From: Hexactinellida sp. DTS-2022
Lineage: Eukaryota; Porifera; Hexactinellida
DNA length: 64,000 bases
Direction: 5' to 3'
Assembly (NCBI GenBank): GCA_028753945.1
Contig: JAPNXP010000003.1
Location: 3,038,001-3,102,000, forward strand
Positions 1-64,000 of this stretch are shown piece after piece (positions within the stretch are counted from its first letter, which is position 1; each line of letters begins with the position of its first letter). A program made the translations under genes and the position numbers. A model generated the notes under the pieces. It worked only from the letters and a program-made list of their open reading frames with translations, did no database searches and was not told where the DNA came from.

Positions 1-1252
1 ATGTGCTCCGTTACTAGTAACGGAGTAACGGTAACGGTAACGGTAACGGAAAAAGTAACGGTAACGGGAAAAAAAAGTAACGGTAACGGAAAAAAGTAAC
101 GGTAACGGGAAAAAAAAAGTAACGGTAACGGAAAAAAGTAACGGTAACGGGAAAAAAAAAGTACCGGTAGCGGAAAAAAGTAAAGTAACGGTAACGGAAG
201 AAAAACAGTAACGGTAAAGGAAAAACTAAAGGTAACGGGAGAAAAAAGGATAAGGAAAATTAGTTACCTTTATCTTTAATCAGTCACTCTTACCATTCTA
301 TTACCGTTGCTCTCTTACTGTTCCTACGTTAAACTTTTTCCATTACCATCACTCCGTTACTTTACTTAATTACGGTTATCTTTAATCCGCTACCATTATC
401 CCTAATCTGTTACTCTAACCATTACATTACCGTAACGCTGTTACGGCTACTACGTTACTTATTACATTGCCTTTTCTCCGTTACTCAGTTATTCCGTTAC
501 TCCGTTACTCCGTTATTCCGTTATTCCGTTACTCCGTTACTCCGTTATTCCGTTACTCCGTTACTCCGTTATTCCGTTACTCCGTTACTTTTAGTTAATT
601 ACTTTTATCTTTAATCCGCTACCATTATCCCTAATCTGTTACTCTAACCATTACATTACCGTAACACTGTTACGGCTACTACGTTACTTATTACATTGCC
701 TTTTCTCCGTTACTCAGTTATTCCGTTACTCCGTTATTCCGTTACTCCGTTACTCCGTTACTCCGTTATTTCGTTACTCCGTTACTTTTAGTTAATTACT
801 TTTATCTTTAAATACATTACCGCACTGTTACATCATTATCTTCAGTCCGTTACTTCGTTACTTTTAATCAGTCACCGTCCGTTACATTAAGGTAACGGTA
901 ACTGATTAAAGGTAACGGATTAAACGGTATCGGAAGAAATAAAGGAATCGTAACGGGAGAAAAAATGTAACGTCACGAATGAATTAAATTAACGGTAACG
1001 GAAGAAATAAAGTAAAGGTAACGGAGTAACGGTAACGGAAGAAATAAAGTAAAGGTAACGGAGTAACGGTAACGGAAGAAATACAGTAACGGTAACGGAG
1101 TAACGGTAACGGAAGAAATAAAGTAACGGTAACGGAGTAACGGTAACGGAAGAAATAAAGTAACGGTAACGGAGTAACGGTAACGGAACAAATAAAGTAA
1201 CGGTAACGGAGTAACGGAGTAACGGAAGATTTAGTAACGGAGCACATCACTG
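1..1252. mobile_element. hAT-like non-autonomous element made of GTAACGG repeats
   Basis: The right terminus reads AGTAACGGAGCACATCACTG. Its reverse complement apart from the outermost CAGTG is at bases 1-15, so the element begins about 5 bp before the window. The interior is short reiterations of GTAACGG/GGAAGAAATAAA on one strand (1-250 and 880-1240) and CCGTTACT/CCGTTATT on the other (280-870). A CAGTG terminus is typical of hAT elements. The 8 bp after the end, GTCAAAAC, fit the hAT target pattern nTnnnnAn, but the left copy is outside the window. Reading frames inside are repeat artefacts. It lies in an intron of the integrase gene that follows. Confidence 0.75.
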
Positions 1253-1283
1253 GTCAAAACTATAAAGAAATTCGGTATCTCAC

Positions 1284-3290
1284 CTGTTTGACCTGACTTT
1301 TTTTATCATAGATAACTTTCTGTTTACTTTGCTCCTCAATAATTTTTTCTTGGGCAAGCTCTCTGGAGTTCTTTCTTTCCGCCTCTATCTGATTAATACA
1401 TTCACCATCGGTTGGCATGGGGGGGTCAAATGTATCAATGATTGTGATATTTTGAGAGATATCTGGAAATTCTATCTCAACATCAGAATTTTGTGGTGTT
1501 GCTTCATCTAAGTTGATGTTCTCTTGTAAAGAAAGACATTCAGACTGATTGTTTGTATTAAGATATTCCAAGAAATATTCTGTCTCACATTCACGTCCAA
1601 ACATCAGAAAAAATGGAGTGTAACCAGTGGACCGTTTAATAGCAGTATTTGCAGCTAATGTTGTAATTTGCAGCTAATGTTGTAATTTGCAGCTTAGAAA
1701 GCCAACCTTCACCAGTTTCTTCTCTCAGTTTATCAGTTTTTCTAAAGTACATATAAGTAATCTAATTTATTCAATATGTTGTTAACGTTTATAAGGAATT
1801 AACATTTTAACTAAACGTTTGACTCACACTTTCAAAATCTTGTTATGTGATTCTACCAGCCCGTTACTCTGAGGGTGGTAAGCGGCTGTTGATCTGTTAT
1901 CGATTTTAAGCTGACGGTGCAAGTCTTGAAATTCCTGAAAAATGTAAACAATATGGAACACTTAGGCGGTGCAAAGGAACATTTCGATAACATTTCCTTT
2001 GTTTGATCATCTTAATACGACATCACTTAGTAGATTTGTAGTCATCGCCAAATAAATTGTATGATGAGAAACAATTTACATGTCATAGGCATCATTACCA
2101 TCAGAAGTATAATACAATAGAAATGAAACCAAATAACATCAATTACATACCCGACTTGTGAATTCCTTCCCTTGATCGTGTTGTATTACTTTTGGAGTGC
2201 CAAATACCAGGTATATATCGAGCAGTTGGTCTAGAACTTCTCTAGTTGTTTTTGACCTGAGGGGCCTTGTAACGACAAACTTTGATAGGTAACATACGAC
2301 AACTAAGATATGTTGATATTCTTCCTCTGTCTTTGGCATGTTACAAATTAGGTCAATACCAATATGACTCCATGGGGCATCAGGTGGTGGTATAGGATGT
2401 AGCTCGCGCTGAGGCTGTCGTGGAATTGCAGCTGTTACTTGACATATGTGACACTGTTGTACCTAGAGCATAAATCTTAATTAGTTTAAATAGTAATTAA
2501 TCCATGTTTGGTTGAAAAATACGCGCTCTAGATGTACTATTTATGAACAATGTCCAGTTTTCAAGCATTTTTAGCATATAAATACATTCTACTTGTTACA
2601 GTATTCTATAAAACTGTGTGTTATAAATAAACTGAAACAAAATTAGAAATGTAATGAAAGAAACCTTTTTGGAAACGAACGAATATTTGTTCAATCATTT
2701 TGAACAAATATTCGAATATTCGGTATATTCGTTTCAGCCCTAGTAATAATGCACAACGTATTTGCAAAATATTCAAATGTAAGTACACATATTCTAATCC
2801 AACTCACATATCTTCGGATATCTTGAGTCAATCTGGGCCAAAAATATTTTCTTTGGATTGCGTTACTAGTGGTGTTTATTCCGGGATGTGCTGCTTTATC
2901 GTGAAATCGTGTTATAATAGATTTCACTTCATTTAGCGTGGGAACTTCAAGATATTCTTCCCTACCATCAGACAAACTTAGCGTCTACAAATAGTTACTC
3001 AATAAATAAATAAGAGCTTCCTTATACAAGTAGACCGATACAAGTAGAAAAATTGCAACGGACGAGATGATAAACAAACTAAACATTTAAAAGTCGAAAA
3101 TAATCTTATAATATTAAGATTAATCTCACCTTGTACAGCTTTTCTCTTTCACTTCGGTCAATGCGGTATGGATCACACTTCCTTCGAAATTTTTCTTTGA
3201 ATGGGAAGGAACCTTACTGTTCAATACAGTATTCGGATAATCACCACAAATCAGATACGTGCAGATAGCCTTATATTCTTCTTCATTCAT
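1284..3290 (-). pseudogene. intron-bearing Ginger/KRBA2-like integrase gene, broken
   Basis: This encodes a retroviral-type integrase in five visible exons: 3130-3290, 2808-2984, 2151-2462, 1828-1934 and 1284-1741. Introns start GTGAGA, GTGAGT, GTATGT and GTGAGT and end TTGTAG, CTCTAG, TTTCAG and TTTAG; a fifth donor, GTGAGA, sits at 1278-1283. Exon 2 has the zinc-finger histidines (FHDKAAHPGI) and exon 3 the cysteines (CHIC). The catalytic triad is Asp in GIDLI, Asp in QHDQGKEF and Glu in GLVESHNK. Exon 5 has the motif TGYTPFFLMFGRE. Two lesions are visible: a 19-bp tandem duplication near 1655-1695, which shifts the frame, and a frame change in exon 1 near 3215-3225. Introns are unlike an LTR element and fit Ginger-type DNA transposons or a KRBA2-like domesticated gene; which of these is unresolved. 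An A/T-rich palindrome at about 2655-2744, ending in CAGCCCTA, sits in intron 2 and may be an hAT remnant. Confidence 0.8.
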
Positions 3291-3365
3291 TAGTCTAGGA
3301 GTTTTGACTATACATAATATTATATATACACTGAGGTTGAATGTAAGTAATAGCTATTGTTTCAG

Positions 3366-3497
3366 TCGAAATATCACGGCAAGTGATGTTCCCTAGTCCA
3401 TTAATACATTTGAGTCGAAATATCACGTCAAGTGATGATCCCTAGTCCATTAATACATTTGAGTCGAAATATCATGTGAGTCAAGATATCACGAAAC
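3366..3497. repeat. tandem repeat, unit about 55 bp
   Basis: Two and a half copies of a unit containing TCGAAATATCACG, AGTGATG, CCCTAGTCCATTAATACATT. It directly precedes the left arm of the large palindrome. No coding content is seen. Confidence 0.6.
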
Positions 3498-5240
3498 AGG
3501 CCTAAACAGTATTGTTCCCTATTGATATCCCGTAATCCGCTAATGCTAGACACAGAAAATGTATTATTGTCGTATAGGAAGTCATATTTTGGGAGTCCAA
3601 CGGTCATATTGGTTTATCGAAAATATTTGTGGAATGTAAGTTATGCGATGTTCACACCTTTCCATATATGGTAATATTGTTAAAATCTCGAGATCACTTA
3701 ACTTTATGCATGTGAAATGTATCATTTTCGTACAAGAAATCATATTTTGGGAGTCCAACGGTCATATTGGTTTATTCGAAAAAATGTGTGGAATGTAAGT
3801 TATTCGATTCATAACTTTCCATATATGGTAATATTGTTAAAATCTCGAGATTAATTAACTTTATCCATATGAAATTTATTATTGGCGAATGGGAAATGGG
3901 AATTCATATTTAGCGACTCAGTAGATCACATTGATTTGCCTAAGGCGTTCCCCTTAGCCTATATTATTATTTGGCACTCTCCACAGGAGGATTGCCCCGA
4001 CCCTGTTTTGTAGTTTAGCTAATTCTTACCTATCAGATATCTGTCATTATGTTGTTTATTAAAAAATCTTGATAAGTTTCTTTCAAATCTATATTTAAAT
4101 CAATGTTGTCCAATAAAATTTATTAAGTGGTGATGAGAAATGGATTTAGGACTACATATTCTGATAAAATAAAATAAATTTAATACTTTGACATTAATTT
4201 CCCAATAACTCTGCTGTTATTCAACAGACCGGCTAACTGGTTAATAAAATCTCTAACCGTTAACCGATGTCAGCTCCGGTTAACCGGTTTACCGAATCCA
4301 GCCTTGACAGAATAAAAAGGAACCTAAAGCACGAAATGTATCAGTTAATATACTTATGCAGTTATACTTTATACACCTGAGTCTTATTCTGTAGTATAAT
4401 CAAATTTAATAAAGGATTTATTGTATTGAGTAGGACGGGCGGTTAACCGGGTAACTGTGGCGAGAAATCGAATTGTAACCGTACCTCAGATCGGTTAGCC
4501 AACCCCACCCTTGTTAATTTGTGACTAATCCTAACGATTATGATAAATAAATTCAGATAATAAATATTCCCATACGGGCCATACATAATCCCATACTCTG
4601 AATTTATTTATCATAATCATTAGGATTAGTCAGGATAAAAAGGAATAGATTTGAAAGAAACTTATCAAGATTTTTTAATAAACAACATAATGACAGATAT
4701 CTGATAGGTAAGAATTAGCTAAACTACAAAACAGGGACGGGGCAATCCTCCTGTGGAGAGTGCCAAATAATAATATAGGCTAAGGGGAACGCCTTAGGCA
4801 AATCAATGTGATCTACTGAGTCCCTAAATATGAATTCCCATTTCCCATTGGCCAATAATAAATTTCATATGGATAAAGTAAAGTAATCTCGAGATTTCAA
4901 CAATATTACCATATATGGAAAGTTATGAATCGAATAACTTACATTCCACACATTGTTTCGAATAAACCAATATGACCGTTGGACTCCCAAAATATGATTT
5001 CCTGTACGAAAATGATACATTTCACATGCATAAAGTTAAGTAATCTCGAGATTTTAACAATATTACCATATATGGAAAGGTGTGAACATCGCATAACTTA
5101 CATTCCACAAATATTTTCGATAAACCAATATGACCGTTGGACTCCCAAAATATGACTTCCTATACGACATTAATACATTTTCTGTGTCTAGCATTAGCGG
5201 ATTACGGGATATCAATAGGAAACAATACTGTTTTAGGCCT
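3498..5240. repeat. R1: long inverted repeat with arms of about 580 bp
   Basis: The left arm begins AGGCCTAAACAGTATTG at 3498 and runs to about 4090. The right arm, about 4650-5240, is its near-perfect reverse complement and ends TTTTAGGCCT. Each arm holds two tandem versions of a block with CATATTTTGGGAGTCCAACG. The central 560 bp contains a smaller palindrome at 4524-4637. Partial copies occur at 54859-54932 and 63783-64000, so this is a dispersed, foldback-type family. No transposase is seen. Confidence 0.75.
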
Positions 5241-6330
5241 ACGCGTGACCTTCGATATATAAGGCCTGAGTGCTGGTTTGAACCATGGATTACTTAAAGT
5301 GCATTGAAAAATGGAGAATTGTTCTTTATCCCAATAATTAGCAATGATAGAGCTGAAAAGTGTATTATAACTATATAGGAATATGGTACCCAGGTATACA
5401 TAGCACTCTCCAGAATTGTGATATGTCATCATCTGATGACGTAATGGTAATTTTGGTTGCGAATTATCTTGTTTTTCTAGCATACTTTTAACATAGTTAA
5501 ACGCGTTATAAATGTTCAAAATTGGAACATGGTCATACCCATAACTAGTTGAAAAAAATATATCGAAATTATAAATGGAATGTTGACACATTCCTCGGTT
5601 GCCATGGAAATGTATATTTCCTAAAATGTGTCATAACTCAAAAACTATGAATGTTATGTAAACTAGGCTGGTACTGATCTGTCCGGAATAGGTAACTTCC
5701 TATTCATTGATAATACATTTAATATGCCTAACTTCAATAACTTTTGAGATCATGACATAATTAACACTTAATTCATTATTAGGTAATGACTCACTATCTC
5801 AAAGATGATTGAAGTTAGGCATATAAAATGTATTATCAATGAATAGGAAGTTACCTATTCCGGACAGATCAGTACCAGCCTAGTTTACATAACATTCATA
5901 GTTTTTGAGTTATGACACATTTTAGGAAATATACATTTCCATGGCAACCGAGGAATGTGTCAACATTCCATTTATAATTTCGATATATTTTTTTCAACTA
6001 GTTATGGGTATAACCATGTTCCAATTTTGAACATTTATAACGCGTTTAACTATGTTAAAAGTATGCTAGAAAAACAAGATAATTCGCAACCAAAATTACC
6101 ATTACGTCATCAGATGATGACATATCACAATTCTGGAGAGTGCTATGTATACCTGGGTACCATATTCCTATATAGTTATAATACACTTTTCAGCTCTATC
6201 ATTGCTAATTATTGGGATAAAGAACAATTCTCCATTTTTCAATGCACTTTAAGTAATCCATGGTACACAAATTTTCGCTTAGCACTCAGGCCTTATATAT
6301 CGAAGGTCACGGCCTACGCTAATTTTACCG
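5241..6330. repeat. R2: foldback repeat with arms of about 500 bp
   Basis: The left arm starts CGTGACCTTCGATATATAAG near 5245. The right arm, about 5780-6315, is its reverse complement. The two 130-residue reading frames on opposite strands are the same arm read twice, not genes. It abuts R1. Related arms are at 7210-7560, 11030-11345, 35830-36590 and 59127-59275. Confidence 0.75.
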
Positions 6331-6399
6331 TAAAACGAAGTTTACAGTCCCTATATTAAAGAAGTCCCTGGTTTAACTTATAGAGACGGTTCCAATTAG

Positions 6400-7160
6400 A
6401 TTATTACTGTGCCGACTATACTATAGTATAATGGCCCAGTATTGGTCTTAGTGCTTTGGTTAGTAATTATTATTATTACTGTGCCGACTATACTATAGTA
6501 TAGTTGCCCAGTATTGGAATCACTGCCTTTATTATTATTACTGTGCCGACTATACTTTAGTATAGTGGCCCAGTATTGGAATCACTGCCTAAATTATTTT
6601 TATTTTTATTATTTCTCCGTAGCAGGTGCCCTGGCCACACCTGTATACATTAAGGGCTGAAATTTGGCATGTAGTTGCGAAGTGACCGTCTAATTTGCAC
6701 CTGGGGTTACGATTTTTGATTAACAAATTTTGGACACATCTTTAACACCTTTCAAAAGTTGTCTGATCCATAACTCAAAAGATGTTTTACTAAACCCCCA
6801 AATTATATTTCATATTTGGATTCACCATAAAATTCTGCGTCTGATGGGAGAAGAAAATTTTCAATAAAGGGTTTAATTTCTGCCATAAATGGGGGTTGAA
6901 ATTTCTTTGTCTACTCACACTTCAATTTCTGTAAAACTGTGAAACAATGCTAAAATAAAGAACTAATAATATAATTTATTATCAATACATAATGAATGAA
7001 TAGCATTAAACTCAACATGGTTTATGATAGAAACAAACTTCAAATTTATCTACCGTTCCTTGTGACTAGGACCAATTAACAAATGGTTCTTGACAACTTG
7101 AGGCGTTGATGACTTAGAGAAAAAAAATCCAAAATTGCAGCCTGTGCCGACAGTGTATTA
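6400..7160. repeat. R3 repeat family, copy 1
   Basis: Three tandem copies of a 60-bp block (ACTGTGCCGACTATACTATA... CAGTATTGGAATCACTGCCT) at 6405-6590 lead into the family body, which includes CACCTGGGGTTACGATTT and CCAAAATTGCAGCC. The same body recurs at 11.3-17.6 kb and 62.4-63.8 kb. It is a non-coding dispersed element. Confidence 0.65.
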
Positions 7161-7199
7161 CCATATAAAGAATTAAGTGCTAATAATCTCATTATCTCA

Positions 7200-7570
7200 A
7201 AAATTATTGAAGTTAGGCCTAGAAAATGTATTATCAATGAATAGGAAGTTATCAATTGCGGATAGATCAGTACTAGCATAGTTTACATAAAATAGATAGT
7301 TTTTGAGTTATGGCTCATTTTAAGAAATATGCATTTCCCTGGCAACCGAGGAATGTGTCAACATTCCATTTATAGCTTCGATATATTTCATTCAACTAGT
7401 TATGGACATCCTCATGTTCCAATTTTGAACAATTATAACGCGTTTAACTATGTTAAAAGCAGGCTATAAAAACACGATACATCCCACGAAAAAATATCTA
7501 TTACCATAGCCTACTTTACATAAGGCCTAACAGTAAACTACGAATTTGGTACCATGGATGCGGTCGAAGA
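7200..7570. repeat. R2 arm, partial diverged copy
   Basis: Contains GCCTAGAAAATGTATTATC, GGCAACCGAGGAATGTGTC and ACGCGTTTAACTATGTTAAA, matching the 5.8-6.1 kb arm with substitutions. Only one arm is present. Confidence 0.6.
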
Positions 7571-7738
7571 TGGGGAATTTTAAGTAACCACTATATTCTG
7601 CCATGATTTAATCATTTACAATAAACCATAATATTTGAATATGAGTTGCATTATATGATATCCAACATGAAATTTTAGTTGTTTGTTTCTTATACTAATT
7701 TTTCTAATCACTTTTCAACATTCCCACTCACATACTAA

Positions 7739-8043
7739 TCTATATTATTAAGAGAGCTTGGTCCATCCGTCCGTCTGTCCGTCCGCCCCTGTAACTCTTT
7801 GCTACATTACCCGATCCTGACGAAATAAATATCACTCGAAAGCTCTCCCAAGGGAGACCTCGGGAAATATACGGGGTTCCACAAAAAGGTGTTAGTTCCA
7901 TAATTACACAGCATTTTGTTTTTTGTACTAATATGCATGTATATGCCTATTGTTAAAGGTCTAATCCTATTGGTTACTGCTAACTAGGATATTACCTATT
8001 TATGCCGACTAATTCGTCGCAAGGCGACGGGTCACTTGGATAG
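7739..8043 (+). mobile_element. short Helitron-like element
   Basis: Begins TCTATATTATTAAGAGAGC after an A, a typical Helitron 5' end. The 3' side has a perfect hairpin, CGTCGC-AAG-GCGACG, about 12 bp before a terminal ATAG (degenerate CTRR) followed by T. It contains a GTCC/GTCT-rich stretch and no coding capacity. Confidence 0.55.
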
Positions 8044-8097
8044 TTAGTAATTATGTAAGAGTAACTATAATCCAGAAGATCGTATTCCTGTATTCAG

Positions 8098-10785
8098 AAT
8101 GCCTCAACAGTCGGCTGAACTAAGAGAGTCTTGGCTTCGAGCTCTGCATAGGGAAGATGTAGATAATCTTAATATTGTTTTTGTATGCGTGAAACAATTT
8201 AGAGAAGAGGATATTGAGTACACCCACAAAGTTCCTAACAGAGATGGAACTTACCACAAGCTTCCACGCAAAAATCCCAATTTAAAAGATTGGACAGTAC
8301 CAGTTTACTTACCAGGTTGTCCAATGTCCAGTGATGGATCTAGACTTTCACCTCAGGGGGGGGTTAACGAAGTCCAATTGAAGTCAGGGGGGGGGGGGTA
8401 ATTTACATTTCGCTATAGTTAATTAAACCCCCCCCCCCTGAGAGGGGGGTCAGAAAAAATCTCAGGGGGATCTTTTTTCTCAAAAAATAATTTCAGGGGG
8501 GGGCTAACCCCCCCCTGAGGGGGGGTATAGATGAAACCCTGAGGTTGTCCATCATACTACTCTGCACAGTCTACTACAAAACGCATACGTCTTTCCATTG
8601 ATTCGAAAGAAGGTGAACTACTCCAGCAGGATGTAGCACTTAGCTTAAACATCACAGACTGAAGAGAAGGAGAAGTATTTGGACACACTTTTCAGGATTT
8701 GAAAGTGAAGTTAACTTTTATTTCTTTACCGAATTGGTCATTATGGTTTCCGAATAGCAGAGTCTAATTTTTATGCGTCCTCACTTGCTGAATTCAATAT
8801 TTTGGTCGATGTTTACGTGATAGTTGAATCCGATTTGTCTATAAAAGCATTTTATAACGGTGGTGTTATCCTCTCTCTGCTCTATAAGTGATACTCGACT
8901 GCTTGAGTCAATTTTAGGTGAAATTTATGAATTTTCTCACCAGCCTAGCTCCTCTAAATACCTCTAATATCGAATGTACAAACGCTACCCTTATTTCTAT
9001 GGCAATGGAGCATATACAACAAGCAATTGAGAAAGTTCCTACTTCTGATGAATTTATCGAATGTCCAGAGCTTTCTAGACCTCAATTCATTATGTGTCAG
9101 CTAGAAAATAGCCACATTCCTATAAACAGGCGCAGATATAATTTGATCAGTCAAATTTTGGCACTTTAAACGCATCTGATAGCTGATTTCGCCAGCTTGC
9201 TACAAGTATCTCCAGACTTTACCTTGTTTATCTCTTCCACACTTCCATACCTTAGAAAATGTTATCACTCTTTTGGACTTCAAAATGATGAATTCTTCTC
9301 TTTTCTTAAACAAGTGACTAATTATTTTCCTACTGAACAAAAGCATGTCATTATCCAGAAATACACATCAAATCGGACATATCTTACAAAGGAGGAAAAC
9401 TAATTGTTTCTAATCTAAATCCTGATGATCCAACCAAAACAGTATTTGCTATCATGGTATCTAGTCTTCATAAAAAATGGCCTGTATTGTCCGTTTATTG
9501 CCATGCGCGGTAATTTCTGCTGAAAAGATATTTTCTGTTATACAATCTTGTATTGAAGATATTGAACTTTGTGGAATACTGGTTCAGGTAATTGCAACTG
9601 ATTACACTACACGACAAATATTTTTTTTTGAAATGTACCCTTGGAAGTTTAAGTTGTTTTTAACTGGATTTCATGCCCTAATTTCAAATTTCAACTCAGA
9701 TCTTCTCTATCACGTCAATTTCTTTAGATAGCAACATGATCATATTAAATACATTTATGAATTTCCTACTTTTTTAGAATATAAAATACAAGTTGAAAAT
9801 ATTCTATGCAATCAAAATCCAGGCCACTATGTAAGAAACAATGCTAAAGCAAACAAGTAAGTGAATATAATAACGTAAGTGAATATAATATAAAATATTA
9901 TAATAAATTATTTTCAAAATCATGATGTGATGGAAAGGATTGGACTTCAGATTCGGACTCAGAGGAGATGAATTACCAATAAAAATTTCCTCGATACTAG
10001 CGTACCAAATATTTGTTGTCCAGTGTTACTAACCTCTAAATGTGAAACTCTTCAAATTGTTTCCCCTGTTGGTAAGCTAGAGATTTGAGTACCTCATCCT
10101 TATGAAATCAACAGACAACTTTTTCTTGCATTTGATTTTGTCCACATTCTAAAAACGATTCGAAATAATTGGCTCAATCAAATATCTGACAGCAAAACTT
10201 TCGTTTATCCTGATTTACACAATTTTCATACAGATTACTGTTCCTTTCCTTTGAGATTATGTTCAGCTTCTTTTTGGGATGTCAGAGTCCTTTACAATTC
10301 AGAGAAAATTTAGCCAAACTTTGAAATCTTGTTACCCTTCTATTCTAGAGCTCCACAATGTCACACTTGTCTTAAAAGTTATTTAGGAATCAACAGTAGC
10401 TGCTTTAGCTGTTCAAAATGACCTGCGTTGTCTAGAATTACAAACTGATACGTAGGATTTTATCCAAATTCTTCTGATCGCTCTGGAAAATGTTCAATTA
10501 AACATTCCAAATAAGCATGTCCGTTTAAAAGCTGAATTCTCTAGCCCATTTGTGGGTAATGACGATCGCTTTTCTTTTTTGAGGGAGTTGTCTATTGGTT
10601 AGAACTTAGAAGCCTGGAGATAACAGCCTGGAAAGGAAGGAAAATTATGTCTCCAAACTTTTACAATCTTTAAACATGCTTGTGTAACTAACCATCTGGT
10701 AGAAAATTGTGGATTTTCTTATCTCTTAATATTTTTCTTACAGACAGGCCCACTAGAGCACCATTTCGGTCTGCATCGTTTAGTG
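8098..10785 (+). pseudogene. P-element-type THAP transposase, decayed
   Basis: A P-element cut-and-paste transposase relic. The N-terminus is THAP-like (ESWLRALHRED, then VCVKQF where the zinc histidine is replaced by Gln, then AVP-box-like TVPVYLPGCP). It resumes after an inserted MITE as SYYSAQSTTKRIRLSIDSK. Downstream are the helix-turn-helix region (SPACYKYLQ, LSLPHFHTL, near 9190-9260), the RNase-H-like core (SYKGGKLIVSNLNPDDPTKT at about 9380-9450, then VRLLPCAVISAEKI), the GTP-binding insertion (FDFVHILKTIRNNWLNQ at about 10125-10185) and the C-terminal QTGPLEHHFGLHRLV (10742-10786). Stops and frameshifts lie between the blocks. Terminal repeats were not resolved. The family call is strong and the gene is dead. 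Confidence 0.85.
8322..8541. mobile_element. hAT-like MITE inside the THAP domain
   Basis: The 220-bp insertion is flanked by AGGTTGTC on both sides, and removing it rejoins the THAP reading frame. The right end (reverse complement) is CAGGGTTTCATCTATACC. The left end is a diverged version with ATCTA and CCTCAGGGGGGG. The interior is long G and C runs. The right end matches the ends of the element at 56478-56661. Confidence 0.7.
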
Positions 10786-10789
10786 TAGT

Positions 10790-11029
10790 GATTCTAGTAT
10801 AATGTGTATTATTGTATCTTGTTTAAGAAAATGTATAATACATTAATGTATGTTTTCTACTTAACTATTATATAGATGTACACTAAATTAATATTTATTG
10901 TCCAGTCCAATAATTAGTGATATTAGCTAATTCATACAAGGAAGGGGTATACGACAGTATTTTTATTTACAATGGACACAAAATACTTAAAATAAATATA
11001 GCCACTTAGTTTATCAATAATTCAGCTTG
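10790..11029. other. no recognisable feature
   Basis: AT-rich sequence after the P-element relic; nothing supported on either strand. Confidence 0.5.
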
Positions 11030-11345
11030 CAATCGACTTAATTTAGAATTTACGAATCCATTTTCGACCGCATCCATGGTCCAAAATTATCAAGTTACTG
11101 TGGGGCATTATGTATAGTAGGCTATGCTATTACGTAATCAAATGGTGATATATCACTATTCTAAAGTGTGTTAAGTATGCCTTGATATCATGTTCCTAAC
11201 TTCTTATTCAATTATAATGCATTTCTCAGGTCTGTCATTACTAGCTATTGAGATAAAGATATGTTAGCTAATAATCAATGGCCTTCAAGTATTCCATGGT
11301 CCAGCAAAATCTACTCAGTAGTAAGACCTTATATAACGAAGGTCA
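11030..11345. repeat. R2 arm, diverged copy
   Basis: Contains the Y-shaped set of R2 landmarks in order: GCATCCATGG, TCTGTCATTACTAGCTATTG, ATTCCATGGTCC and the terminus CCTTATATAACGAAGGTCACG. It passes directly into R3. Confidence 0.55.
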
Positions 11346-13028
11346 CGCTAATGATATAATTTATTATCAATACATAATGAATGAATGGCATTAAACTCAA
11401 TATGGTTTATGATAGAAACAAACTTCAAATTTATCTACCGTTCCTTGTGACTCGGACCAATTAACAAATGGTTCTTGACACCTTGAGGCGTTGATGACTT
11501 GGCGAATAAAAATCCAAAATTGCAACTGTGGCGACAGCATTTCCTAGGAGGCACTATCAATTACCCAACCGGTAGCCACCAAAGGGAAATGCGTCGGCAC
11601 AGCTGCAATTTTGGATTTTATTATTATTGTTATTATTACTGTGCCGACTATACTATCCCAGTATTGAAATCACTGCCTTTATTATTCTTTTTGTATTTTT
11701 CTCCGTAGACGGTGCCCTGCCCTCACCTTTATACATTGAGGGCTAAAACTTGGCATGTAGGTGCGGAGTGACCGTCTAATTTGCACCTGGGGTTACGATT
11801 TCCGTTCAAATTTTCTTAACACCTATTTAATCTAATTATACTTCATAACATTAAATAATAAATAGTGAGCTTCATAAAATTTACATATTTGGATAGAGAA
11901 TTAAATTCTACACCTTTTCACAGTGCACAAATTTTCAAATTGGGCTTAGATTGTGCCACAATTGAGTTGCAAATTTCCTTTGTTTACTCACACTTCAATT
12001 TCAGTAAAACTGTTAGATCTAATTCTATTGTTTCAACTTGTATTAATTATATTGATTTAACTTCTTAAATCTTACTCTATTGTTTCAACTTGCGATATTT
12101 ATATTGATTTAACTTATAAATTCCAGCTGGCTTCTTTTTAATTTTAGTATCACTATACAATGGATTAAATATAAAAATCCAAAATTGCAGCTGTGCCGAC
12201 ACATGTTCCTTTGGTCACCAAAGGAACTTGTGTCGGCACAGCTGCAATTTTGGATATTTTTTTCGCCAAGTCATCAACGCTTCAAGGTGCCAAGAACCAT
12301 TTGTTAATTGGTTCGTGTCACAAGGAACAGTAGATAAATTTGAAGTTTGTTTCTATTCATAAACCATCTTGAGTTTAATGCCATTCATTCATTATGTATT
12401 GATAATAAATTAGATTATTAGTTATTTATTTTAGCAATGTTGTTCACGGTGAGTTGAGTAAAGTCAATAAATTCCTTATATAATTATATTTTATTTAATC
12501 TATTGTATAGTAATACTACAATTAAATAGAAGTCAGCTGGAATTTATAAGTTAAATCAATATATTTATCGCAAGTTGAAACAATTGTGTAAGATTTAACA
12601 AGTTAATCAATATAATTATTACAAATTGAAACAATAGAATTAGATTTAACAGTTTTATTGAAACTGAAGTGTTATTAAACAAAGAAATTTCAACCCCCAA
12701 TTATGGCATTAATTACACCCTTTATTTAAAAATTTCTTCTCCCATCAAACGCAGAATTTTATGATGAATCCATTGGTGAAATAAAAATTAGTGGTTTAAT
12801 AAAACATTCTTTGAGTTATGGACCAGACAGATTTTGAAAGGTGTCCATAATGTGTTAATCAAAAATCTTAACCCCAGGTGCAAATTAGACGGTCACATCC
12901 ACCTACATGCTAAGTTTCAAATTATCACCGTCTACGGAGTAAAAATATCGAAATAAAGGCAGTGATTTCAATACTGGGCCACTATACTATAGTATAATCG
13001 GCACAGTAAAAATTGCAGCTGTGCCGAC
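11346..13028. repeat. R3 repeat family, inverted pair
   Basis: Two R3 copies face each other around a short palindrome at 12178-12260 (CCAAAATTGCAGCTGTGCCG and its complement). The left copy runs 11346-12170, the right about 12240-13020. Shared blocks in opposite orientation include CACCTGGGGTTACGATTT against AACCCCAGGTGCAAATTAG, and ACTATACTATAGTATA near 12970. The pair could form a hairpin of roughly 0.8-kb arms. No coding content. Confidence 0.7.
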
Positions 13029-13399
13029 CAGAGTGGACCATGGGTCAACATTGGTGACCCATCTGACCCATCGCATCTGTGACCCATGACCCATTGACCC
13101 ATTGACCCATGACCAATCGAGTGACCCATTGACCTATTTAAATATCTATTTTTAATGTCTAAACATTATGTAACACAATGCAACTTACAATATATGTATT
13201 AACCTATGTAAATCAATTACTTTTGGTAGACTTCTAAGTTCCATTACCAAAGAAATACCCTGTAATGTTTCTGGGTTAATTTGATTCGTACTATAACTGG
13301 ACGAACATCGAAATTCCAAATGGGTCATGGGTCATGGGTCACATAGCCGTGACCCATGACCCATCTGACCCATAACCCATCGGGCCATGGTCCACTCTG
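13029..13399. mobile_element. hAT MITE built of GACCCAT repeats
   Basis: Terminal inverted repeats CAGAGTGGACCATGG and CCATGGTCCACTCTG, with an exact 8-bp target duplication GTGCCGAC (13021-13028 and 13400-13407) that fits nTnnnnAn. The ends carry runs of GACCCAT/GGGTCAT on both strands. It is inserted in R3. Confidence 0.85.
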
Positions 13400-13631
13400 G
13401 TGCCGACAGCATGTTCCTTTGGTGGCACTACATTTTGTTGGTTGTTTATTGATAGTGCCTCCAAAGGAACATGCTGTCGGCACAGGCTGCAATTTTGGAT
13501 TTTTTTTCGCCAATCATCAACGCCTCAAGGTGTCAAGAACCATTTGTTAAGTGGCCCGAGTCACAAGGAACGGTAGATAAATTTGAATTTTGTTTCTATC
13601 ATAAACCATGTTGAGTTTAATGCTATTCATA
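13400..13631. repeat. R3 repeat continuing after the hAT insertion
   Basis: Contains the R3 core palindrome (CAGCATGTTCCTTTGGTGGC ... CCTCCAAAGGAACATGCTG) and the R3 tail. The foldback element at 13632 interrupts it before ATTCATTATGTATTG. Confidence 0.7.
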
Positions 13632-14690
13632 GTAGGGTCAAAAATGAAGGTTCCGTGACCAACCTCTGGCTAATTAAGTTTTATGCCTGATTCTGATACT
13701 TTAGGATATAACTCGCGATTTAAGCTCCCATGCCGCTCTGGAAAGTTTGGGCAAACTTTTTTATAGCGACAAATTCAAAGGGCCTCCGGCAATCATTTTG
13801 AAAAATTAAGGCCCCTCTCTGAACATTTCATAAATTGAGATTAGAGTATTTTTGAACAGTATGCAATATGTAGTAGCTGCACTGAAAATTTCAACTCAAT
13901 CGGGACTAACTTTTAATGTAGTAACCTTTTGAAGATTCTTGCGTCATTTGTCACCATGGGAGGTCCCTTCTTTAAACTATTTTTTAAGGGATTTGAAGCA
14001 TATCTCATCCTATATACATGCAATAACCTTTTAACTCGCTATGTAGTATGTCTCCATGTAAATCTCGGTAATAGACCTAAATTTACCACTTTGACTATAC
14101 AAAAATTAAAAAATCCAGTCATTTGACGTCAAAATTGTGATAATTATATATATAAAGTGGCCGATTAAAACGATTATGGGTCAATTTTCTTTGCTTCGTC
14201 ACCCCCATGTGAGATCTCCAGAAGAGTCAAAGTGGTAAATTTAGGTCTATTACCGAGATTTACATGGAGACATACTACATAGCGAGTTAAAAGGTTATTG
14301 CATGTATATAGGATGAGATATGCTTCAAATCCCATAAAAAAGTTTAAAGAAGGGACCTCCCATGGTGACAAATGACGCAAGAATCTTCAAAAGGTTACTA
14401 CATTAAAAGTATAGTCCCATTTGAGTTGAAATTTTCAGTGCAGCTACTACTTATTGCATACTGTTCAAAAATACTCTAATCTCAATTTATGAAATGTTCA
14501 GAGAGGGGCCTTAATTTTTCAAAATGATTGCCGGTGGCCCTTTGAATTTGTCGCTATAAAAAAGTTTGCCCAAACTTTCCAGAGCGGCATGGGAGCTTAA
14601 ATCGCGAGTTATATCCTAAAGTATCAGAATCAGGCATAAAACTTAACTAGCCAGAGGTTGGTCACGGAACCTTCATTTTTGACCCTACTA
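13632..14690. mobile_element. foldback element with arms of about 500 bp
   Basis: The ends are TAGTAGGGTCAAAAATGAAG and its reverse complement, and nearly the entire 1.06 kb is one palindrome (CCTCTGGCTAATTAAGTTTT on the left, AAAACTTAACTAGCCAGAGG on the right). The two mirrored 65-68 residue frames are artefacts. The R3 sequence ATTCAT repeats across the junctions, suggesting a short target duplication. No transposase; superfamily not assigned. Confidence 0.8.
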
Positions 14691-15389
14691 TCATTCATTA
14701 TGTATTGATAATAAAATATAATATTAGTTATTTATTTTAGCAATGTTATCCACGGTTGGTTGAGTTGAGTCTACAAATTCCTTATATTATATTATTATAT
14801 TTAATCCATTGTATAGTAATACTACAATTAAATAGAAGCCAGCTGGAATTTATAAAATTAATCAACATAATTATCGCAAGTTGAATCAATAGAGTAGGAT
14901 TTAACAAGTTAAATCAATATAATTATCGCAAGTTGAAACAATGGAATTAGATTTCACAGTTTTATTGAAATGGAAGGTGAGTAAACAAAGAAATTCGACC
15001 CCAATTTATGGCAGAATTTAAACCCTTTATTGAAAGTTTTCTTCTCCCATCAGACGCAGAATTTTATGGCGAATCAAAATGTTAAATAAAATTTGGGGTT
15101 AGTAAAAGAATTTTTAGTTATGGACCAGACAAACTTTGAAAGGTGTTAAAGATGTATCCAAAATTGCCAACCGCACCTACATGCCAAGTTTCAGACCATC
15201 AACTATAAGCTCTGGCCAGGGCACCGTCTACGGAGAAATAATAATAATAATATCGATAATAAAGGCAGTGATTTCAATACTGGGCCACTATAGTATAGTA
15301 TAGTCGGCACAGTAATAACTAACCAAAGCACTAAGATTAGAACTGGGCCACTATATAGCTATACTAAAGTATAGTCTGCACAGTAATAA
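14691..15389. repeat. R3 repeat, copy after the foldback element
   Basis: Resumes the interrupted R3 copy (ATTCATTATGTATTGATAAT) and continues to two ACTATAGTATAGTATAGTCG-like blocks at about 15285-15380. Nothing coding. Confidence 0.65.
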
Positions 15390-15862
15390 TCTTTACTATT
15401 AAAACACAAGCCTGGGTGTATATATATATTTGTTTGTACGTTCCGAGTTGATTGAAGAAAGTGGACGGTTTCCAAATCTGATTTTTGGCATATAGGGGTA
15501 ACTTTTGGCACCCGTCAACAAGTTGAGGTTTCCACTCAAAACGTCATTGTCACATTTCGAGAACCCTGAAAATTCACTTAATCGCACAGAATTATCGCCC
15601 TCTAAGAGATAAATATCTGAAAATTTAATAGAACATGTACATTAATGATGCGGACACGTTGGTCACATCAGATTGCCGATATGCTTACTCATTATCGCAT
15701 GATGACGTAATCACAAAAATTTCACATTGTTAATTTGACTATTTAGGCCTATTTACGCTTTATAATCAATATTAGGAGTATATAAACTACACACCAACCG
15801 CGAAGCGGTTGGTGTGTGGTTGTGTTCTGCCGCGAAGCGACCTAGCAAGCGAAGCGCGCTAG
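15390..15862 (+). mobile_element. non-autonomous Helitron
   Basis: Begins TCTTTACTATTAAAACACAA after an A and ends GCGAAGCGCGCTAG before a T: the Helitron 5'-TC and 3'-CTRR termini in an A/T target. A strong hairpin (CACCAACCGC-GAA-GCGGTTGGTG) lies near the 3' end. About 470 bp, no Rep/helicase. The copy at 18928-19432 is nearly the same sequence. Confidence 0.85.
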
Positions 15863-16116
15863 TAATAATATACCAAAGCACTAAGATTAGAACTGGGCCA
15901 CTATACTATAGTATAGTCGGCTCAGTAAAAATAATATTAAAGGCAGTAAGATTAGAACTGGGCCACTATACTATAGTATAGTCGGAACAGATAATATAAT
16001 ATATGGAATTTGTTGACTCAACTCAACTCACCGTGGATAACATTGCTAAAATAATTAACTTATATACTATAATTTATTATCAATACATAAAATCCAAAAT
16101 TGCAGCCTGTGCCGAC
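15863..16116. repeat. R3 repeat segments
   Basis: Two R3 blocks with ACTGGGCCACTATACTATAG followed by the family tail and CCAAAATTGCAGCC up to GTGCCGAC, where the next hAT element is inserted. Confidence 0.65.
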
Positions 16117-16686
16117 CAGGGAATGAAAAGTTCACGAACGAACTTATTGAACTTGAACTGAACGAACTGAACGCAGGGCTTTTAATGGATTCACGGTGAA
16201 CGAACTGAACGGACGCCAACGGTTTCCGAACGGCAATTGAACGAATGAACGAACTGAACGAACTGAATTGAACGGATTGAACGAACTGAACTGAACGAAC
16301 TAAACAGGATATAGATAAATTATAAATATGGATCCAATAATATGATAGGTGACTGCAAAAGTGCTAATTCCGGACATTCCTAGTGGACTCGTGTCTCTTA
16401 GCTTAGATTCTAGCTTCTTAACCTGACTTCAATTTTAGCTTGGAGGTTAGAACAGTCTATCATAAACCGAATAGTTCGACATTCTATCTGTACACTGAAC
16501 GAACTGAACTAAACGAATTGAACGGATTGAATGAACTGAACGAACTTAATTGAACGGAATGAACGGATTGAACGAACGCTGGTGGAGCTGAAGTTAGGAG
16601 GTGAACTTGAACGAACTGAACGTGCGTCAATTTATTATGAACTGAATTGCGTCATTTCAGTCCGTTCGTGAACCTTTCATTCCCTG
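16117..16686. mobile_element. hAT MITE built of GAACGAACTGAAC repeats
   Basis: Terminal inverted repeats CAGGGAATGAAAAGTTCACG and its near-complement at the right end (one mismatch), with an 8-bp target duplication GTGCCGAC at 16109-16116 and 16687-16694. The outer thirds are arrays of GAACGAACTGAAC; the middle is unique. This is the same target octamer, at the same position of R3, as the element at 13029. Confidence 0.85.
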
Positions 16687-17620
16687 GTGCCGACAGCATG
16701 TTCCTTTGGTGGCACTATATTTTGGTCGTGGTCTATTGATAGTGCCTCCAATGGAACATGCTGTCGACACAAGCTGCAATTTTGGATTTTTTTTAGCCAT
16801 GTCATGAACGTCTCATGGTGTTTAGACTCATTTAACAAGTTATTACGGGACAAAGGAACGATTGTTGAATTTAAGATTATTTCTATGTTGAACCATCTTG
16901 AGTTTATTGCCATTCATTCATTATGTAAAGATATACTAAATTATATAAATTATCTGTAATACCCTTTGCCCTCCATGTACAAATACATTTTAATCAATTT
17001 GTAATTTTTTATAAGTTTTTATGAACAACAACAATAAATATTAACATAATATGTCCGTACACAATAAATATCTAGTTATCAACATAGTTCTTTACCCATT
17101 ATTTCAATCGTAAGATAGTAAATAGGTTCATTCTGAATCGAAGCATAAGCAATTTGTTTACCTATTTGTAAACGTCAACAACATGTAAACATAATAGTTT
17201 CGTTAATTGAAAATCAGCATACTTGTTTACTTAGAATGACAAAAGGGATTAAGTTTATATTCCCATTATCGCTGTTCTGTGGAGAGGATACGGAAGGATA
17301 ATAATAATAACCAAGGCAGTAAGATTGGAACTGGGCCACTATCAGGGCCGGCGGAAGCTCGTGAGAGGTGGGGCGGCCTTGTATTATGATGATAATTGTG
17401 AGGATTGCAGAGTCAAAAAACACGCCCGGGAAATTTCAGAGTACCAAAAATCACAGAAAAAGTGGGGCGGCCTGGGCCGCCCCAACTGCCCCTCTTCCAC
17501 CGGCCCTGGCCACTATACTATACTATAGTCGGCACAGTAATGAATGAATGGCAATAAACTCAAGATGGTTTAAGATAGAAACAAACTTCAAATTTATCAA
17601 TCCTTCATTTTCCGGTAACA
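16687..17620. repeat. R3 repeat segments, interrupted by an hAT MITE
   Basis: The core palindrome and tail lie at 16687-16960. A less similar AT-rich stretch follows at 16960-17290, then a further R3 end at 17300-17342 and 17517-17620. The 17343-17508 MITE splits the ACTATACTATAG block. Confidence 0.6.
17343..17508. mobile_element. short GC-rich hAT MITE
   Basis: 166 bp with ends CAGGGCCGGCGGAAG and CTTCCACCGGCCCTG and a perfect 8-bp target duplication GCCACTAT. Internal GGGGCGGCC motifs occur in both orientations. Confidence 0.85.
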
Positions 17621-17924
17621 ACTTGATAAATGGGTCTAACGAAACAGTTGAGGAGATATCAGATTCAAATAAAGTAATATTGAATCAATTGTACTAATTT
17701 GTCAGATACACAACACCGATTCCCTTCCATCTTACCACATTAAACCCAACATATATTTGTTTTGACTATAAACATCCTGGACAGAGTTGGTTTCAATTAT
17801 AATTGATATTCTAGAAACTACATATTTGTAATTGTAATTATAATTCGAAAACTGAATAAAATTATAAATATAATGAAGTTCATTATTCTAATTACGTTTG
17901 AATTAGTATTTAATTAACCGTATA

Positions 17925-18500
17925 TAGTGGGGCAGCATAGCAATAAAATTGTTCAATTTTTGATACAAGCATGAAAATTGGCACATACATAGATAAATAT
18001 ATTATAAGAAGATATGGATATGGAGGCATCACGAAATTTTAATATTTTCAAGATGGCAGCCAAAAATTGTGGGAAAGAGTCGGACAAAAGCCCACTCTCG
18101 CGAATACTTGTTAAATGACCTCGCAGAGTGTTTATATAAGCATAGTTATTCTCAATTTACTGTGCGGTGAAGAAATAGGCGTCACTCGATAGGGTAGAAA
18201 CACTATTTGAGAATGGAATGTGTTACATTCCAGCGTTGTCAAGGAATGTTCTCCCTCCCAAACATGGTCATGTGACCCCTTAATGACTTGAAATTTTATG
18301 CTGATTACGAATATCAGCATTAAACGTTGATTAAACTTCAATTGACAGAGTTAATTGCTCGGTTAGTACGTAACTGGGTTGGTACGTAATTCGGCTTAGT
18401 AGTTACAAATTTTTTGAACCATTTGGTATATTTATATGTATCTCAATATAATGTAAAGTCAGTTAGTATGTACACTTTGGATAATATGCATAAATTTTCT
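17925..18500. repeat. R4 dispersed repeat
   Basis: A roughly 550-bp block containing GTGGGGCAGCATAGCAATAA, CAAGATGGCAGCC, CCCAAACATGGTCATGTGAC and ATGTAAAGTCAGTTAGTATG. A reverse-complement copy lies at 24463-25065, directly beside the RAG1-like transposon. Frames inside (for example 18132-18341 minus) are mirrored in the other copy and look non-coding. Confidence 0.7.
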
Positions 18501-18684
18501 CTCCCGAGTGGTTACATGTTGACTGAGTACTATTTTAAGCCAAAATGTCATTCCGTCCTATATACCCTGTGAACTTTACTACATACGCGGATAATTCTAT
18601 TAACTGGTGGCTCTATAAAGCTGAGTCGAATGCATTTAATCGACACCAATACCTATCTTGTGTTCAACGGATAATTCCATATTA

Positions 18685-18839
18685 CAGTAGTAAGATTTTC
18701 CGGATAAGACGACAAACATTTCCACAGAATCAGGTTCTACAATGGCTTTTCAATGAATATTACTCCGGTTAATATGAACTCCGGATAAAGCGAAATTTTT
18801 TTACCGCCCGTTGGTGCTCGTATTAACGAGGTTCTATTG
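18685..18839. mobile_element. Tc1/mariner-type MITE (TA-flanked)
   Basis: TA followed by CAGTAGTAAGATTTTCCGG at the left, and GTATTAACGAGGTTCTATTG followed by TA at the right. The same family lies at 33079-33260, 58720-58861 and 20758. Confidence 0.6.
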
Positions 18840-18889
18840 TATATAAGCATGCATGTAAAGATTTTATCCATGTTTTAATAGAAATCATT

Positions 18890-19572
18890 AGTGTGTATTC
18901 CATTTCCTGAAAATAGCGGCTCTTATATCTATACTACTAAAACACAAGGGTGGGTGTATATATATGTGTATATATTTGTTTGTATGTCCGAGTTGATTGA
19001 AGAAACTGGATGGTTTCCAAATGTGATTTTTGGCATATAGGGATAACTTTTGGCACCCGCCAACAAGTTGAGGTTTCTACTCAAAATTTCTCACACCTCG
19101 ACAAGTTATGACGTCCTTGTCACATTTCGAGAACCCTGAAAATTCACTTAATCGCACATAATTCCCGCCCTTTAAGAGAAAAAATCTGAAATTTTAATAG
19201 AACATGTACATTCATGATGCGGACACGTTGGTCACACCAGATCACCAATATGCTAACTCATTATCGCATGATTACGTAATTACAAAAATTTCACATTGTT
19301 AAATATGACTATTTAGGCCTATTTACGCTTTATAATCAATATTCGGAGTATATAAACCACACACCAACCGCAAAGCGGTTGGTGTGTGGTTGTGATCTGC
19401 CGCGAAGCGACGTAGCAAGCGAAGCGCGCTAGTTATAAGAAAAAATATTTAAAGGTCTGCGCCGATTGAGGATTGCAGTGTGTATTCCATTTCCTGAAAA
19501 TAGCGGCTCTTATATTATAAGAAAAAATATTGTAAAAGTCTGCGCCGATTGAGGATTGCATCCTTCAGGTGA
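18890..19572. repeat. tandem duplication of about 80 bp, first copy split by a Helitron
   Basis: The unit AGTGTGTATTCCATTTCCTG ... GGATTGC occurs twice. The first copy is divided by the Helitron at 18928-19432; the second (19477-19571) is uninterrupted and shows the pre-insertion sequence. Confidence 0.8.
18928..19432 (+). mobile_element. non-autonomous Helitron with known empty site
   Basis: Starts TCTATACTACTAAAACACAA and ends GAAGCGCGCTAG. The duplicate unit downstream reads CTCTTATA|TTATAAG without the insertion, fixing both ends exactly and showing insertion between A and T with no target duplication, as Helitrons do. The 3' hairpin is CACCAACCGC-AAA-GCGGTTGGTG. No coding capacity. Confidence 0.92.
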
Positions 19573-19823
19573 ATGGCTCGACACGCCCCCGCCATTCGAG
19601 TTGCCGAGTGATCATCGATTATTTATAGTTGCAGTTATAAACTCTTCTAAGTCGTCATTTATTAAATAGGAGCCTTCAGTCTCGGTCGCTTTGCGACGGA
19701 TCGGTGCTACGCACCTCAAGGTTAACGGCCGCTATGCTTCCCTACTCACTAAACCATTGATGATAGAATTAGTAAAACATCCCTTCCTACCATTTCCATA
19801 CTTTTAACTTGTTTACCTATAAC
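19573..19823. other. unique sequence with a hairpin
   Basis: A GTCGC-TTT-GCGAC hairpin at about 19687 resembles Helitron 3'-end hairpins, but no CTRR terminus follows at the right distance. Nothing else is supported. Confidence 0.4.
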
Positions 19824-20085
19824 CAGGGGTGGCACGTCCTTTCGAAAAGTGGTACGGCGGAGAGTTTTTCAGTATTTAAATGTGAACCGGCGCCGCACAA
19901 GGTATTCGAATGCGGTCAGGCGGTTCATCAACAGGTTATTTGAGTGTGGGATCTTAAAATGATTAATTGGATAAATTATCAGTGAATTGTTTAATTTCGA
20001 ATAGATAGAGTTGGTACAACAAAGCTGGCCATCCCTAAGTGGTACGGCGTACGCCGCACCAGCCGTACCGGGTGTGCTGCCCCTG
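19824..20085. mobile_element. hAT MITE (GTACGGCG-rich)
   Basis: Ends CAGGGGTGGCACG and CGGGTGTGCTGCCCCTG, flanked by CCTATAAC and CCTATAAT (7 of 8 bases alike). Internal motifs GGTACGGCG and CGCCGCAC occur in opposite orientations. Confidence 0.8.
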
Positions 20086-20329
20086 CCTATAATACCCATT
20101 GAAAGCAAACTTCTAGGTTGATTTTGAATTTTCATTAATTTGCTACCTTATTTGTAAACAACAACAATAATATTCATATTCAAATTTATAAATGCGAAAT
20201 TTGAAATCAGCATACTACCCATTTTAAATTTTGGAAGTTTAATTCTATCTCGTATATAAATGCAATTTATATTCCCCCATCACTTCAATACAACCTGGAC
20301 AAACAAACACACACCGTGCTAATGTCCGA

Positions 20330-20615
20330 CAAATTAGGTGGTTTGGTGGCGTTAGCCACCAAACATCTTTCTTAAGCCACCAAACTTTGCCTTTGGTAGC
20401 TTAACTAATCCACAATAAATTGTGGATTATTTGACTTTGTGTAGATTATATTTTTCGTTGAATTATTTGTTATTCATTTAGTGTTGTTTTACAGCAGCAT
20501 AATTTGTTAAGCTTTAGGTGGTTTGTTAAACCGGCCATTTTTTATTCTTTAGCCACCAGAAAAAGTGAGGTGGTGGCTTAATTAGCCACCATCAAAATTA
20601 CATTTTATCGTGCAG
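20330..20615. repeat. AGCCACCA-rich inverted repeat region
   Basis: GGTGGTTTGGTGGCGTTAGC and AGCCACCA/TGGTGGCT motifs recur at least six times on both strands. Probably a small non-autonomous element, but its boundaries are not resolved. Confidence 0.45.
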
Positions 20616-20757
20616 TGACACACTCACACAAACAAACAACAATCGAGTTTTATTAATATAGATCCATCAAATCCTTAGACCCTGAATGTTCTCGCCTAAA
20701 ATATTTTTAAGCGCTTAAACTGCAATACATCCTAATTAAATAAAAAATCAAAATATA

Positions 20758-20880
20758 CAGTATCACCTCATTAGTACGAACACGGATAATGCGAATTTCC
20801 GGTTAGTATGAACACAATTTTTGGACCCTTCAAAGAATCTTCAATTCTAATGACACCAGTTGATACCAATTTGTTATCAT
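20758..20880. mobile_element. Tc1/mariner-type MITE, left part
   Basis: TA, then CAGTATCACCTCATTAGTAC and CGGATAATGCGAATTTCCGG, matching the left end of the family at 33079. The right end is missing. Confidence 0.5.
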
Positions 20881-20960
20881 AAACGTGCAAATAGACTAGG
20901 GTAAAATAGCCGAAATAGAAGACACGAAAAGTGTTTATTTGATTAATACCGTGCTAGCTG

Positions 20961-20994
20961 CACAGTGGGCAAAAAGTGGCTGTCAAGTGGAAAT
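20961..20994 (+). repeat. left terminal inverted repeat (long-spacer form)
   Basis: Reads CACAGTGGGCAAA, then 10 extra bases AAGTGGCTGT, then CAAGTGGAAAT. The first 13 and last 11 bases equal the right terminus; the 10-bp block is absent there. AAGTGG occurs twice, so the extra block may have arisen by local duplication. It lies on the 3' side of the recombinase gene. Confidence 0.9.
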
Positions 20995-21247
20995 AGGTAT
21001 CTAGGTGGCTGCTAGACCTATAAAATATATTATTAGCCTATGGGTTATCGACCATTCTGAATCGATTGGTGCATCTAATTTTTTTGTATGGCTTCAGAAT
21101 TTTATTATATGCCGTCATCGCAAATTTCCAAAAAAATTACATTATTATGAAATCAATTCTATTTGAAATATAATCAAATTCCAATTACGATTACAAGTCC
21201 ACACTTGTCTAAGAGTGTTAATTAATTAGTAAAGAATTAACTAATAG

Positions 21248-23337
21248 TTATTGCTCTATTGGACTAGTAGTTTTACAACTTAGTTTGCAGATATGGCTTA
21301 ACTCTCCACACTTTTGACACCTTATGATATTCCGAAATGAGTCCAATACAGGGTCACTTTGACTGAGAAGACGGACCATAATGTCTCTTGTATTCAAAGT
21401 AAAGGAATTTTACGCGCTAGATGTTCGCGATATCTTCGAATGAGCTTATTGGAAGCTTCAACTCCCTCTTCTGAAAAACTTTTCAAACCGTATCCATCAT
21501 TGCATTCCTTGATTAATTCTGCGCAATGGGCTAACAGTTTGTGTAGTGATGGAGTAATATTAGCCCATGGGAAGTAGATTAAGATGAACTCGTATGTTTC
21601 ACGGCAAACTATATCAAGTTGATCTGTGTTGATTTCCCTACTGCAGCTAAAAGTGCGCAAAATGGCAGACAAATTGCTCTGTATCTTGATCAAAGAATTA
21701 TGATATTCGGTTGGAATCAAGGAACTTATCCAATGGATAAAGTTGTTCTTGTCACTGAAGCATTGTCGCGCGATGTTCCCGATAGAAGTCGTCCCCCCAT
21801 CACTCGTTGGTTGATCAATCTTTAAGCCAGTCTTCTCTTGTAAAAAGCTTCGAACAAATTTCATTGATGTTTGCACTTTCACAGATGTTGGTGACCATTT
21901 TCTTGAACCAGAATGTAAGTGATAAACAAGTATCATGAACCAACGGAAAACACAGGTATATGAATGGAGTGGAGATGCAGAGATAACGTCTATATCGGAG
22001 ACTGGTTCGTGTGTCAATCCGAATCTCTTCTGTGATGGAAGTGAGAGAAATTCAACCCTATCAACTTGAGAAAATATTTCTTTGGCCGCCGAAATGGTCC
22101 TGTTCATGGGAAATCCTGATCTAACTATCTCTAAATCATGGATTTGATGAGCGGTAGCAGTGCATAGTTGGCATTTTGCACCACCGGCACCCGTTAGTAT
22201 ACCTGACATTTTCCCATCAAACATGGTACGGAACACTTTTACTTTAATTATTCCTTGGTCTAACTCAATCCCATACTGTTCGATGATTGATGTTCCAGGA
22301 TTAATATAGGAATCCATTAGAAATCTCACATTATCTTCGTTTTCCTTCATCGCAACTAAGGCAATAGGCCTGACTTGAAAAGGTGAATTCGGTATTGTGT
22401 TGACCCAAATTTCACAGCCAGCACAGTCCTGAATAGAAATCATTTTAAAAGCGTATAAGAGGAAATTTTTTGAACTGAGACTTGGACTAGGTTGGAGTTG
22501 GTTATAGATTTGGTGGGAGCCAGAACCATCCAAACCATCAGATATCTTCATGCTCAGAGGAAATCGGTCTGCGGATAATTTGGGAAGTATCCCAAGCAAT
22601 CTAGAAACGGTCTGCAGTAAAATTCTACCGTATGGGATTCGAATTCCGATGACACAGTCACTCTTTATACAAACGAGCTCTAGCACATTAGCAAGTGTGA
22701 TTTCTGTACGGTAACGAGAAACTTCTAGATACGGAGGAAATATGATATTTTCTGATTTTAACAGTTTTATTAGATCGATGTATTTTCTCTTCCCGATTTC
22801 CAATTGGTCTAAAAGGAATGCAGATTTGTCAATTGGGAGTCGTTGACCTGATTTACCAAAAGACCCTGTAGAAATGATCTCTTTGCAAAAGGAAGCAGTT
22901 GTTATGTCATGTTCGGAACTAGAAACTAACTGAAGACCATACGAAGCGATAGTCTTACAATCAACATCTTCTTTCGCAGCTAGTGTTTTGATCTAATTTA
23001 TTAGAGGAGATAATCGAACTTTCAATCCCTTAATAGTCAACTGGGAGAGCGGTTTAATAAATTCTTTCGAGATTTCGGCTACAAAAATAGTTTTATCATC
23101 CGAAATTCTTTTCTTTGAAGGATTTTGTACAGATCTTGAATAAAATAGCATGTCTTCCCATGAAGATACATCGCTGTTTTTCCTGAAAGTACTTCTCTCG
23201 GATCTGAGGTTTCGAAATTTCCTATATATCAAGTTCTCTTCACTTTGGGAAAGTTGAAACCTATCAATGAATGCATCAGTTGCATCTTTAATAGTTGATT
23301 TAGAACTGAGGAAGTCGAGGGCATCTTTGTTATTCAT
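21248..23337 (-). pseudogene. RAG1-like recombinase, nearly intact
   Basis: About 690 codons, comparable to the RAG1 core (625 residues). The ATG at 23335-23337 opens 114 codons; an in-frame TAG (22993-22995) interrupts; the same frame then runs open to 21394. Counting from the TTG at 22801-22803 as residue 1: Asp89 in SDGLDGSGSH (RAG1 D600), Asp196 in FDGKMSG (D708), Cys211/Cys214 in CQLC (C727/C730), His421/His426 in HKLLAH (H937/H942) and Glu449 in FSEEGVEASNK (E962). After HLARK a frameshift near 21400 moves the tail to another frame (IMVRLLSQSDPVLDSF), ending in a C-x2-C-G-x3-H-x5-C cluster (CQKCGELSH...C) like the Cys/His tail described for invertebrate RAG1-like proteins. It would cut at the CACAGTG ends. 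Homology to RAG1 is clear. RAGL versus Transib is inferred, the tail favouring RAGL. No RING-type N-terminus is seen. Confidence 0.92.
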
Positions 23338-23660
23338 TTTAACTGCTAAATATATTATGTACTTAATTAATAAATTATTTTGTATAAAATTTATTATTCC
23401 TTAATTAAAAATGTAATATTTTCCATGGTTTAAAGTCAATAGATGACCCCAGTCGCTCCTTTTCGCGCATCTAGATTACTTTTTAATTTGAAGGTATCAT
23501 CATAACCTTTCATTTTAAATGTAAAAACGAATTGCTCCTGATTGCTCTCAAAAAATCCATGAACAATATTGAAAATTAGTAAATGCGTCCGAATCATAAA
23601 ATTTTAGTCGGAATGTATGATAATTTTAGATTATATAAGAAGATATAATGCATTCATGTA

Positions 23661-24160
23661 CAGTGCAACCTCTATAAGTGGGGTCTCTATAAATGGGGAA
23701 CCTCCATAAGTGGGGAATTTTTTTACCATATTCGTATACATCCATACAAATGAACCTCTATAAGCGGGGAAATGGGGAATGGGGGACCATAAATTTCAAG
23801 GAGTTTTTATCTGCATACAAAACAACCTCCATAAATGGTGGGAATGGACAAATCCTAACATGATTCTTATAAAATAATACAATATTTCCAATAAATCGAC
23901 TCTAAAGTTCTACAGAAAAAATATTTTCGATTGATCTACTCTGATGTTTTTAGAAGAAATCACCTAGTGTAGATTAGCAGTTAACTAAATTGTCATAATA
24001 TACAAATAATAACTATAACGTGCATTAATGTGTGTGTTATATGAATACTTTGTATAATATAGCATATATAATGTTTTTCCAATTGAATTTTATAACCGGG
24101 GAATGGGGGGCAATTGAAATTTTCGCCGTCCCATGCTCCCCACTTATAGAGGTTCCACTG
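23661..24160. mobile_element. Tc1/mariner (pogo-like) MITE nested in the RAG1-like element
   Basis: TA-flanked 500 bp. Ends CAGTGCAACCTCTATAAGTG and CACTTATAGAGGTTCCACTG. Repeated ATAAGTGGGGA/ATAAATGGGG motifs. The 37439-38356 element is the same family. Confidence 0.85.
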
Positions 24161-24438
24161 TATATTGATTTCAGTACATGCCAATGAGTATGAAACGTCG
24201 TGATAAAGCTAACTTGAATATTTCATCAACATAATATAATTTGATCGACTTTGATATTGCAATTCTGAAACCACAAAAATATCTTTTTTTAGAATTGTTG
24301 TAACATGATGATCTCATTATACATAACTCTTGATCAAGAATATTTGTCAGCACAATAAATTGGATTTTTAGGTTTTCATTTATGCTGAAAACAATGGCAT
24401 TAATTTAGAGTCAATCTGAGGTGGTCGAAAAATGCTCC

Positions 24439-24462
24439 ATTTCCACTTGTTTGCCCACTGTG
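24439..24462 (-). repeat. right terminal inverted repeat (short-spacer form)
   Basis: On the minus strand it reads CACAGTGGGCAAA directly followed by CAAGTGGAAAT, without the 10-bp block of the left end. It lies upstream (5') of the recombinase gene. Confidence 0.9.
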
Positions 24463-25065
24463 AGCTGACTTTACTTTATATTGAGATACATATAAATATA
24501 CTAAAATGGTTAAAAATTGGTATTACTAAGCCGAAGCACGTACTAAGTACTACTAAGTACTAACCCAGTTACGTACTAACTGAGTTATAATGTAGTACAT
24601 AAATGTATACAAAACGCAATTAACTCTGTCAATTGAAGTTTAATCAACGTTTAATGCTGATATTCGTAATCAGCATAAAATTTCAAGTCATTAAGGGGTC
24701 ACATGACCATGTTTGGGAGGGAGAACATTCCTTGACAACGCTGGAATGTAACACATTCCATTCTCAAATATTGTTTCTACCCTATCGAGTGACCCCTCTT
24801 TCTTCACCGCACAGTAATTTGAGAATAACTATGCTTATACGTATAAACACTCTACGAGGTCATCTAGCAAGTATTCGCGAGAGCGGGCTTTTGTCCGTCT
24901 CTTTCCCACAATTTTTGGCTGCCATCTTGAAAATATTAAAATTTCCTGATGCCTCCATATCCATATCTTCTTGAAATATATTTATCTATGTCTGTGCCAA
25001 TTTTCATGCTTGTATCAAAAATTGTCAATTCACTCCAATATGGCTGTTATGCTGCCCCACTAATA
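24463..25065. repeat. R4 dispersed repeat, reverse copy
   Basis: Reverse complement of 17925-18460 with small differences, ending GCTGCCCCACTAATAG. Its outer edge (GACTTTACTTTATATTGAG) is where the RAG1-like transposon is inserted. The 113-residue frame at 24633 mirrors the frame in the other copy and is not supported as a gene. Confidence 0.7.
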
Positions 25066-25204
25066 GAGATACGTTTAATAAAACGTAAGTATATTCACGA
25101 TCTTAGTCTATGTACTTGTCTAATGTGTTCGTTCTTAATTAATTAATCATAATATTGTTTGGATGGTGTTATTGGTTTCGGATATTCTACTTTATGATTG
25201 CATA

Positions 25205-25350
25205 CAGTCAACTCTCGAAGTGCTTGGGACCTGTAAATTCCTTCGTTATATCCGATATTCGTTCTAAGCGGGTAATAATTAATACATTTAGTGCTCTCGG
25301 GGAAAATCTCCGTTTCGTTATATCCGACTTCGTTTAACGGGAGTTCACTG
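25205..25350. mobile_element. Tc1/mariner-type MITE (TA-flanked)
   Basis: 146 bp. TA, then CAGTCAACTCTCGAAGTGC at the left; GTTTAACGGGAGTTCACTG, then TA at the right; two internal TTCGTTATATCCGA motifs. Confidence 0.8.
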
Positions 25351-25360
25351 TACATACATA

Positions 25361-25750
25361 TATAGTAAGTAACAGTAATTAATCAATCGAGCCCGCAAAC
25401 AAAGGAAATTAATAGTAACGAGATTGTAGGCTATCTACTATACTAATACTATATATAGACATTGTTAGATAGTTAAAGCAGGCACGTAGCTACGGGGGGG
25501 CGAGGGGGGGCGACCGCCCCCCCAAAAGTACTTCTCGCCCCCCCTCCCAAGAGAATTAGGAAGTGTTCGTTATAGTAAATAGAGTGATTCGTCCCCCACT
25601 TGCCCCCCCGACTCCCTGCACTTGCCCCCCCAACATAAAACTTGCCCCCCTGAATTACATACTCTAGCTACGTGCCTGAGTTAAAGGACTTTTTGATTTC
25701 AGAATAAACTTAACTTGTATTGTTATACTGTTTTATTTATGGAAGTACTA
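25361..25750 (+). repeat. 5' LTR of the Ty3/gypsy element
   Basis: Matches 31241-31403 (TAACAGTAATTAATCAATCG ... GTACTATA) once a 200-bp hAT MITE is removed. The two LTRs differ by a few substitutions and two small indels. A possible 4-bp target duplication CATA flanks the whole element. Confidence 0.85.
25479..25678. mobile_element. hAT MITE inside the 5' LTR
   Basis: Ends CAGGCACGTAGCTA and TAGCTACGTGCCTG, 8-bp target duplication AGTTAAAG on both sides, interior of C and G runs. The 3' LTR has the uninterrupted sequence, so it inserted after the retroelement did. Confidence 0.9.
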
Positions 25751-25789
25751 TAATTGGTACAGAGAGTGGTTGATTGGCAGCTTCAAACG

Positions 25790-26620
25790 TACCAGTGGAA
25801 TAGTTTGATGATGGAGACATTGAAAATTTTCTGGACCATTTTGAAATATGCTCACTTGCGAATGAGTGGAATGCGGGCAAGCAGTCATTGATGATAGTTA
25901 CTTGTTTGAGGGGCGAAGCCTTAGAAGTGTTTAAAAAGCTGGATTTGGAGAGCAGATTGAATTTTGATCAGTTAGAGACAAATTATTGAGCGTTTCAAGC
26001 CAGAGGATACGAAATTACTTCATTGAGTAAATTCCAAAGTAGATCTCTTCACCCAAGTGAAACACCACAGAAGTATTTATACGAACTTAAGGGTCTTTTG
26101 AGGAAGGCATTTCCGGAAATGTCTATGGAAGCAAAGGAACAGCTGTTATTCGAACAGTATATTCGTGGGTTACCCAGACAAATTTATGAGAATATTAGGC
26201 TTTCCCCGGATATCACTACTTCTGAAGGAGCAATGAAGCGAGCACAAATACTAATTCGTTTACAAAATGAATCTTCTGGAAGAGTCGAAGGAGATCAATT
26301 CAGTAAAGGCACCCGAGGAATTCACGTGAAAGAGAATTTTATGGCTGATAAAGTTGACAGGAAGCTGGTGAATGAGGCAGTTAAACAAATAACTGAGCGG
26401 TTTAGTATACTAGTTGGTAATGAGAACGAAAATAGCATATGTGCTGTTGATAGACGCCGTAACCAATGGAGAAATGAACTAAAGGGGAAGGTGGTTGGAT
26501 ACGAACGCTCTGGTCCAAGAGGCTATGAAAGGGAGAAGAGAGAAAGAGCGATTAGATGTTATACGTATGTGTCGAGGCGAAGGACACATAGCAAGGGAGT
26601 GCGCCAATTATAGTGCACAT
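25790..26620 (+). pseudogene. gag: Ty3/gypsy Gag, broken
   Basis: The nucleocapsid/capsid precursor of the retroelement. The N-terminal part (about 25800-25988) has the Gag-like stretch NFLDHFEICSLANEW and ends in a stop at 25987-25989. The frame then reopens for 196 codons (26023-26613) with YELKGLLRKAFPEMS and EQYIRGLPRQIYENI. The C-terminal zinc knuckle is split by a frameshift: its first Cys is in one frame and CRGEGHIAREC in another (about 26556-26610). Confidence 0.8.
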
Positions 26621-26844
26621 GGCGAGAAATTTCCGAATAGGGCACATGGCGAGAAATTTCCCGAAGCCTCCAACGGGGAATCCTTTAAACTAGATGGGGT
26701 TCGTTGGGCGAGTCGAGACGGAACCCCAGAAATTCTACAGACTCCATGTTATGCAAATTATTCGAATATAGTTGTCGATTCAGCGGTTTCATCAATACCA
26801 TTCCATGAAGATCATATTGCTTAATGCAAGTCAGTAGAAACTCC

Positions 26845-27205
26845 AAAAGATATACTTGAAAGTGGGAGGAGTCAAGTGTAGTGCATTACTTGACAGTGGA
26901 GCCAGTGCTAGCCTAATCTCCAACCATATCTTCAACAAATGTTCAAACAATCTTTCAAGTAATGTGAATTCCAGGGAGTTAATCACAGCAACGGGAAATC
27001 AGATGAATCTATTAGGTAAGCTCGTTTAGAGATATCTATTGGTAACATTAATTGCCTGCAAGAATTCCTCGTAACTTCGCCATTGGTAGAAGATTACATT
27101 TGGGAATGGATTTTCTTGTGAAGCATCGAGTTGATTTAGATTTTGACTGTGGAGTTGATTCGCGATGGTTGATTACCCCATATACAATGCAAATAATAAC
27201 AATAG
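26845..27205 (+). pseudogene. pol: Ty3/gypsy protease region
   Basis: An aspartic protease with the catalytic motif LLDSGASASLIS (Asp codon at 26892) and a degenerate second motif near 27110 (WEWIFL for the usual LGMDFL). Frameshifts and stops are present. It is followed by an insertion-like sequence at about 27205-27345. Confidence 0.7.
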
Positions 27206-27345
27206 GAGGCATAGTTTAGCTTAGAATTATATTTAGAAACTGGCCTTCTCGTTTCATGGCCTTCTCGGCGACATATTTAGCCGTATATTAAGTAGGCCAT
27301 GGGGGACCACAGTTAGGAATGGTCATGATGTGTGAAAAGAGGGAT
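27205..27345. repeat. R5 foldback arm within the gypsy element
   Basis: Contains TTAGAAACTGGCC, GGCCTTCTCGGCGACATAT and AGCCGTATATTAAGTAGGCC, the arm sequence of the foldback elements at 35756-36657 and 36903-37183. Only one arm is present here. Confidence 0.65.
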
Positions 27346-27573
27346 TGAAAATCTTCTACAGCTCAAAATGTAGAGTATACCCCTTACAAGTCTTGTTCCG
27401 TGCGCATTGGATTGTGTGATTCACAACTATCAGACTCGTTTGACTTGGACGAGAATGATGATTGGGAGTGCCGAGGAATTGTACCTGATTATCGTAATTC
27501 TCCAGTATTGAATCGCCGGTTATCTCTCCTGACTTCCAAGAAGCAAGAAGTACTAGACGAATATCGAGATCTG

Positions 27574-28179
27574 GGCCCGTATTCACTAAGAAGTTAAGTA
27601 CGTACTTAGTACTTAAGTACTAAGTATGTACTTAAGTCGTATTCACTAAGATTGGTATTCACTAAGATTTAAGTGTGTACTTAAGTACATACTTAAGTAC
27701 AAAACTTAAGTAACCTACTAAGTTGACTTAACTTATAATAATTTTCTTTTATTGACTCTTTAGACGTTGGTGTTTAATTAGAACATTGTATTAGATTTCT
27801 AGTAGTACTTGCTTTACTTTAGGGGAAGTTTATGATTCTATTTTACATTTATTACAATTGGTTGTTGTTTTCTAAAAGTCTGTTTTTTCTCAAGCACAAA
27901 AATCACAGGAACTTCATTGAGAATATTCTTTTTAAAGTTAAATGAATACAGCAAGCTATTACAATAGCATTCCATACACTAATATGCTATGCTATTAAAT
28001 ATAATTCAATAAATATAATTCAATTTAGTACTTAAGTACGTACTTAGTTAAGTATGTACTTAAGTACAACAATATTTCTTAGTGAATACGACTTAAGTAT
28101 GTACTTAACTAAGTACGTACTTAGTACTTAAGTATATACTTAGTACTTAAGTACTAAGTAATCTTAGTGAATACGGGCC
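27574..28179. mobile_element. PIF/Harbinger-like MITE in the gypsy pol
   Basis: 606 bp. Terminal inverted repeats GGCCCGTATTCACTAAGA, 3-bp target duplication CTG (27571-27573 and 28180-28182). Subterminal arrays of AAGTACGTACTTAAGT. With one CTG copy counted, the pol frame is continuous across the site. The superfamily call rests on duplication size and terminus. Confidence 0.8.
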
Positions 28180-28182
28180 CTG

Positions 28183-29400
28183 TTCTTTTCAGTTCCTGGC
28201 GTTGCAAAGGTAGAGGAATTTCAGATCAGAACTGGTGATTCTGGGGCAATAAGAACGCCTCCTAGAATGGTTCCACACGAATACCAGCAAGAAGTCCATT
28301 TGCATATCGAAGAAATGCTTCGAAGGAACATCATCAGAGTCTCGAGCAGTTCTGGGATTTCTCCTCCATTAATGGTTAACAAAAAGGATGGTACCATACG
28401 CTTCTGTATCGAGTATCGGGCTCTTAATAGGGTTACACAAAAGGATGCTTATCCTCTTACACTTCCAGATCAAGTTCAGGACAAATTATTTGGTATGAAG
28501 TATTTCACGAAACTGGATCTTAACTCCGGCTATTGGCAAACACCAGTACGTGAATGTGCTAAAGAAAAACCGCTTTCTCTCCTGGCCCGGGAATGGGGCT
28601 TTTCGAGTTCAACGTGTTGCCCTTTGGATTAACAGGCGGACCAAGCGCGTTCCAACGTACAATGGATAAGGTGTTGCGTGGGTTGGAGAAATTCAAAGAT
28701 AACTTCATCGATGATATTCTTGTTTATTCGCCGGATAAGGAATCACACAAAAGAGCATTAAGGATGATATTCGATAGGCTTAGACAGTCTAATCTGAGGT
28801 TAAGGGGTAAGAATTGCGAGATTGGAAGAAGTAAAGTGACCTATTTAGGACACACGTTTTTCCGCTACGGAATAGAGCCTGAGATTTCCAAAATAGATTC
28901 AATAGTCAATTGGTCTCGACCAGGTTCGCAAAAAGAAGTGATACAGTTCTTGGGTTTAGCGAGTTATTATAGGAGATATATTCAAGACTTTTCCACCATT
29001 GCTAATCCTCTGAATCATTTACTATGCAAGAATGTCCCCTTTGTGTGGAGAGTAGAAACAGCTTTTATTAAGCTTAAGGAATCACTTTTGTCCTCGCCTG
29101 TGCTGCAAATGTCCAGATTTTAACAAAAAGTTCCAGTTGTACACAGATGCCAGTGGGACAGGCTTGGGTGCAGTTCTCGAACAAGAAGGTAATGTAATTG
29201 CATACTTCAGTAGAACTATACGAATTGCTGAACGCAATTACAGCACGATAGAACAAGAATGCCTTGCTATTATTGAATCTCTAAAACGTTTCAGACATTA
29301 CTTGATTGGGAGAAAATTCGAGACATTCACGGACCACAAACCATTGGAGTGGTTGCACACTCAAAAAGCTGTGGGTAGATATGGCGATGGGCAGTGCTGA
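28183..29400 (+). pseudogene. pol: Ty3/gypsy reverse transcriptase and RNase H
   Basis: RT motifs in order: RFCIEYRALNRVT (about 28400), FTKLDLNSGYWQ (about 28505), then after a frameshift near 28600 FNVLPFGLTGGPSAFQ, the active-site FIDDILVYS (about 28708) and the thumb region LGLASYYRRYIQDFS. A stop at 29121 precedes RNase H (YTDASGTGLGAVLEQEG at about 29140; DHKPLEWL). This makes the cDNA of the retroelement; here it is inactive because of the frameshift and stops. Confidence 0.88.
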
Positions 29401-29503
29401 TCCAGGAGTATGATTTCGACATAAAGTATAGGAATGGTAAAGAAAATCACAATGCAGATGCGTTGTCTCGGTTGAATTGTGATAATGGAGTAGAAAATTT
29501 GCT

Positions 29504-30825
29504 ATGACGAGCTCCCTTCTGGAATTGGATTTTAAACAGATTAGAAAACATCAAGTGAACGACAGGATAATCAGTAAAGTCATCGCGGAAATGGAAGTCG
29601 TTCCTAGAGATAAACAGTTCTTGGGACAATTGTGGAATATGTCAGAGTTTAAAAGGTTTAAACAAATTCAATCTCAGCTGTTTCTAGTAAATGGAGTTTT
29701 AGTACGGAACTTTAAGGTACATCCATTTTCGAATCTTCATAGTGTTGTGGTTATTCCTGAGCATATGAAAGCAGAATTCCTGGAACGTGCCCACGATAAA
29801 GGTGGACATCAAGGTGTATATATAAAGACATTGGATATATTGAAAATGATAGCATATTAGGTTGGGATGCAACTGGCAGTAACAGAATATGTTAATTCTT
29901 GCGATAGGTGTCAGAAAGCGAAGCTTCCCCTTCCAACGTTGAACACTCAACTAGGAAGACCGTTGCAAATGTTACAAGTCGATGTATTAAAGTTCCTATC
30001 AGTTCGGAAGGAAATAGGTACTTACTGGTATAGAAGACTCATTTTCAAAGTGGTTAGGGGCATATCCGATGAAAGATCAGAGAGCTGAAACTATTACAAA
30101 ATTGTTAACTGAAACATTCTCGAGATTAGGTATTCCAGATTTCCTACATTCTGATCAGGGCACCAATTTTGAATCAACTTTGCTGAAAGAAACATGCAGA
30201 GGGTGGGGAATATGTAAAACACATACTTCAGCTTATCATCCTCAGGGAAACTCCCTGGTGGAGAGAAGCAATGTAACCCTTTTACAAACACTCAGGTGTT
30301 ATGTTGACGAAACTTGGGAGTGGGAAAGATATCTCCCCTTAGTGCTGTATGCTTATCGTACTACAACACATACGAGTACAAAGGTTACACGTATCCAACT
30401 TATTTATGGACGCGATTCTTGCATAACAAGTGATTTAGAAGTGGGCACGTCTCATGATCCAACTTCCTATGAATTTTTATGTTAAAAATGAGCCAAGTTA
30501 AGAGATTTTGTTGAGGGTCATGCCGCAAGAGAGCAATGCCGACAGAAGGAATATTACGACAGAGGAGCGCATTTTTATTTCTATCGAATTCCATATGGGC
30601 GATAGAGTTCTGCTATCCATCCCACAGAGAGGAGTAGCCCGGAAATTACGCGATAGGTGGGAAGGGGGATGGACGATTAGCAAGGTTGAAGGACCGGTTG
30701 ATCTCCAAATTCGACATTTAGATGGGAGGACTAAAGTAACTCATATAAACAGATTACAACATCATGTTCAGCGAAACGATCAAGAGCGATTTAGTTCATC
30801 AGCTGATTTTGAAGGCCTCTATTAG
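29504..30825 (+). pseudogene. pol: Ty3/gypsy integrase with GPY/F-like tail
   Basis: The zinc-binding HHCC domain spans two frames (HDKGGHQG, then a stop near 29858, then CDRCQKAK). The core has VDVLKF, SDQGTNFES and the Glu in NSLVERSNV (about 30250-30260). The C-terminus has GDRVLLSIPQRG and WEGGWTISKVEGPVDLQI (about 30598-30710), the GPY/F-type module. Several frame breaks. A short remaining frame to 31262 may be the pol end (PPKYLEDYV-like residues near 31160). Confidence 0.85.
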
Positions 30826-30830
30826 GTTAA

Positions 30831-30858
30831 TAATATTAATAATAATAAAAATAATAAA

Positions 30859-30895
<37 letters not shown>
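30831..30895. repeat. (AAT)n microsatellite
   Basis: About 65 bp of ATA/AAT triplets directly after the integrase stop. Confidence 0.9.
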
Positions 30896-31230
30896 TACGG
30901 AAGAATCTAAACGTAAGAAACAGGAGAGCAACATATGTCCGCAGTTCAGAAAAGAAAATACGAGGATACTATCCTTACTCTCCGAAACTCCTCACAACAG
31001 ATCTTTAAAGGAGTTGTTTTCGAACAGCATTAGTATGGATTCATCACTAGAAGACAACGTAGATCTGAACGATAAGTCTATACAACAGGGCGGGGAACAT
31101 ATTAGTTTGGAGGACACCGCTCTTAGCCCTCAAAATTATAGCAGACCACAACTTGTACGGAACCTCCAAAGTATTTGGAAGATTATGTATATAACTGATC
31201 GAGAGAAACTCGAGGTCGAGTTTTACGATG

Positions 31231-31240
31231 AGGGGAGGAA
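31231..31240 (+). promoter_or_regulatory. polypurine tract of the gypsy element
   Basis: AGGGGAGGAA immediately precedes the 3' LTR, the expected position of the plus-strand primer. Confidence 0.7.
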
Positions 31241-31403
31241 TATAGTATCTAACAGTAATTAATCAATCGAGCGCGCAAAGAAAGGAAATTAATAGTAACT
31301 CTACTATACTAATACTATATATAGACATTGTTAGATAGTTAAAGGACTTTTTGATTTCTGAATAAACTTGTATTGTTATAATGTTTTATTTACGGGTGTA
31401 CTA
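31241..31403 (+). repeat. 3' LTR of the Ty3/gypsy element
   Basis: TATAGTATCTAACAG ... GGGTGTACTATA, about 160 bp, the uninterrupted counterpart of the 5' LTR. Confidence 0.85.
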
Positions 31404-33078
31404 TACATACATGATACATCAATTAACTCTTCAAAATTGACTCAAATTACTTATAGCTAAATTATTGGAAAAAGAACGTAATGTAATTGTAATCAGAATC
31501 CACCTTGCTTGTAATTGTAATTTAATATAATTGAACCGAAGCTGATACAGTGCATTAAATTCCGGTGGGATTATGGATATATATATCCCCATCCACTTTT
31601 TTTAAGATTGGGGATGACCTAAAGTTATATCCCATTCCTCCCACTTTTTTCGACCTTCGTACGGTGTTTATCTAATCTAAGATTTGATCCTACCTCTATC
31701 ACGATATGAAATACGATTCTCCTCTTCATTTGAATTAATGATCGCCTTGGCCTCACTTGACACTAGACTCTCGTTCTTACTAACATTCATAAGGCGAGAT
31801 ATCGGTTAGAATTTGCTTTATTACCCTTACCAATAATGGCCGAAATTTATGATTTCCTGAAAATCAGTATGGGCGAAACATTCCTTACCCACCATCGTTT
31901 TCCTGCATGGGTGGAACTAGACATCTATCAGAGGTTAATTTTTTAACTTTTGAGAGAAGAGGGGAATGAAAAAACAATATTCTATTTCTATTTAAGAAAG
32001 TTTAATTACACCAAGGGAAACTTTCATATGGTATCCTCGTAAACTTAAGGTGTGTTTGAACTCGATTATCCAATCGAGGTCGGACCAGTTGAACAAGTTG
32101 AGATATTCTACACAGTTTAGATAATTTAAAACAGAACTACTTTATGCAACAACTTCGGGACCAGCTTGGGGTGTTCGGTTAATTGTAATTTCTGATGATC
32201 GAATTTCGGATAATCGAGGTTGCACTGAATCAGAGAAATGGCCGTTTACTTGTAGACAATGCTCTTCCATCCCCACTATGATCGAATGGCATTCTAAATT
32301 GCATTGTAAAAGTGTAATTTTTCACCTAAAATAATGGGTAAATCAAGGCCATTAATCTTTGCTTCCCAATTGTCTTAAATTGATCAAATGGCATATTAGG
32401 GAACCTAATTTTAATCATTTCTCTCGGAGTATGCTCCTGCTTTCCCCTCGAAGTCGCACAATAGGTACGAGCAGTTCCAGGATGACAACATTGGACATAC
32501 TCAAACTTTGAACTTATGGATCAGTGGTGAAAAGTTGGGGGTCTGAAAAATTAAACCCCAAAAAACATCTCGTAAGAGTCAATATCTTTTGATTGGTTAT
32601 TTTGATGCAATCCATTCAATTGAGAATGCTAAGTAAATAAATAGGAATAAATATAATATATAATTGGGAATACTCCTTTGAGAATTGAAACTGAAGGTGT
32701 ATCTTTTGGATCTAAATATAATTTTGATTTTGAATCCATAAAAATCCTTAGTTCAGTTGCGTTACAACTAACTCGGAATTTGGAGGGTGTGATCGCGAAC
32801 AATGAGTTACATAAATGTTAATTAATATAATATACGTAGTTATACAATTGAATAAATGAGCTGCTGTGATTATGTGAAATTCATTCGAAAGTTATCGCTC
32901 AGGCTATAGGGCTTCCATTTTAATTGATATGACGTCATTTATAAATATTCAAATATGTGTGAACCTTTTATGATCACAATTTGTATATTCTGAAATCTAG
33001 GTTAGATGTATTAGTTTCCGCAGAGTAAAATACAGCTTGCATTACTTAAAATCAATTAGTATAATCAAAAACTAACTA
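31404..33078. other. no gene seen; one decayed MITE
   Basis: Mostly AT-rich unique sequence. At about 32050-32227 a pogo-like remnant ends TCGGATAATCGAGGTTGCACTG, with a diverged left end GAACTCGATTATCC. Nothing coding is supported. Confidence 0.5.
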
Positions 33079-33260
33079 CAGTATAACCTCGGTTTTACGA
33101 ACACGGTTAATACGAAGTTCCGGGTAAGACGAACAGATAGTTTCACAAAATTATGTCCCTAGAAAGGCTATTCAGTGGGTATTACTTCGGTTATTACGAA
33201 CTCCGGATATAGAGAATTTTTTAACCGTCCGTTGGTGTTCGTATTAACGAGGTTCTACTG
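33079..33260. mobile_element. Tc1/mariner-type MITE (TA-flanked)
   Basis: Ends CAGTATAACCTCGGTTTTAC and TATTAACGAGGTTCTACTG, TA on both sides, internal GGTAAGACGAAC/ATTACGAACTCCGG motifs. Confidence 0.85.
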
Positions 33261-33479
33261 TAATTTACTAAGATGTCTTGATTAATATTTAGATCTAGTC
33301 GATTTCTACATTTTAAGTGACAATTGTGCTCGATTTTTACATTCCTACGTTTCAACACTTCGATGACTTACTATAACTGGATGCTTTTGGCTTAGAAGAT
33401 GGTCAAAGATAACCCTTGCATACTTTGAGAATATATCGTCCTAGTCAGATCTTAGCGATATTTTTGAGTTAATTTTTTT

Positions 33480-33730
33480 GTTACAAGCGTCCGCCGCTTC
33501 TTTGGAAAATACTTCAATGGATAACGCTCATTACAATTGCGAATTAAATCGGCGGAGTAGGCAATCAATCTGTGTAAGGATGGAGTTTTTATTCCCCCAA
33601 GTAAAAGTAGGTATTGGATTTCTTAAACCGATGAAATCATGAGGGTCACCAATTAAATAAAGCGATTTTTGTTGACAAAGCATTGTCTTGCAATATTTTC
33701 CGTAGATGTTGTACCTCCATTACTGGACGC
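33480..33730 (-). pseudogene. RAG1-like recombinase relic
   Basis: Two blocks, in different frames, match the 21-23 kb RAG1-like protein. SNGGTTSTENIARQCF (about 33655-33728) corresponds to SDGGTTSIGNIARQCF. PSLHRLIAYSADLIRNCNER (about 33506-33588) corresponds to PSLHKLLAHCAELIKECNDG, with the first zinc His kept and the second changed to Tyr. Stops and frame shifts lie between them, and the catalytic-Glu region is degenerate. No CACAGTG termini were found nearby. It shows an older invasion by the same family. Confidence 0.8.
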
Positions 33731-33996
33731 ATTATGTGGCAAAAGGCGATTAATGGGTAATATGTATTTACGTCAATGTTACGCATCTAAGTTGTATTAT
33801 TACAGCTAGGAAATCGATTTCTTACATTCCAAACAAAATATATTAGTTTTTTCTCTAACTACTCAAGAAAATCTGGAAATTATCGTCGTTTATTCATTTT
33901 GGATTTTTTTAATCTGGGTCATTGATAATTGATATTTGCCAGTAACAAAGAATGTCTTATCTAAGATGCTATCACGGAATTATCAGTAACTAAATA

Positions 33997-34153
33997 CAGT
34001 GAAACCACGATTATCCGAACTCGTCGATCATCAGAATAACCTTGCGAATCCCGATGTTGTTGCTTTATATAGTTCAGCCCTAAAATATTAACTGTATATT
34101 ATCTGAACTTGTTTGACTGATACCAACGTGTTCGTATAATCGAAGTTGCAATG
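33997..34153. mobile_element. pogo-like MITE (TA-flanked)
   Basis: CAGTGAAACCACGATTATCC at the left and TATAATCGAAGTTGCAATG at the right, TA on both sides, 157 bp. Confidence 0.75.
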
Positions 34154-34301
34154 TACTATGAATCGACTAGACTAATATAATTTTGTAATTTGAACTTTTC
34201 CATAAGTTTGTTAATATAGATTGTATGCAATTCGCAGGATCTTGATTAACAATTTGTAGCCTTGGAACAATTTACTAGTACAAAGTCGTTATTACATAAT
34301 A

Positions 34302-34931
34302 CACTGCCCTCTCAAAAGTATTAGTACTCCAAAATAACCATTGAAAATAGTACTATGGTATTTTATTTTACAGATTACTTATATGGAGCTCAGTTACTGG
34401 TAACTGAACTGCCATATAAGGAAGTGTTTGAATTCTAAAAGACCCATAAGCTCATAAATGTAATTTAGACATAAATAAAAACCACTTCATTTACCAGTAA
34501 CTCAGCTCCATATAAGTATTTTGTTTATTTTAACGTGTGTTGTATACAAAATATAGGAATATTTCAAAATTGAGTTTAGATTCGTATTCTACTCATAAAA
34601 AATTTTAATTGTAGAAACATTCAACTCAATGTTGATTAGGTTGAAAATTATAATCTAATGTCACCACGTGCCACAACTTCCCACATTATACCATTGTGGC
34701 AATTGAGACAAATGACACATGGTACAGAAAGAAGATAATTTTCAACTAATCAATATGTAATAGAGTTGAAAGCTTCTACAATTTATAAGTCGCATGCGTA
34801 GAATTCGAATCTGAAATCAAAATTGAATTATCACATATATTTCGAATACAATACACTTCTAGAATAAACATACTATACTACTATTTTCAATTAAAATTGT
34901 TAAAGATACGAATACTTTTGAGAGGGGAGTG
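34302..34931. mobile_element. Tc1-like non-autonomous element
   Basis: TA-flanked 630 bp. Ends CACTGCCCTCTCAAAAGTAT and ATACTTTTGAGAGGGGAGTG, typical of Tc1 termini. It contains an internal palindrome at about 34375-34520 (ATATGGAGCTCAGTTACTGG and its complement). Confidence 0.85.
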
Positions 34932-35219
34932 TATAAGTACGAATATATCACGCATATTTTCGGTAATTGACGTGTTGCGATCTAAACTTTACTAATTCGC
35001 CTTATATATTTGTTTCTTGCCTCTAAACATCTCTGAAATATTTTTAATCCCTTAACTACTAGTTTCCGTTAAAATATGTTTATTGGAGGTAGAATCATGT
35101 GGTTTTCTTCAAAAAATGAGGAGAATAGATCTGCTTGAAACAACAAAAATTGCTGTTCTTGATGATTTTTAATATGAACACAGTGCTGTTTGTTGAAACA
35201 GAAAACACTCCATCCTATA

Positions 35220-35289
35220 ATTCAGTGTTTCTCAACGGGGGGGGGGATATTGCCCCTTTATGGGCGATTTTTCAAATTAGGGGGGCAAA
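35220..35289. mobile_element. hAT MITE, left end only
   Basis: Starts CAGTGTTTCTCAACGGGGGG, the same terminus type as 42248 and 48858. No right end; the next bases are Helitron sequence. Confidence 0.5.
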
Positions 35290-35356
35290 ATAAGCGACCT
35301 AACAAGCGAAGCGCGATAGTATATATATACACAGCCTTGTGTTTTAGTATTATAGA
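35290..35356. mobile_element. chimeric Helitron ends in opposite orientation
   Basis: AAGCGAAGCGCGATAG is a plus-strand Helitron 3' end (35290-35319). It joins directly to a 5' end read on the minus strand (TCTATAATACTAAAACACAA, at 35356). The two termini face each other with nothing between. Confidence 0.6.
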
Positions 35357-35755
35357 TAATCATTCGATTTTCTTGAAATGCATAAGGTGGTCGATTTACT
35401 TTGAATCGTTATATACGGATTCCAAACAACATCAAATTTTATCAGGTATGTCTTCATAAAACAGATTGAAATTTGACCTCATTGAAATAATTTATTTAAA
35501 GTTTTTGCATCTCTTGTTTGACTTAATCCCCCAAAGATTTAACGCCGTCTTAAATTATCTATGTTGCTGAATAGATTTACAATAGAAATTATTGTGCAAC
35601 TTCAGTAATAAACACCTAGACTTAGTAGTGCTAACTTATGCTAAAACACTATAGGGACACGTCTAGAACTCACTAAATAATGAAGAGAGAAATTGACAAA
35701 GTTACGGCCAAAATGAGTTATAAGTTAAATCATATTGAGAAAATTGATAACATCA

Positions 35756-36657
35756 CTCATGGCCTACTTAATATACGGCTATATATGTCGCCGAGAAGGC
35801 CATAAAACAAAGAGGCCAGTTTCTAATTTTCAAAATGGAGAATTGATCTTTATTCGAATAATTAGCAATGATAGAGCTGAAAAGTGTATTATAACTATAT
35901 AGGAATATGGTATCCAGGTATACATAACACCCTCCAGAATTGTGATATGTCATCATCTGATGACGTTATGGTTATTTTGGTTTCGAATTATCTTTGTTTT
36001 TCTAGCATACTTTTAACATAGTTAAACGCGTTATAAATGTTCAAAATTGGAACATGGTTATACCCAGAAGTAGTAGAATAAAAAAAATTTGAGATAATGA
36101 GATAATTAACACTTAATTCATTATTATGTAATGACTCACTATCTCAAAAATTATTGAAGTTGGGCATTTAAAATGTATTATCGATGAATAGGAAGTTACC
36201 TATTCCGGACAGATCAGTACCAGACTAGTTTACACAACATTCATAGTTTTTGAGTTATGGCACATTTAGGAAATATACATTTTCCATGGCAACCGAGGAA
36301 TGTGTCAACATTCCATTTATAATTTCAATATATTTTATTCAACTACTTCTAGGTATAACCATGTTCCAATTTTGAACATTTATAACGCGTTTAACTATGT
36401 TAAAAGTATGCTAGAAAAACAAGATAATTCGCAACCAAAATAACCATAACGTCATCAGATGATGACATATCACAATTCTGGAGGGTGTTATGTATACCTG
36501 GATACCATATTCCTATATAGTTATAATACACTTTTCAGCTCTATCATTGCTAATTATTCGAATATTAATCAATTCTCCATTTTGTAAATTAGAAACTGGC
36601 CTCTTTGTTTTATGGCCTTCTCGGCGACATACATAGCCGTATATTAAGTAGGCCATG
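35756..36657. mobile_element. foldback element with R5 outer arms and R2 inner arms
   Basis: The outer arms are GGCCTACTTAATATACGGCT and its complement. Inside, the R2 arm sequences (ATTGCTAATTATTCGAATA, GGCAACCGAGGAATGTGTC) are also mirrored around about 36080. Almost the full 900 bp is palindromic. No transposase. Confidence 0.75.
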
Positions 36658-36899
36658 CATCACTGAAGCCTTTTATTGTGTAAACAATGCTATTACAGCA
36701 GTTACTCTTGTGCATACAAGCTATATTTGACTACAGAACACTTATCTTTATATGTGTCTATTTCTACTCTCTATTTAGAACTTTTCAAAATTTCATAGTT
36801 ATCAATTTGTTGCCAATTATATCCTAATTACAGCTTACACTGCATTATTGCATATTTCAAATCAATTTTTAATTGCACCATCATCACTAGTTTAACTAC

Positions 36900-37183
36900 T
36901 CATGGCCTACTTAATATACGGCTATATATGTCGCCGAGAAGGCGATAAAACAAAGAGGCCAGTTTCTAATTTTCATTCTAGGATAAACTATGCCTCCTAT
37001 TGTTGTTATTAGGGTTGTATATGGGGTAATCAACTATTGCGAGTCCATTAACACCACTTTTGAGAATCTCAGATTTGTGGTTAAGTTAGTTAGGCGCCAT
37101 TCCTAGAATGAAAATTAGAAACTAGCCTCTTTGTTTTATCGCCTTCTCGGCGACATATATAGCCGTATATTAAGTAGGCCATG
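36900..37183. mobile_element. short R5 foldback element around a gypsy-like fragment
   Basis: R5 arms at 36903-36985 and 37105-37182 enclose about 120 bp. Its reverse complement resembles the gypsy pol at 27165-27215 (TTGATTACCCCATATACAA, ATAGGAGGCATAGTTTA). Confidence 0.6.
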
Positions 37184-37438
37184 GCGAACCATTGCAATTT
37201 TTTGTTATAGATTGCGCACCCAGATGAAAGCCTGAAAAGATGAAATATACGTATAGATATATAGATATATGGCCAAAATTCAAAATTATTTTGTATTAAA
37301 ACATTCAAACTTCTAGCAGCATAATAACATTTCTAAGTGCTTCAACCTCAATGTTTGCATAAAATAATATTATAACTCAAATAAAACAACATTGTTTTAA
37401 ATTCACATTTTATCGAGGTGTTAAACTCATTAACTATA

Positions 37439-38356
37439 CAGTGCAACCTCTATCAGTGGGGTCTCTATAAATGGGGAACCTCTATAAGCGGGGGAATTTT
37501 GGTCCATATTCGTTCATTTCCATACAAATGACCCTCTATAACCGGGGAAGTGGGGAATGGGGGACCTTAATTATAGAGGAATTAGTATTCCCATACAAAT
37601 TGACCTATATAAATGGGGGAGATGGGCAAATTCTAACATAATACTTATAAATTATGCTGCATTTCTAATAAATACACTCTAAAGTTCTACATAAATTTTT
37701 TTTTGATGGCTCTACACTAATGTTTTTTAAGAAATCATCGGCAGTGGATCATAATTTAACTAAATTATCAAAATATACAAATACTGACTATAACTTACAT
37801 TAATGGATGTCTTATAAGTATATATTTCATAATATGACCATATGTAGTGTCTATCCATTGAAAATTATAACTGGGGAACAGGGTTGTATCAACTCAATTT
37901 GAGTTGCCAGAATCAACTCATTTCCTTGAATGAGTTGGATGAGTTGGTAACAGCAAAATGAATGAGTTGAATGAGTTGGTAGACAAAAAATGAGTTGTTT
38001 TGCCAACTCAAAATGAGTTGATACAACCCTGCCGACTCAACTTCCGACCATGGCTAGACCACTTTCACTTTGTCGTAACATTAATGCGTAGGGAGATGCA
38101 AATTTGGCCGGACCACTTTTTGAGAGCCGACCTCCGCAGCTTTAAATGTATTAGTAAACTGAAGATTTAAGATATTCTTTGCTTACAAATAGTCTAATAA
38201 AAATGAGTTGGCAGAATCAACTCATTTTTCTTAAATGAGTTGAATGAGTTGGTAATAGCAAAATGAATGAGTTGAAAGAGTTGGTAGACAAAAAATGAGT
38301 TGTTTTGCCAACTCAAAATGAGTTGATACAACCCTGCTGGGGAATGGGTTGCACTG
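37439..38356. mobile_element. pogo-like MITE (same family as 23661), split by an hAT element
   Basis: TA-flanked. Left end CAGTGCAACCTCTATCAGTG, right end GGGGAATGGGTTGCACTG. ATAAATGGGG repeats. The hAT element at 37879-38336 interrupts it. Confidence 0.85.
37879..38336. mobile_element. hAT element built of GAGTTG repeats
   Basis: Termini CAGGGTTGTATCAACTCA and TGAGTTGATACAACCCTG, 8-bp target duplication CTGGGGAA (nTnnnnAn). Two arrays of AATGAGTTGGATGAGTTGG-type repeats flank a unique centre (about 38028-38200). A second internal terminus, CAACCCTG, at about 38020 suggests two fused copies. Confidence 0.88.
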
Positions 38357-38647
38357 TATTATTTCCAAATTAAATATATAATTTTCAGATGATTGTGAGG
38401 CAATGTGACTATACAGATTTTGATTTACAATTTGAAGACCCCATGGCCCTTCATCATTATTTGATAAAAAAGCGTTAAAATCATAATGTTATGAAATTTA
38501 TGACTATAGCTACAAAGATATTTAGTCCTTTCAGAGTAGTTCAAATAGCCATTAATTTATACGCTACAAGAAACATATTGTGTCTTTACTAAAATTCCTG
38601 TTCAAATACCTTTGGTCAACTAGTGTATATTTATATAGTACATGTAT

Positions 38648-39526
38648 TAGAGCTGTACCGGATTTGAGACTCTCTACTCCGGCCGGATCCGGATATCCGG
38701 TGCTCAATTATCCGGTTATCCGGCTAAATATGTATTTGACAAATGGTACCTTAATATCACATCAAGAACAAGTTCTCCTTATTCTTGATTAATTTGTACA
38801 TATACTAAGCTTGTGATTTTAGGGAGGCTTCTAAAATAATTTATGTGAATCCACAATTGATGCAGTATATGAATATACTTTCAATCGAATTCACATTTGG
38901 TAAATAAGATCTTTTCAATAACATATTTATTTTCGATTCCTATATATTTTTTTGTGATCGCTTTTCCTATTAGCTTGAAAGGTTGCATTTTTTATCAATC
39001 CCAGCATGAGTGAAATTTGGCATTTTTTTCACTATCTAAGAACGATTCTTTCAGAGCACTCTGTAATGAATGTGATGCCAATACATATATCACGTGGTAA
39101 ATATCCTAAAATATATAGCACGTCACCACTGTGGAACCACATAAAACATTCACATCCAGAAATTTACAAAAAAAAACAACAATAAATGAAAATCCTCTTG
39201 TAGAAATTCACAACAAGGTGATCATAGTATTTTCAAACAACTAGTTCTGCTATTACACATTATCTAAATTCTACTCCAAGAATATCTATTCAAGAAAACC
39301 TGTACCAGACATTAGAACGACAGAAGAAATTGACAGTTAATGACCCTAGAGCTATTGAAATTCACTTTATATTCTGAGAGATAGTTATTCTTCAATTCGT
39401 ACACAAATACAATTGGGACCGTTATCCGGCCGGATAGTTGTTCATATCCGGTTCCGGCCGGATATCCGGTAACTGGCCGGATACAGCCGGATACCGGATT
39501 AGAACCGCATATCCGGTACAGCCCTA
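38648..39526. mobile_element. hAT element with TATCCGG-rich ends
   Basis: Ends TAGAGCTGTACCGG and CCGGTACAGCCCTA, 8-bp target duplication ACATGTAT on both sides, 879 bp. The outer about 80-110 bp carry repeated ATCCGG/CCGGAT; the middle is unique and non-coding. A (TA)n run follows at 39534-39556. Confidence 0.85.
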
Positions 39527-39892
39527 ACATGTATATATATATATATATATATATATCCAAATTTTGTCCCTAGATCCGACTTTTGTCCCTAGATCGAGGG
39601 TTTTGCCTGGGCAAAACAGAAGTATGTCTTATGGAGCACTTTTTTTCCGATTAAAAAGACTTTTGCCAAATACGCACCATACTACACACTTAAAATAGAC
39701 ACTTTGGATCTAGGGACTCTTTTGAATGTTTGTTCTTGATGAGGTGACAAGTATCAAATAGAAGATAAATATTCTGATGAGATAGAGAAGGGTTGCTTGG
39801 TAATCTTGTAATCTTGGCTTGATATTTGTGATTAGTTAAGAGTATATTAGAAGCTTTCAAATTAGTTGTATGGTTATCAGAAACTATAGCGT

Positions 39893-41290
39893 TTACTCTG
39901 AACTGAGATTGTGCGAGTAATGAAAGACATTTCTTAATATTTTGGTGAACAATTTCATCAGATTCTTAACCAGGGATGTTGCCGCTATATCAAACGGGAT
40001 CGATTTCTTGAGCGATACAACCATAAAACATAGAATGTTGGTGTACATAGCCATATCTGCATTACAACGAATAAGAGCTTGTACATCGAATTTGAGGTTG
40101 GAGATGCATTTCAACAAGTAAAATAGCTATGTCATTGCCAATACAGTTTGTATCACTTTGACATTGAAGGGCCTGACAGTTGTCAATTGAAGGAGACTTA
40201 AGTTTACGTAGGAGTGAAGTGCTTGAGAGAGGAATGTATTTTTTAACATAATTATAGGTTGAATTCGAAGTATACCTCAACATCAGATAAATACGCTGAA
40301 CTTGAGATGAGTACTTCGTCTACCGCAAGGGCTATAATGGTATGGTGGAAATGGTTCGAAAAACCAAAACCGGAAATTGTTCGAAAAACCAAATAGGAAA
40401 TAGTTCGAATTTTTGTGTGTTGCTACACCATGGATATGATAAAACTCCAGCTTGAATCCATGGTCCAACAATACAAAAATGAAAGTCGAACTATTTCCTA
40501 TTTTGTTTCGAACTATTTCCCTTTTTAAAAAATCGAACCATTTCCGCATTACCGCTATAATAAGTTAATAACAAAGTTGAAGAATTTCGTTATTTACATC
40601 AACATCAAAGTTGAGTGAAAATTCCGACATTAATTTGATAAATTTTCGAGTACATCTAGATGTGTTGATTTATGACCAGTAGTCACTTGGATATAATTTG
40701 ATAGAGGAATGGGAGATCCATCGTAACTCAGTTTAAGATGGAAGTCTGTGTAGATTGTAATACATTCCTTTACAGATGCCACACCAGACCGGAAAACGAG
40801 ATAGTACAGTAACAAATTCTTCTTCGATGAGTAGTTTAATTGAAGTCAACCTACTCTGGAGCTTGTCTGAGGAATTCAACTACATCTAGGAATTGCCTAA
40901 TTCTTAATTTTTCAACGAAGATAGAAATTTCGTCTTACTGGAAGATACGTTCTTTTGGTGGCGGACGTGATTTAGTTGGAAGGCTAACCTGGCTCTTAGG
41001 GATTTTTTCAGGATGAATTGTTGAAATAGGATCTAAGTGGTATATAATCTAGTAGGATTCCTACCAGTAACTTTTAGGAAGGTTGGCTAAGTGTCGTGAA
41101 CAAATGAAAGAATTATATGTCACTTCATAATCTGCTGGTCTGTTGAGAAATAGTTACCATTTAGCAATAAGTTCTTGGTCTAGAGGGAACTTGAAACGAC
41201 TGTAATCTGGTCCATCTTTACAACCAGATTTACAATCGATCACAGAGCACTTGTTTGGGATAAATTCTAATTTTGGATTGAAAAATATAG
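39893..41290 (-). pseudogene. second THAP/P-element-type transposase, decayed
   Basis: The N-terminal THAP zinc finger is visible near 41100-41290: C-x4-C in CSVIDC, RFKFP, then CSRHL as the C-x2-H pair. The middle (40630-40815) reads ECITIYTDFHLKLSYDGSPI. After a nested MITE comes the helix-turn-helix-like YNYVKKYIPLSSTSLLRKL (about 40200) and the core LLVEMHLQPQ with CFMVVSLKKSIPF (about 39990-40130). Stops and frame changes run throughout. It belongs to a different lineage from the 8-kb relic, judging by motif wording. Boundaries are approximate. Confidence 0.7.
40325..40560. mobile_element. palindromic MITE in the THAP pseudogene
   Basis: GGTGGAAATGGTTCGAAAAA at the left mirrors TCGAACCATTTCCGCATTAC at the right, with GGAAATAGTTCGAA repeated on both strands. 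The target duplication was not resolved. Confidence 0.6.
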
Positions 41291-41299
41291 AAAAAATAT

Positions 41300-42247
41300 G
41301 CTATCTCTTTAAGAAAAATCTTTATGAATAGAGATTTCGGTTAACATTAGCTAAATAAGTAATAAGAACGGTCATTAAACTGACTAGGCAATATGTATCA
41401 TCGTCCAAACAGCACTTTTAAGAACTGAGATTAAAATTTAATTATACATTTCAAAAATTACAAGATATATGGTTTGATGACAATAGTATAATTATTTTAC
41501 TTAAATTGACGTTAAAAAGAATTTGAGTGAAAGGAATTACATAATTTTGTTACTGTAGTTAGTTTTTAACAAGAAAAATGCACTAGGATAATAACGGCAA
41601 AGTTAGATTCTCAAATTATCAAAAAATTAGCATTTATTTATCATCAATGCCATATTTGGGTATGTATATTTGATTACGTCATTGTGGTTAAATCCGATGA
41701 GAAATCATTCTCAAAAGTATTTAAGTTGTTTCTAGCGTATTTGAAAACCTAAGTTTAGTTATTCCATGACAATAGGTAATTCATTTACGAGCAATTAGAA
41801 AGTAAAACTACCCTGGAAATGAAACGAGCAAATACTTGACTTATCTATCCGTATAATATAGTAGGCCATGTCCTAGGGTATTCTAATGTTTAATGGAATT
41901 TTTAGATGTTAAATGGATGCTGAGTGTAACTATCAAAGTGTAATTACTCTTAGGAACCCTAGATCGTTTTTCGTACCATAGTTGTCTAATATGGAACATT
42001 GCTAGCTCCTAAATTTCTTCCGAATCAGGGGGGCTTGGGGGGTTCTAAAATTTATGATCGGACCACCCAAAGTTTTGAACCGAATGTGAAAATCAATTTG
42101 TGTCCGATCATTAGATAATCTCTCTCAATAATATGGTTAACTTCAAGACTCATTGTCAAAATAAAATTTATCTTAACTGATACATATTGAGTAGGAATAC
42201 TAGTAAGTTAAAACTGCTATTGTTCATCAGATAATAATACACTATAG
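41300..42247. other. no recognisable feature
   Basis: AT-rich sequence without supported genes or terminal repeats. Confidence 0.5.
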
Positions 42248-42816
42248 CAGTGGTTCTCAAACTGTGGTACGCGAGCTCCTTCTAGTGGTACGCGGAGCTA
42301 TTGGCGGAGGGAGTAGGAGTCAGGGGAAGGGGGGGGGGGCACTTACTCCTCCCCTAATTCAGCCATTTGAATTGTTGGGAGTTTATTGTTGATATTATTC
42401 AACATCGTCAATACCTTCAATTCTCTAATGTTGCTAGAGTACACATTCTAAATCGATTGTATTTTGTTTTTGTTAGCAAATTTGATTCCGCAGGTAGATT
42501 AGTAGTTAACATTAATTCTGCAAAAAATCCATGGGGATATACTCCCCAAACCCCCTCTAAGTCGCTCGCTACGCTCGCTGCTTGTACCTTTGACCGCGCA
42601 GACTTAATCCTGGATTCGCCCTTGGAAGGGTGGACATCATTATACTTTAAAAATACATCAAAATTGAAATATTATTAAATACAATGGAAATCTACTTTAG
42701 TACGATATGGTGTACGTCGTTTAGGGATGTATTTAAATATCTATCATTATGGTGGTACGCGGAGACCCTGATATTTGATGAAGTGGTACGCGCTGTGAAA
42801 AGTTTGAGAACCACTG
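42248..42816. mobile_element. hAT MITE (GGTACGCG type)
   Basis: Ends CAGTGGTTCTCAAACTGTGG and AGTTTGAGAACCACTG, flanked by CACTATAG and CACTACAG (7 of 8). GTGGTACGCG motifs at both ends. The 103- and 97-residue frames are not supported as genes. Confidence 0.85.
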
Positions 42817-43019
42817 CACTACAGTATTGTTTTGCTGAATACAATTTCAGTATTTTCTTAGCCACAAAATTATATTTTTTAAATGAGTATTACACTACTA
42901 TTCCTGTTCACAGTATTATTTGTTCTCATATTGTAGGACTTGGAAAATTTAGTTTTAGAGGTTTTAGATTATGCTGAATCCCAAAAGTATTAGGAAATAG
43001 ATTTTACAATGTTACAAAC

Positions 43020-44075
43020 TTACACTATTTCCCTATTTTCCCTCCACTGTGCCTTGAACTAGGCTGGTATAGATTACTACAGTTAGCTGCTGTTGAGCGT
43101 AAGTCCCATGTGTGAGTAAGTGGCTTCAGCACATCCCTTAGATACACAGGACAATCCCCAGTGAGGATATTAAAGCTTATAGTTAGAATCTTATAGTGTA
43201 GTCTCATTAATAATTGGAAGCCAGTGTAAGTTCTGAGAACTGGAGATATTGACTGCCGCTTTTTTGAAAGAGTCACGAGTCGTGCAGCCTCATTCTGTAT
43301 TCTTTATAACCTGTTCATTTCATTCCTTGGTAGCCTACATAGGAGCGAGTTACAGTAATCCAATTTGAAACTCACGAATGCATGTATCAGTCTTTCAGTC
43401 ATCATTACATCCAGATATCTACGAATCTTTCCAATCCGACTTATACATAGAGATGCGCTACGATTTATGTCAATCCCGCAATCTCTTAATGATAGTTGTT
43501 TATTAATCTTTACACCTGTGAATTCAAAACTGTGTCCGGCATTACAAGTTCATAACCTTGAAATTAGATTTTGGGAATTCAGAACGGGATTTAAATTTTG
43601 AGAATAAAATGATAAATTCCGTCTTATTGGGATTACACTTGAGCACGTTGCTCGTATACAAAGTATTGAGGTCACATAGACATGCTTCTAATCATTTTGT
43701 AATGTCATTCCTCTCCGGAGGTTTAATAGAGATGTAAACTTTACTATCATCTGCGTATGAAAAACTATACCATAAATTCCAAATTTGGCTCGCAACCGTT
43801 TGAGCAGAATTGATGATCCACTGTGTCCTAGGCACTACTCAAGTCAATTAATACTAGAGCTACCTCTAGCTTATCGTCTAGTGCAGAGCTTATATCACCA
43901 ATAAGTTTAATAAGTGGTTTTTCAGTAGAGTGTTTTTTTGCTATAAGCAGATTGTAGATAGGGATAGAGGTTGTTATCAAAAGTTATTTATTAAGTTGGA
44001 ATAACACAACTCTCTCAATAATTTTCGACATGAATGATAGATTTGAAAAAGGTCGATAGTTTAATGTGTTCGTGT
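43020..44075 (-). pseudogene. LINE (CR1/Jockey-type) reverse transcriptase fragment
   Basis: The minus strand reads LNYRPFSNLSFMSKIIERVV and HSTEKPLIKLIGDISSALDD, followed by VALVLIDLSSA, near 43850-44070: RT domain motifs with several stops. The C-terminal end (43025-43276) has LHYKILTISFNILTGDCPVY, the post-RT region shared with the LINE at 45-49 kb. The FxDD active-site block is lost or unreadable. 5'-truncated relic. Confidence 0.8.
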
Positions 44076-44164
44076 TCGTGTTTTTATTATACTTGCTGTA
44101 TGTCGTGTAAATGTTAAATTCGAACACGACGCTCGATTCTAAATTGAAACAACTCAAGAATGGT

Positions 44165-44221
44165 TAAGCTTTTGTTGTGGATGTTTTCTGCCGCGAAGAC
44201 CTAGCAAGCGAAATGAGCTAG
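44165..44221 (+). mobile_element. Helitron 3' end fragment
   Basis: GCCGCGAAGACCTAGCAAGC then GAAATGAGCTAG before T, matching the 3' ends at 15862 and 19432. No 5' end is present. Confidence 0.6.
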
Positions 44222-44689
44222 TTAAACTTTGGACTGATTCTCATATTATTCCCAGCCCTAATTTTCGGTGTGCCTCTTATACATTTATATTGAGATTGTC
44301 TGCCTTCCGCACAAAATACCTAGAAACGATTAAATTTGTAAACTTTCAAACTATTTAATTAGTATCAGATAGAAATTCTAAAATGCTCAATTAATACCTT
44401 ATAAAGCTGCTAAAACATAACAGGACAACCCTATAATTTGGGGTTCAAATACAAGTGTTGTGAAATACACAGAATTTTACCCCCTAAATGCCTTTTTCTG
44501 CTGTGCAACTGATTTTTTTGCACTATTCCAAATGTAAACTTGGTTAAAATTCGACCACTTTCTGAGTAAAAAATTAAGCTAAGTGTTGCTTTCTGCGTCA
44601 AAGATTAAAAACTAAGTGAAAGTTTAATTTCAGTTGCATAGATAATATATTAAGGTTCCAGTGTATGCTGGAATCTTTTTTAAAAAGTA

Positions 44690-44883
44690 CAGTCAGGTCT
44701 GCTTATTATGGACAAGATTTCGTCTGCTTAATGTGAAGATCTTTTATTATGAACAAGCCCTATGGTCCCAATTTAACAACTGACATAGGGTTTGTATTAA
44801 GTTGAGTTCGCTTATTATGAAGTCTCTCTATTATGAACACAATTTTTGGTCCCTTGAATGTTCATAATAAAAGAACCTGACTG
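44690..44883. mobile_element. Tc1/mariner-type MITE (TA-flanked)
   Basis: 194 bp. CAGTCAGGTCTGCTTATTAT at the left and TTCATAATAAAAGAACCTG then ACTG at the right, TA on both sides. Confidence 0.85.
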
Positions 44884-45738
44884 TACTTGGTTGATTTGTA
44901 TGAAATTTTCAGGATCAATCATGCTCCCCAAATCATGAAAAAAAAACTTACAGAGGTGTAGAGCGCAGTCGCTATCCCATTATTTTCGACTGCTTTTTAA
45001 TATTGTTCTTTCCGGGGTTTTTTTTAAATCTATTGTTAACATGGCTGCTTCTTTTTTATTCTTGGTCTAATTTTTGTTACTTTTTATGGCTCTCCATCAT
45101 CACAGATTTAGATTACTCTCTCAATCTCCACCCCTTAATATATCATTGTTTTCTTCACTTTCTACTTTCCTATCGACCTCTAAGAAGAAGATGTAGAGGT
45201 TTGAGCTCTGGGCTTAAAAAACGGCATGCTACAAGACATGCCCTGGTACAAGTAACCAGCCGCCGTCTATTTCCTATACATCTGCATCCCGCTCCTAAAC
45301 TACACGTACATTGCCGGAACCTAAAATCTAAGAATCATTTCACGTGCAGTAGCCTGAAGAGAAAAAAAGTTTTCGGTCTATGCAACATATGACTATCTCA
45401 AACTACCTCGACATCCTAATAATTACAGAAACCTGGCTGACGCTGACAGAAGGAAAAGACCACTCACTCTGTATGCTCCGCCATTTGCTTCCTGATTTTC
45501 GATTGACCAGCATTCCTCGTGCTTGGTGGTGGCCTTGCCATACTTTATCGGAGCAGTTTTATTCCCAAAGTCAACTCGGGACCAGTTTATTCTTCTTTTG
45601 AGTACTTAGACCTTACCTTATCCTTTACAAAGTTCTCTGTCGCTTTATATCCTTTTATTTCCCTCCACCTTCTACCAAAAATTTATCTTCCTTCAATCAG
45701 TTTATCTTAGATTTCTCCGATCTCATTGAACGTATCAT

Positions 45739-46363
45739 CATAGGCGCCGATCTTTGTAGGAGTGAGGCATTTCCTGGGGGGGGGACAACTTTTGGGACCT
45801 CGACCTCGACCTTATTTCGACCTTGTCGCACAAGGTCGAAGGTTGATTATAAAGTTCAATTCGTTCCAAGATCGAGCGACTTGAGCAATCGGAGGGCAAT
45901 TATGATGCTACTAATGGTTTAAACAAATATAGTATATTAAATTTACAACCTTATTACACTTGTAATCCTTCACTCAATAGGATGCTACACATCAACGACC
46001 TGGGGGATTCTGACTCCCCAGAGCCCACCATGATAGGTACATTTACGCGTATGGCAGTATATTGAATCTTATTTACAATCTTAGTTTTCAAATTGAAAAT
46101 AGAAGCTATTCGTGTCACTTTGTGAGATCGAATAGCTTCTATTATAAATTCCATAACAATTACAGATAATGTTTATATATTTTCCTTTGCACGAATATAA
46201 TTGCACAATTTAAATACTGTGCGTATTCTATTTTAATAAATTTAGTTTATATTCCCCCAGTGGATCCCCCCAGTACCCCACCAGTGTACCTCCCCAGACC
46301 CCCCCAGCATTCCGACCTGGGGAGGTCCGGACCCCCCCCAGAACCCTAACATCGGCGCCTATG
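45739..46363. mobile_element. hAT element nested in the LINE endonuclease
   Basis: Termini CATAGGCGCCGATC and GGCGCCTATG (ATCGGCGCCTATG), exact 8-bp target duplication CGTATCAT. G-run near the left end and C-runs near the right. 625 bp, non-coding. Confidence 0.85.
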
Positions 46364-48857
46364 CGTATCATAACTCCCCAGAGTAAGATTGTCCTAGCGG
46401 GAGATTTTAACATTCACTATGATCTCCCTTTAGATCCACATTTCATCATTTTTAATGACACCCTTAGGACTTTTGACCTTCAACAACACGTAATAAGTCC
46501 AATCCATTTCTCAGGCCACACTCTTGACTTTGTTGTAACAAAACGGGTGGATACTGATCTCTTAATATCAACAAATGTCTTTTCGGATGCTCCCTCCGAT
46601 CATTCCTATATTATAAGTGATCTTCGATTCCCTAATCCCAATCGATCCAAGCTATGGATGTGTAGACGCAATTATAATGCTATAAAGATGGATTCCTTAA
46701 TTGAAAGTAATCAAACTTGCTCATTTTGGCTTTGAAATTGATATCTTTGAAGAACTTATAAATTAATATAACTCGAATTTACTCTTTGTACTTGACCCCT
46801 CTCTTGTGCAGACCTTGACTGGCCACCCAGCGTGTCAATGGTACACTGGTAATCTCCGCGAGATGAAGCCTGAGCTGCGTAGACTCGAGAGGAAGTTCAT
46901 GAAGTCTAGATTCACACTTTACTTTCAGATACTTAAGGAGAAATCCTACTCTTATAAGTGTCTCCTTGATTCTATAAAGATGGAATATTATAGAAATAAA
47001 TTTGGTAGTTGTGACGACAGAAATCTATTCCAACTTGTACAAAACTCTCTGTCCCAACCAAAAAGACTTCCCTTCCAGTTTCCTCTTCACACTACTCCTT
47101 AGCTTGTAAATTCTCTCACTATTTCCGTGACAAAATAGATAAGCTACGGGAAGGGTGTGACTACTCAAATTCTTCTTACTCTTTACACATCCATTTATGA
47201 CTAGTTCCTCACTTTTTAACGATCTTGGTTATTTGAATCCTGATGAAGTTGAAACATTATTAAATAAATCTAAAGCAAAACTCTAGCTTAGACCCCATCC
47301 CGACAACGATTCTCAAACAATGCATTATTCCTCTAGCTCTAAGAGTGGATATTACAAATATCATAAATCGCTCGATTCGACAAGCTATCTTTCCACAAAA
47401 TCTTAAGCAAGCTATAATCATTCCATCTCTAAAAATCTTTTCCCTTGATTACAACGAGCTCACTAACTACAGGCCAATAGCAAACTTGTCTTTCCTATCT
47501 AAAGTCCTTGAAAAGGTAATTTTCACACAATTAGATTTGTACTTATCTGAGAACAAGTTGTACCCCTTAATGCTCCGGGATTTAGAAAATATCACTCTAC
47601 AGAAACACTACTCATCAAAGTATTCGATGACATGGTAGTACCCTTGATACAGGACGAAATGCTCTATTAACTCTCCTTGATCTTTCTAGTGCCTTCGATA
47701 CCTTTTCGAGCTCCTTCACTCACGTTTTGGTATAACTGGCAAAGTTCTCTCCTGGATAAAGTCTTATTCTCGCAAAGAAGTGAGGTTGTTAGCATTAACG
47801 GTATCCTCTAATCCACAACCTGTTAAATCGGGCGTCCCTCAAGGTTCTATATTAGGCCCTCTTTTCTTCAATTTATATATTTCCTTTATAGAAGATCTAG
47901 CTCCGGCTCAGGCTCTTTCCATCTTATTTTATGTTGACGATGCACAGATATATCTATCATTATCACCTTTTAACATTGCTGAACCTATACTACTTCTGGA
48001 ATCGTGCTGTCTGATCTCAATGTTAGGTTCAGTAAAAACAAGCTTGTCTGCAACCCATCGAAGACTAAGATGATTATTTCTCACATTGATCTCGTATTTC
48101 GCCGGTTAATATTTCTGTCAATGTTGGACCATCTATCCTTCACCCTGTAGACAATGTTTTAACCTCGGAGTCATCTGGGATAAGCATATGTCATTGAAAC
48201 CTTATATAAATAAGATCTGCAATACTGCATCACTTTCTCTATATAGGATAGGTGCCCTTCGCGCCTACCTTGACAGATTCACTTTAGAAATACTGGTCCA
48301 TGCATTTTTCTCCTGCCGTCTGGACTATAGTAACGCATTATTGGTTAGCCTACCATCGCGAGAGCTCCACAGACTTCAAAGTATCCAAAATACAGCTGCC
48401 CGTTTAATTTCCTGGTCTAAAAAGTATGACTACATAACACCTATTCTTAAAAAGCTTACACTGGCTGCCGGTGAAGGCTCGCATTGATTATGAAATATTA
48501 CTTACTACCTATAAAATCCTTAATGGTTTTTGTCCGACATATCTAACTAACCTGATTCATCTTTGTGAATCTCGCTATAACCTTGGATCGTCATCGTCTA
48601 GCTTATTAAGACAACCAAGTCATCGGACTAAATATTATGGAACCCGAATCTACTCATTTGCTTACCCGCATCTATGGAATTTGCTCCCAACTGCTATCAG
48701 GAATGCGGGCTCGGTTGAAATTTTCAGAAAAACTTACAAAAACTTACCTGTTCAACTTAGATTATTCTTAATCTCTTTTTTATGTACTTTATATTTATTT
48801 CTGCTGTATATCTTAGGACTGTTTTGTATACTTTAGGATTATTGCTATTCTCTACAG

Positions 48858-49051
48858 CAGTGGTTCTCAACCTGGGGTCCGCGACCCAAGAGGGGTCCGC
48901 GAAATATTTTAAGTGTCCGCCGCGGTACCTACTCGATAATAGTATCATATTATTTGTACATGTTTTGGATCGCTTAGTATTTGTTTTGGGTCACAAGATA
49001 TTTTTTAATACAACCAGGGGTCCGTTAATTTGAAAAGGTTGAGAACCACTT
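48858..49051. mobile_element. hAT MITE in the LINE 3' region
   Basis: CAGTGGTTCTCAACCTGGGG and GGTTGAGAACCACTT, 8-bp target duplication CTCTACAG (nTnnnnAn), 194 bp. Confidence 0.9.
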
Positions 49052-49114
49052 CTCTACAGTGCCTACACTGTAAACACATTGGGACTCTGGTGTAAGACGT
49101 ACAAAATCCTGTAC

Positions 49115-49115
<1 letters not shown>

Positions 49116-49173
<58 letters not shown>
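49116..49173. repeat. (ATT)n microsatellite, LINE tail
   Basis: About 19 ATT units directly after AAAATCCTGTACT at the LINE 3' end. Confidence 0.9.
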
Positions 49174-49176
<3 letters not shown>

Positions 49177-49201
49177 TTAACTTTTCAGTCCTTTGCACAC
49201 T

Positions 49202-49787
49202 CACCTACCAAAAGTATTCGTTCCTATCAATAATTTGTGCCACAAATGGCTAGCTCATGGCGCATGATGGCGGAAATATGTTGCGATTTCATGTGTGTAT
49301 TATCAAACTAATCTGAAATATTGCATTCATCGACTTTGGTAAACAGCTTGTTATTAATGTTTGGGCCATCTTTATCCGACATTTCTCAAGTGGCCTGCAT
49401 ATTTCTGCCATGTGACACTTCTGGCACAAGTGGCACAAATTTTAGAGGGACTGCAAGTTAACAACTAATTTTAGGAAATGTTTAGAAAATTGTCAACAAA
49501 GTAATTCTGACATGTAGAATTCAAATCTGCATTCAAGCTTTCTTAATTCGAAACACTTTTCTGGTAAACAGAAACAAATATTTAATGCCCTCATTATCTT
49601 TCTAATTTGGTTAACACCTAAAAAAAACTTAAAATTATAATAATTTTGTAAGATTATAAACTCTGATATACCAATTTATGAGTCCCATCATTCGAAACTC
49701 AATTTAGTGTGCACTTATATTGAAATGTTGATGAATGTAGAAAATGAATGTGGAATTATTGATCTGTACGAATACTTTTGGTAGGTG
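49202..49787. mobile_element. Tc1-like non-autonomous element
   Basis: Inverted ends CACCTACCAAAAGTATTCGT and ACGAATACTTTTGGTAGGTG, like Tc1 termini. Flanking TA is not clear, so exact ends are uncertain. It lies in the intron before the PDI exon. Confidence 0.75.
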
Positions 49788-49840
49788 ATTTTACATTGAA
49801 CATTTTGTATTACTATATTTTGATTTTTTTATATCTTTAG

Positions 49841-50100
49841 GGGATCATTTTAAAGATGATGAAGATATCATTATAGCTAAAATGGACTCAACTCAGAATG
49901 AACTCTTGGATATCACTATTTCATCTTTCCCAACTATAAAATATTTTCCACATAATTCAGATGAAATTTATGATTATAATGGAAATCGAAATTTGGATTC
50001 ACTTATAAAATTTGTTGAAAGTGATGGAAAGGATAACCAAGATTCTGGTTCAGAATCGAGTGATGATGATGATCCTATTCATGCTCATGAAGACTTGTAA
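49841..50100 (+). CDS. protein disulfide isomerase, last exon
   Basis: The C-terminal end of an ER protein disulfide isomerase (PDIA1/P4HB type), which forms and shuffles disulfides in secretory proteins. After the acceptor TATATCTTTAG the frame reads HFKDDEDIIIAKMDSTQNEL, SSFPTIKYFP and the YNGNRNLDSLIKFVES block: the second half of the a' thioredoxin fold including the cis-proline region. An acidic tail (SGSESSDDDD) follows and the protein ends HEDL, a KDEL-like retrieval signal. The incoming intron is phase 1 if the first codon is Gly. Upstream exons with the CGHC active site were not found in this window, so the intron is long and holds LINE and Tc1 insertions. A processed fragment is less likely given the splice site. 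Confidence 0.85.
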
Positions 50101-50349
50101 TCAAAGTTCTTAGACCATATCTGTACTGTACTTTGCTCATTGTGTATTAATTAGATATTCTTTACTTTTAGGTATATATTTCATATGGATAGTTCAATAT
50201 TTTGATTGTATTGCTTGTTAGAGTATTAAGTCCAAAATTTATATAACGTAAGGTTTGACTGAATGTTTGAGCTGTCGTACTCAACCTCATTTAGTATCAA
50301 TCAAGGATTAAATTGGAGATATATTTAACCATTTCCTTTAATTTGATCC

Positions 50350-50355
50350 AATAAA
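50350..50355 (+). terminator. polyadenylation signal AATAAA
   Basis: Lies 250 bp past the PDI stop in AT-rich 3' UTR-like sequence. Confidence 0.5.
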
Positions 50356-50759
50356 AGCATTAATTGTCTTAGATTAGTGAGTGGGTGCTATTGAGAATGA
50401 AGAAGTGGTCATAAACATTGATTAAGCGCACCCGAGGAAGATTTCTCTCAGAGAGGAACCTGTTTTCTATCTAATTACCGACCTTCAGAGGCCGCTAGCA
50501 ACGGCCATGAAACCGATAATTTCTGTAATTACCGGACACTTTTGTTCCGTTTGCATACAAACTCCAGGAATATGATTGAATACTGAACTGATAGTTGACT
50601 TCTTAGATTTTATATTTTATTTGATTATTATATCCAATCAATTAGTATCAACAATCGAGGAGGTATGCATTATTGTACGAATTGAGTTATAGCCATAATT
50701 AATAATAAGCATTAGAAGTCCATGAGCCCAATAAGGTGATAGGTACGAAGTAAGGGTAG

Positions 50760-51500
50760 AATTTGCCACAAATAGACATCTTACTGTCAGATAGTTATAG
50801 GAGATACTAGGCTTATATAAAACTACCATACATCGCATTCTAGCCGACGACTTGAAAATGAGCCGCGTTGTTTCTAGCCGATGAGAATAAGCGCCAACGG
50901 GTAGATGTTTGTCATCAATTACTGAAATCATGGAGAGGAGATTGACTTTCTTGATCGCCTAGTCACCGGAGACGAATCCTGGTTTCATTTCTATGAACCG
51001 GAGACAAAATTTAAGAGTAGTCGGTGGAAAAGACGCCATTAACTTACTGCCTACCCCGACCAAGCTTAAGTGCCAAAAGTCTTCCTGAAATAGAATGGCC
51101 AGTGGTTTCTGGGATAGATACAGCTAACAGATTGGCTCCCTGAGAAGACAACCATCAATAGCAATTATTATATAACCGAATTGGAAGAACGGTGAGCAGC
51201 CATCAAGCGTGAGCGACGTGTGAAACTACGCAGGAAAGTTATCATCCAACATGATAACGTTAGGCCCCCACGTCAGTGCTCTAAATACCAATGACATTAG
51301 ACATTTGGTTTCGAATGTCTTCCGCACCCTGCCTATAGTCCAGACCTGGCTCAAAACAACTACTGGCTGTTTGGAGAGATGAATAGGCCCCTTTGTGTAA
51401 AAAGTTTAAGAAGTTTAGTACCCTGAGGTTAGTGGTAGAGGTGTGGGAAAAGGGATCCCAATATCTTTTCGCCAGAAGCAATTTTGACAGTGGTTTAGAT
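50760..51500 (+). pseudogene. mariner transposase relic
   Basis: A Tc1/mariner DDD transposase. All three catalytic Asp contexts are visible: VTGDESWFHFYEPETK (about 50957), IIQHDNVRPP (about 51240) and HPAYSPDLAQNNYWLFGEM (about 51325). D2-D3 spacing of roughly 34 fits mariner. Stops interrupt it (after KRRH, in the middle, and near the C-terminus). The upstream 50770-50935 segment is repeated inverted at 52080-52255. Confidence 0.85.
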
Positions 51501-51641
51501 TAATATCTGTTAGTATACCTTATTATAGGAAATTAACATCTTGCGCGATTTGGAGCAAAACATTTTCAAATACATGAAATTAACGCGATTGAGGAGAAGA
51601 ACATTTTGTCCCAAGCTACATTATCCTTCAGAATCCAAGTA

Positions 51642-51814
51642 CAGTGGTGTTCGCCTAATAGCAAGTCGCATTTTGCACGAAATTTCCTTGCTAATAGGCG
51701 AACTTGCTATTAGAGGAACAAATTTAACATTAAATGCTCGCTTGGGGACAAAAAGTAACTTGCTAATAGAGCAATATTGCTATTAGAGCAATTGCTATTA
51801 GGCGAACACTACTG
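51642..51814. mobile_element. Tc1/mariner-type MITE (TA-flanked)
   Basis: CAGTGGTGTTCGCCTAATAG at the left and CTATTAGGCGAACACTACTG at the right, TA on both sides, repeated TTGCTATTAG inside. Confidence 0.88.
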
Positions 51815-51841
51815 TATACTATATCAAGCAATTCACAGCCT

Positions 51842-52260
51842 TCATTTAATACTCAACCCCAAGCGATAGGACGTGTTCAAGGAACTGTTGGTTGGCAGGG
51901 CGAGTATGAACAAATGTTGGCTAAGATCTAATCCACACCCTACAGCTAACATCATTATCTTGTGTTTTACACGCTGGACGCCAGAGCGCCTGCTATGAGA
52001 GCGTTCTGAGCAAAGTATCCAAACATTCAGTACTAAATGATTTCGCTGAAGTACGCCACAATGGAGGCACCTCTCCATGATTTCAGTAATTGACGACAAA
52101 CATCTACCCGTTGGCGCTTATTCTCATCGACTAGAAACAAAGTGGCTCACTTCAATTCGTCGACTAGAATGCGATGCATGGAGATTCTATATAAGCCTAG
52201 AATCTCCTCTAACTGTCAGACAGTAAGACGCCTATCTGTATCAATTGTACTGGAGATCAT
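51842..52260 (-). pseudogene. mariner-related fragment, inverted
   Basis: The first part on this strand (52255-52080) is the reverse complement of 50770-50935, including TGAGAATAAGCGCCAACGGG (residues DENKRQRVDVCRQL-like), which precedes the mariner core in the other copy. The remainder (to 51842) has no match to the mariner core. Extent and identity beyond the shared 170 bp are uncertain. Confidence 0.5.
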
Positions 52261-52689
52261 GTAAGCTATTCATTAAACTTATCTTAAACTTAACTTACAC
52301 TTGAACTCAAACTTAAACTTTAACTTGATGTACTATATCAACATATACAATATACACATATACAATATACACATATAAATCTTGTTCATTATATGGCCTT
52401 CGCTTTTCTATTTGATCTCGATCTTTCCCCCGAAGTTTGTACAACAGAGAGTGTTTCGTGGTAGACTCATTCCAATGATGTTTATAACGTTACATAATTT
52501 ATCGCACGTTACAGAATTGCAAAATATATCTTCGTTCAGCTACAAGAGGTAGTTGTAACATTCCTTCATCGATTGACTATTTCCAATTAGCTGTCACGCT
52601 ACAATTTCTAGCCCCCTTCATTCAAACGGTTGTCGCAACTTCACATGCGATTTCCAAGTCTTCAGTTTCCTGATGTATTCGTAGTGACA

Positions 52690-53345
52690 GATGCACTTTG
52701 CTTTTTGCCCGAGATTATATAATTTTTCCAAATGAAATACTAGATCAATTACAAAATCAGCAAACATTCTTGGAATTAAAATGGCTTTTCACTTGGACTT
52801 GGATGTATTGACGGCACACGTACCTATTTGGCAATGTAGATCTATTTGTCTACAGGAAAAACTATTCTATCAATGTCAAGCAAAATGCTATAACGATTTA
52901 AAATTTATTGATATTGTCGCCAAATAGCCTGGTTGCACTCAAGATGCATTTATTTGGAGGCAATTTGGTATCAATCAAAGGATTGCTAGTGGAGATATAC
53001 CCACTGTCAAAGGATGATTCCTAGGCGATAGTGGATATCCATTAAAGCCTAACCTTCTTACGCCAAGAATTTCTCCAATGACGCCAGGGGAGAGGCGCTA
53101 TAATAGAGCTTTTCTGAAATCTCGATAAAACTATTGAATGCGCTTTTTGGGGTTTGAAAGAGTAGATGGCGATGTGTGGATAAAACTGGAGAGACTCTTA
53201 GTTACACCCCGGAGCGAGTTTTGTAGATTAGTAGTAGCTACAAAGGTACTGCATAATTTGTGCATCGATCATAATCTACATTGGAAAATGGATACAATCG
53301 AGCAAGATGAACTATTGCACAAGATACCGTATTTATTCGAATAGT
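52690..53345 (+). pseudogene. HARBI1-like (PIF/Harbinger) transposase relic
   Basis: Harbinger nuclease motifs in order: LGCIDGTR with the first Asp (about 52800), PGCTQDAFIWRQFGI (about 52930), FLGDSGYPLKPNLLTP with the second Asp (about 53017), TPGERRYNRAFLKSR, then IECAFWGLK carrying the Glu in a shifted frame (about 53130), and a C-terminal LVVATKVLHNLCIDHNLHW. Several stops. Host HARBI1 is possible in principle, but the decay argues for a transposon copy. Confidence 0.85.
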
Positions 53346-54858
53346 AGCCTAGGCGATTATAGTTTTTTAGGCCATTTTCTGACCAATAATTTTTGTACAT
53401 TTTCGAGAACATCACATGTTGATACAATTTATTTAGTATAGTCGGTTGATAATCGTATTGCGACTAATATTAGATTAAGAAATTTTCTCAGGGTACCCGT
53501 GGTGAATTTGTATTTGATAATTTGGTGGGGGGGCTATTATTGGAGGTAGGCGATTATTCGAATAGGGGCTACTATTAGAGTATATACGGTATATATTATC
53601 CGGTCGGTACATCAACATCTAATGGAAATATTGTTCGCCAGTCAATTATTACAACTTATTTGATTAATTATCTAGTTTGATAATTTAAATCACTTGTAAG
53701 GGAAATCTTGCAATACTCTTTACTATGTGTGATGATCTAATAATGATTATACTTTATATGTACGTTAAGATTATAAATGAATCATTAGTTTGAAAATGAT
53801 TGGGTGCGTAGGAATGAAGGTTTGAATACAGTACCAGGGCTTTTCATGAGTCACCGAGTCACCGAGTCATCTGACTCGTGACAAAATTCAGTGACTCGAG
53901 TCACCGAGTCTGAATCAATGACTCGCGAGAAATCTGTCTAGCCATACAATTCTAAGTTTCCATTGTGTCTAGTGATACCCAATTACTAGTATCAATCAAT
54001 ACAATAACTGTTTCCCAACTGGGTTCAAGGAATTCTACAGTTCCTTAATGTTCGTCAATTTACAATATTTGGATTATGTATTATACACACGGACAAGCTC
54101 TCTAATCTATAAGATTGTCTGTTTAGGTTTGTCTGTTAAACCAATATTCCGGCGGGTACTGGGTAGTATTTATAAATAACTTACTTTGTCCTTATAACAA
54201 CCTTAAGCTGGGGTCCTTCGATATAATTATACTGATGACACACCTGAAAGAGGTTGGGATTCTCTGCTCTGCTACAAATATGCGGTACAGTAGAAACTGC
54301 TAAATTTCATTCTATACAACGGTCATTTGTACATACGCTAGCGGCTGTTAAAATAATTTCTATATGATTTCCCATAATATAACCATTTGTGTATGAAGCC
54401 TTCGAACGTTAAGTAACGCTTCCAAGGGGGAGAAGGATTACGAATATGACAGACCTTACTTTTTATTACAAAATGGCAGAAAACGTGACATAAGGAAAGA
54501 GGATATATAATTTTCGTTAATTTTTGGTTACATTCAACAGTATTTAAATACAACCGACATAACATTTAATAAGGTATTTGGGTCGATTAAATTCAATTTA
54601 GAAATAAGTTCATGATATGAAATTAAATCAGTAGAATCAATAAAGTGTATGAAGAGTTTGAGTATTTAAGCTCATACGTATAATAATTTACACTCAAATT
54701 CCTTAGAAGTCGGCTGGTAAGATATTTATAACATAGAATATTAAATTATGGGTCAACAAGAAAGGACTAAATCCAATATTCGTATATAATCAGTGCATAA
54801 ATTCTTACTCTATCCAATGATGATATCACTTGATAACCAGTAAATTTTGCATTGCTCG
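53346..54858. other. no gene; one short motif-array remnant
   Basis: At about 53835-53935 a CAGGGCTTTTCATGAGTCAC start is followed by GAGTCACC/GACTCG repeats on both strands, resembling the motif-array hAT elements, but no right end was found. The rest holds nothing supported. Confidence 0.45.
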
Positions 54859-54932
54859 GCCCATAGACTACTTTAATAAAGGACTGTAGGCTGCCAGCTT
54901 TGGCTACTCGAACTTGGGTCCATTGTGTCTTA
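54859..54932. repeat. R1-family fragment
   Basis: CATAGACTACTTTAATAAAG ... TTGGGTCCATTGTGTCTTATT, as at 63783-63851. A G-rich hAT-like start (CAGCGCCGTCGAGAGGGG) follows at 54934 without a visible right end. Confidence 0.6.
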
Positions 54933-55199
54933 TTCAGCGCCGTCGAGAGGGGGGGTAGGCGGGGTAATTATCCCGGGGCCGGGGCCTGAGAAATTCTGTC
55001 TGTGAAGGTATGCATGGGCTCTATTGGGTGTAAAAAGTAGACAAGTCAAGGGGAAAATAAAGACATCGCTGGGCAGAGTAATACCTTGGTTATTTAATCC
55101 TTCCTATAAACCCGGTCCTGACTTAAATTCAGAAAATATAAGAGTAAATAGGATTTAATTTATGTAAAAATTTTAATGTATATAACACGAATGCGATAG

Positions 55200-55290
55200 T
55201 TTGCGTTTAGTTTATTCACTTCACAACCACGTATTTGTTATGTGGTTGTGTTTGTCGCAAAGCGAACTTTCAAGCGAAGCGAACTGGTAA
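55200..55290 (+). mobile_element. Helitron 3' end fragment
   Basis: TATTTGTTATGTGGTTGTGT then GCGAACTTTCAAGCGAAGCG and a terminal CTGG (fits CTRR) before T. No 5' end. Confidence 0.5.
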
Positions 55291-55331
55291 TATTATAGTA
55301 ATAATTTGATATTTTATGTATACACATATAG

Positions 55332-56000
55332 ATGTGTGCAGATAGAAATGGAGGGAAAAGGCCTATTCCTATGGATAATTCCCAAATATCTTCTATCGAC
55401 TCCCAGTTTGATTTCATGGATATGGTTGGTAAAGGTACATACGGAACAGCCTGGATAGCTAAGAATCGTTTTGATGGTAAGATGGTGATTGTAAAAGCTA
55501 TTAAAAAAGTTAACACCTCAAAATCAGTCTTCAAGAAAGAGTATAAATATTCAATTAGTCTCTCATTACATCCTTATATCATAAATACATTCAAGACTGC
55601 TTATGAAACTCCCAAATGTTATGTAATGATTCAAGAATTTGCTCCTTACGGTGATTTATTTGATGCTATTATTCCGGAACAAGGAATGGCAGAACAAGAA
55701 GTGAAGTATACTATCATTCAAATTTCAGAGGCATTGAAATTCATGCATTCAAAACGCTTGGTTCATCGTGATGTTAAACCAGAAAATGTTGTCATTATGG
55801 ATAAGTTAAGAAGAGAAATTAAATTAATTGATTTCGGCATGACTTTAAGATCAGGTACACATGTTGCACGAGTTTGCGGGAGTATTCCATACACACCACC
55901 CGAAATTTGTCAAGCGAGTCTTACAGAGGGGTTTTATGTAGGCACCGGTAATGATGTGTGGTCTCTTGGAGTCTTACTCTTCTGTATGTTAACAGGCAAG
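55332..56000 (+). CDS. SBK-type Ser/Thr protein kinase, main exon
   Basis: A protein kinase resembling the SH3-binding-domain kinase (SBK) family. Counting from the ATG at 55332: Gly-loop GKGTYG 33-38, ATP-binding Lys55 in VIVKAI, likely alpha-C Glu70, HRDVKPEN 145-152, DFG 167-169, PPE in place of APE at 189-191, and DVWSLGVLLFCMLTG 208-222. All residues needed for catalysis are present, so it is probably active. The exon stops at the SBK-conserved LTG: the DNA reads ACAG then GCAAGT, a GC-AG type donor; read-through gives a stop after KL. The true start is uncertain: the ATG used here and one 13 codons later both fit, and an acceptor-like TGTGTGCAG overlaps the start. A candidate next exon is at 60021. 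Confidence 0.85.
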
Positions 56001-56477
56001 TTGTAAAGTTATATATTTATAATTGTAAAATGTGATTAGGGTCGGCACCGCTTACTAAGCGATAGATTTAGACTTGCTTAGCGTTAATATATGAACGAAA
56101 TTTGTGGATAAATAGATCCAAATAGATAAACAGCACAAAGTGAGACGTTACACTACTCGATCCAATCATTATTCGATAGGTTATGGCCATTAACGCCTCA
56201 TAAGGGGCAAAATTTCACACATTTCACACCTGTTGATATTTCAGAAACGCTTTGAGTTAAAATGATTATAGCCATTAGAAAATACTGTAAATACCTGACT
56301 TTCTATACGTATATAATACATTTTAGAACCCTAGGTGTCACGGTTTTCAAAATGACCATATATGGTGATTTTCATGTGACCAATTTTGATGACGAAGCAA
56401 ATTTTCCAACTCTTGATCTATGGACAGCAGAGACTAGCTCTAAAATTCTAATCACATCATTGATACTATTTCTTACT

Positions 56478-56661
56478 CAGGCTTTCATCCACGCAAAATT
56501 TTCGACGCGCCTAGATTAAGTTTCAGCTCGCTCACAGGCGCCTAAAATACTCAATTTGTATTACGTCTATGGGAGCATCTCTCGATTTTCGCGCGCCTAG
56601 AAAAATTTCCTTTCAAAATACGCGCCTGGAGGCGCGTCGCGTACGCCTAGATGAAACCCTG
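56478..56661. mobile_element. hAT MITE (GGCGCG type)
   Basis: Ends CAGGCTTTCATCCACGC and GTACGCCTAGATGAAACCCTG, exact 8-bp target duplication TTCTTACT. GCGCGCCTAG motifs repeat on both strands. Related by its terminus to the MITE at 8322. Confidence 0.85.
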
Positions 56662-57486
56662 TTCTTACTCATTGGAAAACCATTTGGGATTATATTTTAT
56701 TTTGAATGATGTGTTCTGCATTCAAATGCCCATATATGGTGGTGGCAGAGTGTCAATATTTTAATACGCTGACAAAAATCCAACTTCTTATCCAAATGAG
56801 ATAGACCTTAGCTCTAAATTGCTAAAAATAATCTAATTCAATTTCAAAATGACATCAACTATTTTATCAGCTTTGGAACTCCTTTTCTTCGCGCTTTCAA
56901 ATTCTCAAAAGAGTAGTTTGGGAAAAATGGCTCGTGGCAACAATTTTTCATTCGAACACTGGCTAATGAATTTGTCTGAAAATTTAATAAAGTGTTGAGA
57001 ACAAGTTAAACAATGAAATGATTGATATAATTTTGATTACTTCTTTTTTGACCGTGATGTGGGCACTTTAGTGCCAAAAATGTAAAAAAAATACAATTAA
57101 AAGCGGCGTTCTCAGACATACACCCCCAAATTAAAGTTCTGCGAAATTTTTGAGTAAAACGTAAACATGACGAGGTTGTATAGGATATTATAGCTTATGA
57201 ACAAAAAAAATCCAAATACTAGTGTAGTGTGAGTATCTAAAAAAAATTGGTTTTGATGTATTAAATTGAATTGAAACAAAATTATCAAATTTAAAAAAAT
57301 CCATACTTAGAAATAAGATAAATGCAATTTGATACTCCTAAAATACTTTACATAGACCATCCCTATCCTACTATTAGTATAATTTATCTGGCTATTTAGT
57401 TACTGCTCTATAATACAAGGTTCCCATTGATTTTGATGTTACTAGCGATAATACTTATTGTTGTTGTATACATATTAGGCCAGTGT
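56662..57486. other. kinase intron sequence, nothing recognised
   Basis: AT-rich, without supported genes or terminal repeats. Confidence 0.5.
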
Positions 57487-57631
57487 TAATGGTAACCTAA
57501 GCGGCTGGGGTCTAACTTGACTAATTGTTTTTCAATGCGGATCAGATCCACTACTTTTACTTTATATCCAAGTTCTTCAGTAAATTGCTTAAACTCTTTG
57601 ATCTTGTCCTCTTTGCCAATCTCAGTAAGAC
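57487..57631 (-). CDS. possible terminal exon of an unknown gene
   Basis: After an acceptor-like GCTTTATAG the frame encodes LTEIGKEDKIKEFKQFTE, then ELGYKVKVVDLIRIEKQL, then VKLDPSRLGYH and a stop. The composition (charged, helix-forming, no repeats) looks like real protein rather than chance, but the family is not recognised and no other exons were found. It lies antisense inside the kinase intron, so it could belong to an unlisted transposon. Confidence 0.35.
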
Positions 57632-58156
57632 TATAAAGCAATAATTATGTTAATTTCAGGTCTACGTTTATACTCGTTACCTAGCTTGTTTTTAGCTTTG
57701 ACATCCTCATAATTAATAATATGTCTCAGTTATTCACATAATTGAGGGATAAAGTGGATCACTAATATCAATTGCGCTCCCAGAATGATAAATGATAAAT
57801 CTTATCATATTGGTATTGACGATTGATAGCGAATCTTACGTAATATCAATTAAAGACTGTGTCCATCTAATTAACCTGAACTTTGTGGCAGGGGGCGAGG
57901 CCAGCCTAAACTTAAGCCCCTGGACGATTATTCCCTCTTCGAAATCCAAATTTGGCGCTACAACCTCAATAAAGTCTATTAAGTTCCCACAACGGTATTA
58001 TATTTACACTTTTTTTAAATTTGAAACAAATTTCAGTAATTTGGTTCTCATAATTATATTAATCTTGAACTAAATCTAGGCCAGATTTGATTTCTAAAGA
58101 AAAATACCCTATCTAATACACTATATTTATTTTATTAAACTCAATTGTTGTATATG

Positions 58157-58201
58157 TGTGTGTGTGTGTGTGTTTGTTTGTTTGTTTGTTTGTTTGTTTG
58201 T
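58157..58201. repeat. (TG)n(TTTG)n microsatellite
   Basis: GTGTGTGTG followed by about six TTTG units. Confidence 0.9.
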
Positions 58202-58719
58202 ACGGACTGTATTAAAGTGATAGGGGAATAGAAACGAGGTGTTTATCTAGATGGCTTGTCGGCACTTCCAGCCATGGATCGGTTGAGGTGGCAAGGTGCT
58301 TGCAGTATGATTCGATTTTGGTGCCGAGTTGGCACTTAATTAAGGGGCGGGTCAGATTTCTGAACCAAAAATTCCTGGATGACCCCTGTTTGGGTACCGT
58401 ACAAATTTTACCTCCTTCAATAATGCCGCATTATTGAATTATACAGATTATATATTATGGCTAACACCTTTAAGATGCCGTAAATTATATTTCCATAATT
58501 AAGTTTTTCCGCTAAGAAAATCCGAGATTAACCCCTGATAGAAACCTCAATTATATTTGAGACCGAAACTAACTTCCAATTATTATTATAGGTAACAAGT
58601 AGACTGATTACGAAATTCGAATTTATAGATTTCTAATAAGAATATTTATTGTTGTTGTTTACAAAAATATGTAAACAAATATTAAAATCCAAAATGAATG
58701 TACTATAGGTAAATAATTA

Positions 58720-58861
58720 CAACAGCACCTCGTTAATACGAACACTATTTGAGTCCCCTTAAGAGCGTTTTCAATACAAATTATTTTGGTTAATACGAAT
58801 TCCAGATAAGGCGAACGCGTTTTGACGGACCCCTGGTGTTCATGCTAACGAGGTTCTACTG
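58720..58861. mobile_element. Tc1/mariner-type MITE (TA-flanked)
   Basis: CAACAGCACCTCGTTAATAC at the left, CATGCTAACGAGGTTCTACT then G at the right, TA on both sides. Same family as 33079. Confidence 0.8.
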
Positions 58862-58986
58862 TATGCTGAATTCAAATTTCGCTTTTACAATTTTATAATA
58901 TTATAATTAAAATTACCATATAAATGACTTGACTAATTGCATTATAAGTATATGGCTAGTGAACAATTAAAATAAATAATTAAATA

Positions 58987-59050
58987 CAGTTTAATCCACT
59001 TAATTGGGACCCGTTTGTTTAGGCCTCTTGTCCCAATTAACCTAAAAATT
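58987..59050. mobile_element. pogo-like MITE end
   Basis: TA then CAGTTTAATCCACTTAATTG and a nearby mirrored TGTCCCAATTAACC. A similar end in reverse lies at 61565-61603 (CCAATTAAGCGGAGTATACA). A diverged R2 arm follows at 59127-59275. Confidence 0.5.
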
Positions 59051-60020
59051 TAGATAAAGTAGCGCTCTAGTAGCGATGTACAAGAATTTCACTTTTAAAC
59101 CTGTTATAACAATTATTCAACTACCTGCAGACCCTTGAGGCTACTCGCAATGATCAGGTCTATCATTACTAGTTATTGAGATGATGACAATTAACCTGTT
59201 TATCAATAGCCTTTAAGTGAATCCATGGTTCATTTTGGTGTGCTGGCCTTATATAACGAAGGTCACGGTTCATATTATTGAGATTCAAAGTAACTTTCTA
59301 GTGATTTTAGCATTTACATCTATAATAATCTAATATTATTTCGTTAGCAGTTTGCATTAAAGACTGACCAATCTATGGTTACTAGCCGTTAATAGTCTAT
59401 AGTTAGGTAATCTATGATCATTGTCAAAGATACACACTTGCCTTCTATAGTATTACTATCTTCACAATTTATTGGTTTCGTTTATGTGGATCTATTGCAA
59501 AGCAACAGCACCCCTGCACTTTATCAATATCACCTTAGTGTATGATCCTAGATCAAATATAGTATACGACCAACTGATAGATTACAATGTACATATCAAT
59601 GGTAGAATGAAGTAGCATGAGGGATATTAAACAAGAGAACTTAGAATCTTCATCAATACGGTAGAAATTGAGTATGGCACATGCCAGTTGTATATTTTTA
59701 TAAAAAAGCAACAGTGGTTACCGACGCAAAATGTGAATAACTCACTGAGAACTGATGGAAACCACTTGAAATTTATATACGATGAAGTATGATTACAGAT
59801 AATAAAATATTCAAAAAAAGTATCATTTTGAAAATAATTTTTTGCTATGTCATGGTTCCTGTTCCATTTCCGGTATAAGTTTCAGTTCCAGTTGTCATTT
59901 TTTTAAAGAATTAGTTGACTATTCTTCAAATTATTAAATTTGATTTGATAGGGTGATTTACTATTTAGAAAAAGAATTTTCTGAACACAAAAATCGAAAT
60001 TCTATGACGTCATAAGTCAG

Positions 60021-60223
60021 AAAATACATGGCCTAATGACTTGAAATTCCGCAGATATAAAGAGATTTTAGTAGCTTGGTATACGTACAAAGATTTCACA
60101 AAATTGGTTGAAAGTGGTGAAATGACTGGATTAATTGACATGGAATTCCCTTATGAAAATGAAAGCGCAATATTCTATTACTTCAAAAATTTAATAATAG
60201 ATATAATACCTAACTTTATTTAG
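60021..60223 (+). CDS. candidate next exon of the SBK-type kinase
   Basis: After an acceptor-like AAGTCAG the frame reads NTWPNDLKFRRYKEILVAWY, then TYKDFTKLVESGEMTG, and near the end SAIFYYFKNLIIDIIPNF before a stop. The phase fits the GC-AG donor at the end of the main exon. The pattern N-x-W ... D-x-x-F-x-x-Y ... W, and a late F-K-x-L-I plus Pro, resemble the SBK C-lobe after LTG. The match is short and was judged by eye; the kinase C-terminus is incomplete unless another exon follows. Confidence 0.4.
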
Positions 60224-60866
60224 CCACTATTGGAATTCATCTAGTGTGACTATACTAATTGTTCAGAAAGAATTATTCAAAACCACAAATGAACAGTGTA
60301 TCATCAAGCTTATTACTTAAAATATATACAACATATGCATTCTAACAACTTCTTGATGTTGCTATTATAGATTAGTTTCATAATACAGTGATTATTAATC
60401 CTAGTTCTAATAATTATCACAAAATATCACTCAATAAAAATTGCTAAATTTAGTGTTAGATATTTCATTCGTTAGTTGACTACCAGGCCTCAAAACTATC
60501 TGTCCCGTTCTGTCAAGTTATCTCGTAATGTTTATCTGATAGCATTTTAAATTCTCTATTTAATAAAGCCAATTCTAAATTTCCCGATAACTTCGTTTAG
60601 TTACCTCGAACTTACTGGGTTACTTGAAATATTATATAAATTCCAAATTTTAAGTTGTATGTAAGCATCGTGGTTGCTTAGATAAATTATGAAAAGTTGG
60701 CTTTCGATTTTTAATAACTAGTTTTTCGATAATTTCTTTTGGAATAATTTTGAATAAATGATTTTAAATATATTTAACAAGCTAAATATGGGCCAATTAA
60801 TTGCCTGTATAATTCAAAATTAATATAATATAATCAAAATTTAGTAGGTAATGTATTTTAATGTTT

Positions 60867-61200
60867 ACTAGCGCCTTTCGCTTGCTGGGTCGCTTCGCGG
60901 AAGAACACATCCACTCACAAACCGCTTCGTTCGTTCGTGTGTAGTTTATAGTTTAAATAGGCCTCTAATAGTCAAATTTAACAATGTGAAATTTTAATGA
61001 TTGCGTCGTCATGCGGTGATGAGTAAGCATATTGATAATTTGGTGAACCAACTTGTCCGCATCATTAATGTACAAGTTCCATTAAATTTTCAGATTTTTT
61101 CTAATTGAGGGTGCGAATTAGTTGCAATTAAGTGAATTTTCACAATTTTTGTATTATCATGATGACGTAGTAATTTGCTAATGAATACAAATATTCGTGA
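60867..61200 (-). mobile_element. decayed Helitron, minus strand
   Basis: The minus strand ends GCGAAAGGCGCTAG followed by T. The interior matches the Helitron at 15390 (TCCGCATCATTAATGTAC, ATTTAACAATGTGAAATTTT on the plus strand). The 5' TC end was not found. Confidence 0.65.
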
Positions 61201-61459
61201 TTATAGGTGAGGAATATTTACGCACTATTAATATATATGATGTATATTCAATTTAACGCTTCTCTCTCATATGAAATATGAGTTGTGGGCAATTATGTGG
61301 ATTTTAATACTTTCAAAAATGTGATAATTACGTATTAACTTTCACATCTGAAGTCATAGAAAAATCTAATTTAGCAATGGATTCTATGAATACGATTCCC
61401 CATATTTAAATAATATAGTTTAATGCTCTATCTTATACCTAAATAGCTACTTCCATGAT

Positions 61460-61603
61460 TTGACCATTTCGTGCCACTGTGCGGAGTTTGGCCCGATTAT
61501 CCCATTAGTATTAGCTTCTATGGAAAAGATTTCCCTGTGGTGGTTTGTCTCATTTAAGCAAAACTCCCGATTAACCGGTGTCCCAATTAAGCGGAGTATA
61601 CAG
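61460..61603. mobile_element. pogo-like MITE end, reverse orientation
   Basis: AAACTCCCGATTAACCGGTG, then GTCCCAATTAAGCGGAGTAT and CAG before TA. Complement of the end type at 58987. Confidence 0.45.
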
Positions 61604-62439
61604 TATTGTATTGAATATATATGAGAGCATAGACATCTACAAATTAGTTTCAGAACTATTAAATCAATTTCAGCAAATTTTATTTACGTACTCATCTTCA
61701 GTAATTGAGGAGCTAACTTTGAAGAATATTTAAGTTTATCAAATTGAAATCAATTAAACAGGGATGGTAGTACTCACTTCATCGTTATCATCACAGCATC
61801 TTTACACAAGTACGTATATCACTTGATTTATCACTGTCATTCATGTACTTATCTCTAATTGATTGATCAGACGTATAAAAGCTAGGATTTTCTTGCGATC
61901 GTTGACAATCGACTCTTGCTCCCGTTCTCACATTTTCATAACCTTAATAATATCAACATTCCAAATCAATCCCAATGAATAACTATCTTGACATTTTCGA
62001 TCGTTAAAAATCCCATTTTATCGTAGGTATTTTTGATCCGAAGATATTTTTATCGGTACATCCACAGGAATTGACTACAAAGAATTGTTTAAATTTGGAT
62101 AATTTGTTTCCAAATCGCTTAGTTATAGTCTGAACTGAATGGAATATGATTTGTATTTTATTGAATATGCTATGTGGATTAAGTGAAAACTATTGGAGTT
62201 ATTACTTAATTAGTTATTTCATGACGGAATCTAACCACAATATGTAAACAGGTGTTTAACATTGGGTTAACCTGTTCTATGAAATCTAGAGTCAATCCGA
62301 TCGGAATTGAACGAGTCATGCCCAAATACTATCGTATCCAAATTCCGCTTCAAAATCCAATAGATCGTTGGATTTGTCGCAGTACAAAATTAACCCTGTA
62401 TACAAATTTTCAGCTTTCTGGGACTCGTAGTCTTTTTTA
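61604..62439. other. no recognisable feature
   Basis: AT-rich; short frames are without family resemblance. A GATGAT/ATTATT run is at 62442-62470. Confidence 0.5.
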
Positions 62440-62690
62440 ATATGATGATGATGATGATTATTATTATTTGTATTTTACTATTTTTCCGCGTACACGACGC
62501 CCTGGCCAAAGCATTAGAGTTTTTCTGCTGAAAATAGGCAGAAAGGTGAAGAGTGAGTCTAATTTACACAAATGTACAAGGGCTACGGTTTTTGACTAAT
62601 AGTATATGGACACATTTCTAACACCTTAAAATTTCGAGTAGAAACCTTGTCGGATGCCCAAATACGCATAGTGTACCCCTCTTTAGTGCC
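62440..62690. repeat. R3 repeat, diverged fragment
   Basis: TTTTTCCGCGTACACGACGC and GTCTAATTTACACAAATG keep the order of R3 landmarks with many changes. Confidence 0.5.
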
Positions 62691-62939
62691 TAAACACACC
62701 TAATGATTAATATTATCTGAAGATGGCAGAAGTGTTGAGATCGAAGGAATTGCTGTAATTCATTTTCTAGTAGATATTTCCGTAATCCCGATAATAACCT
62801 CTTAATTCGCTGTTCAAATATCCGCCAAAAAACCGACTATCGTATTCTTATTACTTAAGGTAGTGAATATTTTTGTGCCCACATTGGGAGCCAAGTGTTT
62901 ACCCCTATTTTATAATCCTGGCGAGAACCCTGAAAAGAA

Positions 62940-63195
62940 GATACTGTCACGAAATATTCGGTCCGTGTTATTTTTGGTCCGGCCGGACCAAAATGTTACC
63001 CGGACCAAATATTTCAGACATTTTTGGTCCGGGTTTACATTTTGGCCCCCCCGGACCAAATATTTTAGACGTTTTTGGTCCGGGTTTACATTTTTGGTAC
63101 CCCCGCACCAAATATTTTAGATGTTTTTACTCCGGGTTTACATTTTGGTACCCCCGCACCAAATATTTCAGTAATATTTGGTCCGAGTGTATATT
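62940..63195. repeat. minisatellite, unit about 50 bp, TTTGGTCC-rich
   Basis: Four diverging units of GGACCAAATATTTTAGAC-GT-TTTTGGTCCGGGTTTACA, preceded by an inverted GGTCCGGCCGGACC. Overlapping frames in several phases reflect the repeat and are not genes. Confidence 0.8.
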
Positions 63196-63359
63196 ATTGT
63201 GTTCAATAGGGTAATATATTCTAGCTGATGAGAGTAATATTTCTAATAAATATGCATTTTCTTGAACAGATAAATATAGAGTTAATTCACAACAAAATTG
63301 AATTTATCCATTAGTGTACTTATTTTGCTTGGTCCCTTTGGGAATTCGCATTATGACTA

Positions 63360-63780
63360 TTTTAAAAAATCCAAAATTGCAGCTGTGCCGACACATGTTC
63401 CTTTGGTGGCACTATATTTTGGTGGTGGTTTATTGATAGTGCCTCCAAAGGAACATGCTGTCGTCACTGTTGCAATTTTAGATTTTTTTCACCATTAAAT
63501 GAACGCGTCAAGGTGTTTCGTTAGGCTCATCTATCAAGTTGCTACCGGACAAAGGAGGAATTATTAATTTGAAGTTTGTTTCTATTTTAAACCATCTTGA
63601 GTTTTTTGCCTTTCATTAATTATGTAAAGATAATAAATTATACAAATAGTTAATTATTTTAGCAATTTTATCCACGGTTGGTTTAGTTGAGTCAACAAAT
63701 TCCTTATATTATTTAATTTAATTTAATCCATTGTATATACCACAATTAAATAGAAGCCAGCTGGAATTATCAAGTTAAAT
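63360..63780. repeat. R3 repeat, well preserved copy
   Basis: Carries the full core palindrome uninterrupted (TGTGCCGACACATGTTCCTT ... AAGGAACATGCTGTCG) and tail ATTATGTAAAGATAATAAAT. It is an example of the core without hAT insertion. Confidence 0.75.
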
Positions 63781-63782
63781 CA

Positions 63783-64000
63783 TAGACTACTTTAATAAAG
63801 TACTGTAGGCTGCCAGCTCGGGTCCTAGAACTTGGGTCCATTGTGTCTTATTGATATCTCATAATCCGCTAATGCTAGACACAGGAAATGTATTATTGTC
63901 GTATAGGAAGTCCTATTTTTGGAGTCCATTGGTCATATTGCCTAATCTCAAATATTTGTGGAATGTGAGTTTTTCGGTTTTCACACCTTTTCCATATATG
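63783..64000. repeat. R1-family arm, running off the window
   Basis: TAATCCGCTAATGCTAGACA, TATTATTGTCGTATAGGAAG and ATATTTGTGGAATGTGAG match the R1 left arm at 3530-3645. It is preceded by the 54859-type block. Confidence 0.7.

Follow-up and report, generated by a model that had tools for sequence, protein, structure and literature searches.

A dead Transib-type transposon with V(D)J-heptamer ends, most likely of the Subgroup I kind, in a probable glass-sponge genome

A flanked element with a damaged RAG1-like gene

Positions 20961–24462 of the window, the 64-kb stretch of DNA analysed here, hold an element flanked by an exact 5-bp target-site duplication, AGCTG, as seen by direct reading. 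On the forward strand the element reads CACAGTGGGCAAA... from 20961 and ...TTTGCCCACTGTG up to 24462; CACAGTGGGCAAA opens both of its ends, so that each terminus carries the heptamer CACAGTGG. Direct reading thus confirmed three observations of an earlier sequence-only reading of this DNA: CACAGTG at both ends, the exact AGCTG duplication, and a single RAG1-like gene in between. The heptamer occurs six times in the window, compared with 0.82 times expected from shuffles. A lone long-spacer-like end (CACAGTGG ... GGAAGTAGCTATTTAGG) was also present at 61422–61481, and a partner with the same 5-bp flank was absent within 5 kb of it. Across the genome, CACAGTG was counted 10,484 times and its reversed control 7,649 times, and many element ends are perhaps the source of this excess.

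The RAG1-like gene lies on the minus strand and is damaged, as judged by comparison of its frame with those of relatives. An opening run of 114 codons is closed by an in-frame TAG (22993–22995) and is followed in the same frame by 532 open codons, after which the protein ends early in a shifted frame. The window copy is a dead element. An alignment that includes RAG1L and HzTransib-like proteins served to locate its conserved motifs (Table 1).

Table 1. Features of the window element, in window coordinates
Feature	Position	Strand	Basis
Target-site duplication AGCTG, left copy (5 bp)	20956–20960	.	Direct reading
Long-spacer end, on the 3' side of the gene: CACAGTGG and shared block CAAGTGGAAATAGG from 23 bp in	20961–20997	+	Direct reading, end comparison
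RAG1-like transposase, 532-codon open frame with catalytic and zinc-binding motifs; tail lost via shifted frame	21394–22992	-	
SEEGVEASNK, conserved glutamates	21445–21474	-	Alignment
LHKLLAH, conserved histidines	21526–21546	-	Alignment
CxxC-to-PLHSY stretch, including about 35 residues (alpha11-12 region of Tao 2022)	21958–22173	-	Alignment
FDGKM, conserved acidic motif, second catalytic region	22207–22221	-	Alignment
DGLDGSG, conserved acidic motif, first catalytic region	22519–22539	-	Alignment with RAG1L and HzTransib-like proteins
Gene start, first 114 codons, closed by in-frame TAG; contains the beginning of the NBD-like region (KPLSQLTIKGLKVRL, 23011–23055)	22993–23337	-	
Nested 501-bp repeat with TA flanks and inverted ends (CAGTGCAACCTCTATAAGTGGGG...)	23660–24160	.	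Missing from sister copy
Short-spacer end, on the 5' side of the gene: CACAGTGG and shared block CAAGTGGAAATGG from 13 bp in	24437–24462	-	End comparison
Target-site duplication AGCTG, right copy (5 bp)	24463–24467	.	Direct reading

A sister copy (L010, at C2:3508562-3511558) is 97–98% identical to the window element and does not contain the nested repeat, which may be pogo/Tigger-like and which matches at least 36 further stretches of the genome at 96–99% identity. Without it, the window element measures about 3.0 kb, similar to its relatives. Positions 26023–29123 of the window hold the remains of a Ty3-like retroelement, with a fragment of reverse transcriptase (Pfam RVT_1, 9e-19) and, below the cut-off, a weak capsid-like match.

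Relatives in the genome and the identity of the host

The window protein had at least 96 matches in the 112.4-Mb genome, some of which were two pieces of a single locus. The 30 best matches were treated as loci, and we examined the ends of 30, namely the window element and L010–L038. In 15 of the 30, the window element included, CACAGTGG was present at both ends together with perfect 5-bp duplications, at lengths of 2975–3778 bp, and this recurrence excludes a chance origin of the window ends. A search with the 24-bp end found 115 places genome-wide with up to three mismatches, and a search with the 34-bp end found three, with none for the reversed control in either case. The searches with both ends and with the protein showed that the copies terminate at the same place, in keeping with the clean boundaries claimed from the sequence alone. 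Three loci (L012, L020, and L029) had both ends but unmatched duplications, with four, five, and three mismatches, respectively. In L021, the gene-bearing interior was inverted relative to the ends, and the perfect 5-bp duplication was retained.

Intact relatives encode a single RAG1-core-like transposase of approximately 710 residues. Stop-to-stop open frames of 711–757 codons were found at 11 of the 30 loci, seven of which also had both ends and duplications. L017 and L018, which lie on separate contigs, were 99.8% identical across 2784 bp, and L018 and L019, with unlike duplications, were 99.1% identical across 3082 bp. These near-identical copies point to recent movement of the family. A second gene was found in none of the 13 complete relatives scanned, in which, pieces of the transposase excepted, no other frame exceeded 123 codons. 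A genome-wide search for the RAG2 family yielded no match, and neither did its control; a search for wnt genes gave the same result for both query and control. Because the controls went without a match, both absences are weak.

The DNA probably comes from a hexactinellid sponge. Among 64 protein matches, 13 bore a species name, and all 13 were Oopsacas minuta. The genome contained 16 homeodomains and gave no wnt match, in line with the Wnt loss reported for glass sponges (PMC5684314). On the grounds of the named matches, the homeodomains, and the unmatched wnt search, Xenoturbella bocki was set aside as host. GC content does not separate the candidates: it was 35% in the window and 47.5% in eight stretches taken from the beginning of contig C1, against 43% reported for X. 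bocki (PMC11521371). Two scans for bacterial and viral relatives found none, and in the openly accessible literature, as judged mostly from listings, Transibs of glass sponges did not appear as a subject.

The offset between the two ends

The two ends of each element have a second block in common, which lies 9 or 10 bp deeper on the 3' side of the gene. In the window element this block, CAAGTGGAAAT, begins 13 bp in at one end and 23 bp in at the other. With a 12-base comparison, an offset of +9 or +10 with 10–12 of the 12 letters matching was found in 10 of 13 subfamily representatives, the window element included, a count that omits the near-copies L010, L019, L022, L027, and L035 and includes L012, L020, and L029 by their ends alone. 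The other three representatives were L038 (8 letters), L032 (6 letters), and L021 (10 letters at an offset of -9). The negative offset of L021 is due to its inverted interior, which sits between normal ends, and we therefore dropped this locus as a contradiction of the end asymmetry. The mean match was 10.1 letters, compared with 5.9 ± 0.33 in 500 shuffles, none of which scored as high; in the same 12-base comparison, the best shuffle at any offset reached 7.1. An offset of 9–10 bp corresponds to one helical turn. The spacers between heptamer and second block, measured by eye, are about 5–11 and 15–20 bp.

The same design of one short and one long end, with 5-bp duplications, was found in a non-autonomous Transib family, for which three of six loci fetched had both ends and perfect duplications (963, 1901, and 818 bp). 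This family includes L069, L070, and L071 as well as many of the 115 short-end places. We also counted end pairs among the matches listed, which comprised 100 of 115 short ends and 100 of 173 long ends. Facing pairs no more than 4 kb apart were short/long in 35 cases, long/long in none, and short/short in one, which links the outer ends of two adjacent elements; given that the copies share ancestry, these numbers represent faithful retention, not independent events. The outward-facing control on the same listed ends gave one pair in total.

Placement, interpretation, and comparison with known systems

The element has the features of the Transib superfamily: termini with a CAC heptamer, a 5-bp duplication, and a lone gene resembling the RAG1 core, with no RAG2-like gene beside it. 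The match of the window protein to Pfam RAG1 (6.6e-5) fell below the Pfam cut-off. Its best sequence match was HzTransib (2.6e-19, versus 3.4e-9 for amphioxus RAG1L), and a fold comparison did not separate affinity to HzTransib from affinity to RAG1/RAG1L. In the protein tree, the family fell outside the clade of RAG1 and RAG1L with support of 100/100, and the 17 rows of HzTransib-like proteins stood apart from it on a long branch. In a single alignment, the distance from the second Cys of the CxxC motif to a conserved His was 65–67 residues in all 27 family rows, 64 in all four RAG1 rows, 64–67 in nine of ten RAG1L rows (the tenth has 67 with Asp at the His column), and 30 in all 17 HzTransib-like rows. 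The additional stretch of about 35 residues matches the alpha11-12 region by length, and its assignment to these helices is putative. A CCxHC tail was present in 12 of 27 family rows and nine of ten RAG1L rows and in none of the four RAG1 or 17 HzTransib-like rows, truncated rows being included in these counts. A simple NBD pattern was found in 17 of 27 family and 11 of 17 HzTransib-like rows and in none of the ten RAG1L or four RAG1 rows, and it does not discriminate between the groups, since several of the RAG1L and RAG1 rows start beyond this region. The RAG1L pre-RNase H loop is absent from the family in the alignment.

We consider it highly probable that the window element is a dead member of a RAG2-less family of Transib-type DNA transposons that was active recently and resembles Subgroup I, the host genome being probably that of a glass sponge. 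Transibs of Subgroup I have been described as having the alpha11-12 region, which is the RAG2-binding part of RAG1, together with a RAG1L-type CTT1 tail and asymmetric ends (Tao et al. 2022, PMC9435367). The alpha11-12 length, the CTT1 (CCGHC) tail of the relatives, and the asymmetric terminal repeats of the present family appear to agree with that account, by the description of which it was placed. Further literature is found in PMC7204232, PMC8355894, PMC8289069, PMC10280926, and PMC10282587.

That the family instead represents a true RAGL transposon of the RAG1L lineage, which has lost its RAG2L gene, seems very unlikely. The alpha11-12 stretch is equal in length to that of RAG1 and RAG1L, the tail resembles that of RAG1L, and some RAGL elements also have asymmetric ends; however, a RAGL transposon carries a RAG2-like gene and a protein that falls within the RAG1/RAG1L clade. 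The absence of a second gene from all 13 scanned relatives, the best match to HzTransib, and the position outside that clade identify the element as Transib-type, and the missing pre-RNase H loop and the difference of the family ends from the protostome RAGL consensus CACTWMCAAAC also speak against RAGL. The same evidence of tree position, gene content, and best match does not support the sequence-only reading in calling this a RAG-type transposon and in placing it in the ancestral line of V(D)J recombination. Its recognition of the consensus V(D)J heptamer at the ends and of a RAG/Transib superfamily protein was well founded; the protein phylogeny, of the sort that it proposed, placed the family outside RAG1 and RAG1L. 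It is in our view very improbable that the element is a plain Transib of the insect type (Subgroup II, HzTransib-like) spread by horizontal transfer. Such an element would likewise have a single gene, 5-bp duplications, and heptamer ends, and midpoint rooting, applied for drawing only, groups the family with HzTransib-like proteins. Subgroup II is nevertheless characterized by loss of alpha11-12 and a different tail, and retention of the 35 or so residues by every family row and by no HzTransib-like row, the tail counts (12 of 27 versus 0 of 17), and the long branch between the two sets indicate that the family is not HzTransib-like.

HzTransib and RAG proteins nick DNA 5' of CAC, form hairpins on the flanks, excise the element, and insert it with a 5-bp stagger. 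By analogy, a dimer of the Subgroup I-like transposase would grip one short and one long end, with the catalytic core touching the heptamer and the NBD-like and tail domains reading the second block. It would then nick 5' of CAC, form hairpins on the flanks, and excise and reinsert the element with a 5-bp stagger. The one-turn offset might favour pairing of a short with a long end, as in the 12/23 rule. RAG2 would be dispensable if the family works like other Transibs. The element may be as described and the offset nonetheless a passive relic with no role in end pairing, a possibility that we take seriously even though we do not favour it. The copies derive from common masters, and the sister copy L010, which lies outside the 13 representatives as a near-twin of the window element, has an offset of 14 with a perfect duplication; on the other hand, the 9–10 bp offset was retained in 10 of 13 subfamilies and is also found in the non-autonomous family, with members of 818–1901 bp. 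A bolder proposal, which we put forward tentatively and think rather unlikely to hold in full, is that the RAG2-free transposase of an early-branching animal already follows a 12/23-like rule, pairing short and long V(D)J-heptamer ends offset by one turn, and that the glass-sponge clade forms a third deep branch beside the RAG and HzTransib-like clades. Were such pairing obligate, both the heptamer and the pairing rule would predate RAG2 and immunity.

The question addressed here is the origin of the 12/23 pairing rule and of the RAG2-binding part of RAG1. The family retains the length of the RAG2-contact region and a RAG1L-like tail in elements devoid of a RAG2 gene, and it combines the exact consensus heptamer with a one-turn offset across many diverged subfamilies and with recent intact copies. 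These features make it a naturally occurring system, free of RAG2, for assays of end pairing. Rather than a RAG-type transposon, the element is more aptly called a Transib like those of Subgroup I, with retained features that RAG1L also has.

Compared by description only, the family and the published Subgroup I Transibs (PMC9435367) share a single RAG1-like gene, alpha11-12, a CTT1-type CCGHC tail, an NBD-like region, and asymmetric ends, and differ in that the family resides in a probable glass sponge and has ends with the exact consensus heptamer CACAGTG. With HzTransib and the other Subgroup II proteins it shares the transposase core, 5-bp duplications, CAC ends, and lack of RAG2, whereas all 17 HzTransib-like rows lack both the CCxHC tail and the stretch of about 35 residues that separates CxxC further from the conserved His in the family. 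RAGL transposons, including ProtoRAG and Aureococcus RAGL, resemble it in the RAG1 core fold, the CCxHC tail, and the 5-bp duplications, but they possess RAG2L and, in RAG1L, the pre-RNase H loop, and their ends start with CACTATG or CACACCC. The end spacers of Aureococcus RAGL, 4 and 13 bp, differ by 9 bp, much like the offset of the family (PMC9435367). V(D)J signals have in common with the family ends the heptamer CACAGTG and short/long pairs about one helical turn apart, although the second block of the family (GGAAATAG-like) is no nonamer, and V(D)J spacers are 12 and 23 bp rather than the shorter lengths estimated by eye here.
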